A stretch of DNA of 64,000 nucleotides, taken from positions 124,001-188,000 of the forward strand of contig JAGMUV010000022.1 in the NCBI GenBank assembly GCA_020744425.1. Reading direction: 5' to 3'. Position numbers and translations under genes: made by a program. The DNA is from Dactylonectria macrodidyma. Its lineage: Eukaryota; Ascomycota; Sordariomycetes; Hypocreales; Nectriaceae. Below are positions 1 to 64,000 of the stretch, piece by piece (positions within the stretch are counted from its first letter, which is position 1; each line of letters opens with the position of its first letter). The notes under the pieces are model-generated. The model was not told the DNA's origin. It searched no databases and saw only the letters and a list, made by a program, of their open reading frames with translations.

Positions 1-2906
1 ACCTGGCAGCGAGATGCAATAAAGTTAGCCTCGCGCTCAAACCTCCCCGATAACCACTCGGCATCATGCATTAGCTCAGGCTCGAGCACAGTAGTCTTTT
101 TACCGCACTCTACCGCCTCCTTCGCCAGGGCCTCGTTCAGGGTCGCAGTAAATATATCGTCTACGAAGGCCTTGACCTTCGACCGGTATTCTCCCTCATT
201 AGGATCGGCTATGTTACGAATGAGATCCGATAGGGCCAGGTTGCCATCTAACCATAGTAGACCGTGTAGGTGGAGAGCTCCGCGGTCGTTGGTCTCGACC
301 GTCGCATAATAATGGCTTACGTTCCCGTAAACAGACGGTCGTCCGACGCGAACGTAATGCTCGAAAAAAAGAGAGATCTCGCGGAAGAAGAAGAGCGTTG
401 AGCTGAGAGGGTCGTGGATCGAGAGGGTTGTCACCTGCAGCGATGTGCTTAGAGCACGAAGCAACGCTCTAGCGGCCTCATCATCCCGTCCCCTATGTGC
501 CGCGAGCTTCAGCTTCACCGGGTTATTAATGTCATTAGGATTTAGCGTAAACCAGATGGCTGTGAGGCTGAATGCCACTATCATCGACCAGATCTTCTTC
601 CGCATAGATAGACGGCTCTCGTTTAATAAAGGATGCCAGCTACCGTAGAGCGAGAGTTCCTTCATAAGTGCGATAACGTCCCCGTCTGTGGTCTTTCCCG
701 TCTCAAACATCTCCTTTTGCGCTTCGCGCAAGCGCTCAGGCGTCAGCTTCTAGTATATTCCTTCGACACGCCGAAAAGCCGACCGCTTCAGGCGGCCCTG
801 GGCAACCCACCGGTTCTGAGACCTTACTATCATATTGAATACAAGGAAGGAGAAGGCAGGATGTTGGGCGCAATGCCCGCCGTGCCGCTGCAGAACGACT
901 TTGGCCCAAGACTCCAGGGTCATATCTCGTATCAGGGGATTCGCTGGATCTCCCGCCTCATTCCGGTCCGCCACTCGTAGTCCGCCGCGGCCATAAGGAA
1001 AACAGCTAGGGAAGGTCTTTGGGAAATAGTCTAAGGAAAAGCTATCTGCGAACTCCCAACTATATAATACTCAGATAAACGGACGACCTGAGGAGCCATG
1101 AACCTGCATCGACGGGGCCTCGCCTGCACTAGCTTCGTAGCTATCATCGAACTGGCGCTCTGCTTATAGGGCCATACTGATGAACTCTAGCTTGTCCTGC
1201 TCTGCGAAGGCAGCCTGCTTGTCGATAGAGAATATCGCCGAGGAGCGCAGCTCAAACACCCGCTCTGATGTTTCCTCGGCCGTCGCCTCCTCCAAGCTAG
1301 GGGTTTGTCGTACGCTATGTAGAGCAGGCTCAGATTGTCCAGGGTTTTGCTTAGACCTTTCTACTAGCCCTATCGCAATATCCTCGACCGATGACGCTTA
1401 ACCAGGAGGGTCCTGCCCTCGATCTATTGGAGGCACGATCTGTGCTGTCCGTATCAGCTCTTCTGCAGTCTCTTCTTCCCTCACCATGCGTTAGTAGGCT
1501 TGTATTGGCATATCACTGCTCTCTTCAAAATCCCAACTTTCCATCTCCTCTTCATTAATCACAATATCGACATAGAGAGGGTTGTTTGCTCGCAGCCACT
1601 ATAACGCTATGCAAATAGCGCTAGGTCGAACACTGAGCAGTTTACTCACATCTTGAGGCGTCGGCCGCTCCAGGCCGGTCCAAATCACATGCACCTGCTC
1701 CAATGTCGATACAAGTGGGTGCGGCAGGATCGTAGCAGCCAAAGACTCCACATCGTTGGGGAATACTGTGATATAGCCCGAGACGTGCTTCCGATATGTC
1801 AGGCCGGTCAGTTCGCCACGTTGGATGTTAAACTTGGTGATAAGCCCATATGCTGCATTAAGAGAGATCAGCTTCTCCTCGAAAGGGGTAAGGTCTTTTA
1901 GCTCCTCTGGATACTAATACTCGCAGCCGATAAGCATCGTACTCCCCATACATGCATCCGGGACCTTGCCTCGGTCGAAAGCCGCTCGACAGGAAAAGCA
2001 TATCAGCACTACGGTCTCGCCATCTCCTTCCGGGAAGCATCTCTTACACGCTAGTAAGTTAGTCATTGCTAAACGAATCTCATCAGGCAATGCCCTTTTC
2101 CAGTCAGCATGGTCTAGGTCCTATGGCTTCTTCTGTAGATAGCAAACTGAGCATACTACTATCTCCATGCTGCTTTTATCGTAGAAGGCTTTTAGAAAGA
2201 ACTGGACTGTGTCGATCTTACGCTGTGCAGGCACAGGGTTGCACCAATCACGGCAATTTGAGGCCACTTGCTTCTCTTAGAAGCACTGCTCTACTGCTTG
2301 CATCAGCCTGCGTAGCGCTTCCTTTTGCCGCATAATCATCTCCATGGACATCAGGTCAGGAGGAGCTTTCTATTAGGCCGGGATGGTGCCAGAAGGTCCA
2401 TCTTGCCTTAGCCGACGACGTCTCCTGGTTATTATCAGACTTTGCGCGCTTAAGAGACCTCGGTTGCCCTAAGAAGGATTCATACTCTGAGTTTGGTAAA
2501 TCTAGCTCCTGTCTCGCCTCCCTACCTCGTTGACGGCGCTTGGTCGTGTGCGTCGCCAGCTCCTCTCGACGTCGAGCCTCCTCCTCTTAACGCTGACGGT
2601 ATCTCTCCAGCCACTGTCTTTTCTCTTCAGCTTGTGGGTCGCGTTCTCTTTCTAGTTCCTGCTATCGCAGCCTCTCCTCTTCTTAACGACAGCGTTCTTC
2701 TTCTCGCTGTCGAATTATCTCAGCTCGTTCCTCCGCTCGTTGGCGGCGGCGCTCTTCTTCCTGCAGCCGTCTTGTCATCTGCTGCTGATATCTTCTCGCC
2801 TCCCGCTCCCGTCGCCTTTGCTTTTCTAGCCGCTGCCGAGCTGCTTCCCGTATGGCCCGACTCTCATCACTTTGCGGTCCTGTCCTCGTCTGCTGCTACT
2901 GACTAG
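1..2906 (-). pseudogene. Helitron replicase, 5' part, decayed
   Basis: Read on the minus strand, this is the N-terminal part of a fungal Helitron Rep/helicase; the rest lies beyond the left edge. An Arg/Glu/Gln-rich coiled-coil leader occupies about 2906-2500. A conserved pre-Rep region with CxxC pairs (resembling DUF6570 of fungal Helitrons) follows around 2060-1600. The HUH-endonuclease core is at about 360-240, where the frame reads ...NDRGALHLHGLLWLDGN with the metal-binding HxH (HLH). Such proteins nick and strand-transfer DNA for rolling-circle transposition. Several in-frame TAG/TAA codons stand where Gln or Trp is expected, and the frame is broken in places, so the copy is dead. Family assignment is firm because of the Rep motif; exact boundaries are not. 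Confidence 0.8.
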
Positions 2907-3187
2907 ATAGTTGTGTCTGTAGTGGACTGGGTAGGAAAGAAGGATCATTATGTGGTTCAGCTATGTTAAAGCACTTAGTAATAATCCTCTTTAAATATAT
3001 TATTATATAATGATAAGTCACGTTAGTAGGTTCTATGTTAATAACTCTATAGGTTCCCTAAAACTGACTCTTTCTCTGGATAGGAGAGATATATGAGGAG
3101 GTCTAGAAGAACGTAATAAGAGACCTACAGCATAAAGCCCTTTTCCGCACCTATCTCAACTAAGGTTACGGGCTCTAATCACTGCTA
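2907..3187. other. upstream flank of the Helitron, no gene seen
   Basis: AT-rich sequence immediately upstream of the decayed Helitron protein. I see no ORF or RNA gene. The 5' terminus of the element (TC at an A/T target) should lie here or just beyond but cannot be fixed by eye. Confidence 0.4.
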
Positions 3188-3189
3188 AA

Positions 3190-3332
3190 AGCAATACTAG
3201 TCGCTATCTATAGTAATTGCTGCTATTTATAGCAATCGCTGCTATCTATAGTAATTGCTGCTATCTATAGTAATCAATACTATCTATAGTAATCGCTATT
3301 ATCTATAGCAGTTGCTGCTAGAAGGCGGAGCT
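3190..3332. repeat. 18-bp tandem repeat array
   Basis: About seven imperfect head-to-tail copies of an 18-bp unit with core GCTGCTATCTATAGTAAT. CTATAG within each copy is a palindrome. Copies differ mainly by C/T and A/G transitions. The array lies between the Helitron coding region and a decayed ORF on the other strand, so it may be a subterminal array of one of them. Confidence 0.75.
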
Positions 3333-3699
3333 GTTATTAGGATATGAGGAATTGTTTGCTTTTTCCTTTTTAGCTATAATGCTATTTCAGCCATAATACT
3401 ATTCACATCTAGCTAAACTATTAGTCTCTAATGCCTCAAGCATCAACTATTGTTTCTTTCTTCTAAAATAAGATATAATAATAATATACTATATTAATAT
3501 TAGGGGCAAAGCAATACTAAAAGTAGGATTTATCTATATAGCAAGCCAACATTTCCCACTAATAAAGATCTAACATTCTCTCTCCTTTGCACTTAGCTCT
3601 CCTGAACTCATTTCACTTACAGTACTGCGCGTAATTCTATTACAACTAACATAGCTTCTCCCTCAGCCTCTATAATTTACCCAATACCTCCGCTGCTAA

Positions 3700-5250
3700 A
3701 TAAGCGTGGGCAGGGAGCGATCGGTGCGGATCTTACCATCACCTACCACTCTGACCTAGCCTAATGCGAAATCCTCCCAGCTAGCTCACGCTATACGAAT
3801 GCAGGGAACTTTAAGGCCGGGACCTTCCTGCCCTTCTTCCAGCCTGCATTCATTCTTAACCTTTATCCGCGCCTCCTCAGTCCTAAAGATGACGAGACCT
3901 CGGGGCTTCCTTTACTACTCTCCATATTCAATCCCGGAGTAAAAACAGCAACCTTAGAAGAGGACTAGGAGGGGAAATGGTTTACTATAGTCGCCTGACT
4001 TCTTCTAAACAAACTTACCTTCCATAGCGTAAGTTTGGATGGATAGGAGATAGAAGAAACTCAATCTGTGCAGGTTGCGCTAGCACTGCTGCGCGATGGC
4101 GGCCTGACTCTATACGTCTTCTCACATCCTACTCGTATAGGTCATTAATGCTTACAATCCCATAGTATTATCCCTCGACTCCTCGATAGTAGCGACGAAG
4201 GTGCCCCCTGGCTAAGCTCTTTAGCACATGTATCCCTTGCCGGTCCTGTCGATCTAGACACTTTCCATATTAAGGAGGATATCTGGCCAGAGCCGCTAAG
4301 CAAGACTTCTGTGTTCATAAAGCTGGGTTCTTACTTGGTGCTAGAGAACGACCGCCCTCCTCACAAAGGCATACACATATGCCACGTCCTCCTCCTCTTC
4401 CCCATAGAGCAATAACTATAGAGTTCTCTACTCAGGTAGATACGACAAGCTGTGAACCCCTTTCCTAAAGGGTCATGGATTGTATGCAGCGGTCGCGTCT
4501 TGGGGGTCCTTAACTGCGAGCTTATCCAAGGCCCTCAAGTCGTTAATTCCACCGTTAGGATCTTGGTAATTCTCCCCGACGATTGGGAATTCATTCGGCA
4601 GAGTGCCCTGTCTATACATAATGCATCTATGCCCACATCGTCGAATCCTGTCAATGAGTTGCTTACGCCACTACGACCAGCTGGCCCTGGGGGCGTTACG
4701 AGCAGAAACCCATTCTCGTCTCCAATCCGTAGTTAAAAGCAGTCTCTGCAAAAAAAAGCTAATTCCCCGACACTGCTATCAAAGCACTCAGATCGCGAGG
4801 CGACTAAACCGCTAGCCTGCCCTAGAGAAAAACATACACCACTAACTGTAACCACAATTAACGTTAATCCAGTGCTTTCAATTCCAAGTTCGGATATGTC
4901 TTATCCCTTCTAAGCCTCTTCCTTAAGCTAACTAGCGATTCAGATAGCAATCGTACGGATGGTGGTTTAGATACTGAGGAAATATTAGATAACTAACTCG
5001 GTCCTACTTCCCTTACTCTGACACGTAAGAGGAAGTAATAAAGCATTCCTAAGCCAATCCGAAGTAAGAGAACTACAGCAGGAAAAAGGAGGGCATAGTT
5101 ATATGACTAGATTGCTAGTATCGACTAAAAACATAACCTTCCTGTTTTGTTTTACAAGTCTTATCCATCCTCGCTCTACTACGCATCCTGCCTACCCTAC
5201 GGCATCCGTGACTTCGGGTAGTGGTATCCCTTTTGTCCCCCTGCCTAATA
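3700..5250 (+). pseudogene. decayed ORF of unknown family
   Basis: One open-like reading, moving between frames, can be followed for about 1.5 kb on the plus strand. Well-formed protein segments include GTFLPFFQPAFILNLYPRLL (about 3810-3870), SVFIKLGSYLVLENDRPPHK (about 4310-4370) and WIVCSGRVLGVLNCELIQGP (about 4480-4540). A Lys/Arg-rich tail (TLTRKRK, KRTTAGKRR) follows near 5020-5095. Stops fall at Gln or Trp positions (TAG, TAA, TGA), as RIP-like C-to-T change leaves. I do not recognise the family. The WIVCSGRVLGVL stretch could be an OB-fold strand pair, but that is a guess. It stands divergent to the Helitron at 1-2906 and may be a companion gene or an unrelated element. Confidence 0.45.
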
Positions 5251-5279
5251 TAATAGTTCTTAACTGAATTAGAGGGGTT

Positions 5280-5512
5280 TGTTAAATAGTATAGGTGACC
5301 ACAATAATGGCCCTGTAATGTGTGTGTGTATTATATAGCTTCTCCTTAAGCTCCCGCCCCTTAAGATCAGGGAGGTATAGCTATTCCTAGCTTCCTAATA
5401 TAGTCTAGCCTAGTAAGGGCTTGGCAAGCCCTCCCCGATTCAGTCCCAAAAGACCACCTAGTCTCATGTAACCACCCTGCGCCTAGGTATTCTAATATGG
5501 TCTAATTTAACA
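5280..5512 (-). repeat. solo LTR, Copia-type, with target duplication
   Basis: 233 bp bounded by TGTTAAAT... and ...ATTTAACA, flanked on both sides by the 5-bp direct repeat GGGTT (5275-5279 and 5513-5517). The body matches, in diverged form, the LTRs at 38611-38843, 38844-39083 and 48149-48388, including the block around CCGCCCCTTAAGATCAGGGAGG. A perfect target duplication with no internal region indicates LTR-LTR recombination after insertion. Orientation is inferred from the other copies. Confidence 0.85.
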
Positions 5513-5517
5513 GGGTT

Positions 5518-5805
5518 AGCATAGGAATTGCTAATGATCCCTATGAATTACTAGTGATTCGTTAGAAGGGTGCTCCGATCCACTAAAGTTATGTATAACA
5601 GCTTTGACCGGGGTTCTGCGACGGGTGACCGCCCGGTCTCCACCTAGGTCATCGTAACACTTTAAATCCACCATCTTACTGATAATACCTATAAGCAGCC
5701 CTTCTTTACCAGCTTTATCACGCTAGCACAGTTCCTCCAGGCTTCCTTTGGCGGGCCGCTTGCCGGACCGGTCCCTCCTGTTTTATACTAATAGTACTAT
5801 AAGTA
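5518..5805. other. spacer, nothing identified
   Basis: No coding, RNA or repeat signal that I can support between the solo LTR and the TIR-like sequence at 5806. Confidence 0.4.
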
Positions 5806-5850
5806 ACGTACATGATAAGCGAGTCGGAAATACAAGCGAGTCGGAAAAGC
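5806..5850. repeat. isolated Fot1/pogo terminal repeat
   Basis: Preceded by TA (5804-5805), this repeats the terminal sequence of the Fot1-like element at 7377: ACGTACATGATAAGCGAG, then a second AAGCGAGTCGGAAA. It is probably the left end of another, now decayed, copy. I did not find its partner end nearby. Confidence 0.7.
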
Positions 5851-7374
5851 ATACTGTGCAGCTAAAATAAGTAATTTTAGATTTCTTAAAACTAGATATA
5901 AGACTTATTAAGATTTAAAAACACATTTTTAGAATAAATTAGAAAAAAAGTTATAAGATAGTATTTTTTTAAAGAATTTTAAAATTTTATTAAGCTGACT
6001 ATAAGTAAAAATAGTAAAAAAAACAGTGCGAATTCTATATTACTAGCGCTATAAGTATGTATAGCTTAAAAAAATTCTTAAAAATAACGTATATTATAAA
6101 TAAGCTAGGTTTAAAATTTTAGCTATTTTAGACCTAGTTTAATTTTTTAAGAAATTTTCTAAAAATTCATTTTAAGGTGTATTTTTGTTATGGTTCTCTC
6201 TGTGTCTGACCTGAGGGATGTCGTTACCAACAGCTATACCGTCGGATATGCCTGTCGTAGTGTTTTACACTGTTACAGTTCCTTCACCTTAGTAATTGGT
6301 ACTTAGTGATCTGGTTCTGTATGTTATGTGTAAAGTCTTGATTGTCTGATCTAACTTCCAGAGTGGAAGATTTGACTATGGGCTTGTCATTTCTGCTAGT
6401 GGGAACCTGGTCCCGACCTATCCATAACAATAAGGAAGATAGGCTTTCTGAGGCATATTATATACCATTATAAAGCTAAAAATCAGGAGATTTTGAATAT
6501 GTTATGTATAGTCTTATCTAATAAGAGCTAAAGGAGATATTTCCTTATCAGTTATATATTTTATATATAAGGACTTTACATATATTCTATACTGCCTTTC
6601 TCTTATTAATACTAATCTTTCCTAATTATTACTTTTTAATAGTTTAGCTGTTACTTGTATATTAATGTCTTTTTAGTTAATTTTATCCCTTCCCTTACTT
6701 ACAGTTATCTTCCCTCTATTTTATAGCTAAGTTCTTTTTACTTTATACTATTTACTAAGAGTCTTATTTACTTATTAAAGTATCTAGTTCTCAGACTTTA
6801 ATAAGGCATTTTAATATATTATTACCTTTATTCCCTTTAAAGGTAACTTAAGTGCTTTAAGAATTAATACTAAGGAGCTGCTTTAATACTGTCTTACTTA
6901 TCTTTTGAAGTATTTAGACTATAAGCTAGCCTTAAGCACTGTCTTTAGGGTCTTTAAGACTTAAGGGTTAGGAAGGCTGGCCTTTTCTCTAACTAGTGTT
7001 AGAGTCTGTAGCTGTATATTAAGCTTTAATATAATATTTTCTGGATTTAAGGGAATAAGTCCGGCCCTTTAAAAACCCCTCTTAATATTACTCCTTATTA
7101 TAACAGCTTTATAAGCAGTATAAAAGGCTAGGAAGAACTCTGTCTTTAAAATATAAGTTATTAAGCATCTAATTAAATGCTTAATTTCTCGACTATATAC
7201 CTATTTAAGCAGCCTAAAGTACTTAATATTAAGAGGCTAAAGTAAATAAGATAAATAAAGCAGTATATAAAGTATAATAATATAATTCTCTTTATAATAT
7301 TTCTTAAAGTTAACTGAGTAATAACTATTATACCTATTAAAAATGAAAAGATAATAGTAATTAGTTAATTAGGC
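5851..7374. other. AT-rich relic DNA interrupted by the transposon nest
   Basis: Very AT-rich sequence without open frames, resembling RIP-decayed repeat DNA. It resumes at 17356-17790 on the far side of the Fot1/pogo insertion. Apart from the LTR-like block at 6186-6429 I see nothing readable. Confidence 0.5.
6186..6429. repeat. LTR-like block with TGTTATGG...CCATAACA ends
   Basis: A 244-bp segment of higher GC than its surroundings, bounded by the inverted 8-mers TGTTATGG and CCATAACA, the TG...CA form of an LTR. No target duplication is evident, so a solo LTR is only the best guess. Confidence 0.4.
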
Positions 7375-7376
7375 TA

Positions 7377-7424
7377 ACGTACATGATAAGCGAGTCGGAA
7401 ATACAAGCGAGTCAGAAAAAATCC
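7377..7424 (+). repeat. left inverted terminal repeat of the Fot1/pogo element
   Basis: Begins ACGTACATGATAAGCGAG right after TA. It is the inverse of 17306-17353 with a single visible G-to-A difference (GAGTCAG for GAGTCGG). Confidence 0.9.
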
Positions 7425-7485
7425 CTCAACTCTCCTTCTTTTTATTCAATCAATCATTTCTCAACCACCAAATATATCACAGTCA

Positions 7486-9010
7486 ACCAAAGAGGCAAAT
7501 ATTATCCTTGCCCTTCAGGCTCTTCAAAATGATCCAAAATTACGCGTCTACCCTACTGCAATATTATATAAAGTCCCGCCTAATACCCTCTATGACCGAC
7601 ATCATGGCAAACCTTCTCGAGGCGATATTATCCCTACTTCGCGTTAACTAACCGACCTCGAGGAACAGATCATTATTCAATTCATTCTCGACCTGGATTC
7701 GCGAGGATTTCCCCCGCGACTGCGTAGTATTAAAGAAATGGCCAACCGACTGCTCGCCGACCGCGACGCGTCACCTGTCGGCAAGCGCTAGGCTTCTAAC
7801 TTCGTTAGGCGACACCAAGAGCTTAAGACGCGTTTTTTTCGTAAATACGACTATCAAAGAGCTAAATGCGAAGATCTGACTATTATTCGCAAGTGGTTCA
7901 GGCTCGTGGAGAACACAATCGCGAAATATGGTATCGACCTAGCTGATATCTATAACTTTGATGAGACCGGCTTTATGATGGGCATAATCGCAAGCGGAAT
8001 GGTCATCACAGGCGCAGATAGGCGTGGAAACCCGAAATCAGTGCAGCCTGGAAACCGGGAATGGGTTACGGTCATTCAGGCGATCAATGCAGAAGGCTGG
8101 GCGATCCAGCCGTTCATCGTGGTTGCGGGCCAATATCACCTCGCTAGCTGGTACCGGGAAAGCAACCTCCCGGGTAATTGGGCTATTGCAACAACTCCAA
8201 ATGGCTAGACCGATAATGAAACAGGTCTTAAGTGGCTTAAGCACTTTGATCGGCATACAAAGAATCAATTGACCGGTCGCTATCGTCTTCTGATCCTCGA
8301 TGGGCATGAAAGTCACCACTCCGTCGACTTTAAGAAATATTATGAAGAGAATCACATTATTACGCTTTGTATGCCGCCTCATTCATCTCACCTGCTTTAG
8401 CCTCTTGATGTTGGGTGCTTTGGGCCGCTTAAAATAGCTTATGGTCGAGCAATTGAGCAATTGATCAGATGCTCTATAACTCACGTTTCGAAGACCGAGT
8501 TCTTCCCAGCCTTCTATGCTGCTCATAAAGCCGCTATGACAAAGAGTAATATTAAGGGAGGTTTTCGAGGGGCCGGACTTGTTCCCTTGAACCCAGAAAA
8601 TGTCATATCGAAGCTTGATGTGCAGCTACGGACTCCAACACCGGTTGAGGAGGAGATCAGCCTCCCTGACCCTTGGGTCTCGAAGACCCCAAAGACTGTG
8701 CTTAAGGCTAGCTCTCAGTCTGAATACCTCGAAAGACGAATGAGAAGATATCAGAACAGCTCTCCAGCATCAATTCTTAAGGCGCTTAAGTCACTTTCAA
8801 AGGGAACGAAGGCGATAATGCATCAGAACGCCTTATTAAAGTCTGAAGTCCAGATCCTTCGACAGGCAAATGAGACTCTTAGCAAGCGGCGCAGAGCGAA
8901 AAGAACCCGCCTACGTAAAGGAGGGAAGATGACTCTAGATGAGGGAAGGGGTGAGATAGATCAGAGAGATGTTAATGCACAGGTAGTAGCTGAATCGTCG
9001 AGAAGTAGTG
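7486..9010 (+). pseudogene. Fot1/pogo DDE transposase, N-terminal and catalytic part
   Basis: One frame runs from the N-terminal helix-turn-helix region (TKEANIILALQALQNDP), through a CENP-B/Tc5-type HTH (LTDLEEQIIIQFILDLDSRG), to the DDE_1 core. Catalytic acidic residues are in YNFDETGF and LLILDGHESH, followed by MPPHSSHLL and PLDVGCFGPLK. A basic, leucine-rich tail follows. At least four in-frame stops occur: two near 7650 and 7790, one at about 8206 where Trp is expected, and one at about 8398 where Gln is expected. The changes fit C-to-T/G-to-A mutation. The reading is cut at 9010 by the chromovirus and resumes at 17129. Confidence 0.88.
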
Positions 9011-9446
9011 TGTAACGGTCGTGTTCCCAGGCTAACCTGTACGTGGTATAGGGTAGCTCGGAAAGGGTTCCTAAGGGATAGACCAGGGTCTATGTTAGCA
9101 GAACGGTTAGGTCACACTTACTGAGCGGTAGTCGTAGTGTTACGTTAGGTAATAGTCAATGTACGATGATGCGTAGCAGTCAGAGTAGATTGAGGTAACC
9201 AAGTTGTATTGATAGCTGAGGAGCTGGTGTCCTAGTGACAGCCAGTTCCTCGGGTTTATATACTATGTAGTATGAGGTTCGATCACCTTAGTTACAGGGG
9301 TGATCGCAGTGATCACAGAAGTGATCACGGTGATCACGGGAGTGATCGCGGTGATCGCTCCACAGTTCGCTGTGATCGCTCGTAATTGGTGAGAAATTTG
9401 TGGGGGCCACGTGACGTCAGGCGTCTACGTTGCACGGGTCGTGACA
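9011..9446 (-). repeat. 3' LTR of the chromovirus
   Basis: 436 bp. In element orientation it begins TGTCACGACC and ends GACCGTTACA. It contains the GTGATCAC array, the TATA box and the presumed R start seen in the 5' LTR. Confidence 0.95.
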
Positions 9447-9560
9447 CGATGTCTCCCCTCCGTTGGTCCTTGTCCCCAAGGCCTACAAGTCGGCCGTCCC
9501 AAGTTTCTCCCTGGTTTGTCCAACCTTCCCCTGTAATTATTTTTCCGTAATGCTGACAGC

Positions 9561-10165
9561 ATGTCGAAGGTGAAATCGCAATCCGCCGCGCGTCGTCATC
9601 GTCTCTACGAACTTATTGAAGAAATGGGCTCCGAGGTTATCGAGTGCTCAAATTGCGCTCAACGGAAGTTGAAGTGCAAAATGCTCGAGGGCATTTCCCG
9701 CTGTTCTGAGTGCGTTCGTCGCGGACGTTCTTGTGACGGCTCGGGGGAGTCGATCTCCGTATGTGAGTGTCTGTTCCTGCTTGACAAATTTTGTGTTTTT
9801 GTGTTGACCGGGCAGCTTCCCGTCTGACGGCTGAAAAGCGCCGTTTAGAGTCCGAGGAGGAACAAGCGGAAGAGGAGTTGATAGAATTGCAACAGCAAAT
9901 GAATGAGCGTTTGTCTCGTCTGATGCGGCTTCGTCGTCAACGAAAACAGCTTCAAGAGAGAGGCGTGGAGATGGTGCGTCGGGGGCTTCGTTCCCTGGAC
10001 GAGTTGGATGAGGCGGAGCGCCAAGAGGCTGATGCGGTCATCGAGGTTCAGGCCCATGGTGGGGTGGATGCGATCGATTGGTCCACTATGTTTGATTTTG
10101 GTGCTGCTTCTTCATCTTCCGGCGTTGCGCATGGAACGTCTTCAGTAGACGTTGCGCGTGGATGA
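9561..10165 (+). CDS. Zn2Cys6 plus coiled-coil protein encoded antisense inside the chromovirus
   Basis: Two exons, 9561-9762 and 9816-10165, joined by a 53-bp intron with GTGAGT donor and CAG acceptor, give 183 residues. Residues 29-58 form a canonical fungal binuclear zinc cluster, CX2CX6CX8CX2CX6C (C29, C32, C39, C48, C51, C58), starting CSNCAQRKLKC. From about residue 70 there is a long, highly charged coiled coil (Glu/Arg/Leu-rich), then a Ser-rich tail. The gene is transcribed opposite to gag-pol, between the 3' LTR and the end of pol, and overlaps the last 80 bp of pol tail to tail. A plausible role is DNA binding or regulation for the element or its target, but this is inference. Intact frame, exact zinc spacing and a splice that keeps phase argue that it is a real gene. 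Confidence 0.75.
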
Positions 10166-13100
10166 GGTTTTCCGGTGGTTGCCACGATGTTTCGCTTTCA
10201 GGGTAGTCTTTCCACTTTATGAGGTACATTGTTTTACCGTCGATTCTCTTCATGTCGCGGATTTCTTCGACGTGGTACTCTTCTGGTGATTCGACTTCCG
10301 GTTCGTGGTTGTAGCCGTTGTTGACCATGATGGTTCCTTTCGTAGGTTCCAGTAGTGATACGTGGAAAACGGGGTGTACCTTGACCTTTGGTGGTAGGTC
10401 TAACCTGTAGTTGTTTTTTGAGATTTTCTCCAGAACCTTGTAGGGGCCGATGAATTTGTAGTCGAGTTTTTTGCTTGGTCTGTCCGTTGTGAGATTTTTT
10501 GTTGCTAACAGGACCATGTCCCCTTCCGAGAAGGATGGTCCCTCCAGCCTTTTCTGGTCGTAATATTTTTTCATTTGGTTTCGTACAAATTCGAGTTCGG
10601 TTTTCATTTCTTCGTGGAGATTCTTCAACTTGTCTGACGTCAGGATTGCTTTCGGGTTGATGATTCCGTCGCGTGGCGTGTGGTACGCGTCAGGTGTGAA
10701 TCCGAAATTGGCGTAGGATGGCGTGAGCTTGGTGCTTTCATGTACCGAAGTATTGTAACTTAGCTGTGCCGTTGGTAACTTTTCTACCCAATCGTTTTGT
10801 TCGTAGTTGATGTAGCATCGAAGATACTGCTCGAGTATCTGATTTGTGCGTTCCGTCTGTCCATCGACCTGTGGTCGGAATGCCGTTGTAAGGCGGTGAT
10901 TCAATCCCATCTGGGCCATCAAGGCTTGCCAGAATTTGGATGCAAACGGGGGTCCTCTGTCGCTTAGGATCTCCGTTGGTAAGCCGTGTACGCTGACGAT
11001 GTTCCGTAGGAACAGGTAGGCGAATTGTTCGGCATCCGTTGATTCGTGATAAGGTATAAAATAGGAAAATTTCGTGAGTCTGTCCACGATGACAAGAATG
11101 CTGTCATAGAAGGTACCATTCGCTGGGTCTTCTGACAGGGGTAACTTCGTAATGAAATCCATAGTGATGGAGTCCCATGGTCGCTCAGCGACTGGTAGGG
11201 GTTGTAGCTCTCCATATGGTTTGTGGCGTCGTGCCTTTGTTTTATCGCATGGTAAGCATTCCTTGATGACTTCCGTGACGATTTTCTTCATTCTAGGAAA
11301 AGTGTATGTCGTTTTGACTCGTTTAAGGGTTTTGTTGATTCCTTGGTGTCCGTGTAGGAGATGTACATGCATATCTCGTACTAGCGGTTTCTGTAATTCC
11401 GGGGGAACTCGTAGCCTCCGTGGTTCGAGTTGTGATTCGGGAATTGGGCAGGGTGCTCCTGTTACTCTGTCCATCTCGTATGTCTGATTGTATTCCCGTA
11501 TTCGTTCGTGAAGTGTTTCTTGGGACACTGTTGCTGCGACTTGGACTGTTTTGTCGAGTTCGTCGACCCATTTGAGTTTCTTTCGTACCTTGTTGGGTTC
11601 GCAGTTTCGGTGATCGCCTATCTCCCAGCACTCCTTTGCGTGTTGGTCGATGAGATCGTGGGGGCATCGATTGCATTGTCCCATGTGACTGATGCATGCT
11701 GATGTGAGGTCGCCGTGGAAATACTGGCTGAGTTTCTTGGCTAGGGTCCAAGGGTTCCCGTGGTGGTTGCCCTGATGGAAGTAAGCGATTGCTTGGGATC
11801 CTTGTGATCCTGTCAAGACTGCTTTTCCTTCCTGCCACAGTAGTTCTCTCGGGGCTGGTTGAATGTCGTGTATCCATTGTTCGAAGCTTTGTTCGGGCGT
11901 CTGTAGTCGTTCCAGCAAGTCCTCCGGTAGCCTGGACTCGCTTACTGCCGCAATGTACTTCTGCTTCAGATGTCCTTCGGGGGTGTAGGTCAATACCTGT
12001 TCGTTGACCTTGGGTATGTCTATTTCGAAGTCGGGTCGTCTACTTATCGCGTCGGCTCGTCCGTTTTCTGAGCCTTTCTTGTGGATGATGACGTAGTCAA
12101 ATTCTGATAGGTACTCCGCGTAGCGAAGTTGCCTTCCACTGAGCTCTTGGGTGGTAGCGAAGTGTGAAATGTTCTTGTGGTCCGTGTACACGGTGACCTG
12201 GTGTTCGCTTCCTAAGAGGTAGTGTCGGAATTCTTTGAAAGAATTGACTATCGCCAAGAATTCCTTGTCGTAGATGGGGTAGTTGAGTTCAGCTCCCTTC
12301 AGTGTGCATGAGTAGAACGCGATCGGGTGTAGGTTTCCTTCGTCGTCCCGTTGTCCAATCTGGGCTCCCAGGGCGAAGTTGGAAGCGTCGGTTTCCAATT
12401 CGATCGGTCGTTTTGGGTCAAAGGTTGCCAAAACGGGTTCACTGAGGATGGCTTGTTTCAAGTCGTTGAAGGCTTTCTGGGCCTTTGGGTTCCATCTGAA
12501 TTCTACTTCTTTCTTCGTGAGTTCTGTCAAGGGTTTCGCGATTTTGCTGAATCCGCGAATGAACCTTCGGTAGTAATTGGCGAATCCTAGGAAGCTCTGT
12601 ACTTCCTTGACACTCTTGTCAGGTCTCGGCCAATCCTTGACAGCTTCGATTTTCTTTTTGTCCATTCGGATCTCGTTTGGTCGGATGGTATGTCCGAGGA
12701 AGTCCACTTCCTGTGCGTGGAACTTACTCTTCTCTGGTTCAACGAGTAGTTTTGCGTCTTGCAGCTTTTGCAACACCTTGTGGACGTGTTCCGTGTGCTC
12801 TTCTTCCGTGTCGGAGAAGATCAGGATGTCGTCTAGATAGCATACGACGAAAATGTCGAGGTGTTCTCTCAAAACGTTGGTGATCATCCGTTGGAAGGTC
12901 GCCGGTGCGTTTGTGAGTCCGAAAGGCATTACCAGGTATTCGAACAATCCAAACTTGGTTCGAAACGCTGTCTTCCATTCGTCTCCAGGCTTGATGCGGA
13001 CCAAGTTGTAAGCGCCTTTTAGGTCGAGCGCCGTAAACCACTTCTTACCGTGAAGGCGATCCCTCAGTTCGGTAATCAGGGGTAACGGTGTTCGGTCTTT

Positions 13101-14276
13101 GTTCGTGATGGCGTTCAACTGTCGGAAATCCACAACTAGTCGGAGTTTGCCGTTCTTCTTGGGAACGAACATGACAGGGTAACCTGCGGAGGATTTTGAT
13201 ATCCTGATGTATCCTTTTCGTAGCATTTCTTCGAGGTATTCCTTTAGCGCTTGAAGCTGAACTTCGTTGAGGTTGTAAAGTTTGAAGAACTTGGGTGAAG
13301 TTCCGTCTTTCAACACAATGTCGTGGTCCCATTCACTGTGTTCGGGTAGACCTGTTTCCAGTTCTTCGGCAAACAGTTTCTCATAGATGCGGTAAGCAGG
13401 TGGTATGTTTTTCAGCCTGTCGTCTGCTTCCGATTGTTTCTTCATTTCTGCAAGGTCTTTGTCGAGTTTTGTCAGTTGACTTCGTACAAAGGCGATGGTG
13501 CGGCGTGTCTTGCTTCGTCGGGCTTTGCGGTGTTTGTATTTCGTGCCTCGGGGTGGGAAAGTTTCTGTCGTTTCTTTCGCCGATACTTCGCTGGTGCCGT
13601 GGTCAGTCGAAGTTTGAGATCTCGTGTCGTCGTCTGAATCTGATTCCCAAGAGGAGTGATCATCGACGTCGTCGAAGTTCACTTGGCCAGTCCTCCAGTT
13701 TATCATTGGGTTAACTCGTTTCAACCATGGGTACCCTAGAACCAAAGCGTGGTGCGCAACAGGTATAACATCGAACGAGATTCCTTCGTTTCGTCCTTCA
13801 ACGAAAACCTTGAGATGATCAAGCTCTTTGGTTATTCTTCCGCTGTCGTAAGCGAACGGGGATCCTTCGAGGTTTTGTACTCTGTACGGATTTGCTTTGT
13901 CCTTCCATGGAAGTTTCAATGTATTCACCACTGCGGGGTGGATGTAATTGAATTCTGCGCCGCTGTCTACCAAGGCGGGCAGCCAGTTTCCCTTGATTCG
14001 TACCTGTATTTCTAGGTACCGTTTTGTCGTTTGTGCGCTTTTGGTCGCACATAGAGCTCTTGTTTCGAGGGGTTCCGCTTCCCCTAGCTCTGTGCCTATC
14101 TGTTGCTCTGTTACAGATGGCGTCGGGAGTTTTTTGTATTCTCCGTTGTTCCGTCTCGTGAGGGTCGAAATGTCGGTCTGCGATTGTGCTCGTGCCACGC
14201 ATTGACCTTGTCGTATACATGTATCTGGCATTCGGGTCGTTGGCAATCGGTGAATTTGGCATCGAGGTGTTGACAC
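10086..14276 (-). CDS. pol: chromovirus Pol polyprotein (PR-RT-RH-IN-chromodomain)
   Basis: An open frame of 1396 codons, entered by -1 frameshift from gag. Domains in order: aspartic protease with ALVDSGAEFNYIHP (Asp about residue 103); reverse transcriptase with FTALDLKGAY and the catalytic YLDD (about 480-483); RNase H starting at ETDASNFALG; integrase with an HHCC zinc finger (HLLHGHQG...CLPCDK) and the core DFITKLP...LSDRGPPF...ERTN. A C-terminal chromodomain has YLIKWKDYPESETSWQPPENL-type sequence. The chromodomain usually steers integration to marked chromatin. The N-terminal 46 codons upstream of the slip site are probably not translated as such. No internal stops; the tail overlaps the antisense zinc-cluster gene. 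Confidence 0.95.
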   Translation of the reverse strand: MSTPRCQIHRLPTTRMPDTCIRQGQCVARAQSQTDISTLTRRNNGEYKKLPTPSVTEQQIGTELGEAEPLETRALCATKSAQTTKRYLEIQVRIKGNWLPALVDSGAEFNYIHPAVVNTLKLPWKDKANPYRVQNLEGSPFAYDSGRITKELDHLKVFVEGRNEGISFDVIPVAHHALVLGYPWLKRVNPMINWRTGQVNFDDVDDHSSWESDSDDDTRSQTSTDHGTSEVSAKETTETFPPRGTKYKHRKARRSKTRRTIAFVRSQLTKLDKDLAEMKKQSEADDRLKNIPPAYRIYEKLFAEELETGLPEHSEWDHDIVLKDGTSPKFFKLYNLNEVQLQALKEYLEEMLRKGYIRISKSSAGYPVMFVPKKNGKLRLVVDFRQLNAITNKDRTPLPLITELRDRLHGKKWFTALDLKGAYNLVRIKPGDEWKTAFRTKFGLFEYLVMPFGLTNAPATFQRMITNVLREHLDIFVVCYLDDILIFSDTEEEHTEHVHKVLQKLQDAKLLVEPEKSKFHAQEVDFLGHTIRPNEIRMDKKKIEAVKDWPRPDKSVKEVQSFLGFANYYRRFIRGFSKIAKPLTELTKKEVEFRWNPKAQKAFNDLKQAILSEPVLATFDPKRPIELETDASNFALGAQIGQRDDEGNLHPIAFYSCTLKGAELNYPIYDKEFLAIVNSFKEFRHYLLGSEHQVTVYTDHKNISHFATTQELSGRQLRYAEYLSEFDYVIIHKKGSENGRADAISRRPDFEIDIPKVNEQVLTYTPEGHLKQKYIAAVSESRLPEDLLERLQTPEQSFEQWIHDIQPAPRELLWQEGKAVLTGSQGSQAIAYFHQGNHHGNPWTLAKKLSQYFHGDLTSACISHMGQCNRCPHDLIDQHAKECWEIGDHRNCEPNKVRKKLKWVDELDKTVQVAATVSQETLHERIREYNQTYEMDRVTGAPCPIPESQLEPRRLRVPPELQKPLVRDMHVHLLHGHQGINKTLKRVKTTYTFPRMKKIVTEVIKECLPCDKTKARRHKPYGELQPLPVAERPWDSITMDFITKLPLSEDPANGTFYDSILVIVDRLTKFSYFIPYHESTDAEQFAYLFLRNIVSVHGLPTEILSDRGPPFASKFWQALMAQMGLNHRLTTAFRPQVDGQTERTNQILEQYLRCYINYEQNDWVEKLPTAQLSYNTSVHESTKLTPSYANFGFTPDAYHTPRDGIINPKAILTSDKLKNLHEEMKTELEFVRNQMKKYYDQKRLEGPSFSEGDMVLLATKNLTTDRPSKKLDYKFIGPYKVLEKISKNNYRLDLPPKVKVHPVFHVSLLEPTKGTIMVNNGYNHEPEVESPEEYHVEEIRDMKRIDGKTMYLIKWKDYPESETSWQPPENLIHAQRLLKTFHAQRRKMKKQHQNQT

Positions 14277-16627
14277 TTCGTAGGGTAATCCTCATCGTAC
14301 TCCATGAGTTGTGCGATCCCTAGGTTTTCGTACCATTTCCTTACTCGGTAGTCTTCCATATCTTCTACCTCGTAGGGTTTCATCACTGGTTGACCATTTA
14401 CTCGTACCGGGAAACAGTCTTGCTTGAGCTTCTCCGCGAGGTGCGTGGTGCATTGTTGGTAGATGCACGAAGCCCATGAGATTTCCTTGTGTTTCCGGTG
14501 TTCCCAGTGTACTCGAGGGTCGTCTCCCCTGAGTCGTCGTTCGGTTGGGTTTCGTGGATTTCGTCCGTCGTTCCGATGTAGAGCTCGGATGTATATGTCC
14601 GCTTCTTCCGTAGGGTCCTGTGTTTCCCTGGCGAACTGTTCGATTTGGACGTCTTCCATCACGCGTACTAGCGCGTCTTGTTCTTCCGGAGTGATGCTTC
14701 GAAGGTCATCATCGGATTCCGGGTATTCGTCTGCTGGTGCGAGGATGTCTTCGTCCTCGATGTTGTACCCGGCTTCCCTTGCCTGGTGTACGTCTCGTCC
14801 TGCGCTAACTTGTCGTGGAAAGTAGCTGCGTGTTGCACCGCTGTCCATCATGGCAGGTCGCATTTGTGGCCTGTTCGTGTCGGTCCATTCGTGATCGGGT
14901 TGTCGGTCTGGGATCTCGAAGTCGTCGAAATCTTCCATTTGCGTTGGATTCTCCCTGAGTTGTCGGACCATAGCGATGGTATGACTTTCGTTGTTAGGCC
15001 GGGGCGCGATAGGTGGGTATCCTGTGGCTTGTGTGCCTGGGATGGCTGTCCATTGCTTGGCAGGTTTCTTCCCATTCTTTTGATCCCTTTTCTCCTTATG
15101 CTCGTCCTTATGCCTGTGGTAGCTGTCTCGCTTTATTCGCAGGCGGTGCTCTCGTCTGTCAGGATTCTTTTCCTCCTGTTCTCGTATTTGCTTCCATCCG
15201 GTCAGGTTTGAGTTTGTGCCTGGCCTGATCGCTCCTGGTTCCAGAAGTTCCTTTGTTCTGGGGTTGTCGGTGTATTTCAGGTCTTCCATCCAGTCCCACG
15301 GTGGGGCTGCGCCGTTGAAGGTTCCGTCGAAGCCGCTTCGGGTCATGTTGATGGATCGGACTGGGAGTTCGTCGTCCTTTTGCATCTTGACTGAATTGAT
15401 GTTGCGGGTAGGCGTGGTGATGGGCTTGAATGGTTTCTTTTCCCTCCTTGGTTTTTTGCAGTCGCGTGAAAGGTGTCCTGGTTCGTCGCAGTTGTAGCAT
15501 TTGAACGTCTTCTTTCCCTGCTGGTGACGTTGCTGCACCGCTCCGAGTTCCATTGGTCCTGCTGCAGTACCGTAAGAAGTGTTGGGGGTTCGTTGTTTCC
15601 CCTGGTTGGCATAGTTCTTCTTTCTCCAGCCGCTACTGCTGGCGTTGCCGTTTCGTTTTTCCATTCGTCGTTCGAAGAGTCGATTATCGATGGTGACGCA
15701 CAGTTTGGCGTAAGCGTTGAAGGTGGTGGGTAGTGTCAGGATCTTGGACACTTCGTCTTTGACCTCATCCTTCATTCCTCTGTAGAACTCATCGATTGTT
15801 GTTTCTTCGTCCCAACTGAGCTTGGCCAAGTGGTATCGAAATTCCGTGAGATATTCCGACATTGCTCGCTTTTGATCCAGTTTCCGGATCGCTTTGAGAG
15901 CGTCGTGTTTCTCGTCCCATTCGCCGTAAGTGTCGATGAGTTTTTCTTCGTACAGTCTGAAGTTCCCAAAGAGCTCCTTGGTTTCGACACGGCGACTATC
16001 GTAGGGGTTCTCGACGAAGTCTCTCAAGATTGGTTCGAGTCCGCGTAGGGCCTTTCCTTCGAGCAGGCTCATTGCATGTCTGACCTTCAGTTCTTCGTTC
16101 GCGAACATGGTAGGGTAGTACATGAAGTATGATTTGAGCTGCGTGAGGTGCTCGCGAAGGTCCTTGGGGGTACCGTCGAACTTAGTTGGCATTGGCGGTT
16201 TGAGGGTTTCTCCAGCGTCACGAGGTCGTGCCTGCTGGGCTGGTGCGTTAAACCCGGTGAATTGTTCCGCCTGGCGCTGCTGTTCGTTCCTAGCAGCGGT
16301 TTGAGCTGTAGACAACTCCACGATTCGTGCTTCAAGAGCAGCGATGGTGTTTGCGACGTTCGGGTCTCGAACAGGGTTCTCCTGTTGAGTTCGAAGAGCC
16401 GCGAACTGCGCTTCGTAGTGCTCGTGCGCTTCGTGGTTCAGCTTAGACATGTTGATCATTTCGTTGCTGAGGCGTTGGTTCTCAGCACGAAGTGCGATGA
16501 TCTCTTCATCCTCGTCTCCGGACGAGTCCATGTCTCGGTCTCCGTCTGGGTCCTGGGCCCTACGCTGAGTAGCGGGTCCCTTGCCCTTGGAGGAGCCAGA
16601 GCTGGTAGTGGGAGTTGCGGGTGCCAT
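14111..16627 (-). CDS. gag: chromovirus Gag
   Basis: Starting at the ATG at 16627 (TTATGGC context; an in-frame ATG at 16675 lies 48 nt upstream, too near the LTR) this gives 838 residues. It has an Ala/Ser/Asp-rich N-terminus, a coiled coil (ALRAENQRLSNEM), and the retrotransposon-gag capsid region (FDGTPKDLREHLTQLKSYFM). A basic linker follows, then one zinc knuckle CYNCDEPGHLSRDC (CX2CX4HX4C) at about residues 392-405. A long charged C-terminal part with a DSGATRSYF segment and further Cys/His residues makes it larger than most Gags. It forms the particle and binds the RNA. The last 166 nt overlap pol. Confidence 0.92.
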   Translation of the reverse strand: MAPATPTTSSGSSKGKGPATQRRAQDPDGDRDMDSSGDEDEEIIALRAENQRLSNEMINMSKLNHEAHEHYEAQFAALRTQQENPVRDPNVANTIAALEARIVELSTAQTAARNEQQRQAEQFTGFNAPAQQARPRDAGETLKPPMPTKFDGTPKDLREHLTQLKSYFMYYPTMFANEELKVRHAMSLLEGKALRGLEPILRDFVENPYDSRRVETKELFGNFRLYEEKLIDTYGEWDEKHDALKAIRKLDQKRAMSEYLTEFRYHLAKLSWDEETTIDEFYRGMKDEVKDEVSKILTLPTTFNAYAKLCVTIDNRLFERRMEKRNGNASSSGWRKKNYANQGKQRTPNTSYGTAAGPMELGAVQQRHQQGKKTFKCYNCDEPGHLSRDCKKPRREKKPFKPITTPTRNINSVKMQKDDELPVRSINMTRSGFDGTFNGAAPPWDWMEDLKYTDNPRTKELLEPGAIRPGTNSNLTGWKQIREQEEKNPDRREHRLRIKRDSYHRHKDEHKEKRDQKNGKKPAKQWTAIPGTQATGYPPIAPRPNNESHTIAMVRQLRENPTQMEDFDDFEIPDRQPDHEWTDTNRPQMRPAMMDSGATRSYFPRQVSAGRDVHQAREAGYNIEDEDILAPADEYPESDDDLRSITPEEQDALVRVMEDVQIEQFARETQDPTEEADIYIRALHRNDGRNPRNPTERRLRGDDPRVHWEHRKHKEISWASCIYQQCTTHLAEKLKQDCFPVRVNGQPVMKPYEVEDMEDYRVRKWYENLGIAQLMEYDEDYPTKCQHLDAKFTDCQRPECQIHVYDKVNAWHEHNRRPTFRPSRDGTTENTKNSRRHL
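14129..14135 (-). other. -1 ribosomal frameshift slippery heptamer A AAA AAC
   Basis: In gag frame the element-sense strand reads ACA AAA AAC TCC, so the heptamer is in the exact X XXY YYZ register. Slipping -1 here moves ribosomes into pol, which lies in the -1 frame and is open across the site. Gag would otherwise stop about 18 nt downstream. A G/C-rich stem with outer AGAGCT/AGCTCT pairing lies about 35 nt further on, rather far for a classical stimulator. Confidence 0.85.
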
Positions 16628-16676
16628 AACAGCTTGTCGGTTATTGCTCAGCGTATAAGGTAACCGTCTGAACAAG

Positions 16677-16685
16677 AGCTATCAA
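16677..16685 (-). other. putative self-priming primer-binding site
   Basis: Two bases inside the 5' LTR the element-sense strand reads TTGATAGCT. Its exact complement, AGCTATCAA, lies in the LTR at 16886-16894, about 40 nt after the TATA box, where the RNA should start. This is the arrangement of Tf1/sushi-group elements, which prime minus-strand synthesis with the 5' end of their own RNA. I see no complement to a tRNA 3' end (TGG...) here. Confidence 0.55.
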
Positions 16686-16687
16686 CG

Positions 16688-17123
16688 TGTAACGGTCGTG
16701 TTCCCAGGCTAACCTGTACGTGGTATAGGGTAGCTCGGAAAGGGTTCCTAAGGGATAGACCAGGGTCTATGTTAGCAGAACGGTTAGGTCACACTTACTG
16801 AGCGGTAGTCGTAGTGTTACGTTAGGTAATAGTCAATGTACGATGATGCGTAGCAGTCAGAGTAGATTGAGGTAACCAAGTTGTATTGATAGCTGAGGAG
16901 CTGGTGTCCTAGTGACAGCCAGTTCCTCGGGTTTATATACTATGTAGTATGAGGTTCGATCACCTTAGTTACAGGGGTGATCGCAGTGATCACAGAAGTG
17001 ATCACGGTGATCACGGGAGTGATCGCGGTGATCGCTCCACAGTTCGCTGTGATCGCTCGTAATTGGTGAGAAATTTGTGGGGGCCACGTGACGTCAGGCG
17101 TCTACGTTGCACGGGTCGTGACA
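16688..17123 (-). repeat. 5' LTR of the chromovirus
   Basis: 436 bp, matching 9011-9446 at every position I compared. In element sense U3 carries an array of GTGATCAC-type sites (about 16975-17055), then TATATAAA at about 16932-16939, then the presumed transcription start near 16894. The PBS follows directly below 16688. Confidence 0.95.
16975..17060 (-). promoter_or_regulatory. GTGATCAC-site array in LTR U3
   Basis: Seven or so near-identical palindromic sites (GTGATCAC, GCGATCAC and close variants) spaced about 11 bp apart, upstream of the LTR TATA box. The same array is at about 9298-9383 in the other LTR. One-helical-turn spacing and the position in U3 suggest clustered binding sites for a dimeric transcription factor; the factor is unknown. 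Confidence 0.6.
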
Positions 17124-17128
17124 TAGTG

Positions 17129-17247
17129 GTCGAGGGAGGTCGGCGATGCCGAGGGAAAGGCGCTGTGGAAATTGCGGAAAGGCGGGTCATAATATAAGGA
17201 CCTGTCAAGTTATAATTAAGACTTCTGAAGAAGAGGATAGCGATTAG
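17129..17247 (+). pseudogene. Fot1/pogo transposase C-terminus with CCHC zinc knuckle
   Basis: Directly after the second TAGTG duplication the transposase frame continues for about 39 codons to TAG. It reads ...RRCGNCGKAGHNIRTCQ, a CX2CX4HX4C knuckle, then an acidic EEEDSD end. Such knuckles are common at the C-terminus of fungal Fot1-like transposases. The phase matches the frame left at 9010, so the chromovirus cut the gene just upstream of the knuckle. Confidence 0.82.
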
Positions 17248-17305
17248 TTTTAATTGATTGAAGTTGTTGTTATGTTTTTATTGAAGTTTTTATTTTAATA
17301 GTGTG

Positions 17306-17353
17306 GGATTTTTTCCGACTCGCTTGTATTTCCGACTCGCTTATCATGTACGT
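17306..17353 (-). repeat. right inverted terminal repeat of the Fot1/pogo element
   Basis: Ends ...CTTATCATGTACGT followed by TA; inverse of 7377-7424. Confidence 0.9.
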
Positions 17354-17355
17354 TA

Positions 17356-17945
17356 TAATATATTAATTAAAGTGCTTAAGCTACTTAAAGCCTGTATTAT
17401 TATCAGTCTAGCTATTATAAGTTATTATAATAGCCTAATTATTTAAAAGGCTGCTTTCTTAATATTAGTTAGTAAGGTAATATTAGCTTATAATTATAAT
17501 AAATAGCACAATTGCTCAGCCTTTTATATTAATTGCTTAAATAGCTATAACCCATTCCTAGTTTTTAAGCTATACTAATTTTACCTTTTTACATCTTTCT
17601 ATACTTATAATAATTATTCTACTTAAAATAACACTCATTATAAAGCCAGTCTTATTAAAGTTATAAATATTAACTAAGTTAATACTATATTTTATAATTA
17701 TATTCTCTATAAGCTTAAACTAATTATAAATAATAGCTAAATCTTTATATTTAGCTCTCTAATAGTCATATTTATAAAAAAAACGCATCTTAAGGTCTGG
17801 TTATCTGTTATGGGCTCGAGCTTTGCTCGCGCTTAGTAATGAGTCCACGCGCAGTCCGCGCGCGGACCGCGCCCGGCTCGTTGGCTAGGGGATACCATAT
17901 CATCAAAAGGGGCGGATTAGTATAGGTAGAATAACTCTCCTTTAA
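17356..17945. other. AT-rich relic DNA with a short GC-rich island
   Basis: Continuation of the AT-rich relic seen at 5851-7374. At about 17815-17900 it changes to GC-rich sequence including the palindromic GTCCGCGCGCGGAC. No gene seen. Confidence 0.45.
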
Positions 17946-17949
17946 GGAT

Positions 17950-18340
17950 ATCAATTCAACAATTGACGCTTACTCGCAGTCGCCGTAAGGCCAGTCCATT
18001 ACATTATCACTTAATAAAGTTAGAAGCCCAGCGCTTGCTAATAGGTAACGCATTACGGTCAGCGAGCAGTCAGTTAGCCATTTCTTCAATACCACGCAGT
18101 CGCAGGGGAAATCCTTGCGAATCTAGGTCGAGAATGAACTGAACAATAATCTGCTCCTCTAGATCAGATAGTCTCCATAAGTTAGGGATGGTATCGCGTC
18201 GAGACTGGATGCCTTTCTGTTAGCAACGAAGCGTATGATAATCTACTTGGTATAACCTTGCGGCGGGTCGGAGACCTAGTTGCGGGTCATTTTAAAGGGC
18301 TCGAAGAGCGAGAAGCATGTTAGCCTCATTATTTGATTAT
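17950..18340 (-). pseudogene. Fot1/pogo transposase N-terminal fragment
   Basis: The minus-strand reading parallels the N-terminus of the transposase at 7486: NEANMLLALRAL, then LSDLEEQIIVQFILDLDSQG, LRLRGIEEMAN and SKRWASNF. It contains several stops and ends abruptly near the AT-rich relic. It belongs to a family related to, but distinct from, the 7377 element. Confidence 0.75.
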
Positions 18341-18401
18341 AATATGTTTATTCGTTAAGAAATAGTTGATTAGATGCGAAGAGGAGATATTAGGAGATTT
18401 T

Positions 18402-18446
18402 TAGTGCACTCGCTTGGTTGGTGCACTCGCTTATTATATATGTTAA
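18402..18446 (-). repeat. terminal repeat of the second pogo-like relic
   Basis: On the minus strand AAGCGAGTGCAC occurs twice with a short spacer after AACATATATAAT, the same two-copy design as the ACGTACATG element but with a different core. It lies upstream of the transposase fragment at 17950-18340, as a left end should. Confidence 0.65.
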
Positions 18447-19225
18447 AGATAACTAGCTTATAATAGTATTCCCCTATAAGCCAAGTACTAGCAGTTCGTG
18501 CATCAGTCATCAGCCTTATGTTAAAATCAATTGAATAACACGGCGAGTCTTCTAAAAGCAAATCCAAGTGCGTCTATCCAAGATGTAGCGGGTTTCATTA
18601 GTCAAAAGGGCGCTCCATGCCCCGAGCCTACAGCATATGGGGTGTCAGGCCAGTTTGGATATTCTCGACCTGGCAAAAAGTTTATCTGTGTGACAGCCGC
18701 CGTTTCCATGCTTATCCAGCCGTTGATCTTTTTTAATCTCTAGCGCAAGGGTATCAGAGCTAATGCCTCTTCTTTACGGAGCGTGGCTCGATTAGAGTTT
18801 GACCTAGCTTCCCGGGCTGATTTCTCCGCCGTTCGGCTCTTTGCCCGTCTTAATTTAAGCCTAGGACCAGGATGCCGGAGCCCGGTAGAATGGAAAGAAG
18901 ATTTCCCAGGTAAGGCCACTGGGATTACATAGTCGCTTCTATATGGACATGTAATTTAACACTCCCTTGTTAGTGCCCCAACTCGGCGTTCGGCACAATC
19001 AGGAATGAGATTAATAGTTAGACCCATAGGCTTGAATGGTCTAGTCACTTGCTTGGGGCAGTGAAGAGTAAAATGAGCTAAACCTACCAGGCTGCCTCTA
19101 AAGTCATACCCAATCCGTGCCTGACAATCAGTCTGATATAATAACCTTGGAGCCGCTCTCTAGGAAGGTGACTTTTAAGACGACACCCATAGTTGTGAAT
19201 CATACACTTAGTCTTTTCGCCAATC
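18447..19225. other. intergenic, no gene supported
   Basis: Contains short open stretches (for example 18531-18743) with no recognisable protein. The last part should include the promoter of the protease gene starting at 19226. Confidence 0.4.
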
Positions 19226-20680
19226 ATGAAGACAGTACTTGCCATATTTCTAGCCTTGTCCGGCACCTTCGAGACGATCTCCGCACTCTCGACATCTTCA
19301 CTCTCCCGCGACCATGTTCCGCTCGAGCCAAGAGGTGTTTTGCCGATAAAACAAATCATTACCAACGAAAATGATGATCCCTCGTCACAAAGTTACACCA
19401 TTCGGGTCAAACTTGGCACTCCTCCCCAAATTCTCACCCTGGCGTTGGAGTCATCGCAGTCAGATACTTGTATGACGCCCTTGGAGAACAAGCGAGACAA
19501 ACATTCACCTCTTTAGGGCTCACAACTGGCTGCCCCGATGGAAACGTGACATGCAATTACTTGTCCTTCAAAACCAAGAAATCAAAGTCGCTTAGCCGTG
19601 CCCTCGGCAAAACCCAAGTTCACTACGGTGATCCGACGACAATTCCGCCAAGCAACGATACCATTGATCTTGTATATCACGAAGATGTTCTCGCCATCGC
19701 TGGTGTCACTATTTCTCGCCAACGCTTCGGGCTCAGCTCTCCAGATGTCGGACCGGCCAAGTCGGCGGGGCTGATCGGTCTGGGGCCTAATATCAATCTC
19801 GGCTACCGAGCTGGCAAGCCGTATAACACGATTCTTGACAGCTTGGCAGCCAAAGGAGCAATCGCAAGCCGCACTTTTAGTCTTCGCACAGGAACTTATA
19901 ATGATAAGCACGGTATGTCATTTCCGTCACTGAGGTGAGGACGGAACCTAGTGTTAACATGAGGAATCTAGGTGCCATCATTTGGGGTGGCGCGAACACG
20001 GGAGGTTTCCGAGGCAAGCTCGTCAAACGCCCTCTTGTGAAAGACGAGCTGGGCACGTTTGGGTAGGTTGTGTATCCCTTTATATCATACAGACTCTCAA
20101 CCTCGATGGTATGCTCACTCCAACTTCAAGGCCCTCAATTGCCCTGACAGGCTTGGCCCAGAAATCGTCCAAACGAAGCCGGCATTCTTACACGGTCAAG
20201 AAAAGCGACTCTGTATTCCTGCTAGACACGGGCAACCAATACTTGCGGCTTAGGCATTCATTCGTGGACCCGCTTCTAAAGGACATGGGTGCCGTCAACG
20301 ACGGCAACGACGCGTACTTTGTCCCCTGTTCCAAACGCAGTGAACCTGGGAGTTGGGACTTTACTTTTGGCGACGTCACTATCAAAGTTCCTTACAGTGA
20401 GATTATCACTGAATTGACAGACAACAGTGGTAGATGCTGGGTAGGCGTGCTGGTGACATGGAAGGGACAGTTAGTTCTGGGCTGTAAGTAAACTTGATCC
20501 TGGAGTATGACCACTTTGCTGACTTGTGAAACGTCAGTACCCTTCATGCGGAGTGCCTATCTTGCGTTTGATTACGATAATAAAGTCGTTGGCTTGGCTC
20601 AGCCAGCTAACTGCCCTGAGCGCCTCGTGGCATTCGGTAAAGGGCGCAATGCCATCCCTTCCAACCTGCACGGCTGCTAG
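19226..20680 (+). CDS. secreted pepsin-like (A1) protein with altered first active-site motif
   Basis: Five exons (19226-19469, 19517-19912, 19972-20062, 20131-20483, 20538-20680) keep phase throughout and give 408 residues. Introns are 47-68 bp; the third one's acceptor (CTTCAAG) is chosen because it restores the frame. There is a signal peptide (MKTVLAIFLALSG). The A1 fold is recognisable: SYTIRVKLGTPPQ, GLIGLGP, AIIWGGANTGGF, the second catalytic motif LLDTGN, and the C-terminal PFMRSAYLAFDYDN. The first motif, normally DTGS, reads LALESSQSDTW, so the first catalytic Asp is replaced by Glu and TG by SS. Unless Glu can serve, the protein is probably not an active peptidase. It could be a pseudoenzyme, or a gene beginning to decay. 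It is isolated between transposons. Confidence 0.75.
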
Positions 20681-21369
20681 TTTGCAGAGGTATGGCCAGT
20701 TGCCTCATGCTTGATCAATTGATCAGGTGGAAACATTAACAGGCGCTCAGAAATGCCGATATTTTTCTCCTTTCTTTTTTGGCCATCCAAGCCCCTTGTA
20801 ACTTAAATTTCAGTATACTAAATTTATTTCTGGTGAAATTGGATCAGTGTTGAGTGTGCGAGTCTGGATGTCCCGAAATATCTCTCCAGTCGACAAGACT
20901 CATCTGAGCTTAAGAGGTGGGGGAGTTTTATTTGGTAGTTTGGAAACGCCGGCATCTGTTTGATAGAGTACTGCGGAGTTTGGCCACATTGATACCTAAT
21001 GCCGCATTCATTGATACTAGTTTCTGTTCGCCTTGTACTGGGCAAACTGCCTGGCTCCGGTTGCGTCAGGGGCAAAGCCATCCGCTTTCGAGCGCGAAAA
21101 AATACCGGCGTAATCTACTCCACTGGCACGCCGTATGTTCTCTCTTTCTCTACTGCGCTCCTTTTTCGCAGCGACCAATAGCGCCTGCTCCTGCGCCAGT
21201 GGTCCTCATCGACCTCCGTTCCCGACTCGTTTCGTAGTCGGTACATTTTCTCTGATCCGTTTGAATCATGGTGATCTACACTTCCACCCCAAACGGTGCT
21301 GTGCCCGACCTTTGATCGGGTCGTCATTATTAAGTCAGCACCGGTTATGTATCTCTCCTCATACCTATG
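20681..21369. other. intergenic, no gene supported
   Basis: Short overlapping open stretches on both strands near 20820-21330 show no family features. Probably non-coding flank or old repeat DNA. Confidence 0.4.
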
Positions 21370-21497
21370 TGTTGAGATCCGTTGTTTGACGGATCAATGG
21401 CTATTCCGATCCATTGGTGGCTGGGATGTGGATGTCTTCTTGTCAATAGCTTCCGCTGATTAGCGCTAGTTTTTCTTCTTCTTCAATTAACACAACA
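21370..21497 (+). repeat. 128-bp LTR-like repeat, copy 1
   Basis: Starts TGTTGAGATCCG and ends CACAACA. A nearly identical copy lies inverted at 27181-27307. TG...CA ends suggest an LTR; no 5-bp duplication flanks it. Confidence 0.65.
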
Positions 21498-22554
21498 TGC
21501 TCATTTCAACACTTAGTGCTCTGATGAAGCTATTCCCAGCCCTCGACCGCTCCCTATTACAATATCCGACCCCAAAGCCGCTTAACGAGGCACTATCGCC
21601 AATGCCTTCACTCTTCTACGTCCCAAGCCCTTTAGTTTCATCAAGCAGGTGGAAGAAGCTATTACCATCAATCCTATGGGCTTCCTAAGCACCCCTGACC
21701 TTCCAAGCATCGTCTAGAAAAGCCGAGGCTTCGTCCTTAAGTCATATCTTAAACAGAAGCACTCTAAGGGCTACTGCAGCTAGATCACAGCCTACAGGGG
21801 CTTCCTTACAGAGCTAGGACCCGGTAATAGCGTAAAGGGCGTTATATAGTCCTATAAGATCTGCGGCTAATGTAATAGGCCACAGTTCTTTATTATATTG
21901 TTGAATCTAGGAGATGGAAGTGATCATGTGTGTAAGAGGCTCTTGCTATTCTTCCTATCTAATGAGGGTCTTTGGGTCAGTCTTATAGATGAAGAGACTG
22001 ATGATGACCTCGGACAGCCAAGAGGGTCCGGATACTACGGACTATTTGACTTTATCGAGCTATCCACCTGATCATAGGAAAAGCTAGGCTTGTGACGAAG
22101 CTGATGACGAGGCCAGTGACGAGGGAAGTGGCTGTGGAACCTTATGATAAAGAGCAGAAAGCTTGACTGTTGTCATAGCTGCAAAATCCGATATCCCGAT
22201 ATGTGACATATATAGTAGACATCCCTATCTATAAGACACTTCTACAAGGAGCACTCTATCCGAAAGGATCCTAATGAAGAAGAAACATTTCTAATAGTTC
22301 TAAAGCTTTAAGGGATAGTAATAGTAAAGCGACTAGCCAGTTTGACAATAATAAAAGCCTAGATAACCCTGATCTACAATCTAGCTATTAGTTATACTAT
22401 AAATTTAAACCTTCCTTTTTCTACATTTAGTAACCTATTCTTAAATGCAATACTCTCCTAGTTCAATCCTAAGCTAGTTTAAGATATCTCCTTAGGGCAT
22501 TATACTCTAATAAAGGACTTTACTAGGGTTTATTAGTTAGTAAGGGCTGTCGAG

Positions 22555-23362
22555 ATGCTGGTCAAGCTTCTGAAGCCTTTCGAGGTCACCACTAAGCAGC
22601 TTCAGGGCAGCGGTGTTCCCGGCGTGAGATCGACTTGTGGTAGCTTCGACGAGTACTTCCCTATCTTCGAGATGCTCCTTGACCACCTCGAAAGTGCTAT
22701 CGAAGGTACAATCTACGAAGAAGTTGAGGATCCGGTGAGCAAGATGAGGAAAGACGTCGAGGTTGCCATTTACGCGGGACTTGATAACAGAACTCGTAAA
22801 TTGTTTAAGGTTTTCATCAAGCTCGGGTGGAAGAAGCTTCATACGTACTATGCCCTTCTGACCAGTGCCGCATATGTAGGTGCCGTTGTCTTTAACCCTG
22901 CGAAGAAGTGGCGTCCCCTCGACCAACTGTGGTTTCGAGTTCCTACTCACAAGGCGTAGGGTTGGCGAGCCAACTATGAAGAGAAGCTATTGCAGATCTG
23001 GGAGAACAGCTACAGGCAACGTAATGTTAATAACGAGGTCCTCGCTACAACTGGTGAGGCCTCAATGGATTACATCCAGCGCAGGCTTGCCAAGAGTGTC
23101 GCCAGCTCGGCACCTGCCACCGCTTCCAACCTCCGAGGATATTATCAACAGTCAGTACTACAGGAGCAGACCAATTGACTGGTGGAAGACCAATGCCTAT
23201 CAGTACCCGCGGCTGTCTACCATGGCTATTGATATGCTCAGTATCCCATCGTCATCTGCAGAGAGTGAGAGGACGTTTAGTAGCGCAGGGCTTATGATGG
23301 CGCCGTTGAGAAATCGGTTGGGGAGGGAGATAGTGACTACGGGTCAGTGCCTTCGATCGTAG
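22555..23362 (+). pseudogene. hAT transposase C-terminal half
   Basis: The first frame reads MLVKLLKPFEVTTKQLQG...STCGSFDEYFPIFEMLLDHL, the helical part before the dimerisation domain, ending in TAG at about 22959. Near 23100-23160 the frame shifts and continues with the hAT C-terminal dimerisation motif: YYRSRPIDWWKTNAYQYPRL, then MLSIPSSSAESERTFSSAG and LRNRLG. Frameshift plus stop mean it is non-functional. The codon use is less AT-rich than the 5' part, suggesting uneven decay. Confidence 0.85.
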
Positions 23363-23727
23363 AGCAAGACTGGGATCTACACGCCTTCACTGCTGCTGCT
23401 TAACCTAAGTGATGGCCAATGGGTTGATATACTTGCGTCTCTGAAGGACACGAGCGACTTCTGATCTGCCTAGTAATACTTGTTTCCACAAATTGACTCT
23501 GTCCTGCGACGTCTCCCCCAAATCACGATCATAATGATGTTTATTCTGCCCGGAGGGACATTTTCTATAGGGCCCTACCGCTATGTTATATACTCCCTTA
23601 TATGCTTCCTCGTATTGCCTATTGCCCTTATATAAACCAGCTTTGAATCGCTCCATGTCAGACGGTCCTCTTATTGGCAAGTCACCATTTCCTCTAACGT
23701 TCTTTACCTTCACGGGGATTAGTCATC

Positions 23728-23884
23728 TATTCGATCGAATCTTGGCATCGAATCGAATGACAGGTGCTTGATTCGATATCGAATCTATGGGAGACGTGCT
23801 GGACTCGAATCGAATGCCAAGCCATCGAATCGAATGGCAAGGCCGGGCATTCGATTCGATAGATTCGATAGATGTCTAACCCTG
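23728..23884. repeat. TCGAATCGAATG-rich subterminal array and hAT right end
   Basis: Eight or more copies of ATTCGA/TCGAAT in both orientations in about 150 bp, ending at the CAGGGTTAGACATC terminus. Clustered short motifs next to the end are typical transposase-binding subterminal repeats of hAT elements. Confidence 0.6.
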
Positions 23885-25121
23885 GCTGATCCCATTATCT
23901 CGAGCAAACGTCTAAGTCATGCGAGATGACGTCTGCATGATGGCATTGAGGATAGAGAATTTAAGGACAATGCTGGAGATCATGATGGCCAAAGCAGCCG
24001 TACCTGACCTCCATATCATTCTGACATCTCAAAAGGAAGATATCTGCCAACCATGTTAGCCCCAGTCACTGTGATTTAACCCCTACCTGCCACAACCAAC
24101 GTGACAGGCGACCATGATGCTGACCCTTGAATTGCTAGAATAGAATTCATGTCGATGATACCGTAGAACATTACCACAATGAATGGAAATGTAGTGGCGA
24201 ATCCAATCGCTACATTTAGAACTATTGTCCTTGGGACCACCTTCTTGGGTGAGCTGACGTCTTCTGCCAAATGGAGGCACGCGTCAAGTCCAGTGCATCC
24301 GAAGGAAGTGGTAGCAAGACTCGTTAGGAAGCATACCCCGTCGGGCCATCCTAAGAAATTGACAAAAGTGTCCCACACGAACGCGTCTGGCGCCTTGTTG
24401 GAGGGTCGAACAATGAAAAGCACAATGGCTATGACATATATGACCATGTTGAGAGTGACTAAAAACAAGTCAGAGTATGAGACTTGAGGGTATCCAAGCT
24501 GATGGGCAACTTACATCCAAAATTATGCGTCCAGAGGGCTCTAGGGAGAACCAGATTATTATAGAGCGCAACGAACAGGCCAAAAGCCTCATAAATGGCA
24601 AAGCTGTGCCATGGCTTCGCGTTGAACGAAGGGTGATAATATTGCCACAATGCCAATATCTGTACAGAAGGAACCATGGTCACGGCGGCTCCAATAACCT
24701 CCCAGCTAATCATCGTTACGAAGCCACAAACGTAGGACGAGCCCCTGCTGACTCGACCCGGGGCAAGTATGGATGTGAAATGGTACTGGCCGCCAGCGGT
24801 AGGATACACACTGGCGAGTTCTGCCATGGACAGAGCGATGCTAAGATATAAGCTGGTTGTGACGAATAAGCCGTACAGGAGCGCAGCAGGACCGCCCTGG
24901 AGCAGGGCAGCTTGCATGCTAGAGGAAACCCCGGCCCAGCTGTTGCAGACGTTGAAACCCAGCGCAATCAGGTTGAGGAAACCCAGTTTGTTCTTCGCAA
25001 GGACAACTTCAGAAGCTGTGTCGATGATTTTGACGCTTGGGTCCCGAGGTGCCTCGCAGACGGCATCGCATGGTTTGTCGGTAGCGTGTGCATCTATCGC
25101 TGCCATTTTCTTATCAGGCAT
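23885..25121 (-). pseudogene. APC-family amino-acid/GABA-type permease, truncated
   Basis: Exon 1 ends at about 24515, exon 2 is 24458-24087 and exon 3 starts about 24003 and runs to the hAT end at 23885. Introns of 56 and about 83 bp keep phase. The protein begins MPDKKMAAIDAH and has the APC signature from TM1 on (LGFLNLIALGFNVCNSWAGV, GGPAALLYGLFV, YPTAGGQYHFTSILAP), several more membrane segments, LATTSFGCTGLDACLHLAEDV, and finally SSRMT-stop-TFARDNG. That stop (TAG at 23912-23914) replaces a conserved Trp, and sequence ends about 25 nt later at the hAT terminus. The last four or so membrane segments are missing. It is divergent from the aminotransferase gene, sharing a 0.7-kb promoter region, which suggests it once imported that pathway's substrate. 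Confidence 0.8.
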
Positions 25122-25666
25122 TCTTTGTCTTACCACGCTGGTACAAGGTGACAGCTGGCTCCGAATGAGGTTTGCAAGGCGGTTGACAATGCTGTAGGAC
25201 ACAACAATACATTAAATGAGGCAGGCAGTCTAGGACTTGCAGCGACTCCTCGCCAAGTCTTATATGGCTGCATCTAGATTTTCTCCAAACAATTTAACCC
25301 AAGCCATCGCCCTGGACCAGCGACAGAGCGCTACCAATCGATATTGATTTGAAAAGGTGGTGAAGAAGAGACAAGACAAAAGCCAAAGTGTTCACCTACA
25401 GTCCTCATTGAAAGCTCAGCCGCACGGGCTTGGAGCGCGGGTAGATAAGAGTGCATAGCGGATAGATAAGCGGGCCCAGATCCGTGATTTGAAGGCTTGT
25501 GACCACGCAGCCGCGTTCACGGACTGCCGAAGCGAACCCTGTCATGTACTGTTCAAGACGCTGTTGGCAGTTCCCGTCATCCGAGAGGGGCTGGCATAAG
25601 CATCGCGGTTCTCCGCGGGCTCCGTTGATCCAGATACCATGTTGACGTGGTTTGTGCTCTGTCAGA

Positions 25667-25690
25667 GGCGGTTATATAATTCCGGGTGTC
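25667..25690 (+). promoter_or_regulatory. TATA-like element of the aminotransferase gene
   Basis: GGTTATATAATTCC lies about 130 bp upstream of the chosen ATG at 25807, in the region shared with the divergent permease. Confidence 0.4.
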
Positions 25691-25806
25691 TCATTGGGAT
25701 TGGCAAGTGGCTTGTCAGCTTCTACCGCAGTCACCCACGAAGCCCTCTACTTTATCAAATTTTATGCACCTCTTCTATTGCTATCTTGACACCAATTTTT
25801 GAAACC

Positions 25807-26778
25807 ATGGCGACTATGGACAAAATCTTCCAAGGATTCGAGGAGCGTCAGGCCAAGCTCCTCGAGGACGGCTCCGAGAACCCGCTTACCCACGGCGCCG
25901 CTCTTATTGAGGGTCAAGTTACACCCTTGTACGAGGCGCGAATCCCTATCCTTGATCAGGGCTTCCTTCACAGTGACCTCACCTACGATGTACCCGCCGT
26001 GTGGGATGGAAAGCTCTTCCGTTTCAACGACCATCTTGACCGGCTTGAGCGGAGCTGTGTCAAGCTGAGACTCAAGCCACCGATGGCACGGAACGAAATT
26101 GAACAAGCTACCCTCAATTTAATAGCCAAGAGCGGTATTCGGGACGCCTATGTTCAGATTATTGTCACTCGTGGCTTCCGGTTCGTTCGAGAACCTACGC
26201 CTAGCGGCGCGCCTGAGAGCAATTTCATCTATATCCTGGTTATGCCCTACGTTTGGGTTATGCCTCACCAACTGCAGCCATTCGGTGGAGAGGCAGTCGT
26301 TGCCCGCACTGTTCGCCGCGTCCCACCCGGTGCGATTGACCCGACAATCAAGAACCTCCAATGGGGTGACCTGATCAGGGGCCTCCTCGAGGCCCAGGAT
26401 CGAGACTCACAATACCCATTCCTGACTGATGGCGACGGAAACATTACCGAGGGCTCGGGCTATAATGTCGTTTTTGTGAAGGGCGGTGCTCTCTACACTG
26501 CCAAGAAGGGCGTTCTAGAGGGCATTACTCGACAATCTGTTTTCGACGTTGCAAGGAACGCTGGGATCCCGGTCCACCTCGATGACGTTCCAACTAGCTT
26601 GGCATACGAAGCTGATGAAATCTTCATGTGTACTACAGCAGGCGGCGTCATGCCAATTACAAAGCTTGATGGCGAGTCCAAGGGCGAGGTTGGCCCTATC
26701 ACAAAATTGATCTGGGATGGATACTGGGCGATGCATTACCAACCAAAGTACACCACCGAGATTAGCTACGAGTCTTAG
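25807..26778 (+). CDS. fold-type IV PLP aminotransferase, (R)-amine-transaminase-like
   Basis: Intronless, 323 residues from the ATG in an ACCATGG context (an open frame extends upstream to 25639 but lacks family sequence). The whole length matches class IV aminotransferases (BCAT/D-amino-acid/(R)-amine group). The catalytic Lys is in PTIKNLQWGDL. The N-terminal HSDLTYDVPAVWDG, the PLP-site TEGSGYN and the terminal CTTAGGVMPIT are as in the fungal (R)-selective amine transaminases known from Aspergillus and Neosartorya. By that likeness it would move amino groups between an (R)-amine or D-amino acid and pyruvate, giving a ketone. The exact substrate cannot be read from sequence. Neighbours are a permease, two Baeyer-Villiger monooxygenases and a D-amino-acid oxidase. 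Confidence 0.88.
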   Translation: MATMDKIFQGFEERQAKLLEDGSENPLTHGAALIEGQVTPLYEARIPILDQGFLHSDLTYDVPAVWDGKLFRFNDHLDRLERSCVKLRLKPPMARNEIEQATLNLIAKSGIRDAYVQIIVTRGFRFVREPTPSGAPESNFIYILVMPYVWVMPHQLQPFGGEAVVARTVRRVPPGAIDPTIKNLQWGDLIRGLLEAQDRDSQYPFLTDGDGNITEGSGYNVVFVKGGALYTAKKGVLEGITRQSVFDVARNAGIPVHLDDVPTSLAYEADEIFMCTTAGGVMPITKLDGESKGEVGPITKLIWDGYWAMHYQPKYTTEISYES

Positions 26779-27180
26779 GGGTGAATGGTTTGCTTTGTAA
26801 GATCCTAGAACTAGTCTGAGAAGGAAATTATACAAGGAATTGATTTATGTTGTACAATTCTACCTGAGCTCTTGGTATCACGAGCCCTCCCGGGAGTGAA
26901 AACACTCGACCTTCGAGGCGGCACCGAATGGATTAGGGCCCCCCCGACTTTGACGCGGATATGGCAACAGGCTTGGAGGTACTCAATATCCTCAATCTTC
27001 CGGAACCAGATCCACCATGCCCGCGGTTGCTAGACCTTGTCTGTTTGTGCTAAGTTAAAGCCTCAGGCCATGTGGCGAGTGCATTGAGTGAGCGGGCGCG
27101 TTGGAGCAGTGTTGTGCAAGCGGATCAGTAACGGAGTGCCAGGTTATTATTTTCGCCGACTGTCCCTGTTGATATAAGCA
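26779..27180. other. 3' flank of the aminotransferase, no gene seen
   Basis: No coding signal. Ends at the inverted LTR-like repeat. Confidence 0.4.
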
Positions 27181-27307
27181 TGTTGTGTTGATCAAAGGAG
27201 AAAAAGACTAGCGCTAACCAGCGGAAGCTATTGACAAGAAGACATCCACATCCCAGCCACCAATGGATCGGAATAGCCATTGATCCGTTAAACGACGGAT
27301 CTCAACA
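27181..27307 (-). repeat. LTR-like repeat, copy 2 (inverted)
   Basis: 127 bp, inverse of 21370-21497 with a few differences, mostly near the CACAACA end. The flank to its right carries a segment (ATTAAAACCTC...GTGGGTGAAAAAA) that may be element DNA. Confidence 0.65.
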
Positions 27308-27427
27308 CTCCCACTCGAGCCATTGGTGCGAGATGTTTCTGCGTAACAGAGTGTGGCCTCATTAAAACCTCAAAAACACCTTCGTGGGTGAAAAAAAGGA
27401 AAGAGCTTCTATTACCACACCTACGTT

Positions 27428-27775
27428 GGATTGTTCGGTCACTAGGGCCTTAGCACCCCGGGTCTCCCGAATTGTTTGATAGATAAGTTTGTGGGGCGAA
27501 CAGCCTGTTAGATTCTCTGGTCACTAGGGCCTTAGCACCCCAGATTTACCAGGTAGTTTGTTGTTTGATTGATGTTTGAAGTTTGAATGAACCTTGAATT
27601 CTTCGATCACTGGAGCATTTGCACTCCAGATCACCCACTTATCCCAAGTTGATGTTTGATGTTTGTTTGATGTTTGAATGTTTAAATGAAGCCTTGGATT
27701 CTTCGATCCCTGGAGCCTTAGCACTCCAGATCTCCCACTTCATCCCAAGTTGATGTTTGATGTTAATATAGAGGA
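27428..27775. repeat. four imperfect 80-105 bp tandem repeats
   Basis: Units begin at about 27429, 27510, 27596 and 27698. Each has a core like TTCGATCACTGGAGC followed by TTAGCACTCCAGATC, then TTGATGTTTGATG runs. The core is partly self-complementary (CTGGAG...CTCCAG), so each unit can form a short hairpin. Confidence 0.7.
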
Positions 27776-28011
27776 CATTGATAGTCCTTTGTTGGTAAAG
27801 GGAGAATCAAGAACTCGAAGCCAAGGAAGCAACGAAAAATGAATCGAATGGTTATGCACAGCGAAATTGACAAGACGAGTTCCTTTTTTTCTCTCACTTC
27901 ACCTTCTCTTCTTGATACCTCCTTCACTAAGCTTGGGAACCTGGCTAGGCAGGTCATCGGCGGTTTTATCGAATTGCGCACAGATGCTGAGTGCACTTAA
28001 TAAAAGGTGGT

Positions 28012-28219
28012 TGTTATTGTTCTAATTATACAGAGGGAAGGTGGGAGGGAAGAATCGAGTCTTGACTGCGTGAGGGAGACGAGCTACTTGCAGAGGCGAG
28101 CAATTGACTCCCGTGAGGCAGTTGCAGGAGGAGAAGAACTCCTCAGTGAGCCCTCCAAGGCGGGGGAGAGCCTATTCTGCAGTGTGGTCATCACGTGAGG
28201 CAACCCCAATAAAACTATC
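28012..28219 (+). repeat. dispersed repeat, copy 1
   Basis: About 200 bp from TATACAGAGGGAAGG to GGCAACCCCAATAAAAC. An inverted copy lies at 41431-41623. LTR or MITE nature is unclear. Confidence 0.6.
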
Positions 28220-28715
28220 CCCGTTAAGACGCTAGTTTAGCGGTAGTGGTGCTGTTCTCCGTACGGAGTACGGAGTACTCCGTTCGCAGATACGGTGCTG
28301 CCAATCAGAGTCACTATGTCTGGTCCAAGTGAGCATTGGCCAAGTCGCTTCAGAAGTGGGATGGAGAAGCACCCCTGTCAGGCTTTGGTTGAATCAACGG
28401 CGAATTTCAGATGGTGAAATTCAATTAAATGTAAGAGTGGATCCAATCGAAGTTGAAGGCCAAATTCATGGAATTGATAACAAGTGGCAGAAGATTATCA
28501 TCATGCGAATTGCAAGCCATGGCTCAGAACACTAAGCTAGCACGATAAGGAAACCCTGTGTGTTCGATTTAATACTGTTAATACTTTTTGAATTTTTTTT
28601 TTCAAATGCTGGCTCGATGTCTTTTCGAAAGCACATCTGACGATTTGAGTGGATCGTACAGAAAAGGCGGCCCCCAGTGCCAATGTTCATGTCAACTGTG
28701 CTCGCATCATGTTCA
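28220..28715. other. intergenic with a short palindromic block
   Basis: Includes the repeated palindrome built from GTACGGAGTACGGAGTACTC at about 28261-28283. A short open stretch (28329-28535) has no family features. Confidence 0.4.
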
Positions 28716-28719
28716 CTTT

Positions 28720-29170
28720 GTCTACGTTCTTGCTTCATCGGGTTCCCGGACGTGACCTAGCCTATCGGCCTCGAGATCTCTGTCATAAGCATGCGAAGTC
28801 CCATGATTTCTTGTGTCTTCAGGCCACGGGGTCATTGTGATGGACTCAAAGCCCGCTTTCTGTGTGACCCGACGTGCTGCTCGGCGTTTAAAACTCTCGC
28901 CGTTGACATGTGTTAGGACTAATACAACTGCCCAAACGAGAGTGATGGTAGGAAGCACCCGTGGAGTCTTGAGAAAAGCGTTGCTGGCAGCCTTATTGTA
29001 TCATAAAATGGAGGTAGATCCGACACCAAGAGCCAGGAGACAGATCACGATGAATCGGGTCATCAGCCATGGCTTGTACGGTTTCGTGCGCGCGATGACC
29101 GTGAGAATTACCATCAAGACGATGGTAAATCCTGTGGCAATGTATCCGGATGCAAACTGCTCAACTCATT
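28720..29170 (-). pseudogene. remnant of a multi-pass membrane protein
   Basis: One minus-strand frame can be followed for about 150 codons. Three hydrophobic segments are visible: GYIATGFTIVLMVILTVIA, FIVICLLALGVGSTSIL and LPTITLVWAVVLVLTHV. A basic, hydrophilic tail (SFKRRAARRVTQKAG) follows. One stop (TGA) interrupts it where Trp is plausible, and no start or upstream part is visible. I do not recognise the family. It lies just downstream of the Baeyer-Villiger gene on the same strand. Confidence 0.5.
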
Positions 29171-29338
29171 AGACAGAGTTACCTCCAATAATGATTGCGA
29201 GGTTTGATTGCAAAACATACGACTAATCGATATCGATCCGACGTTTTTGCCCGTACAGAAAATTGAAAGCCGCAAGTTCTCAACGCTAGTTCTATAGAGA
29301 ATTGCCTAACTTCATCCCTTGCCCCTATACAGCAACTT

Positions 29339-31320
29339 TTATATCTCATAACTTGCGGTTATAGCCTTGCGGATTCTGCAAAAAGATCTCAATATAAAAG
29401 GCAGAGGTTTCTCTGAAAGTACAGCCATGCTCAAGGCTAAAACCAAACAAGCACAAAGAAAGCTAGGCCATCCCATGCTTTGGCGTTTCCGAGTCCAGCT
29501 GACTTCCCAGTCAGACCACGTAGGAAACATAAAACGAATGGTTTGGTAGGCCATCGAGTACCTAGAGTGCAAAACAGTCAGAGATGTCCAGGCAGCCGCC
29601 TATCAGGTTTACTTACGGGTATGACATGGAATTGCGACTCCAGGTGCCACATACCAGTTGGAGCAGCCACCGCCGTTCCATACCATCCTTTTCAGGTCTG
29701 ATTGCACCTCTTCATTGTACTTGATGACCGCGGGCCGTTTCACCTCCACCGTCTCAGCTTCTCCAGCAAGAACAGGGCGCATCAGCTTGATGGCATGGTG
29801 TACTTGGTTTTCGAGACCGAGCACGACGCTGCTGTGCCCCGTGAAACTGTTGGGGCCGAATAGGAAAAACATATTAGGGAACCCGTCAAGAGCCGTGCCA
29901 CGATACAGCTGTGGACCTCCACGTTCGTCGAACTCCTCTTGCAAGGTCGTCCCCTTGCTTCCCACGACCTCGAGAGGATGAAACCATCGGCTGACGGCAA
30001 AACCGTTTGCGAGCACGATGATGTCGGCGGGAACGCTGCGAGTTTCGAGATTCTTCTCTGTCGGATGTGTTTTTGGGCCCGGACGTAGAGTTACGCTATT
30101 CTCATCAACGCTTTCCATCGCTAGAGTTGTAAGCTCAATTCGCGAGTCATGTAGACAAGGAAACCATGTAGTGTCATAGATACGCCGCTTGCACCCGATG
30201 GAGTACTTTGGCGTCAATATTTCATGGTACTATTGAGTCCTGATTAGCGAGGCGCCGAAACCCAGGCAATCGACCGCCTACTTTGCTTGGAACCGTTTCT
30301 CCCATGTGCTGAAGCAGCTTCTGTTCGAGATTGTCCCTTTTCCGCTTACTGGAGCGACTGGCACCGAAGAGCTGAAAATCAAGCTCAGTGACCAAGGCAA
30401 CCAGGGCTCTAAAAGCCCGCATGTAGGTGGGTACGTACGAGCAGAGCAATGGACTCCATCTTTCGTAGAAGTTGTCACCCAGAGGAGGGGTGACACGAGG
30501 TACCACCCATGGAGGCTCTCTCATGAGTTGTGTGACGCGACTGGCTCCGTAATCGCTCTCAAGCAGCCGCGGAACCAACTGAGCAGCGCTGCACCCAGTT
30601 CCCACGACGACGACATTCTTGCCGCGGAAGTCAGCGTTGGAATCCCATCTTGCCGAGTGGATGACTTTTCCTTGGAACTTGTCCTTGCCGGCGACGTTGG
30701 CGGGCCATGGAGCAGGCTCAACAAGACCCCCGACAGCGCTGACAAGGAGCGTGCATGTCCATATCGTCTCGTTCAAGTAGACTGATGAGGGGCCTTTAGT
30801 TTCTAGAATCTGCTGTCGTTCTGCGGAGGAGAGATCGCCGAGGCCTGGCAGCAGCTCGCGAGTTGTAACCTCCCACAGCTTGGTTTTGGGGTTCCATTTG
30901 CATGAGCACACTTCGCTATCCAAGTGCGGCTTGTCCTTCAGTTCGAAATCGTCGACTACCTTTTCAAGGTACTGACAAATCTCCTTCCCCGGTGCAAAGA
31001 ACGTTGACCAATCGGGTTTCTGGGAGAAGGAGAGGGAATAGAATGGCGAAGGACTGGTAGCATTGTAAGCAGGGCCCTTCAACCTCACCATGCATCTCTC
31101 GTGGCTGGGGGGGAAACACTCACATGTCACAGGCTATGCCTGGGTAGGTGTTGATCCGCCAGGTACCTCCGATGCCCGATTGACGTTCCAGCAAACAGAA
31201 GTCGGTGCAACCCAGCTTTCTCTTCAATTGGCAGGCCATAGCAATGCCCCCAAACCCCCCTCCAATGATAATGACTGCCTTGTGACGCTGGCCTTGGCCC
31301 TTTTCTCCTTGACCTGACAT
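29339..31320 (-). CDS. type I Baeyer-Villiger monooxygenase 1
   Basis: Exons 31320-31124, 31053-30282, 30229-29617 and probably 29561-29339; about 600 residues. FAD site AVIIIGGGFGGIAMA near the N-terminus, then GGTWRINTYPGIACD. The Baeyer-Villiger fingerprint FxGxxxHxxxW[P/D] is exact (FQGKVIHSARWD), directly followed by the NADPH site VVVVGTGCSAAQ. The C-terminal half has YHEILTPKYSIGCKRRIYD and FFLFGPNSFTGHSS. Such enzymes insert oxygen next to a carbonyl, turning ketones into esters or lactones. The first three exons splice in phase (introns 70 and 52 bp). The last junction (donor GTAAGT at 29616) leaves the most family-like last exon one base out of phase, so the end is uncertain. It is transcribed divergently from the Zn2Cys6 regulator. 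Confidence 0.88.
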
Positions 31321-31937
31321 GGCTAGATGCTGTCAGGTGACGCCGATCTGAAATGATTTTGTTGGCATGTCAGTTGCTGCTCTTGAAATGCCTAGTGAGC
31401 AAGGCACGCAAGTTTGAAATGAATCCGATAGCACTGCTGGTACTGAACAATGGTGGATTGTAGGTCGGCTTTTGAGGCTGCGTCTCTACAACTTTGAAAG
31501 AGCGCTGTGCACTTATATATGTCTCCTCTGACTTGCTGACCCTGATGAGCAAACCGCCCATGGCAACGAAGCGGCAACAGGGAGGCGCATAACTCTTTCA
31601 CATGTGAGCGATTCGGTAGTCTGGCCCCGGATGTTTGGCTGCCGAATACGGGGAAGGCCGGGGGTGCGGCGGATTCGCCGTCGGCTTCGGGGTCCGCGGA
31701 GGCGATGATATCTAGCTTCCTCAACCAGCATTGATGCCCACACCTGATGAAGACCTTGACCCCTGCAAACCTTCCCCGCAAACCCTAGGCGCGTCGTAAC
31801 GCGGCTAGGCAAGGAAGGTCTTGCCGCCGTTATCCTGGGAGGCTGGGACGACTTCTTCCCCGCTTCCCTTGCTTCTCGCCTGGTCCTCCAGTCGTTCACA
31901 TCTCATCGACTTACTTCCCCCACGCGAGTCCAACAGC

Positions 31938-33554
31938 ATGTCGCAATTGACTACTGATCAGGGCTACCAACCCAGAACCCGGCCCTACATCGGACGATCA
32001 AGACAGTTCAAGCGATCCAGAAACGGTTGTCTGAACTGCCGGCATCGAAAGAAGAAGTGCGGCGAGGAAAAGCCAAGATGCCTTGGCCGCCGGCGGAACA
32101 ATCTCAACTGCACATGGTCGGTGGATCAGGACGAGACAACTGCCGGGACTTCGCCTCTCCTCGGTGCCACTGTCGCCAGCCCGCCGCCGTCAGGTGAAGA
32201 TGATTCGTCACCACTGGTAACTGGTGTGTCCATAACGGCCAGTATTTGGAACGGGTCGCTGGGATCCTTCCTGGACTCGAGGCGATCATGTACCCTGACC
32301 CAGGCGTCTCCCCTCCTCTTGCAACATTATGTCACGACAACGGCAACTATGCTTCCTATGCCCCTCAAGGAGAACGCCTTCCTCAAGGAAATAATTCCCA
32401 TTGCCTCAGTGGACGATTTGGTCATGAACAGTGTCTTGGCTGTCAGCGGAGCACACATGAACTTCAGAAACAGATCTCCCAGGTCTATCCAGGAGGCAAC
32501 CTTGGACCATTATAGCACCCTAATCCATCAAGTCCTCGTCGAGGTCCCTGAGCTCAAGACCTCCAGGGTGAACAAGTTGGCCAGGTTACTGCTGGTTCTA
32601 GTAATGCTGTGTCACTTCGAGGTTGGTGTTGGAACCATTACCACGTGCTATTTTATTCCTTGCTGAATTCGACTCTATCTATGGACACAGGCTATAGCTG
32701 GGAGCAATGAAGGTGCTATGTTCCGCCATCTTTACGCCAGCCGAGAGATAATCGTCGAGATACAAAGTCGCCAGCCTACAGAACCCCTGGGGTCTGATGC
32801 AGCGACTCATTTCGGGCTTGGCCTCGAGTTATACGCCTACCTCATTGTCGCGAACTGCCTCACGCCGTACGGTCTACTCCAGGAGCGCATGTTCTCGCTC
32901 GACTCTTTCATCACCTCGCTCAACAGCCTCGCTATTTACAGCACTTTTGGAACCATGTTTGCCGGTCTACATGATCTCTTTGCGCTCATACCCCAGATAT
33001 CACTGCTCTTCAGCCATCGACTGATGGAGCAAGAGTCCGGGAGCCTTGGTCCCACCTATGCTTGTGTTGAGCTCCATGGTAAACTCCAGCGCTGCCTCCA
33101 AGACTGGAAGCTCCGTCATAAGGACCCAGGTTCTCCATCGTCAAGTGACAGCCGCGAAGACAGCCTAAGCCAAGTATCCAAGATCCTTAAGCTGGGCATC
33201 GAGATTTACTTGACCGCGGCCATGGAAGGATCGTCGATACTGAATCCAAAGATCGTGTGCCAGTTTCAGAGCCACATAGATGCTATCCATGAGATTGGAC
33301 TCAATCTGCACTGTTCTCAATGGTCCGCAACACTCTTGTGGCCTATTGTCATTACTGGGTCTTGTACGATCCAGAAGCAGCAGCAAGAAAGTATTTTACA
33401 GACTTTGTGCGAGTCAAGATTTCGCATGAACCATAGCATCAGGGCGATTGAACTACTCAAACGGCTCTGGGATAATCCCGAACCGCTCGTTTACGGACCC
33501 TACGGCCTGTATCTTACGATTTCGCAACATGATGCTACATTTTCTATTTTGTAA
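31938..33554 (+). CDS. Zn2Cys6 fungal transcription factor, one zinc cysteine missing
   Basis: Two exons (31938-32621, 32691-33554; 69-bp intron, GTTGGT...ACACAG) give 515 residues. The cluster starts at C31 with a basic CLNCRHRKKKC. Cysteines are at 31, 34, 41, 48 and 58, but the position of the fifth cysteine (51) is Arg (CGC, one change from TGC). The rest is the helical fungal-specific factor region of the kind in which regulators resemble acriflavine-resistance-type proteins (SGAHMNFRNRS, LYAYLIVANCL). It sits between the two oxygenase genes, divergent from the first, as expected of a cluster-specific activator. With a broken cluster it may not bind DNA normally. Confidence 0.82.
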
Positions 33555-34111
33555 AGCAATAAACCCTTGTTGTACATGTACAGTCAACTAAGACATAAGG
33601 ATGCGTCCGTACCGTTTGCTTTGCTTAGTTACCTTGCCTTGCTTTCCTACAAATGTCCCATCACGATCTCTAAGAGCGTGGTCTCTACACTTAATTCATA
33701 ATCCTTGTTGTCACTGCTTTGCAAACATACTCTTGCTCCAAGCGGATCGCTTACCTGCATGTGAAATGGACATGGCTTTACTCCGTAATGCTCTGGCGGA
33801 TAGATACGAGCTGCAACGCGGTTAGATTAGATTCGCGACTCCACCGCGAAATCGCGACAAGAACACCCGAGATGCAAGGACAGGATAGGCTTAGCTTATA
33901 GGAAGTAGTGCAACCGTGAGGAAAACCGAGTGGCACCTCGCTGAGGAAAGATTGCGTGGATTTGTTTGTGATTACTGAACCATCGGCTTCCCGAGGCCCC
34001 CGAGGCACTAGTCACTTGGTGTGTCAAAGCTTCAATGTCCGATCTCTGATGGTATTAACCGTCTGTGATGCCATAAGAATTTCTTCCATTCAAAATTTCG
34101 CTTCTAACATC
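33555..34111. other. intergenic, promoter side of the D-amino-acid oxidase gene
   Basis: No gene seen; short open stretches only. Confidence 0.4.
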
Positions 34112-35509
34112 ATGCCTATACTAGTGGTGATTATTGGGTTTGTCTTCTCCAGTTTGACACCTTTTTAACCTGTGATAATTACTAACAAGACTATAGTGCA
34201 GGCGTCGCTGGTAGCTACTTGACCGCTCCTTGACTGGCTCTTTGGCGAAACTAACATCTGTGTAGGCCTCACGACGGCGCTGCTTCTGTCCGAAAACTCT
34301 TTGTGTAGCATTTCTGTCGTGGCAAAGCACATGCCTGGCGACTACGACATCGAATACGCCTCACCATGGGCCGGAGCAAACTATATGCCGTAAGTGATGG
34401 TCAAACATTTCCAAAGCGCTGATTGAGACTGGCTCCTTACGGTATCCGAATAGAGTATCAGTTACGGGAACACCCGCTCAAAACTGGGAGAGAGACACTT
34501 GGCCGGCCCTTGAAAACCTCGCTCAAAATCGACCCGAGGCTGGGGTTCAATTTCAGGGTATGCACTCGAGACTCCCATCCATTGGTTTCTATTTCGAAAC
34601 GCTTTTATTTCGCATCGACGAGCCTTTCTGAACTCGTTTATTAGATCTCAAAATCCTGAACAGAAGCAAAGATAGCGAAACTGTCACAGCCAAGTGGTTT
34701 GCTGGGCTTCTCTCTGACAGGCCTTGGTGGTCCGCAGTCTTACCCAATGTAGATGAAGATATCACCAAGTGTATAGAGTTCAGCTAACAGCATGGTAGTA
34801 TCATCCAATTCCAAAGACCAAACACGGGGATGGCGTAGACAGCGGGCATGCCATGACGTCGGTTTGCATCAATACTGCCATCTACCTGCCATGGCTTGTC
34901 GGCCAATGCCTCTCGCGTGGGGTGGTGTTCAAGCGAGCTGCACTGGGACACATAAGTGATGCTTCAACCACACACCACAGTGGCGAAAAGCCTGGCATCA
35001 TCATCAACTGCACTGGTCTAGGCTCGCGCTCTCTCAAAGGCGTATGCGACTTGAAGCTCCACCCTGCAAGAGGCCAGATTGTCCTGGTTCGAAACGAATC
35101 CAAGGGCATGACGGCGACTTCAGGGACTGACGATGGGCCGGATGAGGCAATGTATGTGATGTGTCGCCCTGCCGCCGGCGGCACAATTCTGGGTGGGTGC
35201 TACCAACGAGATAACTGGGAATCGCAGCATGACCCCAACCTTGCGATTCGCATTATGCAGCGTTGCGTTGCTGCTCATCCTGAGTTAACCGGGGGAAGGG
35301 GCATAGAAGCACTCCATGTCATAAGGCATGGAGTTGGTCTTCGACCTGCAAGAGACGGGGGCGCGAGGGTTGAAAAGGAGAGGATCGGAGACACGTGGGT
35401 TATCCATAACTACGGGCACGGAGGAGCTGGGTACCAGTGCTCGTATGGCTGTGCGAAAGCAGTAGTTGAATTGGTGGAGACTCTTAACCTTCAGAAACAG
35501 AAGCTTTGA
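34112..35509 (+). CDS. D-amino-acid oxidase (FAD)
   Basis: Six exons (34112-34137, 34197-34210, 34266-34389, 34454-34557, 34645-34748, 34817-35509), all junctions in phase, 354 residues, the usual length. Intron 1 has a perfect TACTAAC branch point. The FAD site VVIIGAGVAGLTTA is assembled from the first three exons; the 14-bp second exon encodes its middle. Further family blocks: EYASPWAGANYMP, TAKWFAGLLSDRPWW, INTAIYLPWLVGQCL, NCTGLGSRSL, ARGQIVLVRNES, RHGVGLRPARDGGAR and the C-terminal VIHNYGHGGAGYQCSYG. It deaminates D-amino acids oxidatively to keto acids with H2O2. The last residues (QKL) only resemble a peroxisomal signal. Located between the regulator and the second oxygenase. Confidence 0.9.
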
Positions 35510-36245
35510 CAGATTCCTTAACCACCTGGGCAAAGGGGACCGCTCTGTACTTCAAATGAATTGTTTTTGGCACCCAAATCCAGATACACGCGAATAAAGA
35601 GACTAAGAGGCAATAGAAAAGTTCTCCGTATCTCCATTCTAGCTAGGGACACAGGCTCTCTTCTGTGATATGTCTCGCAGAAGGCCGACGCTGGAAAATC
35701 AGACCTCGAGAGCCAGGGCGAATGGTCTCTTGTCGCCCAGTCTCATCAGCTACGTATTCAACTCCAAACTTGGTGACTACAGTAACTTAATCTTCATGTA
35801 CCTTGTTTCAAAATGCGGCTACATAGCTAATTAGGGCCTTTGGAGATGTGAAGTCGCGTGCGATGAACATTTTATCAGTTCCAGAGCTCGGAGACCACGG
35901 ATTAGTTTATCTCTGCAGGAATGATTACGTACATGGTGCGAGGGTGATGGACATGGCAGGGTGAAAAAGTAATCTACAGGACACGAATGTGGTCCACAAA
36001 CGAGCAGGAGTGTGCCACAAACCATTGGTATTAGCCATTGACCAGCTTTTCCTAACTTGGGTATGCCTTCAGTGTGTTATTGGTGCCAAATTGTAAGTTC
36101 CTCCTTGTACAATCACGTGCAAAAGTCTGCGAACACACGACTCGCGACCCCGCTTTCGCGTAGCATGACCGAACAACCCCCTTCATCTTCAACCACGAGG
36201 AATCCTCCTAAAATGATTTCTGAGGGACGCTATTTTGGTACTGAG
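35510..36245. other. intergenic, no gene supported
   Basis: No coding signal except the transposase fragment that follows. Confidence 0.4.
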
Positions 36246-36249
36246 ATAA

Positions 36250-36408
36250 GCGGAATCGCCAAAGAAACCATGAATTTACTCCCGAGCAGAGAGCTGTTAT
36301 GGTGGCTGAGGTATACGCTGACAAATTTATGCGGCAGGTTGCGCTGTCTTATAACACTACCCCGAGTACGGAGTACAGTCTCATAGATAAAGAAACGCTA
36401 GATTGACC
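36250..36408 (+). pseudogene. Tc1/mariner-type HTH fragment
   Basis: A 50-codon frame, NRQRNHEFTPEQRAVMVAEV then YADKFMRQVALSYNTTPST, resembles the N-terminal helix-turn-helix of Tc1-like transposases (TPEQR...RQVA...NTTxST). It ends in TGA and has no catalytic domain. Only a sliver of an element. Confidence 0.55.
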
Positions 36409-36501
36409 GCTATAACAATGCCTTATGGCTAAGAAAAGGGCTTCTAAAGAAGGTCACAGTAATACAGATTATATGCATTAATTCTTTTATCGCTCGGGCT
36501 A

Positions 36502-38054
36502 TCACTGCCGATACTCAAGATCGACTTCCAAGTTGCCGTATTTCGCATCCATTAGATCAGACAGGTAGGACCCACGGGGCCGCCAATTCTTACGCCTCAG
36601 TGCGAGCGGAGACTCGCCCTTTGCTGCCTTGACATACGTACTCTGCAAGCGAAACAGCGGAACCCTGTCTGCCTCTAGGTTACGGGTGTCCAGACGAGGA
36701 ACAATTGCGGTGCAGTTCTTGGCCATCATCCGGTTGATCAGCCTTGCGGTAATGAAGGCGGTGATGTCGACGCCCAAGGTCCATGAAAAGTCGGTGTAGC
36801 CAATGGCCCAGAACACGTTGGGAACTCCTGCCATCATGGCGTTCTTCCAGACGTACGAGCCGCCCAGCTGTAGAGGGTTGCCATTGTCAATTGTCATGCG
36901 GACGCGGCCGCCAAACTGGACTTTCAGACCGGTGGCAGTGACGATGATGTCGGGCCGCAAAATCCGTCCGTTGCCAAGGACGATACTGTCCTTGGTGACC
37001 TCCTTGATATGTGCTGTCTCGACGGATGCTTTCCCCGAGCGGATGGCGTCGAAAAAGTCGCCGCTGGGTGCGTAGCAGACTCTCTGCGTGAATGGGTCGT
37101 ATGTGGGCGTAAAATGAGTGTCGACGGACACGTCGGTTCCTTTGAGCGCGTCACGGGCAAACCCCTTTAACCACCCGGCAGCCATCTTTGGCATCATAGT
37201 GCACCACCAGACCAAGACGGTGGCTTGGACGATGTACTTGATGCGTAGAATCCTGTCCGCCATGCGCACTGGGAACAAAGCCAGCGTGGTCTTGTCAAAC
37301 GCGTCTTCCGGAGGGGCTGTGATGATGTAGCCGGGAGAGCGCTGGAGCATCGTGACGTGGCCAGCCGTCTGTGCCAGGGTGGGCAGGAGGGTGATTGCTG
37401 TAGCGCCCGAACCGATGATGACGACGGATTTCCCAGAATCGTCGTAGTCGCTCGGCCAGAACTGGGGGTGAGCCACCTTGCCGCCAAAGTTTTCGAGGCC
37501 TGGAATCTTGACCTGCAGGCCCTCCGCATAGCTGTAATAGCCGGTGCACATGAAGATGAAGCGTCCGTGGACCTCTCTGGGCGACCCGTCGTGTTCTGTC
37601 CCAACCGACCACATGTTTGTCTTTGTAGAAAAGTCCGCAGATATAACCTTTTGGTTGAACTGGATATGTTTGTCGATGCCAGCCTTAGCCGCGGAGCTTT
37701 TTAAGTATTCCATGATTAGAGGTGCTAGTCGATGTTAATTACACCAGAGACTGGACGCTGGAGGGGAAGTGTTTGAGACTCGCCTTCGGCTATCGGGTTC
37801 TTATGTCTCCATGGATTCCATGCAAAGCCAAAGGTGTACAGATCAGAATCGGATCGCAAGCCAGGGTATTTGAAAAAGTCCCAAGTGCCGCCGAGGTCCC
37901 CTCGTGCCTCCAAGATCGTGTACTTGAGCCCGGGCACACGTTCTTGGAGGCGATAAGCCACGTTCAGACCAGATAAGCCAGAGCCGGCGATGATGACATC
38001 AAAGGCAGCTTGCGGCTTGGTCTGTTCTGGGTCGATAGGTGTATTGTTGGACAT
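36502..38054 (-). CDS. type I Baeyer-Villiger monooxygenase 2
   Basis: Two exons (38054-37784 and 37724-36502) give 497 residues. FAD site DVIIAGSGLSGLNVAYRL, then GGTWDFFKYPGLRSDSDLYT, exact Baeyer-Villiger fingerprint FGGKVAHPQFWP, and NADPH site VVIIGSGATAITLLP. The C-terminus has DIIVTATGL and FWAIGYTDFSWT. The single intron joins in phase only if its donor is GC (AAG followed by GCGAGT); a GT donor one codon away breaks the frame. The sequence type differs clearly from enzyme 1, so the two are not a recent duplication and probably have different substrates. It belongs to the subgroup of shorter flavin monooxygenases often annotated as 4-hydroxyacetophenone-monooxygenase-like. Closes the metabolic cluster on the right. 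Confidence 0.88.
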
Positions 38055-38610
38055 GGTGATGGAATGAGGATGGGTTCAGTAAAGGGGTCCGTGACTTTAA
38101 GAAACCAGGCATAGGCGGAGTTTGGTTTTATAAGGTACGACGGGGTCCGGAGTACCTAAAAAAGACCTTATATAATTCCTACGGTAAGTAGAAGAGTTAA
38201 AAATACATCATAAGGCGGACAATAAGTCTGAGTTTTGACCCCGCGGAGACCCGATGGAGTTCTCCCCACCTGGTTTTTTAGCGATGAGCTGGAATGTCCA
38301 CTCCTATCCGCTCTGGTTCCAATTTCCGCTACCCTTCTCAAGTTTCTGCCTTGACGCGCCCAGGACCCTGATCCGCGGACACCGATCCGCGGACACCGAG
38401 GAGGCGTCTGGCGCGGTAGTGCACTATCTATCCGCGATCCCAAACACGCTACCTGCTTCATGTCAATGACGCTAACTTCCTAGTATTAAAATCAGCGTGG
38501 GTCAGCCGAGGTAACGGGTCTGCAGGTGTGGGAAGGAAAGGCGGGGAAGTATAACTACCTATTGGCAGTGGGGCTTGCGAGTATGCTAACCTCTCCGAGG
38601 TTGGTTATAA
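38055..38610. other. promoter side of monooxygenase 2, no further gene
   Basis: Holds a tiny direct repeat (GATCCGCGGACACC twice, about 38370-38397). No coding signal. Confidence 0.4.
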
Positions 38611-38843
38611 TGTTAGAAAGCTCGTATAACCAGTTAATGACCTTAAACATATGTGTGTATTGTGCATCTGTTGACTGTAGCTCCTACACCTTCAGGTTAG
38701 GGATGTCTAGCTCTCTGTTACTTATTAACATAGATCTAGGAGGCTAAGGCCTCAGCGACCCCTGCCTAGATCAGTTCTGAAGGGGCCTCTATTCCTCATA
38801 TAATATCTTAGAGCCCTAGTATTCTATGTCTTTAATTTAATAT
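38611..38843 (-). repeat. diverged Copia LTR, inverted
   Basis: Inverse-oriented relative of the next LTR, recognised by the block ATATGTGTGTATTGTGCATC and what follows it. Its outer end reads TATTAAATTAAAG, a decayed TGTTAAATTA start like that of the solo LTR at 5280-5512. Confidence 0.65.
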
Positions 38844-39083
38844 TGTTGAATTGGAGGCATGTTACAACATCAGGGCACCAGGGAGTCACGTAAGAAGCAG
38901 GGGGTTGTCAGGACCGACTTGGAGAAGGCTCGCCAAGCCTCCAGCTGGCTAGCCTGTATTAGAAAGAAAGGAGAGCTAAACCTCCCTAACCTCAAGGGGC
39001 GGGGGGCCATAGTGAACAGATACACAATACACACACATATTCAAGGTCATCAATTGGTCATACGAGCTATCCAACAATTAACA
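38844..39083 (+). repeat. Copia 5' LTR
   Basis: 240 bp, TGTTGAATTGGAGGC ... CAACAATTAACA; same length as and highly similar to 48149-48388. Both are followed by GTCGAATACG. Confidence 0.85.
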
Positions 39084-39161
39084 GTCGAATACGTGCTACG
39101 TGCCCTTACCACTCGCACACCTCTCTCACCTAGATCGCCGACCAGTCGCCAACCATTCAGC

Positions 39162-40220
39162 AACGATGACCTCAGCTACCTCTATTAAGCTAGTTACTAG
39201 CAACGATTATATCCCCTAGTACTCAGGCCTGAAGACGAAGGCAATTAGCCAAGACCTTTAGCTCTATATTAACCCTAAAATGGCTAAGAAGCCTCTCCTT
39301 ATCACCAGACCTCGAGTCCTTTAGCCATGCGAGATGCCTATTGAGAAGAGTGAGAGACACAGGTCACTAGCTGTAGGGTCACTGGTAGGGGTCATGTAGG
39401 TGTAAGATTAATCTCTGGCCCTCTATCCTAGAGCCTAGGTCCGCTATAAATGCCTCCGTTAGGTGCCTTGCTAGTGAGTCGCCCGGGCACGCTGGTGCCG
39501 CCTCCGGGACACGTGACAAGCCAGAAGAAGGGCACGCTTTTACCCGCAAGCGCCTCTACATCAACCGCCGCATCTAGCACCCCTACAACCGAACACGAAT
39601 CGGAGACCTTTCGCCAAGCGGACAGCGAGGACTCAGCGATTAGACCGATCGAAGTCACTGATCTCATGAATGCAGGCCTCACGGCATTTAACGCGCTATA
39701 AGCCAATTACGAACATCAATCGAAGAGACATACAGCCCTCTAGAAGAAAACAGCGGTTATCCAAGACTGGATCCTACAGACTGTCTCAGCCTCTCTATAT
39801 CGCCACTACTGCCTAGCTGAAAAGCCACTAGCCGAGTAAGTAAAAGCCCTATATGGCCATTTCGCCCAAGCAGGAGACGAACGCATGCATAAAGCTCGCC
39901 GAACCCTCCGCGAATTGCTAGCAAAACCCCGCCAATCCCGAGTCACGACCTATAAAGGTACGGGCGAATGGCTCACCCTTTAGGAAGATGCGATCTAAGA
40001 AGCCCAAGCAGTAGGGCTCTAAGAAGTAATAGAGGCAAGCCAGTGGTTTAAAGACCTAGTCACAGTACTGAGAGGTACACCTCTTAAGTCTTAGATTAAT
40101 ACATATAACGCTACAAAGTCAGACGAAGCTATTGCAAATACTCTATCAGTCATAAAGGTGCCTAACAATATAGATTCCTCCGCAACCAGGCGCATCCAAA
40201 TAGCATCCCTAACCCCTTAA
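39162..40220 (+). pseudogene. Copia Gag, decayed
   Basis: Starts MTSATSIKLVTSNDYIP, with a stop where Trp of the Copia gag N-terminal motif (NDYIPWYSGLKTKA) belongs. It goes on with LYINPKMAKKPLLITRP, an acidic/Ser-rich middle (about 39540-39700) and a helical stretch (SASLYRHYCLAEKPLAE, LYGHFAQAGDERMHKARRTL) to LIASLTP-like end. About ten TAG/TAA codons stand at Gln or Trp positions and there is one frame change. No zinc knuckle, protease or polymerase follows. Confidence 0.75.
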
Positions 40221-40235
40221 TATCCTTTTCCCTGA

Positions 40236-41012
40236 CTAATTCCCCCTCGCTATCTCCCAAGGCTCCAATTGCAAATCCACAAGCAGACGACATTCCTTAA
40301 CATCAGCACAATAAACGGCCCCCAGCTTCACCAACGCCTGAACCCGCTCGTCCATGCTCAGCGCGTTCCTAACAGCAATAATTCCATCCGGAAATATGCC
40401 AGTGTCCTCATCGACATCGAGGACCCAGACTCCCTCGTCGTTTTCATCAGAAGGAACCCCAATCTTTCTCACAGTCGAGACAATCGGGTCGAACTCGTCA
40501 AGCGCATGGCACTCCCCGCCAACGTCCAAGTCTCTTCCCTCGTGGTTCGGGTTGTACCATCCTCCACCGAATAGCCGGAGCTTATGGCAGAAGGCATCTT
40601 CTTCTTCCTTGGGGACATCAGGCCGCTCGGTCGATGAGAACCGGTCGATGTCTAGGTACTGAAGCTCTAGGGCGTCCAGTTCGGACACCCAGATCCCGCC
40701 TGAGGAGGGGTAGCATGCTGCTTGGCCTGTGTGGATGCTATAGCGGGTAGTGGGGAGAGGACAGGGCTGGCCCTGATGCTCGAGAGCGGAGCTGGCGAAT
40801 CCTTCGGAGGTAGAGTCGGAAAGGTCCGATTCCTGCGATGGGGCTGAGAAGAGTAAAATTGATGAATAAGAGGCGAAGGAGTGGTAGCTGAAAAGAGCCA
40901 TGAGGAGGATTGAGATTATTGTGAATATCATAGTCACCGGCCGGCGCCAGTATGGGGGCTTAGACATCGGCTGTATGCCGGTCGCGACGGGTTGTTGGGT
41001 GTTTTTGACCAT
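40236..41012 (-). CDS. membrane-anchored protein of unknown function
   Basis: Intronless, 258 residues from ATG 41012 (MVKNTQQPV; an in-frame ATG 13 codons upstream is possible). A short basic N-terminus is followed by one transmembrane segment (MIFTIISILLMALFSYHSF), then a Ser-rich linker and a compact acidic domain with conserved-looking Trp/Tyr positions (GGIWVSELDALELQYLD, GGGWYNPNHEG, GVWVLDVDEDTG). It resembles a class of small single-pass ascomycete proteins, but I know no function. The Copia relic ends 16 bp beyond its stop codon. Confidence 0.65.
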   Translation of the reverse strand: MVKNTQQPVATGIQPMSKPPYWRRPVTMIFTIISILLMALFSYHSFASYSSILLFSAPSQESDLSDSTSEGFASSALEHQGQPCPLPTTRYSIHTGQAACYPSSGGIWVSELDALELQYLDIDRFSSTERPDVPKEEEDAFCHKLRLFGGGWYNPNHEGRDLDVGGECHALDEFDPIVSTVRKIGVPSDENDEGVWVLDVDEDTGIFPDGIIAVRNALSMDERVQALVKLGAVYCADVKECRLLVDLQLEPWEIARGN

Positions 41013-41430
41013 AGTCGCCGAGCTGAAGGGATTTCGTAAAATAAGAAGCAATAGGGCGCTTAGAACTTCAAATTGCGGGATAGAAGTAAAAGTCTCTAAA
41101 ATGAGTGGGGCTGTGCGATGAAATGAGTAAGGCTGTACGATTCAAGAGTCACACTTCAAAGCAAGACAATTTGAGGGTTGAGTACTTAATTTCCCGTCCA
41201 TGGGGGGGAAGGACTCTTATAAGCGCTGTCATTAATCAGGCCAGGTTGTAGAATGGGACTGACGTCAGCTATGCTTATTGCAGCCTAGAACTCTGGACGC
41301 CAACCCTAGGCTCACCAATAATATCTATCTCAGCTTGCATCTGTATGCGCCGGCCCCCAAATGTACTTATGCAATAACAGGGACACAGCCGCCCAGAATA
41401 GGTCTTTCAGGTTCACCGTATTATTAGGAG
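41013..41430. other. upstream region, no gene seen
   Basis: Includes a short near-repeat (AAAATGAGT...GGCTGT twice near 41098-41130). No coding signal. Confidence 0.4.
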
Positions 41431-41623
41431 TAGTTTTATTGGGGTTGCCTCACGTGATGACCACACTGCACAATAGACTTCCCGGCTCGGAAGGTTCACT
41501 GAGGGGTTTTCTTCCCTCCTGCAACTGCCTCACGGGGAGTCAATTGCTCGCCTCGGCAGTTGTCTCGTCATCTCTCACGCGGTCAAGACTCGACTTCCAC
41601 CCCCCACCTTCCCTCTGTATATA
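41431..41623 (-). repeat. dispersed repeat, copy 2 (inverted)
   Basis: Inverse of 28012-28219; shares GTTTTATTGGGGTTGCCTC and the CACGTGATGACCACACTG block. Confidence 0.6.
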
Positions 41624-41839
41624 GCACTACTACAATATACAGACACTTGCCTCCCTACGAGGGAGCGCGGACGGGCCCTCTCTGTATTAAGACCGTATGA
41701 CTTAAGATAGTCCGATCTGCTAGTAGCTGGGATGTGGATACTATGTGAGGAGCTGTGCTCCTCTGAGACATATGTAACTCAGACCTTTCAACAACACATC
41801 ATCTTCCACTCCCGCAATATTGTTTAACACTCTGACGCT

Positions 41840-41945
41840 GCGGTCTAACACGCTTACGCATAAGACCGCAGTGACAGGTGACCCGTTGCGGTCTAACACG
41901 CTTACACATAAGACCGCAGTGACAGGTGACCCGTTGCGGCCAAAC
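41840..41945. repeat. 48-bp tandem repeat with internal palindrome
   Basis: Two complete copies (41840-41887, 41888-41935, one visible difference) and a 10-bp partial third. Each unit begins GCGGTCT and contains its complement AGACCGC about 15 nt later, so it can form a 7-bp stem. Confidence 0.85.
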
Positions 41946-42203
41946 TACACACACTCTGTCCCTCTTGACTGCATGAGGTCACCAATAAAAGGTGTTTGAT
42001 CGAGATACTGCTGGGAGAGTACTGGCTAGGCCCTGGTCTTGACTGGATCCTGTAGCATAATAATGGAACGGGAGAAAATCTGCACCTGGGCAAGTGTGCA
42101 GGGTTTGTGGTGTATATAGCGTCAGAGAAGGCCCCTGAATCATGAGGGTTCTGTAGAACAGTTCTCAAGCCAAAGATCTACGGGGCATCTGATTCAATCA
42201 AGC

Positions 42204-44351
42204 ATGGTCAAGATGTTGGCCCGACACCTGCCTCTCCTCTTTGCTTCCTCCCTCCCCCTCTTCCTCACCTCCTACGCAGCACCCCTCGAGCCCGACGGCG
42301 CGATTGAAGCCCGCGACGACGACGACGTCAGTGCCCAATGGACATGGCTGCACTTCGAAGGCTGCGACAGCAAGCAGAAACAAGCCATCAAAGATGCACA
42401 CGAAGATGCCGTTACCATGGCTCTTCACGTCGAGAACATCGATTTTGCCAACGACCCCGGCGCCATGGACTTCTTCGGTCCCAGCGCTCTGAACAAGGAC
42501 TGCAGAAAAACATTCAGTCTGTCTTCGACCACATCGGCACGTTCAGGCTGAGCGATGTGTGGCCAGGGTATAAGATGAATGCGCGCTGCGGAACCGCCAA
42601 CGACAAGAAGTATCAGAATCGATGCAATCGGCCGGGCGTTATTGCGTACCAGTGGAACACGAAGACTGATGCGACAGACCCGAATAATGCGCCACGGTAT
42701 GATAAGGATGATGCGCTGAGCAATATGCATTTCTGTGATCAGTTCTTCTATTATAAGAAGCTTAATGATGCCATTAAGGATCAGAAGGATAGTGATGATT
42801 TCAAATGGAGGTATGATCTTACTAAGTATAAGAACCAGGGTATGTCACTACTAACAATTTTTCATCCATGGCCATAACTAATCTGCGGGCTGGTTAGCAT
42901 ACATCATCCTGCACGAGATGATGCATGATTCTGTCATGACCTACAAGCAGAACAAGAACCGCCGCATTCCAGACCTTAGTATGCACGTTTACGAGTACGT
43001 CCAGAAGCCCGACAGCCGTGATTGGAAGAGGAAGCTCGTCAAGGTTGACGTCTACCAGCCATACTACTGCAAGGTGCTTGCACGGACGGCCAGGGAGAAG
43101 ATCGCCGAGGAAGGCATCACCATGAACGCCGATAACAAACGCCCAGTACGCACTTTGTACGTCCAATCCCTACCTATCCTTCACTTATTTCTGGGTTAGG
43201 GGCGATATACTAATGGATTACCAGCAAAATACGTGCAATCCAAGCTCGATGGAAACCAATACCCCTGGCTCCCAATAGCAGACAAACAAGCCCAAGACTG
43301 GTACGAAAGAAGCTTTGCGCTCCTAGTCTACGGCGACGACGGCACCTTCGGCGTGAACACCGCCGCGCTCCCCTCTGACGTCGCAACAAATAACGACGAC
43401 GACAAGGACTACACAGCCAATGACCTCGGCGACGATGAAGTCGTCGAGCTCGCCAATGACCCGGACACCGACACCCTCGCGCCAGACTCAGACTACTCCG
43501 AGGATTTTCAGAACGAGCTACGGCAGTGGGCTGGTTACGTCCGCACCCCCGCCCCTAAGTGCGCGGGGTCCGCAGTTGACCGTATCGCGTTCCCTGCTTC
43601 TGACGCCGAGGCCTCGATTAAGGACTTCTGTAGCGAGGATGGGCTCTACGGCAATGTGTTCGTGCCGCCTATTAATATTGGGACTGGGCGGACGACTGAT
43701 GGGAAGGGCAAGGCGCTTGGTGCGAGTGGTAACTACGAGACCAATGGCGGAAAGGATAAGATTTGGGTTGGGGCTTACTTTGCTGGGGGCTCTTGCATTG
43801 GGTCAATTACTTGGCCCCCTACTGGGGCTGGTCTGCGTGATACCGATCTTTGCATGGATCGGTTCAGGACTGTGCTTAATGGGGTATGTGTCTTGCTTCG
43901 CCCTCCTCTGTTCCCTTTGACTTTGACTGACAATCTCTACAGTATGACACAGACACCACGAAGAGCAAATACGGCGGAAGTCTCCAGGATGTCTGTCTGG
44001 TAAGCGCTCCACCCTTTCCCTCATCTTTTATCTCCCACAAATCTAACGAAACAAAAACAGGTCTACCAAATCCAAGCAGTTGGAAAGGACGACGAAGACC
44101 CCACAGGCATAGTTCCTAGCGGCGATCACGGCGGCATCGAATGCAAAGACACTGACACGCCAATCCTAGGCGACTCCTATAAAGATACCTGCACGTGCTA
44201 GTACAAGGATCTCGTCGATCAAACGGACATCTTTAGTCTTCCTAAAGAAGGCAAATGTAGTGATATTGACTTCAGGCCTGCTTGGAGTTATTCGGAGGAT
44301 CCGGATTACCGTCCGGAGCATATTAAGCCTGTTGCTACTGTCAGCCCGTAG
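42204..44351 (+). pseudogene. secreted HExxH metalloprotease (M35-like), frame-disrupted
   Basis: Signal peptide (MVKMLARHLPLLFASSLPLF), an M35-like helix (CDSKQKQAIKDAHEDAVTMA), HExxH zinc motif LHEMMHDSV at about 42912-42940, and a long C-terminal part rich in Asp. Introns 42840-42897, about 43150-43225, 43884-43942 and 44000-44060 have good borders. Three disruptions exist: a one-base loss in an A run near 42510, a one-base gain near 43137 (AACAAACG), and TAG at 44199-44201 where the frame continues clearly (YKDLVDQTDIFSLP...) for about 47 codons. Two of the three lie in A runs, so sequencing error is possible. As given, no complete protein is made. Asp-zincins normally use a distal Asp as third ligand, which I did not place. 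Confidence 0.72.
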
Positions 44352-44740
44352 GGACTGTCAGACCGTGGGGATAATAGAACATGTCAAGGGCGGTTAGGCC
44401 ACTGTGTGTATTATAGAGGAAACCTGTTAAATAGTGGCAAAAGGAAGCTTATGGAAGTTGCCACCTATTGCCACAGGCTTAGGAAGCAGCTTCCAGTTGA
44501 TTCTATATAGCACAGAAAAGGCATATAGAGCTTGCTCCAAAACCTCAAGCAGCAAGCGGAGGACATAAAAAGTCACATAACAAGATGAATAACGCACAAT
44601 TCACCTTAAAATCTAACAGTAGGTCTCAACTGAGTATATTGACAAATAGCTGAGCGACTACAACGAGTGTCCTGAGGTAAGGAGAGAAGTTTAAAAAAAA
44701 AGGCGGAAAAAGAGCGCGAAGTGCTAGTTATAGCTAAAAG
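44352..44740. other. intergenic, no gene seen
   Basis: Contains a short inverted repeat around GTGGCAA...TTGCCAC near 44437-44470. No coding signal. Confidence 0.4.
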
Positions 44741-44795
44741 GAGTTCCCCGAGTCTCCATATTTGCAAATATAGTCGTCAGTATTCTTATCGATGA

Positions 44796-46007
44796 CTAGC
44801 TAAACGATCTTCTCATAACCTTCTGCAGATGCCATCTGTAGAGCACTTCCGTACTCTCCACCTTCCATATTGACGTCAGCATTATTATCGAGGAGTAGCC
44901 GAACGATTTTCCATGGCCTTCTGCCGATGCTGCCTGTAGAGCGCTTCCGTACTCTCTACCTTCTGCGTTAATATCCGCATTGTTCTCAATCAGTAGCTGA
45001 ACGATCTTTTCGTGGCCTTCTGCCGATGCCGCCTGTAGAGCGCTTCCGTACTCTCCACCTTCCACGTTGACGTCCGCATTGTTATCGATGAGTAGTTGAA
45101 CGACCTTCTCGTGGCCTCCTGCAGATGCCGCCTGTAGAGCGCTTCCGTACTCTCCACCGTACTCTCCATATTCCACATTGACATCCGCATTGTTCTCAAG
45201 GAGTAGTTGAACGATCTTCTCATAACCTTCTGCTGATCCCGCCTGCAGAGCGCTTCCATAATGTCCACCCTGCGTATTGACATCAGCATTGTTCCTGAGG
45301 AGTAGCCGGACTATCTTCTCGTGGCCTCTTGCAGATGCCGCCTGCAGAGCGCTTCCGTACTCTCCATCTTCCGCGTCGATGTCGGCATTATTCTCAAGGA
45401 GTAGTTGAACGATCTTCTCATAGCCTCTTGCAGATGCCGCCTGTAGAGCACTTCCATACTCTCCACCTTCCACGTTGACGTCGGCATTGTTCTTAAGGAG
45501 TAGTTGAACGATCTTCTCGTGACCTTCTGCCGATGCAGCCTGTAGAGCGCTGCTCCTGAACACTCCATTTTGAGTATTAACGTCGGCATTGTTCTCGATA
45601 AGTTGTTGAACGATCTTCTCATGGCCTCTTTCCGATGCCGCCTGTAGAGCGCTTCCGTAGTATCCATCTTCCGCGTTGATGTCGGCATTATTCTCAATCA
45701 GTAGCTGAACGATCTTCTCGTGACCTTCTGCCGATGCTGCCTGTAGAGCGCTTCCGTACTCTCCATCTTTCACGTTGACGTCAGCACCCCATCTTAACGC
45801 CTTTCGAACCGTCTCCTCTCGCCCTTGTCTTGCCGCCCAAAATAAGGCCGAGCTCCCACACCATCGTGCGTTGTGACGATAGAGATGCCCAGTTAGGAGA
45901 TTATGGAGGCGGCGGTTTGCTCGGCTAAAGGCGCTAATAGATCTCTCCGAGTCTAAGTTCTCTGAAATAGACTTGAGCAATTCAACTGGCAAATCAGGCA
46001 GCAGCAT
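44796..46007 (-). CDS. F-box/ankyrin-repeat protein with late frameshift
   Basis: 403 residues. Residues 1-45 form an F-box (LLPDLPVELLKSISENL), linking it to SCF ubiquitin ligases. After a first diverged ankyrin repeat come nine 33-residue repeats (core YGSALQAASAEGHEKIVQLL, then IENNADINAE), near-identical at DNA level (99-bp unit). Near 44905-44914 one base is missing relative to the other units (GATTTTCCATGG against GATCTTCTCGTGG), so the last 40 residues are out of frame. At least one more repeat unit is present out of frame down to about 44740. The gene thus lost its true C-terminus recently. High repeat identity suggests active unequal exchange, as in fungal recognition proteins. Confidence 0.82.
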   Translation of the reverse strand: MLLPDLPVELLKSISENLDSERSISAFSRANRRLHNLLTGHLYRHNARWCGSSALFWAARQGREETVRKALRWGADVNVKDGEYGSALQAASAEGHEKIVQLLIENNADINAEDGYYGSALQAASERGHEKIVQQLIENNADVNTQNGVFRSSALQAASAEGHEKIVQLLLKNNADVNVEGGEYGSALQAASARGYEKIVQLLLENNADIDAEDGEYGSALQAASARGHEKIVRLLLRNNADVNTQGGHYGSALQAGSAEGYEKIVQLLLENNADVNVEYGEYGGEYGSALQAASAGGHEKVVQLLIDNNADVNVEGGEYGSALQAASAEGHEKIVQLLIENNADINAEGREYGSALQAASAEGHGKSFGYSSIIMLTSIWKVESTEVLYRWHLQKVMRRSFS

Positions 46008-47095
46008 TATCTTGACTTATTGACCTTGCGATGGGCTGTAGGATAACATGAGGGCGAAGCAAAGCCGGATGTTAGGGGTATGACAAGACTTGGGCCCATA
46101 TGACAATTCCGAAGAGACCGATTCCTGTGTTTTATAGGCTAGAGTCTGATATTAGGTACGCTATATATGATACATATAGGCCTGTGCTTTTGACGCTTTG
46201 TCTCTAAATCCTGGGACCAACGGCGTTCCATATTACTCATTACGTGTTATAAAATCAGTGTTTCTTAAATTCGTGAGGCATTTGTTACACACAGTGGGCG
46301 GAAATTGGCCCAATTCGAGATGGTCACTTAGCATTGGAGTGGGTCACCGTTGGACAAGGGTGAACAACGTTATTGCGCTTCAATTGGCTCATGCTGGTGG
46401 AATCTGATATGTGTGTGAGGCCAAGATGTGATTTGAATCAATTCAAGGTACAGTACCTTGAGTTTGTACCTGCATATTCCCCTATTTGCAGGCAGCTCCT
46501 TGGCTCGTTATATTGTCAGACCTATTGCCTGTTGCTGGAAGCGCAGTTGGAATTATATCGCTCAGCATCATGGTCACTCAGGGGTTATTTGACTTTCCGC
46601 GGCAGAAGAAATGAGGATAAATTGGTGATGGATTCACCAGCTACGCTAAAAGTTCAGGGTGCCCGCTTATTGCTATAGCTAGGATTAATCCGATACATAA
46701 TCCAACAATTGGCGAAGCCACGCATTCAGCTTGTCGGCTCTGTTTCAGCCACCACTCCCTTAGAAAAAGCCTTACAGGTTAGTAACGCCAAAAACTTGGG
46801 CGCGCTATACCGTCCGTGGCTAATGGCGTTGTGAGGTCGGACAAGAGGTCCCACGGCGCTGCTGCCTAGTTAGCCTCCGCCCCCCTCCTGTTCCCACCTT
46901 GAGGTACCTGTATTTAAAACAACAAATGACCTCTTGCAATTTCAGCTCCGCCTCTTTCCATCAGTACCCAGCGAGCCCCGGGATTTTCGCCACAAGCAAA
47001 GATCTTCCGCTGACCAGTCGCACCATGGCCAACCAAGCATCTTGCTGAAAGATTGATGAATCATTGAGGCCTCTCTCTCCATCCAGCACGATGTT
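46008..47095. other. region without a supported gene
   Basis: Open stretches at 46198-46407 and 46373-46678 show no family features. A short mirrored block at 46297-46350 could be an old terminal repeat, unproven. Confidence 0.4.
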
Positions 47096-47099
47096 CCAA

Positions 47100-47330
47100 T
47101 TATAGGTACATCACATCTGAATCCACACGCGACGCGCCTGTAGTTGCATCATCTGCCATCGGTTCCTCCAACCCCATTATGTTCATCTGGGTCGTCCGCT
47201 TTACCTGTCCACGCGCTCGTCGAACCAGATACTCAGCAATCTTCAGAAGGAAGAATTCCTCTTGGGAAGCTTCGTCGTTCGTGTCCCGGAACATCCTCTG
47301 TGTTCGATCAACCAGGTTCCAGACGAAGTC
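47100..47330 (-). pseudogene. C-terminal gene fragment of unknown family
   Basis: A minus-strand frame FVWNLVDRTQRMFRDTNDE continues with ASQEEFFLLKIAEYLVRRAR and ends ...SDVMYL with TAA-like termination near 47100. It looks like the helical C-terminus of a protein, and an AG acceptor (GGTGAG) precedes it, but no upstream exons are evident. Partial or broken gene. Confidence 0.35.
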
Positions 47331-47439
47331 TCACCGGGAAGCTGAGAACATTTAATGTGCTCGGAAGCCGAAAAATGGGAGAGAAAGCCCTCCACCATTC
47401 AATAAATGCGGAATGCATCGCTAAAGGCGGAATGTAATG

Positions 47440-47837
47440 GTCACACCAGTTCTGGACCGTCCACGTTAGGTGCAGTGCTTTATAGCCCCTGCATGGCCTG
47501 TCAGGGGTTTGCGTCTTAGCTGTGTGCTATTAGATACGGTGTCCATTTGCTATTATTTACTCCGTATAGCTGTGCCCTGTGTTCTAGGTAAGCTTTTGAT
47601 CTAGGGAATTTGTGGCTAATCACTGGCTGGAATCCTTTTAGTTTAGGAGAAGGAAGGCGCTAGGCCAGAAAGCTGTCAACGACTGATATGACCTGGTCCC
47701 CTGCCTAATGTGATGATGTTTCTCCTAAACAGGATTAGGACGTACACGTTACCAACTCCTTTAGGCACATATGTTACCTAGCCTCAAATTTACAGGCATT
47801 AACGCTCGATAAGCACTCTAGATTATTACTAGAAGAT
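47440..47837. other. intergenic, nothing identified
   Basis: Holds an imperfect inverted repeat (GTTTAGGAGAA ... TTTCTCCTAAAC, about 47641-47731) that could be a decayed MITE. No gene. Confidence 0.4.
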
Positions 47838-48085
47838 TGTGACGGGAGCGTCTGGAGTGCTGGACCCAGGGTGGGGTCGATACGTGTTGAATAGCTTACT
47901 GTGGCAAAAGTGTAAGGTCGCCTTACATATGTCCTAGTACAGCAACTATTCTAGACCATAGGTCTCCAATTCAACACGCCCCTTCAGCTAGGGCCCACAG
48001 GGGTCTAGCTGGACTAATCATACCGCCGGACCCGGAGAATCTGCTCCTTTAGGCTACCCGGTTCTTACTTCTGATCGGGTCACAG

Positions 48086-48140
48086 AGTGCGTGAATGTGG
48101 GAATCGAACCCACGACCTTCCCAATTGAGCGCTGAGCGCG
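48086..48140 (-). other. tRNA-like segment with A-box and B-box
   Basis: On the minus strand GCGCTCAATTGGGAAGG resembles a D-arm, then comes GTGGGTTCGATTCCCAC, a perfect T-arm hairpin containing the pol III B-box GGTTCGATTCC. The anticodon arm is missing, so it is not a working tRNA gene. It follows the LTR end by about 10 bp. Confidence 0.5.
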
Positions 48141-48148
48141 TATTCGAC

Positions 48149-48388
48149 TGTTAATTGTTGAATAGCTGGTATGACCAATTGATGACCTTGAACATGTGTG
48201 TGTGTATTGTGTATCTGTTCACTGTGGCCCCCGCCCCTTAAGGTCAGGGAGGTCTAGTTCTCCTTTCTTCCTAATACAGGCTAGCCGGCCGGAGGCTCGG
48301 CGAGCCTTCTCCGAGCCGGTCCTGACAACCCACTGCCTTTCACGTGACTCCCTGGTGCCCGGTGTTCCAACATGCCTCCAGTTCAACA
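48149..48388 (-). repeat. Copia-type LTR within the miniature element
   Basis: 240 bp; highly similar to 38844-39083 in opposite orientation. Confidence 0.85.
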
Positions 48389-48593
48389 ATACGTAACTAG
48401 GACGCACGGGGCAGGCCACAGGGACTATCAACGCGTCTACGCGTCTACGCGCCTGCCCGCTTTCTCTTTCCTCTTCATCGTAGTATTCTCGCAATACAGT
48501 GGCATTACCTCTTGAGTTGATCTCATCTGGCCTGTGACACTAGTTACGTATCGACCCCACCCTGGGTCCAGCACTCCAGACGCTCCCGTCACA

Positions 48594-48935
48594 GGGGGTG
48601 AGAGTAAGAAGAGTGGGAGAGAGTAGTGTGTTTAAAAGTAAGAAGAAAAGTAGGGGAGAAGAAAAAGAGGAAGAAAGGGAGGAGTGAAAGTATGAGTAGT
48701 AAAGTTAAAAGAAAGAAAGAAAAAAGGGGTGTTGGAAGAAAAGAAAAGGTAGAGAAGATAGTGAGTGAGAGTGTAAAGGTTAGGGAGTGGGGTAAGTTAA
48801 GGAAGGAAGTAAGGAAGTGAGTAGAAGAGGAAGAGGTGGGTAAACAGGGTAAAAAGGGTAAGAAGTAAAGAAGTGAAAAGGGAGGAAGGAAAAGGAAAGA
48901 AGTTAAGAGAGTAAGTAAAAAGAGGTTACAGTAAT
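48594..48935 (+). repeat. 340-bp purine-rich tract
   Basis: Nearly pure A/G on the plus strand with scattered T and very little C, without a fixed repeat unit (runs such as GAAAAAGAGGAAGAAAGGGA). A nominal open stretch at 48626-48820 is only this low-complexity Lys/Arg/Glu coding and is not a gene. Confidence 0.85.
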
Positions 48936-49824
48936 GTTCACTATTGCCTTCCTCTGCGGATCTCTCTTCCCTTTCTTTTAGGCAAGCCGCACGGACTAGT
49001 TGTACTTACAGGTACTTAGGAATACATAATTCTATTGGAGGGGTGAGAAGTGGCTGACTTTACTGGGTAATTTTACCTATGGAGTAATCAATGATCCAAA
49101 AATAGCTTTGAGAATAAGTCTTCTAAAGTACTACAAGGTGCATAGCAGCCCCGCAGCTTACATAATAAATCAAGACAGTGCTGTCAACACTGCAAGGTAC
49201 ATGTACATAGCACCTAGATTTTAGGGACGCTAGGAGAATTAGTACCTGTATCTCGTAATATTCCGGCCCTAACATTACTGGTCCAGTTTCCGGCCACTCT
49301 CTGACGAATTGTCCTTATGACTATCAGTAGCAGCTGACCACAGCCACCATTCTTGTCCCATTATATCATTATATGGGTCCTGCTGCCCTGCAAACAATGT
49401 GCAATCATTCTGCCAAGGTACGCGAAAGCAGAAACTATAAATTACCCTCGACTCCTGTGACCTTCCACTTACAGAGTTAAAAGAGAAAAAAGACAGGTGT
49501 GCTTATAGCTCTTCTTATAGCTGATCTCTGTGACTGTTAGACGGTCCCGAAGCTGAGAAGCCGACCGCGAGGACCTTCCCTGATCGACAGCCGAGGGGCA
49601 ATCTTCGCGGTCGAAGGGGATACGGCAGAGGCGGAGGGCCGGTAGTCGTGTGGAAGCCAGAGCGCGTTATGTCCGATCACGTAGTCTAGAATTTGTCGGG
49701 GCTTAGACCGTAGCCGTGGAATTGTGGTGTCTCTGAAGCTTGAGTTTGTGACTGAGCTTGGGGGCCAGGCTGAGACGGGATCGCTCTACCATATCCACGT
49801 GTATATAGCTAAAATGGCTATCCA
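48936..49824. other. intergenic, downstream of the NACHT gene
   Basis: No coding signal I can support. Confidence 0.45.
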
Positions 49825-52800
49825 TCACGGCGACCTAGCACTATGGGGAATCCGACCACCTCTACCACTTTTCGACGGAAAGTCTGTTGGCTGTGCTTTT
49901 TTGATCATGGCCCTGACGTCATTCTGTTGGTTATAGATAGAAAGTCTCCTGATATCCTCTGACATGTTAATACAGGAGTCGCCGTCGTCAATGTACCAAC
50001 TCAATTGTTCATTAAAACTTTGTTGGAGTAAAATCCCGTATAGGGACGGGACGTAAGGGCCGTTGAGAAGGGTGCGATAGAATTCTGCATGTCTTCTCAG
50101 CACAGCCTCTGCGACCCATCGGACGTGCTCGTCCTGGTGCTCCAGTCGCGCTGCTACCGCCTTGAGGATCTCCTCAGGCAACGCCGGCTGGCTACCTAAG
50201 GCTTGGGCGGCGGCCCTTCGGACGTGCCAGTCCTGGTCCTCTAGTCGCGCTGCTACTGCCTTGAGGATCTCCTCAGGCAACGCCGACTGGCTACCTAAGG
50301 CTTGGGCGGCGGCCCTTCGGACGTGCCAGTCCTGGTCCTCCAGTCGCACTGCCACCGCCTTGAGGATCTCCTTAGGCAAGGCTGACTGGCTACATAAGGC
50401 TTCAGCAGCGGCCCTTCGGACATAGTAGCCCTCGTCCTCCAGTCGCGCCGCCACTGCCTTAAGAATCTCCTTAGGTAAGGCCGACTGGCGACCTAAGGCA
50501 TCGACAGCAGCCCTTCGGACGTCCTCGTACTGGTCCTCCAGTCGCGCCGCCACCGCCTTGAAGATCTCCTCAAGCAAGGCCGACTGACCACGTAAGACTT
50601 GGACGGCGGCCCATCGGACGTCCCTGTCCTGGTGCTCCAGTCGCGCCGCCACCGCCTTGAGAATCTCAGGCAAGGCTGACTGACTACGTAAGGCTTTGAT
50701 GGCGGCCCATCGGACGTCCTTGTCCTGGTCCTCCAGTCGCGCCACCACTGCCTTGAGAATCTCCTCAGGCAAGGCTGACCGGCTACATAAGGCTTCGGCG
50801 GCGGCCCTTCGGACGTCCTCGTCCTGGTCCTCCAGTCGTGCTGCCACCGCCTTAAGAATCTCCTCAGGCAAGGCCGACTGGCTACATAAGGCTTCGGCGG
50901 CGGCCCTTCGGACGTCCTCGTCCTGGTCCTCCAGTCGCGCCGCCACCGCCTTGAGAATCTCCTCAGGTAAGGCTGACCGGCTACATAAGGCTTCAGCGGC
51001 GGCCCTTCGGACGTCCTCGTCCTGGTCCTCCAGTCGCGCCGTCGCCGCCTTGAGAATCTCCTCAGGCAAGGCCGACTGGCTACGTAAGGCTTCGGCGGCG
51101 GCCCTTCGGACATAGTAGCCCTCGTCCTCCAGTCGCGCCGCTACCGCCTTAAGAATCTCCTCAGGCAAGGCCGACTGGCGACCTAAGGCATCGACGGCGG
51201 CCCTTCGGACATCCTCGTCCTGGTCCTCCAGTCGCGCCGCCACTGCCTTGAGAATCTCCTCAGGCAAAGCCGATCGACTACATAAGGCTTTGATAGCGGC
51301 CCTTCGGACGTTCTTGTCCTGGTGCTCCAGTCGCGCTGCCACCGCCTTGAGAATCTCCTCAGGCAAGGCTGACTGGCTACATAAGGCTTCAGCGGCGGCC
51401 CTTCGGACGTCCTCGTCCTGGTCCTCCAGTCGTGCCGCCACCGCCTTAAGAATCTCCTCAGGCAAGGCCGACTGGCGACCTAAGGCATTAACAGCAGCCC
51501 TTCGGACGTCCTCATACTGGTCCTCCAGTCGCGCCGCCACCGCCTTAAGAATCTCCTTAGGCAAAGCAGACTGACTACATAAGGCTTCGGCAGCGGCCCT
51601 TCGAACGTCCTCGTCCTGGTGCTCCAGTCGCGCCGCCACCGCCTTAAGAATCTCCTCAGGCAAGGCAGACTGACTACATAAGGCTTTGATGGCGGTCCAT
51701 CGGACGTCCTTGTCCTGGTCCTCCAGTCGCGCCGTCACCGCCTTGAGGATCTCCTGTGGAATTGTGGCCCGTTTGGTTAGCGACTTCAGGATAGTTCTCT
51801 TCGTATCTTCAGACCCTTCATAGAATGCCATATCCAGGGCCAGTTCGGGAAATTCCGCTTCGCTTGCTAGGTTGGCAGTGTGTCGGAATGTGCATTCAAA
51901 CAGGAGCCATTTGGACAGCCGTTGTTCTAAGTTCCCTCGAATTGGTAAGTCGCTCGATACTTCGCTCAAGCAATGCATAACCAGCCGTTGATGTGTAGGA
52001 CCCAAAAGGTCAAGCGGTTCCTCCTCGATTATGTGGATGAATAGGCCCGCCTGGCCGTCTGCGTCGAGCAAGCCGGCAACAAAGCGCCACAGGATATCGT
52101 AGCGGGCCGTGTATTTATATGTCTGAAGGAACTTAACAGGATCGATGGCAGAATCGGTGGAAGGATCGGGGTCCACGTTCCTTCGACTCCTGATACGTAG
52201 ACATTCGAGGGGCTCTCTGGCCTTCCACTGCCGTGTAAAATACCGCGCCGCAAAGTACTCCTGAAAGGTCAGGTGTATAAAGTGGTACTCTCGGTCCTGG
52301 ACCTTTAGTGATGGGTCTGATGTGCGCAGGAATGAGAGTCGTGGAAGCGTCTTATCTAGTAAGAGTTCCTTGGACTTGAAGTGCTTAGATACAGCGCTCC
52401 GATGCTCTGACGTAAAGTCTATCACATCGTTATGCAGTCCAGTGAAAGCAAGGCCTTCAAGGAAGTATACCTCATCAGGGACAAGGTCTTCGATACCTAC
52501 GGTCTCAATTTGGAAATTTGTCACCAGTTCTCCATCATGTTTCTTCCCCAATCGTATCACGTCCTTCTTCCATAACTTTTCTTCGATAGCTTTGTAAATG
52601 CCAGTCATCGTGTCCGGCACGGCTCTGCGATTGAAGTCGCCCCAGGTGTAACAAAGCGCATCCAGTTGAATTGGGATTCGCATAAGACCCTGGATGAGCC
52701 AATGGCCTCGAAGGAATGATTGAACCTCGTCGGCCTTTTTGAAATTGACTTCGTCTGTATCTGGATTGGCGAAGGCTCTTTCGATATAGGCCTTTACTTG

Positions 52801-54555
52801 ATCTGGGTAAAATCCGATCGTTTCCAGCACGAGGTCGAGACGCTGGTGAGCCGGAAGAGTTGCAGACGGGCGGGATGTAATAATAACGTTGGGCTGATCT
52901 AAGAGAGCCCTGAGAAACCGGAACATATCACTCCCGCCTCCTAAGTCTTGAGATACTTCATCCAGGCCGTCGAGGAGAAATAGAGTCCTGTCACTCTTGG
53001 TCTCCAATGCGTGGGACATTTCTTTAGCGAGATCCGATCTACTGTTCGACAGAGAGAAATACTCATGACGAAAGAGATCTTCAAAGTTGTATCCCGGTAC
53101 CAGGCGTCTTTCGTCTAGTTTCAGATTCCGCAGAGGCACCCAAAGGACGCGGTCAAATAACTGGCTCCATTCGACCCATGTGCCTTGGGAAAATTCATAG
53201 ACAATCTTTTTGCACAGGGTAGTCTTCCCCGCTCCGGCGCGTCCTCGAATCAAGATTCGTCTGGGTCTTCTCTCCCCGTCAGGTCCTTTGCGTGGGTTGA
53301 AAAGTGTCGACAATTCGACCTGGGTCGTTTTGTCTGGTGTCTCAACCTTCTGTCGAGCGAATAATGAAAACGGGGAGGCCGTTACGTCTCTTTCCTCTAC
53401 GCAACCTATGTCTTGGCCAGACTGCTCCACAATGGCGAGGTTGATGTAGCACTGATCCATCGGCAGCAGGTCGCCCGAGAGTCGTTCAATCTTAAGGTTG
53501 TTCGCAGTATAGCGTTTCTCGCGTATCCAGGCATCCGCTTGCTCGATCGGTCGCCCCTCTCGAATCTTCTGAAGAATTGTTTGGATTTTTCCTGCAACAA
53601 CGTCGTAATCCGGATCTTCGGGCCCGAAGAATTTATTCATCATTACGTGACGTCGTTTGAGTGGCAGTGGCTCTGGGACAATGTCCAGAGTCGCTGAGCT
53701 CCTGTCAACCAGCTGGTGCGCGTTAGCAAATTTCCACCTACTGAACAACGACGTAGGACGGGGACAGAGGCGGCACGGCGAGCATTCCATAAAACTTACC
53801 GGATTTGCTGCTTGTAGCCAAGGTGACAGAAACTTGCGCTTAAGATTCGTTTTGCCGGTTTCGTAGAAGTTGAACACTTCACAAGGATGATCCTTATCTT
53901 GACACAGCTGAGTGAACCTGCGCACGAGCTCCTCGAGAGCGAAGGTCGATCCGTTCGCGCTATCAAGCAGTTGGGTCACTGACCGGTTTCGGAGCGAAGC
54001 CCAGGCCTTCAGCCTCGGTTCTGCCCAGGCGGCTATATCTTGGAATGCAGTCCCCCGGAACGGCGTAGCCAGGAAAACAATGCCGCGCGTCGCTTTCCTG
54101 AGAGAGGTATAGTCGCCTTGTAGGTTATCAGCCATAACGAGAGCCTTCACCAAGATGATGCCTCCGAGACACGACGCGATGAAGAGAATTGGCCGATCTT
54201 TGCCATGGCCATCTGATGCCAAGGGACGTATCATGTTCTGGATACCAGCGAGCAAACGCCGAGCAAACTCCTCGACTGTCCACGGAGTCGAGTCTGAATC
54301 TTGAAATAGGTCGGCCGGCCAGTCGCAGGTGAAGATCCGAGCCTGTCCCACAATGCTTGGGAGCATCTTTGAGTCTTGCAGCCAGTTGACTTGCTTCTTG
54401 GCATCGTTGCGGTCTTTCCATATCCACGTGTCCGGGGACCTCGTGTCCAGGCCATGGATGGCAATGATGTCGATGTCTGTGTTCATGTTCTTGTCAACAG
54501 GGTAGACTTGAACAAGCCCAGCAGGGCGTGTCTGTTGGCCTGTATTGACGGCCAT
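49825..54555 (-). CDS. NLR-like NACHT protein with N-terminal hydrolase-like domain and HEAT-type repeats
   Basis: From ATG 54555 the frame is open to 49825. An 87-bp in-frame intron (53799-53713, GTAAGT...GCTAAC...CACCAG) is likely, giving 1547 residues. Residues 28-250: alpha/beta-hydrolase-like (SesB-type) domain with IIAIHGL and ASCLGGIIL, where Cys129 stands in the nucleophile position usually Ser. NACHT: Walker A GRAGAGKTTL (about 409-418), Walker B LFLLDGLDE (about 496-504), IITSRP. C-terminus: 17 repeats of 33 residues (core EILKAVAARLEDQDEDVRRA, then AAEALCSQSALPE), HEAT-like, almost identical at DNA level. This architecture is that of fungal NOD-like receptors in non-self recognition and cell death. 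The role here is inferred. No disruption seen. Confidence 0.9.
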   Translation of the reverse strand: MAVNTGQQTRPAGLVQVYPVDKNMNTDIDIIAIHGLDTRSPDTWIWKDRNDAKKQVNWLQDSKMLPSIVGQARIFTCDWPADLFQDSDSTPWTVEEFARRLLAGIQNMIRPLASDGHGKDRPILFIASCLGGIILVKALVMADNLQGDYTSLRKATRGIVFLATPFRGTAFQDIAAWAEPRLKAWASLRNRSVTQLLDSANGSTFALEELVRRFTQLCQDKDHPCEVFNFYETGKTNLKRKFLSPWLQAANPVSFMECSPCRLCPRPTSLFSRWKFANAHQLVDRSSATLDIVPEPLPLKRRHVMMNKFFGPEDPDYDVVAGKIQTILQKIREGRPIEQADAWIREKRYTANNLKIERLSGDLLPMDQCYINLAIVEQSGQDIGCVEERDVTASPFSLFARQKVETPDKTTQVELSTLFNPRKGPDGERRPRRILIRGRAGAGKTTLCKKIVYEFSQGTWVEWSQLFDRVLWVPLRNLKLDERRLVPGYNFEDLFRHEYFSLSNSRSDLAKEMSHALETKSDRTLFLLDGLDEVSQDLGGGSDMFRFLRALLDQPNVIITSRPSATLPAHQRLDLVLETIGFYPDQVKAYIERAFANPDTDEVNFKKADEVQSFLRGHWLIQGLMRIPIQLDALCYTWGDFNRRAVPDTMTGIYKAIEEKLWKKDVIRLGKKHDGELVTNFQIETVGIEDLVPDEVYFLEGLAFTGLHNDVIDFTSEHRSAVSKHFKSKELLLDKTLPRLSFLRTSDPSLKVQDREYHFIHLTFQEYFAARYFTRQWKAREPLECLRIRSRRNVDPDPSTDSAIDPVKFLQTYKYTARYDILWRFVAGLLDADGQAGLFIHIIEEEPLDLLGPTHQRLVMHCLSEVSSDLPIRGNLEQRLSKWLLFECTFRHTANLASEAEFPELALDMAFYEGSEDTKRTILKSLTKRATIPQEILKAVTARLEDQDKDVRWTAIKALCSQSALPEEILKAVAARLEHQDEDVRRAAAEALCSQSALPKEILKAVAARLEDQYEDVRRAAVNALGRQSALPEEILKAVAARLEDQDEDVRRAAAEALCSQSALPEEILKAVAARLEHQDKNVRRAAIKALCSRSALPEEILKAVAARLEDQDEDVRRAAVDALGRQSALPEEILKAVAARLEDEGYYVRRAAAEALRSQSALPEEILKAATARLEDQDEDVRRAAAEALCSRSALPEEILKAVAARLEDQDEDVRRAAAEALCSQSALPEEILKAVAARLEDQDEDVRRAAAEALCSRSALPEEILKAVVARLEDQDKDVRWAAIKALRSQSALPEILKAVAARLEHQDRDVRWAAVQVLRGQSALLEEIFKAVAARLEDQYEDVRRAAVDALGRQSALPKEILKAVAARLEDEGYYVRRAAAEALCSQSALPKEILKAVAVRLEDQDWHVRRAAAQALGSQSALPEEILKAVAARLEDQDWHVRRAAAQALGSQPALPEEILKAVAARLEHQDEHVRWVAEAVLRRHAEFYRTLLNGPYVPSLYGILLQQSFNEQLSWYIDDGDSCINMSEDIRRLSIYNQQNDVRAMIKKAQPTDFPSKSGRGGRIPHSARSP
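50090..51760 (-). repeat. 17 tandem 99-bp units inside the NACHT gene
   Basis: Seventeen units of 99 bp (one lacks a codon). Variation concentrates at unit residues 12-17 (DQDED, DQYED, DEGYY, DQDWH, HQDKN) and 22-27 (AAEALC, AVDALG, AIKALC). Units 6-7 and 13-14 repeat the same unusual pair, pointing to block duplication. Confidence 0.9.
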
Positions 54556-55242
54556 GACTGGTGGGGTAGAGAGCTTGAACCCAGGCGTCCTTGCGAATGA
54601 GAAGGGTCCAAGCTCTAGCACTCGACGGGGGGCGGTTTGGAGCGTCAAACTCTGAGAAACCCCAACGGAAAATAGACACCACCATCGAAGGTGGAATTGG
54701 CAGCGCACAAGAAATTGGGAAGCAGTTGGGCAGATTTGGGCAGCGACGTCTCTTAAGGTACGACAGGACTGATCAGCTGAAATTAATAGCCGTCTTTGGT
54801 CGGGCAGTGCCGGGCTGCATGGTGCCTCTGGCGCCCAATAACATTGTCGATCTGATGCGCCACAGCGCTTCGGTGTGGTATCGCAGGCGCTGCGCCCGCC
54901 ACTGCCCCTGCTGACTCTCGGGACGAGTGATGACTCTTGGGACAAGTGATGCCAGTCTACGCCCTGTTATTCTGCCGTATAGAAAGCTGTGCGAAACAGC
55001 AGGTGGTAGTGGCACAACGATAAGTGGCAGTGGCACACCGATGAGTGGCCTTCGAGTTGTCACAGCCCATCCAGAATATGCAACAGCGTCCGGTTGCAAC
55101 AATTTGGGCACGCACTTTTCAAAGGCCTAGATCTAGAGATGGGTGCCAGTCAGCAGAGTCCGGTATTGGCCCATCGCAGTTTCTATTACCAGCCGGTTTC
55201 TTCCTAATAATTATACTAATAGCATGCTCCATTCTCCATCAG
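54556..55242. other. divergent promoter region of the NACHT and two-TM genes
   Basis: Open reading continues upstream of the chosen NACHT start to 54945, but without family sequence. Contains a short near-repeat (GTGGCA...CACACCGATG) at about 55005-55045. The first exon of the two-TM gene may lie here. Confidence 0.4.
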
Positions 55243-56527
55243 GCTTCTCGAGCGCGAGAACGAGCAGGCCGCCAACGCGTCCCAACACGACCGCCACAGA
55301 CTCCTGTCGCTCCTACCCGCATCGTACCGCACAGAGTCCGGTGACTTGGCCGCCGCAGGTCAGCATGTCGCTGCTTGCGTCAAGAAGGAGCTCGACCTAC
55401 AGCGGCTCAGCAGCATCCACAGCTGGCTCTGGATCGCAGGTCGGCCGATGCCGCCGCATGCGCTACACCACCAACTCTTACTAAGCCGAGAGATCTTTAT
55501 CACAGAGCAGATGGATATGCACCTCGTATGGACGACGGCCAGGATGTTCCTGAAGCCCATCCCGCGCTTCCTACTGGAGCCGGACTTCTGGACCGAGTAT
55601 CTCTGCTGTGTCCATGGATGCGGCTGCTCTCTTGATAACAATGATGTCACCCGCAGCACTACACAGAAATGCAAGCGCCGATTGCTCCGGCAGCGTGCGC
55701 TCGGCTTCCTATTCTCCTACGCCGCGCTGATCTCCCATGAGAGCGACTTCCGGATCGCCGAGGAGGAGCATCTGCTCCCGCCGGGGGTGCGGTGGCCTGC
55801 GTGGAGGACGTTGGTCGAGCAGCTAGGCACGGAGCACATCTACCCGGACATAGACTCGCGGTTCTGCCATGGAGAGCTCCGCCTGAGCCGGCTCAATAAG
55901 ATATACCATCTGTGGCAGATCCCGCCGCGTGGCTACATGTCTCACTGGAATCAGTACGGCGCGTTCTTCCGGGACCACTTCGCCTGGCTAGCCGGAACGA
56001 CGGTCTACATCGTCGTCGTCCTGACCGCGATGCAAGTTGGGTTAGCCACCGAGAGTCTTGGAGACAACGACGCTTTCCAGTCTGCGTCGTACGGGTTCAC
56101 CATCTTCTCCATTCTAGGCCCCCTCGTCTGCGCCGGGCTTATCGTCCTGGCATTCTTTTATATTTTTGTTCACAACTGGATCGACCTCCTCTCGACTAAT
56201 CTCCCTGAACCGCGGCGGCTTGCCAGGTCCTGTGACATTGAAGACAGCGTTGTAAGTCACTTTAGTATCGGAGTCAGCGTCCGCCTCGTCCAGGGGGCGC
56301 CTTGCATTGAATGTCGACATCGGCCACGGCGTACACTCTGCCTTATGGTTTGGCCAGTCCTCCTCTTAGTGCTCTTGCCCACAATACCCCGCGACGTGAC
56401 AGACCCCGCATTTCCTCAGCCCCTCCATTTTCTTGCATACTCTACACGACATAAGCTCTGCGAAGAGTCCTGGGTCCGGCCTACGAAGGCCGCCATCTGG
56501 CGAGCGGTTCTGCGAAATGACTTGTAG
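55243..56527 (+). CDS. two-transmembrane protein of a fungal NLR-associated type
   Basis: Coding from an acceptor at about 55242 (TACTAAT branch, CATCAG), so the 5' end and start codon lie in an unresolved upstream exon. Reads LLERENEQAANASQHDRHRL ... LVWTTARMFLKPIPRFLL ... GYMSHWNQYGAFFRDHFAWLAG, then two membrane segments (TVYIVVVLTAMQVGL and GPLVCAGLIVLAFFYIFV). This is the hallmark arrangement (W..Y..F...F.WL...VYI.VVLTAMQVGL) of a widespread ascomycete family of unknown function. Homologues normally end soon after the second segment. The last 100 codons here are antisense to a MYND gene and are probably not native sequence. Divergent to the NACHT gene. Confidence 0.65.
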
Positions 56528-56986
56528 CATGCTCTGGCGTGTCCGCGTCTGACATTTCAGGTTCCCGCAGAACAGGTCCACGATCGCCACAACGTGAGGT
56601 TTCAGAGCATTAAGGAACGGCATCGGTGGTAGGTATTCGGTGGCCGTTGCTGGTAACCCACACGCGCACGAGGCCGGACTGGCACGCCGGAGGCATGTCG
56701 CCCCGCTATGCTCTATAATGGTATTCATCGCCGCATTCTACAACGGTTTGTCCTCGGTTCTCTCCTTGTCTGAATGGTCTCCTGCTCTGACGATACGAAG
56801 GGGGATATCGTAGGACTTATCGAACTTGATGCCTATACGATGACAGAGGAAATCGAACCGAACGGGTGTTATTGTCATTTTAACGTTATAACTGTTCACA
56901 ATCAGAAGTAGAATGTGAAAACACGTCTTGTGCCAAGATGACGTAGTGAGAAGTATTTGAGGAGACGAGGCGACGTCTCCCCCCAT
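56114..56986 (-). pseudogene. MYND zinc-finger protein with nonsense codons
   Basis: One minus-strand frame runs through three open segments (56986-56738, 56728-56366, 56320-56114) separated only by stop codons. The middle one contains CRVCKKMEGLRKCGVCHVAG, then YCGQEH followed by TAA and EEDWPNHKAEC. That is a MYND finger (CX2C, CX2C, YC, HQxxDW, HxxxC) in which the conserved Gln of HQ is TAA. A TAG lies at about 56735, possibly a second nonsense codon or the end of a leader. It overlaps the end of the two-TM gene antisense. MYND proteins act in protein interaction; nothing more specific can be said. Confidence 0.65.
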
Positions 56987-58145
56987 GATCCCTGCCTAAG
57001 GATCAGGTGATGAGAGTTAGCTTTGGTTGTGTTACATTTTAGGCTTTCGCCCGAGCCTTTACATTAGAGGCCCGTACTAAGGATTGATTGATTATAATGA
57101 TATGCTCAGGACTTGGTAGACATATCTTACATACAGGTAAAATTGCTATGACCCTGTTAGTGGCTCGCACGGGATGAGAGTAAGTTATAGACGCATGGCC
57201 ATTCTCTCTAAGCACATAACCCTCTCTGCCTGTAGGCGTCCTGATACAGAGCACTCCTTTTCCTATTCCTAACGGGAGGCCTTCCTAGCAAGCCGGTGTG
57301 GCGGCTGCTCCCCAGTTTGGTGCAGACAAGGGTAATAAGTTTCCCGGGCTCTGATCGGCTCAAGTTCTGTATTGCGAGCCGCAAATCGTTCGACAACTGG
57401 CTGACGGCTCCAGAGAAGTGGGTCCAGGTCCCTCTGCACCATGTCGCCATTTGTTTACTCAGAAGATGATTTGTTGACGTTACACTTGGCTGAAGATAGC
57501 CATGTCGTCCGCTTCAACGCTTCCACGTGTCTCCTTTTCGTTAGGCAATGGGTCCTAAATCTACTTCCTGGGAGCTCTATAATGGACATAATTTCTATTG
57601 TCTGTGTGACCAGCGGGCGACTTCGTCAGCAAAAGGAAATCTGCTGGGAACACGAAGAACTGCCTTGATTGTCGTAATAAGAACGATTCTCATGTCAGCT
57701 CTGTCTCCCCACTCTGTAAGATCAATGCTAACTAAATGAAGTATTCCAGATCCAGAGACGCGACCTTGACACTGAGGAACCTAGCCTTAGCTAAGAGATG
57801 TGCCCCGAAGAGAACCGACGGAGATGCTGACTTATTGCCTCCTAACGAGAGATCCGGAACCCAGCTTACGTCGCCAGAGACACTACGGCAACTTCATGCA
57901 GCTAGGTGGCTATTCCGAGATCACTTAGCCAGCCGCACGTTGTGCTGGGGACGCCAATTCCACCAACTCAATAAAGTACGTGGCGTTTCCGTTCTCTAGC
58001 TTCCTTACCTCCCGTGCAGCCAACGACCTATCCAATCGCCTCGCATTCTGACCCATCTACTGTCTGAAGCAGCACAACTGGTTTGGATTACTCTTGGCTG
58101 CTAGGTTCCACAGGGCCGGGAAGCATCCGAGACCCTCCCTGTGTT
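56987..58145. other. region without a supported gene
   Basis: Short open stretches on both strands (57208-57450, 57441-57668, 57736-57999) with no family features. Part may be decayed Helitron DNA upstream of the helicase fragment. Confidence 0.35.
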
Positions 58146-58149
58146 ACCA

Positions 58150-58530
58150 TGATGGAGTTTTGACAAGTACAACGGACCGGTGTTCCTGATCACCCCTGAT
58201 AGTAGGAAGACTGTCCCGATTCTCCCCGTAGAGAGGGACTTCCTCATCGGAGCCACTCTCTGCGCTCGCACCTAGTTCCCCCTAATCGTATGCTACGCTA
58301 TTACCGTTCAAAAGCCATAAAGCATCACAGAAGATATGATCGTTACCGATCTCTCCTGCCGGGATTTCCAGATTGGGTTAAGCTATGTGGCTGTCTCTCG
58401 TGTGAAAACGCTCGAGGGCTTGATGTTGGATGCCCCATTTGATCGCAATCACCTGATTTACGCGTCTCCCCCGGATGGTATGAAGATGAAGATGAGGGAT
58501 CAGCAGCTTCGGAGACTGTCAAAGTGAGTA
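58150..58530 (+). pseudogene. Helitron PIF1-like helicase, C-terminal fragment
   Basis: The frame reads SFDKYNGPVFLITPDSRKTV, then PILPVERDFLIGATLCART-stop-FPLIVCYAITVQKP-stop, and finally DLSCRDFQIGLSYVAVSRVK, then TLEGLMLDAPFDRN ending in TGA. These are the last helicase motifs (V and VI) of Helitron PIF1-type proteins; both stops fall on Gln codons of the family. The N-terminal and Rep parts are missing here. Confidence 0.8.
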
Positions 58531-58854
58531 GGAAGATGTCATGCATGTGAGGGTTGTAGAGAGTCAAATTAGCCTTAATCACTGCTCAAGTCAAGAGGAC
58601 GAAGGTCCCAGTTATATACACAACAATGGTGTCCAAGTGGGTCGGGACGCCTCCTCGGCTGGAGCGGAATATCGTTTGACAGAGACGACAGGTTCTTACA
58701 CGGAATCCCTACAAGACAGACCACGGTTCTGCATAATTCTAGGTGATTCTGCTCGCAACAAGAAGAAATGTTACAAAAATTGCCCCAGTGCGTAAATAAT
58801 GCAATGGTTGTAGATAATTGCTTGGCCCGCGGACTCTCAGCCTTCGGCTGATTG

Positions 58855-58888
58855 TAGCCCTTGCACCACCGCTCTAAAGTGCAAGGGG
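58855..58888 (+). repeat. 9-bp stem hairpin, possible Helitron 3' end
   Basis: CCCTTGCAC and GTGCAAGGG flank a 12-nt loop, preceded by a smaller hairpin (TCAGCCTTCGGCTGA). Helitrons end in a hairpin a few bases before the terminus. The following GTGACGTAGT is not a textbook CTRR end, so the assignment is tentative. Confidence 0.45.
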
Positions 58889-58889
58889 T

Positions 58890-60017
58890 GACGTAGTATT
58901 TTACACCATAAACCATTTAGGTCCGTATGGCGTATGGCGTATGGTTAGAAAGCCTGCCAACACGGACGGCATATCGGTGCCCGCGTGAGGATGGAAAGGA
59001 AAACCAACGGGTGAGGGGCCGAGGGCATTATGTATTTATCAAAAGTAATTGACGTCTTTCAGTAAGGTGGATGAGGAAGCGTGTGAAAATCTGCGCGAGG
59101 AGGTGCCTGATTGGATGAGGTGGTGAGACACGCAGGTGATATGAGCAATCAGAAATCGACATGGTCAACAGTGACACACCATGCGACCCAGCGGAGCCGG
59201 ATGGGCCGGCATGGGTGAGGCATACAAACAGGTCTTTATTCCCATAAGTTACTTAACAGGGTCACCTGTATTTGGTCAGAGAAAATTAAGGTTCCTTTGC
59301 ATGTCGCCGTTCAGGTAGTATTGTAGCCCCCTGTCGAGGGGGCGTTGATAATGGATCTTGGTGTGGAACCTGTAATTAGTGTAGTAGGCGTCAGGTAGGC
59401 CAAGACAGCACGCACCCCGCTTGACAGGGGTCTTCCTAAAACCTACTTCGTATCTGAGGATGTAACTATCTTTAGCCATCAGTCTCAAATCTTACATCGT
59501 CGGATGGACGGAAATCTCGCTCTCTGGAATCACCCCTTGTACTTCGGTTTTTCTTTGGGAATAGTTGCATGCTAATAGCTCTTGGCGTAAGGAGGCCTCG
59601 ATGTAAATCGAAAACAACTATCCGAGCCACCACCCTGGTTCGCACCCGTTTTTAAAGAGGGTCTTTTTTTTGTCTATCTAGATAAGGTTAAGTGTAGGTG
59701 GCCTCGGTTCGTCTCTTCTAACCCGGTATAAAGAACCCTTTTGCAAGTTTTTCTTCGACGTTCCTCCCGGACAGGACTGTCCACACTCGTCCTCCGAGCA
59801 TCGTGTCTTTTCTTGCCCAACGTTCATTCTCTCGTTCATTCTCCCGTTTATTCGTCTCAATTGTTTCATTTCTATTTCCTTCTTTTGAGTCCTCGACCCT
59901 GATCTTTCAAGTGGCGCTTTTTTCCTCGACTACCTAATTCACGACCGTCCATTGCCCTCCGTTTGTTGACATCTTCTCTTTCAGTTCGATCTGATAGACA
60001 ATGTACTCGAAATAATT
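58890..60017. other. intergenic and 5' region of the oxidase gene
   Basis: Shows a short tandem GTATGGC (three copies, about 58926-58946) and a perfect hairpin CCCCCTGTCGAGGGGG near 59328-59343. The last 130 bp before 60018 are pyrimidine-rich, like many fungal core promoters and leaders. No separate gene supported. Confidence 0.45.
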
Positions 60018-62150
60018 ATGGTTCGACCAACATTCGTGGCACTAGCAGCCTTCTTATTTTCCCCTCTCCCAACCGCCGCTCTGACAGACTGCCCATCGAA
60101 AGAGGCAAGTTGGACATCAGACAGCGGCGTCGAATACACCGTTTGTCCCAACACCGACTACAAATACGGAGGCAATAGCCTCAAAGTCGTCCAGCGTGTG
60201 ATATCCACTACTGCGTGTGCCGAAATTTGCAGCAAGGATCCGCGATGCGTCAAGGCCGTGTACGACAAGCGACGCCGGATCTGCCACGTGAAGGACAATG
60301 ACAACGAGGAGATGATGGACTGGGCCAAGGACGCGCAATTTGACACGATTCGCGTCAAAGACATCGACGAGGGCGTCTTCATCGCTCGGTGCCCTTCTGG
60401 GACCACCAGATACCGTGCTAGCGGCGGAAAGACATATCATGTCTGCCGCAACACCGACTACGTTGGCGCTTCGGCCAAGATTATCAAGGGTTGTGCCACT
60501 GTCAACGCCTGTGCCGATCTCTGCTCGACCGTTAAGACGTGCAGAAAAGCCGTCTTTGACCACATAAAGAACGTTTGCCACATTAAGGAGACCGAGCCCA
60601 AGGCGTCGCTATTCTGGGTGCAGAGCAAGCAGTTCAGCGTCGTCTACATGCCCTCGGACACGGCGCCTTCGAGCAAGGGCAAATGGTCTGACATCATCCG
60701 CTTGCCTCTCATTCCCGTCGCAGCCTACGTTGCCCCCCAGTTCCCCCAGTCCCAGAAGCTGCTGTTCTTCTCCTCTTGGGGCCCTGACGCCTTCGGAGGT
60801 GCGTCTGGCCTGACGCAGTTCGGTACCATGGATCTTCCTACCGGGGCCATTTTCAACCGAGAGGTGGCCAACACGCACCACGACATGTTCTGCCCTGGAA
60901 TGAGCCAGCTTGGCGACGGCCGCATTCTGATCCAGGGAGGCTCGAATGCCGAGGCTGTGACCATCTACAACCCCAAGACCAACGACTTCACGCGAGGGCC
61001 GGATATGCAAATGCCGCGTGGCTACCAGACATCGACCATCCTGTCCAACGGCAAGGTGTTCACCATTGGAGGCGCCTACTCGGGTCGTCGCGAGGGAAAG
61101 AATGGCGAAGTCTTCGACCCAAAGTCCAACAAGTGGACCATGCTCCCTGACGCCGACGTCAAGCCCATGCTCACCACTGACCGCGAGGGTATCTGGCGCG
61201 AGGACAACCACGCCTGGCTGTTCGGGTGGAAGGATGGCAGCGTCTTCCAGGCCGGTCCAAGTGCTAGCCAGCATTGGTACAGTACGAAACGAACTGGCTC
61301 AGTCGTCGAAGCGGGCACGAGAGACGGAGGCGACGCCATGTGTGGCATCTTCGTCATGTACGATGCTGTTGCAGGCAAGATCCTGTCGGCTGGAGGCAGC
61401 CCTGACTACACTGGAAACGACGCCAACAAGCGCGCCCACATCACCACCATCGGCGAGCCCTTCAAGCCGGTTGTTGCGGAGCGAGTGGCCGACATGGCGT
61501 TTCCTCGCGGCTTCGCTAATGCCGTCGTGCTGCCTGATGGGACAGTGCTCGTCACGGGTGGCCAGCGCAAGTCGGTTGTCTTTACAAACACCGACGGCAT
61601 CCTGGTCCCCGAGCTGTTCAACCCAGCTACCAAGAAGTGGACGCAGCTTGTTCCACACGCTGTGCCTCGCAACTACCACTCCGTCTCTATTCTCCTGCCG
61701 GATGCTACTGTCTTCATTGGCGGCGGCGGACTCTGCTATGTTGCCACCGTCGGCGGCTCAACCGCCAAATGCGACAAGACGGCCGACCATGCCGACGGAG
61801 AGATTTTCCAACCGCCCTACCTCTTCAACCAAGATGGCACCCGTGCCACCCGTCCCACCATTAGCAATCTAGTCCAAAAGCCGGTCAAGGCGGGCAGCAC
61901 GCTCAAGTTCAGCGTTACCAACACGCCGGGCCCAGTCAAGATCTCACTCGTCCGCATGGGCAGCGTCACACACTCTGTTAACAGTGACCAGAGGCGCGTT
62001 CCGCTCGACAACTTCAAGGTCAAGGATAATCGGTATTCTGTCAAGTTGCCAAAAGACAACGGTGTCTTGTTGCCCGGGTTCTACTATCTCTTTGTTATGT
62101 CACCACAAGGCGTTCCAAGCATCTCCAAGACGGTTCAGGTCGCGCTATAA
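60018..62150 (+). CDS. secreted copper radical oxidase (AA5_2, galactose-oxidase family) with two PAN domains
   Basis: Intronless, 710 residues. Signal peptide 1-21. Two PAN/Apple-type domains (about 25-116 and 125-210, each with paired cysteines and CVKAVYD/CRKAVFD) for protein or sugar contact at the cell exterior. Then Kelch propeller and C-terminal DUF1929 domain. All copper-radical ligands are present: Cys292 (DMFCPG) and Tyr336 (PRGYQ), which form the thioether cofactor, Tyr553-His554 (RNYHS) and His652 (VTHSVNSDQRR). The residue stacking over the cofactor, Trp290 in Fusarium galactose oxidase, is Tyr354 here (GGAYSG). Known PAN-bearing AA5_2 members with Tyr at this site act on aryl alcohols rather than galactose, so an aryl-alcohol-type oxidase producing aldehyde and H2O2 is the best guess. 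Intact. Confidence 0.92.
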   Translation: MVRPTFVALAAFLFSPLPTAALTDCPSKEASWTSDSGVEYTVCPNTDYKYGGNSLKVVQRVISTTACAEICSKDPRCVKAVYDKRRRICHVKDNDNEEMMDWAKDAQFDTIRVKDIDEGVFIARCPSGTTRYRASGGKTYHVCRNTDYVGASAKIIKGCATVNACADLCSTVKTCRKAVFDHIKNVCHIKETEPKASLFWVQSKQFSVVYMPSDTAPSSKGKWSDIIRLPLIPVAAYVAPQFPQSQKLLFFSSWGPDAFGGASGLTQFGTMDLPTGAIFNREVANTHHDMFCPGMSQLGDGRILIQGGSNAEAVTIYNPKTNDFTRGPDMQMPRGYQTSTILSNGKVFTIGGAYSGRREGKNGEVFDPKSNKWTMLPDADVKPMLTTDREGIWREDNHAWLFGWKDGSVFQAGPSASQHWYSTKRTGSVVEAGTRDGGDAMCGIFVMYDAVAGKILSAGGSPDYTGNDANKRAHITTIGEPFKPVVAERVADMAFPRGFANAVVLPDGTVLVTGGQRKSVVFTNTDGILVPELFNPATKKWTQLVPHAVPRNYHSVSILLPDATVFIGGGGLCYVATVGGSTAKCDKTADHADGEIFQPPYLFNQDGTRATRPTISNLVQKPVKAGSTLKFSVTNTPGPVKISLVRMGSVTHSVNSDQRRVPLDNFKVKDNRYSVKLPKDNGVLLPGFYYLFVMSPQGVPSISKTVQVAL

Positions 62151-63380
62151 TCGCGGCGCCTGTTGAACATGTACACTGAGTACTGTACGCTATCGTGCCC
62201 TGGTTTATAGATAATAGATAATGCTGTACGAATATGTTATCGAGTATCCCTGACGCTATTAGATCAGTTTCAAAGTGGCCCCGATGCATTCCCGTAGACT
62301 TATAGGGTGCCCGTCTGGTTCCCTTTACCTTTCTTACAATAACTCATTCCACTCAGCCTCCCCCTGCTAGCAGAAGCCTTGACTGGAATATGGTTAGTGA
62401 TGCGATTGTGGCGGGACAGGGGTTAGATAGGGTTGTGGGGACTAGAGATTCAACTCTCTAGGTCTCGGGATTTTTCTAGGGATTTTTTCAAGGAGAAGAC
62501 CATCATCACGAACGTCAGCTTCAACAGCTGGGGAAGCAGAGAAGCCTCTTAGCTGCGGGACTGGACGGCACTGTTATTTTCTAGACTGTATGACTATCAA
62601 TTTCATTGCGGATTTCCTGCTTTCTATCAGACCTCTTTGAATCCGGCCGAATACGCCCTTTTCCTGCGAGCCGACCGACCGCGTCCGCGGTCTTCCACCC
62701 AAGCCCGGATCTGCCGCTGCAACCTTCATCTTTTCGAGCCTTGCCACAATCCGCAGCGGCGATCCAACCCGATAAAGCGTCTAATTAGACACTTTCCCAG
62801 CTATCTTGAAGAGACCGGCCCGTCATCTTCACCTGCGGTGGTGCTGGAAGCAGCCGCTGCCGACCTCTGCTGGAGGCGGCGAGACGGCGTCAGTCACGAT
62901 TGGCCCCAGTGGCCCCGGAAAGATAGTTAGCCATTTGGGTGTGGTTTCTTCCTCGTCCGCCAGGGTCGTTTCATTAGCCTTAGGGTTCAAGGCTGTGATA
63001 ACGGTCAATTACGTGGAAAGAAGAAGTTCTCCACTAAGAAATCTCAGTCATTTGATAAAGACATCCGTTATTCTAAGCATTCTGCAGAAGATGATAGGGA
63101 TTAGGAGAGGGCTAATATACTACCTATAGTATAAAGGCGGATTTGTTAAACATCAATGTCAGCAGGTGAACACGCTGTTAAGACAATTATTCACCTCAGA
63201 CTACAACAAAGGGGCCAGGGATATTGCAAAGTTCTATCTTTTATTGAAAGATTGCCATCGTTCTACGCAATACGGCATACTGGGCCGACTTATCAATCTT
63301 GGAAGCTGGCAAGACTTGTTCCACGCTCTTTGGCACGTCTCAACATCTTCCTTTGCTAGCAGTACCGGTAGTTATTGGTA
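62151..63380. other. intergenic, unassigned
   Basis: Several short open stretches (62606-62930, 63156-63380) without recognisable families. Part may be decayed LINE DNA. Confidence 0.4.
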
Positions 63381-63384
63381 GGTG

Positions 63385-63991
63385 GTGCATGGTATACATC
63401 AACATGCACACGCTGCCAAAGAAGCACCCGCTAACGACACTCAAAGTATCAGTGAGTCGAAGGTACATCTCGCCAATGAAGAGACTGACGCTTGCCCTCG
63501 GCAAGAGTAGAATCGGGCGGATGGAAATAATCGAAGCCTATGCAGCACCGCTGTAGCACGCCAGCGTGTCGCTAGTATGTGAGGTAGATCGGAAGGTGGC
63601 GATAGCGGCAGCAAACAGTGTCGAAGGCATCACTATTACGGCCAGCGCTTCTGACAGAGGAGGAATGGCGGGCATGGGAGGCATCATCAGCCACAAAGCA
63701 GCAGGGCAAGAAAATAGGGTCATGGCCAGGTACTCAGTCACTCTCAGCTCGCAAGACGACCAGAACCCCTACATAGCCGAGCTAGGGGCGATAGCGATAG
63801 CATTGCGATACATGCCTGACGGATTGCGGGACCGAAGGCTTACCATACTGTGTGCATCAGGGTTGGGAGGGGCACTTGTTCTCTCAGGCAAGAAGCTCGA
63901 CGTGCTTTCTCTCTCTGAGGAACCCGATATAGTAGAATTGTGCAAATGTAAATCCGAAGTTTCGCAGATGTCATCATCTCCGGTAGAGTGA
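63385..63991 (+). pseudogene. Tad-type LINE remnant, RNase H domain
   Basis: The reading HTLPKKHPLTTLKVSVSRRY, then ISPMKRLTLALGKSRIGRME matches the linker before RNase H in Tad-like non-LTR elements. After TAG at about 63554 the frame resumes with ITITASASDRGGMAGMGGII and IAELGAIAIALRYMP, an RNase H fold in which the first catalytic Asp and the ELxAI helix are visible. Ends at TGA near 63991. Reverse transcriptase is not present. Confidence 0.65.
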
Positions 63992-64000
63992 TACTGGTCA

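Follow-up and report, generated by a model that had tools for sequence, protein, structure and literature searches.

Retrotransposons of fungi and plants are already known to carry antisense genes in the interval from pol to the 3' LTR. Boty-like retrotransposons of Botrytis cinerea are described as carrying one in this place, brtn, which is credited to Zhao et al. 2011, Virology (PMC7264820, PMC8365987, PMC4227169, PMC5987419); the portions of these papers that deal with brtn mention neither a Zn2Cys6 motif nor LTR sites. Among plant elements, antisense ORFs are reported from Grande (gene23), RIRE2, Retand, and PvRetro13. According to the section that surveys them, they show no clear similarity to known proteins except that PvRetro13 has an SMC domain, gene23 is driven by a promoter lying upstream of it and has a nuclear product, and the function of antisense additional genes is stated as unknown (PMC7264820). 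The preliminary description of the locus presented here held that gag-pol retrotransposons normally have no such gene, a statement that these published cases correct.

Two viral systems offer analogies. The Tas/Bel1 protein of foamy viruses is, in the part of the report concerned, an activator encoded by the retroelement itself that binds DNA and acts on the element's LTR (PMC517496), and an antisense LTR promoter of HTLV is mentioned in passing (PMC7264820). Tas would work like the protein described below if our reading of the latter as an LTR regulator is right, by analogy only. Tas is encoded in the sense direction and is unrelated to this protein in sequence, and HTLV-1 HBZ is an antisense, spliced, coiled-coil nuclear regulator expressed from the 3' LTR. 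HBZ, likewise an analogy only, is a bZIP protein of an animal retrovirus, whereas the protein described here belongs to the Zn2Cys6 type. Our literature search, largely of open-access papers, returned no fungal retrotransposon credited with a Zn2Cys6 gene or with a gene that regulates its LTR, and the pairing of such a gene with lineage-specific U3 site clusters is apparently new.

The chromovirus and its antisense gene

The 64,000-nucleotide stretch of Dactylonectria macrodidyma DNA analyzed here (the window) contains a full-length 8.1-kb chromovirus on the minus strand (9011-17123). Its two 436-bp LTRs (3' LTR, 9011-9446; 5' LTR, 16688-17123; both minus strand) are identical, the 5' copy placing the site cluster described below upstream of gag-pol, and the element is flanked by a 5-bp target site duplication (TSD), TAGTG (9006-9010 and 17124-17128). 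The pol ORF (10086-14291, minus strand; 1401 aa stop to stop, stop codon 10086-10088) is open and encodes protease, RT, RNase H, integrase, and a C-terminal chromodomain. The gag ORF (14111-16627, minus strand; 838 aa from the first Met) is likewise open, encodes a CCHC knuckle, and overlaps pol in another frame. The PR-RT-RNaseH-IN order, C-terminal chromodomain, LTRs, and TSD are those of a Ty3/Gypsy chromovirus, and the initial account of the carrier as an intact element is borne out. A TATATA in the 3' LTR (9257-9262, minus strand) is the likely TATA box of the sense promoter, while a purine-rich stretch (9447-9466, minus strand) that adjoins both the 3' LTR and the 5' leader of the antisense gene is presumably the polypurine tract, as general LTR-element biology would have it.

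The antisense gene (9561-10165, plus strand) lies between the 3' LTR and the end of pol and encodes a 183-aa product in two exons. Exon 1 (9561-9762, plus strand), with its ATG at 9561, encodes the N-terminus and the Zn2Cys6 cluster; a 53-bp phase 1 intron (9763-9815, plus strand; GTGAGT...CAG) follows; and exon 2 (9816-10165, plus strand) encodes a long coiled coil and then DAIDWSTMF, ending in a stop at 10163-10165. The cysteines (C29, C32, C39, C48, C51, and C58) are spaced exactly CX2CX6CX8CX2CX6C, which falls within the pattern of fungal Zn2Cys6 binuclear cluster proteins (CX2CX6CX5-12CX2CX6-8C), and the last 80 bp of exon 2 overlap pol. The frame and its spacing, the splice at 9762/9816, and the 80-bp overlap as measured from the pol stop had all been proposed beforehand, and each proved exact. 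Because the genomic RNA is the opposite strand, an intron in this gene is compatible with retrotransposition. The spliced product can be aligned with database members, and a related family (family C, under the splice model chosen) has an intron of matching position and phase.

In position and orientation, the gene fits a brtn-type antisense ORF, and Boty resembles the window element further in being an LTR element with gag-pol, a chromodomain, and an extra antisense gene. This likeness is one of description rather than sequence, and no protein named Botrytis occurs among the database matches to the antisense protein. The plant ORFs share its place and orientation as well (PMC7264820, in the part that describes them); unlike them, the fungal protein has a recognizable DNA-binding module.

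That the product is of the Zn2Cys6/coiled-coil type is supported, although the profile score is weak. The Pfam Zn_clus model (PF00172) gives 18.7 bits against a cut-off of 21, and 7 of 35 members of the antisense-gene family match it at E 0.01 or better. A PDB profile search returned 24 matches, mostly coiled coils, at E 0.014 or worse, with no Zn2Cys6 chain among them. Gal4/Hap1/Put3-type factors share the zinc cluster, short linker, and coiled coil (9/9 entries on a second-look list); compared with them, the window protein is very short, scores weakly, lacks the middle regulatory domain, and is borne by a retrotransposon. Zn2Cys6 proteins, the main transcription-factor class of fungi, read DNA through the segment between Cys2 and Cys3, usually as coiled-coil dimers on paired sites. 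Across 35 sequences of the antisense protein, Cys2-Cys3 is the most variable inter-cysteine segment and Cys5-Cys6 is among the least variable (2.56 versus 0.55 bits). The conserved tail around SSxVAHG is attributed, by eye, to the overlap with the chromodomain end of pol.

A transposase-like gene has the chromovirus inserted at its 3' end (7373-9015 and about 17124-17350 of the window). One terminal sequence, ACATGATAAGCGAGTCGG..., is present at 5810 and at 7381, with an inverted copy near 17316-17348; the chromovirus is thus nested in a DNA transposon. Neither of the two transposase fragments has a Pfam match at E 0.001. Inverted arms at 6630-7370 and 8267-9007 (741 nt, 73% complementary) are probably a RIP-mutated copy of the transposase beside a better preserved one. 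Elsewhere in the window, a ATCGAATC repeat cluster (23728-23880) adjoins the C-terminus of what we take to be a hAT transposase; the repeat pair is common to seven places in the genome, and the cluster looks like the subterminal repeats of a DNA transposon. A 1713-residue frame (49825-54966) combines a NACHT domain with numerous HEAT repeats that resemble one another; it may be a fungal incompatibility gene of the NLR type whose repeats have been amplified.

Relatives, genomic copies, and selection

All six cysteines occur in 116 of 161 database relatives of the antisense protein, and 110 of the 161 keep the spacing type CX2CX6CX5-12CX2CX6-8C. Most of the 45 relatives without six cysteines (35) are shorter than 150 aa; a few, such as P0039 and P0071, are full-length with cysteines lost. 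In a hand-chosen set of 16 divergent sequences, 6/6 cysteines are invariant. Of the 116 relatives with six cysteines, only 32 have the (V/I/L)DW motif. One metagenome ORF (P0075) starts with a translated near-copy of the family B LTR end and purine tract before the gene start; thus, the antisense gene adjoins an LTR there too. None of 14 pattern matches in an IMG/VR search encodes a relative.

Within this genome, we collected 95 gene-like loci by hand and scored 150 RT loci out of 280 candidates. In 85 of the 95 gene-like loci, an opposite-strand RT follows at a distance of 2.2-4.5 kb downstream, and 83 of the 150 RT loci are paired with an antisense gene-like locus. The remaining 10 gene-like loci have no RT partner within 6 kb, and no free-standing host homologue was recognized among the 95. 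The expectation that homologues would lie antisense beside chromovirus pol therefore held for 85 of 95 loci in the one genome where it was tested.

A DNA search of the 77.3-Mb genome recovered 22 copies of the antisense gene, every one with an LTR directly upstream. Thirteen of them carry an identical gene and constitute family A. In each of these the two LTRs are identical, the 5-bp duplications match, the antisense frame is intact, and the 1401-residue pol is open; 12 of the 13 also have a full gag frame. Family A is a recent burst. The other nine copies are diverged, most of them in a RIP-like manner.

Since the gene is identical in all 13 family A copies, they could not be used for dN/dS, and most older copies were left out for their RIP-like transitions and many stops. 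The selection estimate is thus one comparison, rich in transitions, between the window gene and the diverged copy L022, in which one cysteine is changed. Outside the pol overlap, the two differ by 33 synonymous and 8 nonsynonymous changes (7/3/31 at codon positions 1/2/3), giving a dN/dS of 0.057 (Fisher p 2e-16). The check on dN/dS suggested earlier thus comes out, for this pair, as purifying selection. Inside the overlap the pattern is reversed (1 synonymous, 7 nonsynonymous; too few to test), as expected because the pol frame dominates there. In family C (loci such as L042 and L049-L055), antisense exon 2 is without a stop in 6 of 10 loci and all 10 RT matches have 1-4 stops; the mutations are RIP-like and uneven, and selection therefore cannot be claimed for that family. 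Overall, these data support an antisense gene that is real, selected, and part of the element.

Site clusters in the U3 region

The U3 of the 3' LTR contains a candidate binding-site cluster (9281-9377) of eight GTGATC/GATCAC sites, mostly GTGATC[AG]C, three of which are the full GTGATCAC. It lies at least 184 bp upstream of the antisense ATG and also upstream of the sense TATA box, and the clustering of GATCAC in the family A LTR exceeds all 400 shuffles. The palindromic U3 sites of the preliminary description are therefore real and clustered.

We compared four lineages of this one genome: A (the window element), B (L041), C (L042), and E (L056). RT identity to A is 86% for B and 75-81% for C, while the antisense proteins of A, B, and C are only 27-42% identical pairwise and their LTRs 49-50% identical. 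Each LTR has one leading cluster with its own word (GTGATC[AG]C in A, GGAGCGA in B, GAGTGAGC in C). All three clusters begin between LTR positions 269 and 276 (numbering from 0). Read in the sense direction, they lie 23-80 bp upstream of the TATA box, and on the other strand they precede the antisense ATG by 184-282 bp. The clusters of A and B beat 400/400 shuffles at k=6, 7, and 8. That of C, with just three sites, beats all 400 at k=8 only; at k=6 it was equaled in 116 of 400 shuffles (25 of 300 by another count), and at k=7 a different word leads (14 of 400). In the RIP-mutated lineage E, GGATT, a word picked after looking, occurs seven times in the LTR against a shuffle mean of 0.8, with six of the seven at 215-341, just past the TATA box; unbiased cluster tests gave 6 to 19 of 400 (17 to 147 of 500 by a separate count). 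This degraded lineage weakly agrees with a lineage-specific pattern.

Paired GTGATCRC sites number 110+106 genome-wide versus 1+1 for the reversed pattern, and among the matches listed they are mostly in family A LTRs. The others listed are in the L022 LTR, in two full clusters with no gene copy (G000 C8:880715-880773 and C12:102657-102715), and in three isolated pairs. The two gene-less clusters are probably solo LTRs of family A, potentially bound by the factor. Between L022 and the family A LTR, changes fall at 4/54 motif positions, 12/66 spacer positions, and 22/316 positions in the remaining LTR; because the motif has changed no less than the rest, its conservation in L022 is weak evidence. 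L025 was excluded from this comparison because only parts of its gene and LTR can be aligned.

As controls, five copies first taken as gene-less were scanned beyond pol in 35 overlapping segments of 430 bp. None reached 0 of 400 shuffles (the lowest counts being 7 for k=6, 11 for k=7, and 212 for k=8), and the minimum of 7/400 at k=6 is stronger than lineages C or E at k=6. Sound gene-less families among them number two: L045/L046, which are one family (140/147 residues identical) with a 168-bp LTR ending beside pol, and L047, whose 193-bp LTR lies about 60 bp or more from pol. Neither LTR has a site cluster (90 to 400 of 400 shuffles), and being short, both have less room for sites. The L048 region, with another ORF-bearing sequence after pol, was left out. 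We dropped L044, which is largely repeated sequence reading like an inserted transposon, and L043, which may carry a divergent antisense gene. In L043, a related chromovirus family (RT 60% identical), LTR and pol are separated by 1.2 kb (1354-2570) in which antisense frames encode a cysteine half-cluster, KCSRCSKNGKPC, together with a tail that is acidic and helix-like; these may represent another, divergent kind of antisense zinc-cluster gene. No cluster occurs in the 349 bp examined of the L043 LTR, whose outer end may be missing; if the gene is homologous, the association of gene and U3 cluster is therefore not general. Among 10 other segments of the window, one had a strong short-repeat cluster, at a DNA transposon end.

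Candidate roles of the antisense protein

We think it somewhat probable that the Zn2Cys6 factor binds its own LTR and controls transcription of the element, most likely as an activator. The antisense gene would then be a functional accessory gene of the chromovirus lineage, transcribed and spliced from the strand opposite gag-pol, probably with the 3' LTR as a bidirectional promoter; the earlier suggestion of expression driven by the 3' LTR is plausible. Its product would be a small DNA-binding protein that dimerizes through the coiled coil and, in the window element and near relatives, has a C-terminal acidic/aromatic motif akin to an activation domain. It would bind the U3 repeat cluster, upstream of both the gag-pol TATA box and its own start, and thereby control, most likely activate, all copies of its family. 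We infer dimerization, site binding, antisense expression, and activation alike. In related lineages, both the protein and the cluster found at this LTR position differ, and the proposed link between protein and palindromic sites gains some weight from this, binding itself being predicted. With different proteins and different sites in the same place, a self-encoded LTR regulator is the simplest account.

The same protein could instead be a self-limiting repressor that binds its own LTR and lowers transcription as copy-number control, a rather unlikely reading whose odds overlap with those of the activator. Sites near a TATA box fit repression equally. We weakly favor activation over it, since the C-terminal (V/I)DWxxxF in an acidic context resembles activation domains and a burst of 13 copies, all with the gene intact, speaks for little restraint.

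Alternatively, the protein may act post-transcriptionally; it might, for instance, help the preintegration complex into the nucleus, take part in packaging RNA or cDNA, or influence where the element integrates. The chromodomain borne by pol is a known targeting device. The nuclear product of Grande gene23 is in keeping with such roles, which have been proposed for antisense genes in the survey passage cited above (PMC7264820). We judge this improbable, as it leaves the U3 clusters and their change between lineages unexplained. The specific idea that the protein is a targeting factor acting through U3-type sites fared poorly: the flanks of 13 insertions hold 5 GTGATC/GATCAC sites in 16,743 bases, where roughly 8 are expected at equal base frequencies.

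No better placed is a role in regulating host genes or host silencing, under which the U3 clusters could serve a host factor instead. The prominence of Zn2Cys6 proteins among fungal transcription factors and the few GTGATCRC pairs outside known copies would suit it, yet among the matches listed such isolated pairs come to three. A single host factor fails to explain cluster sequences that differ by lineage, although different host factors per lineage could. It is more unlikely still that the antisense transcript rather than the protein matters, through double-stranded RNA control of the element as proposed for plant antisense genes (PMC7264820, in the part cited): the low dN/dS and the six cysteines of most relatives point to strong constraint on the protein. 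A chance or decaying frame, for which only the small size speaks, is refuted by the intact frame in 13 full-length copies, the dN/dS of L022, the invariant cysteines, and their retention in 116/161 relatives.

Extending the self-encoded LTR regulator, we tentatively suggest a private circuit in which each family's antisense Zn2Cys6 factor and its own U3 cluster change together, so that the factor switches on only kin. With the same reserve, the circuit may belong to an ancient lineage of fungal chromoviruses in which the DNA-reading segment tracks the U3 sites. Here the DNA-binding module can be recognized, and candidate sites can be named for three lineages of one genome. If this reading is right, matched pairs of factor and site diverge together within retrotransposon families, which would help explain how related families coexist in one genome and separately evade or obey control by the host; on the private-circuit view, the antisense genes that retrotransposons carry would act as LTR regulators specific to each lineage.
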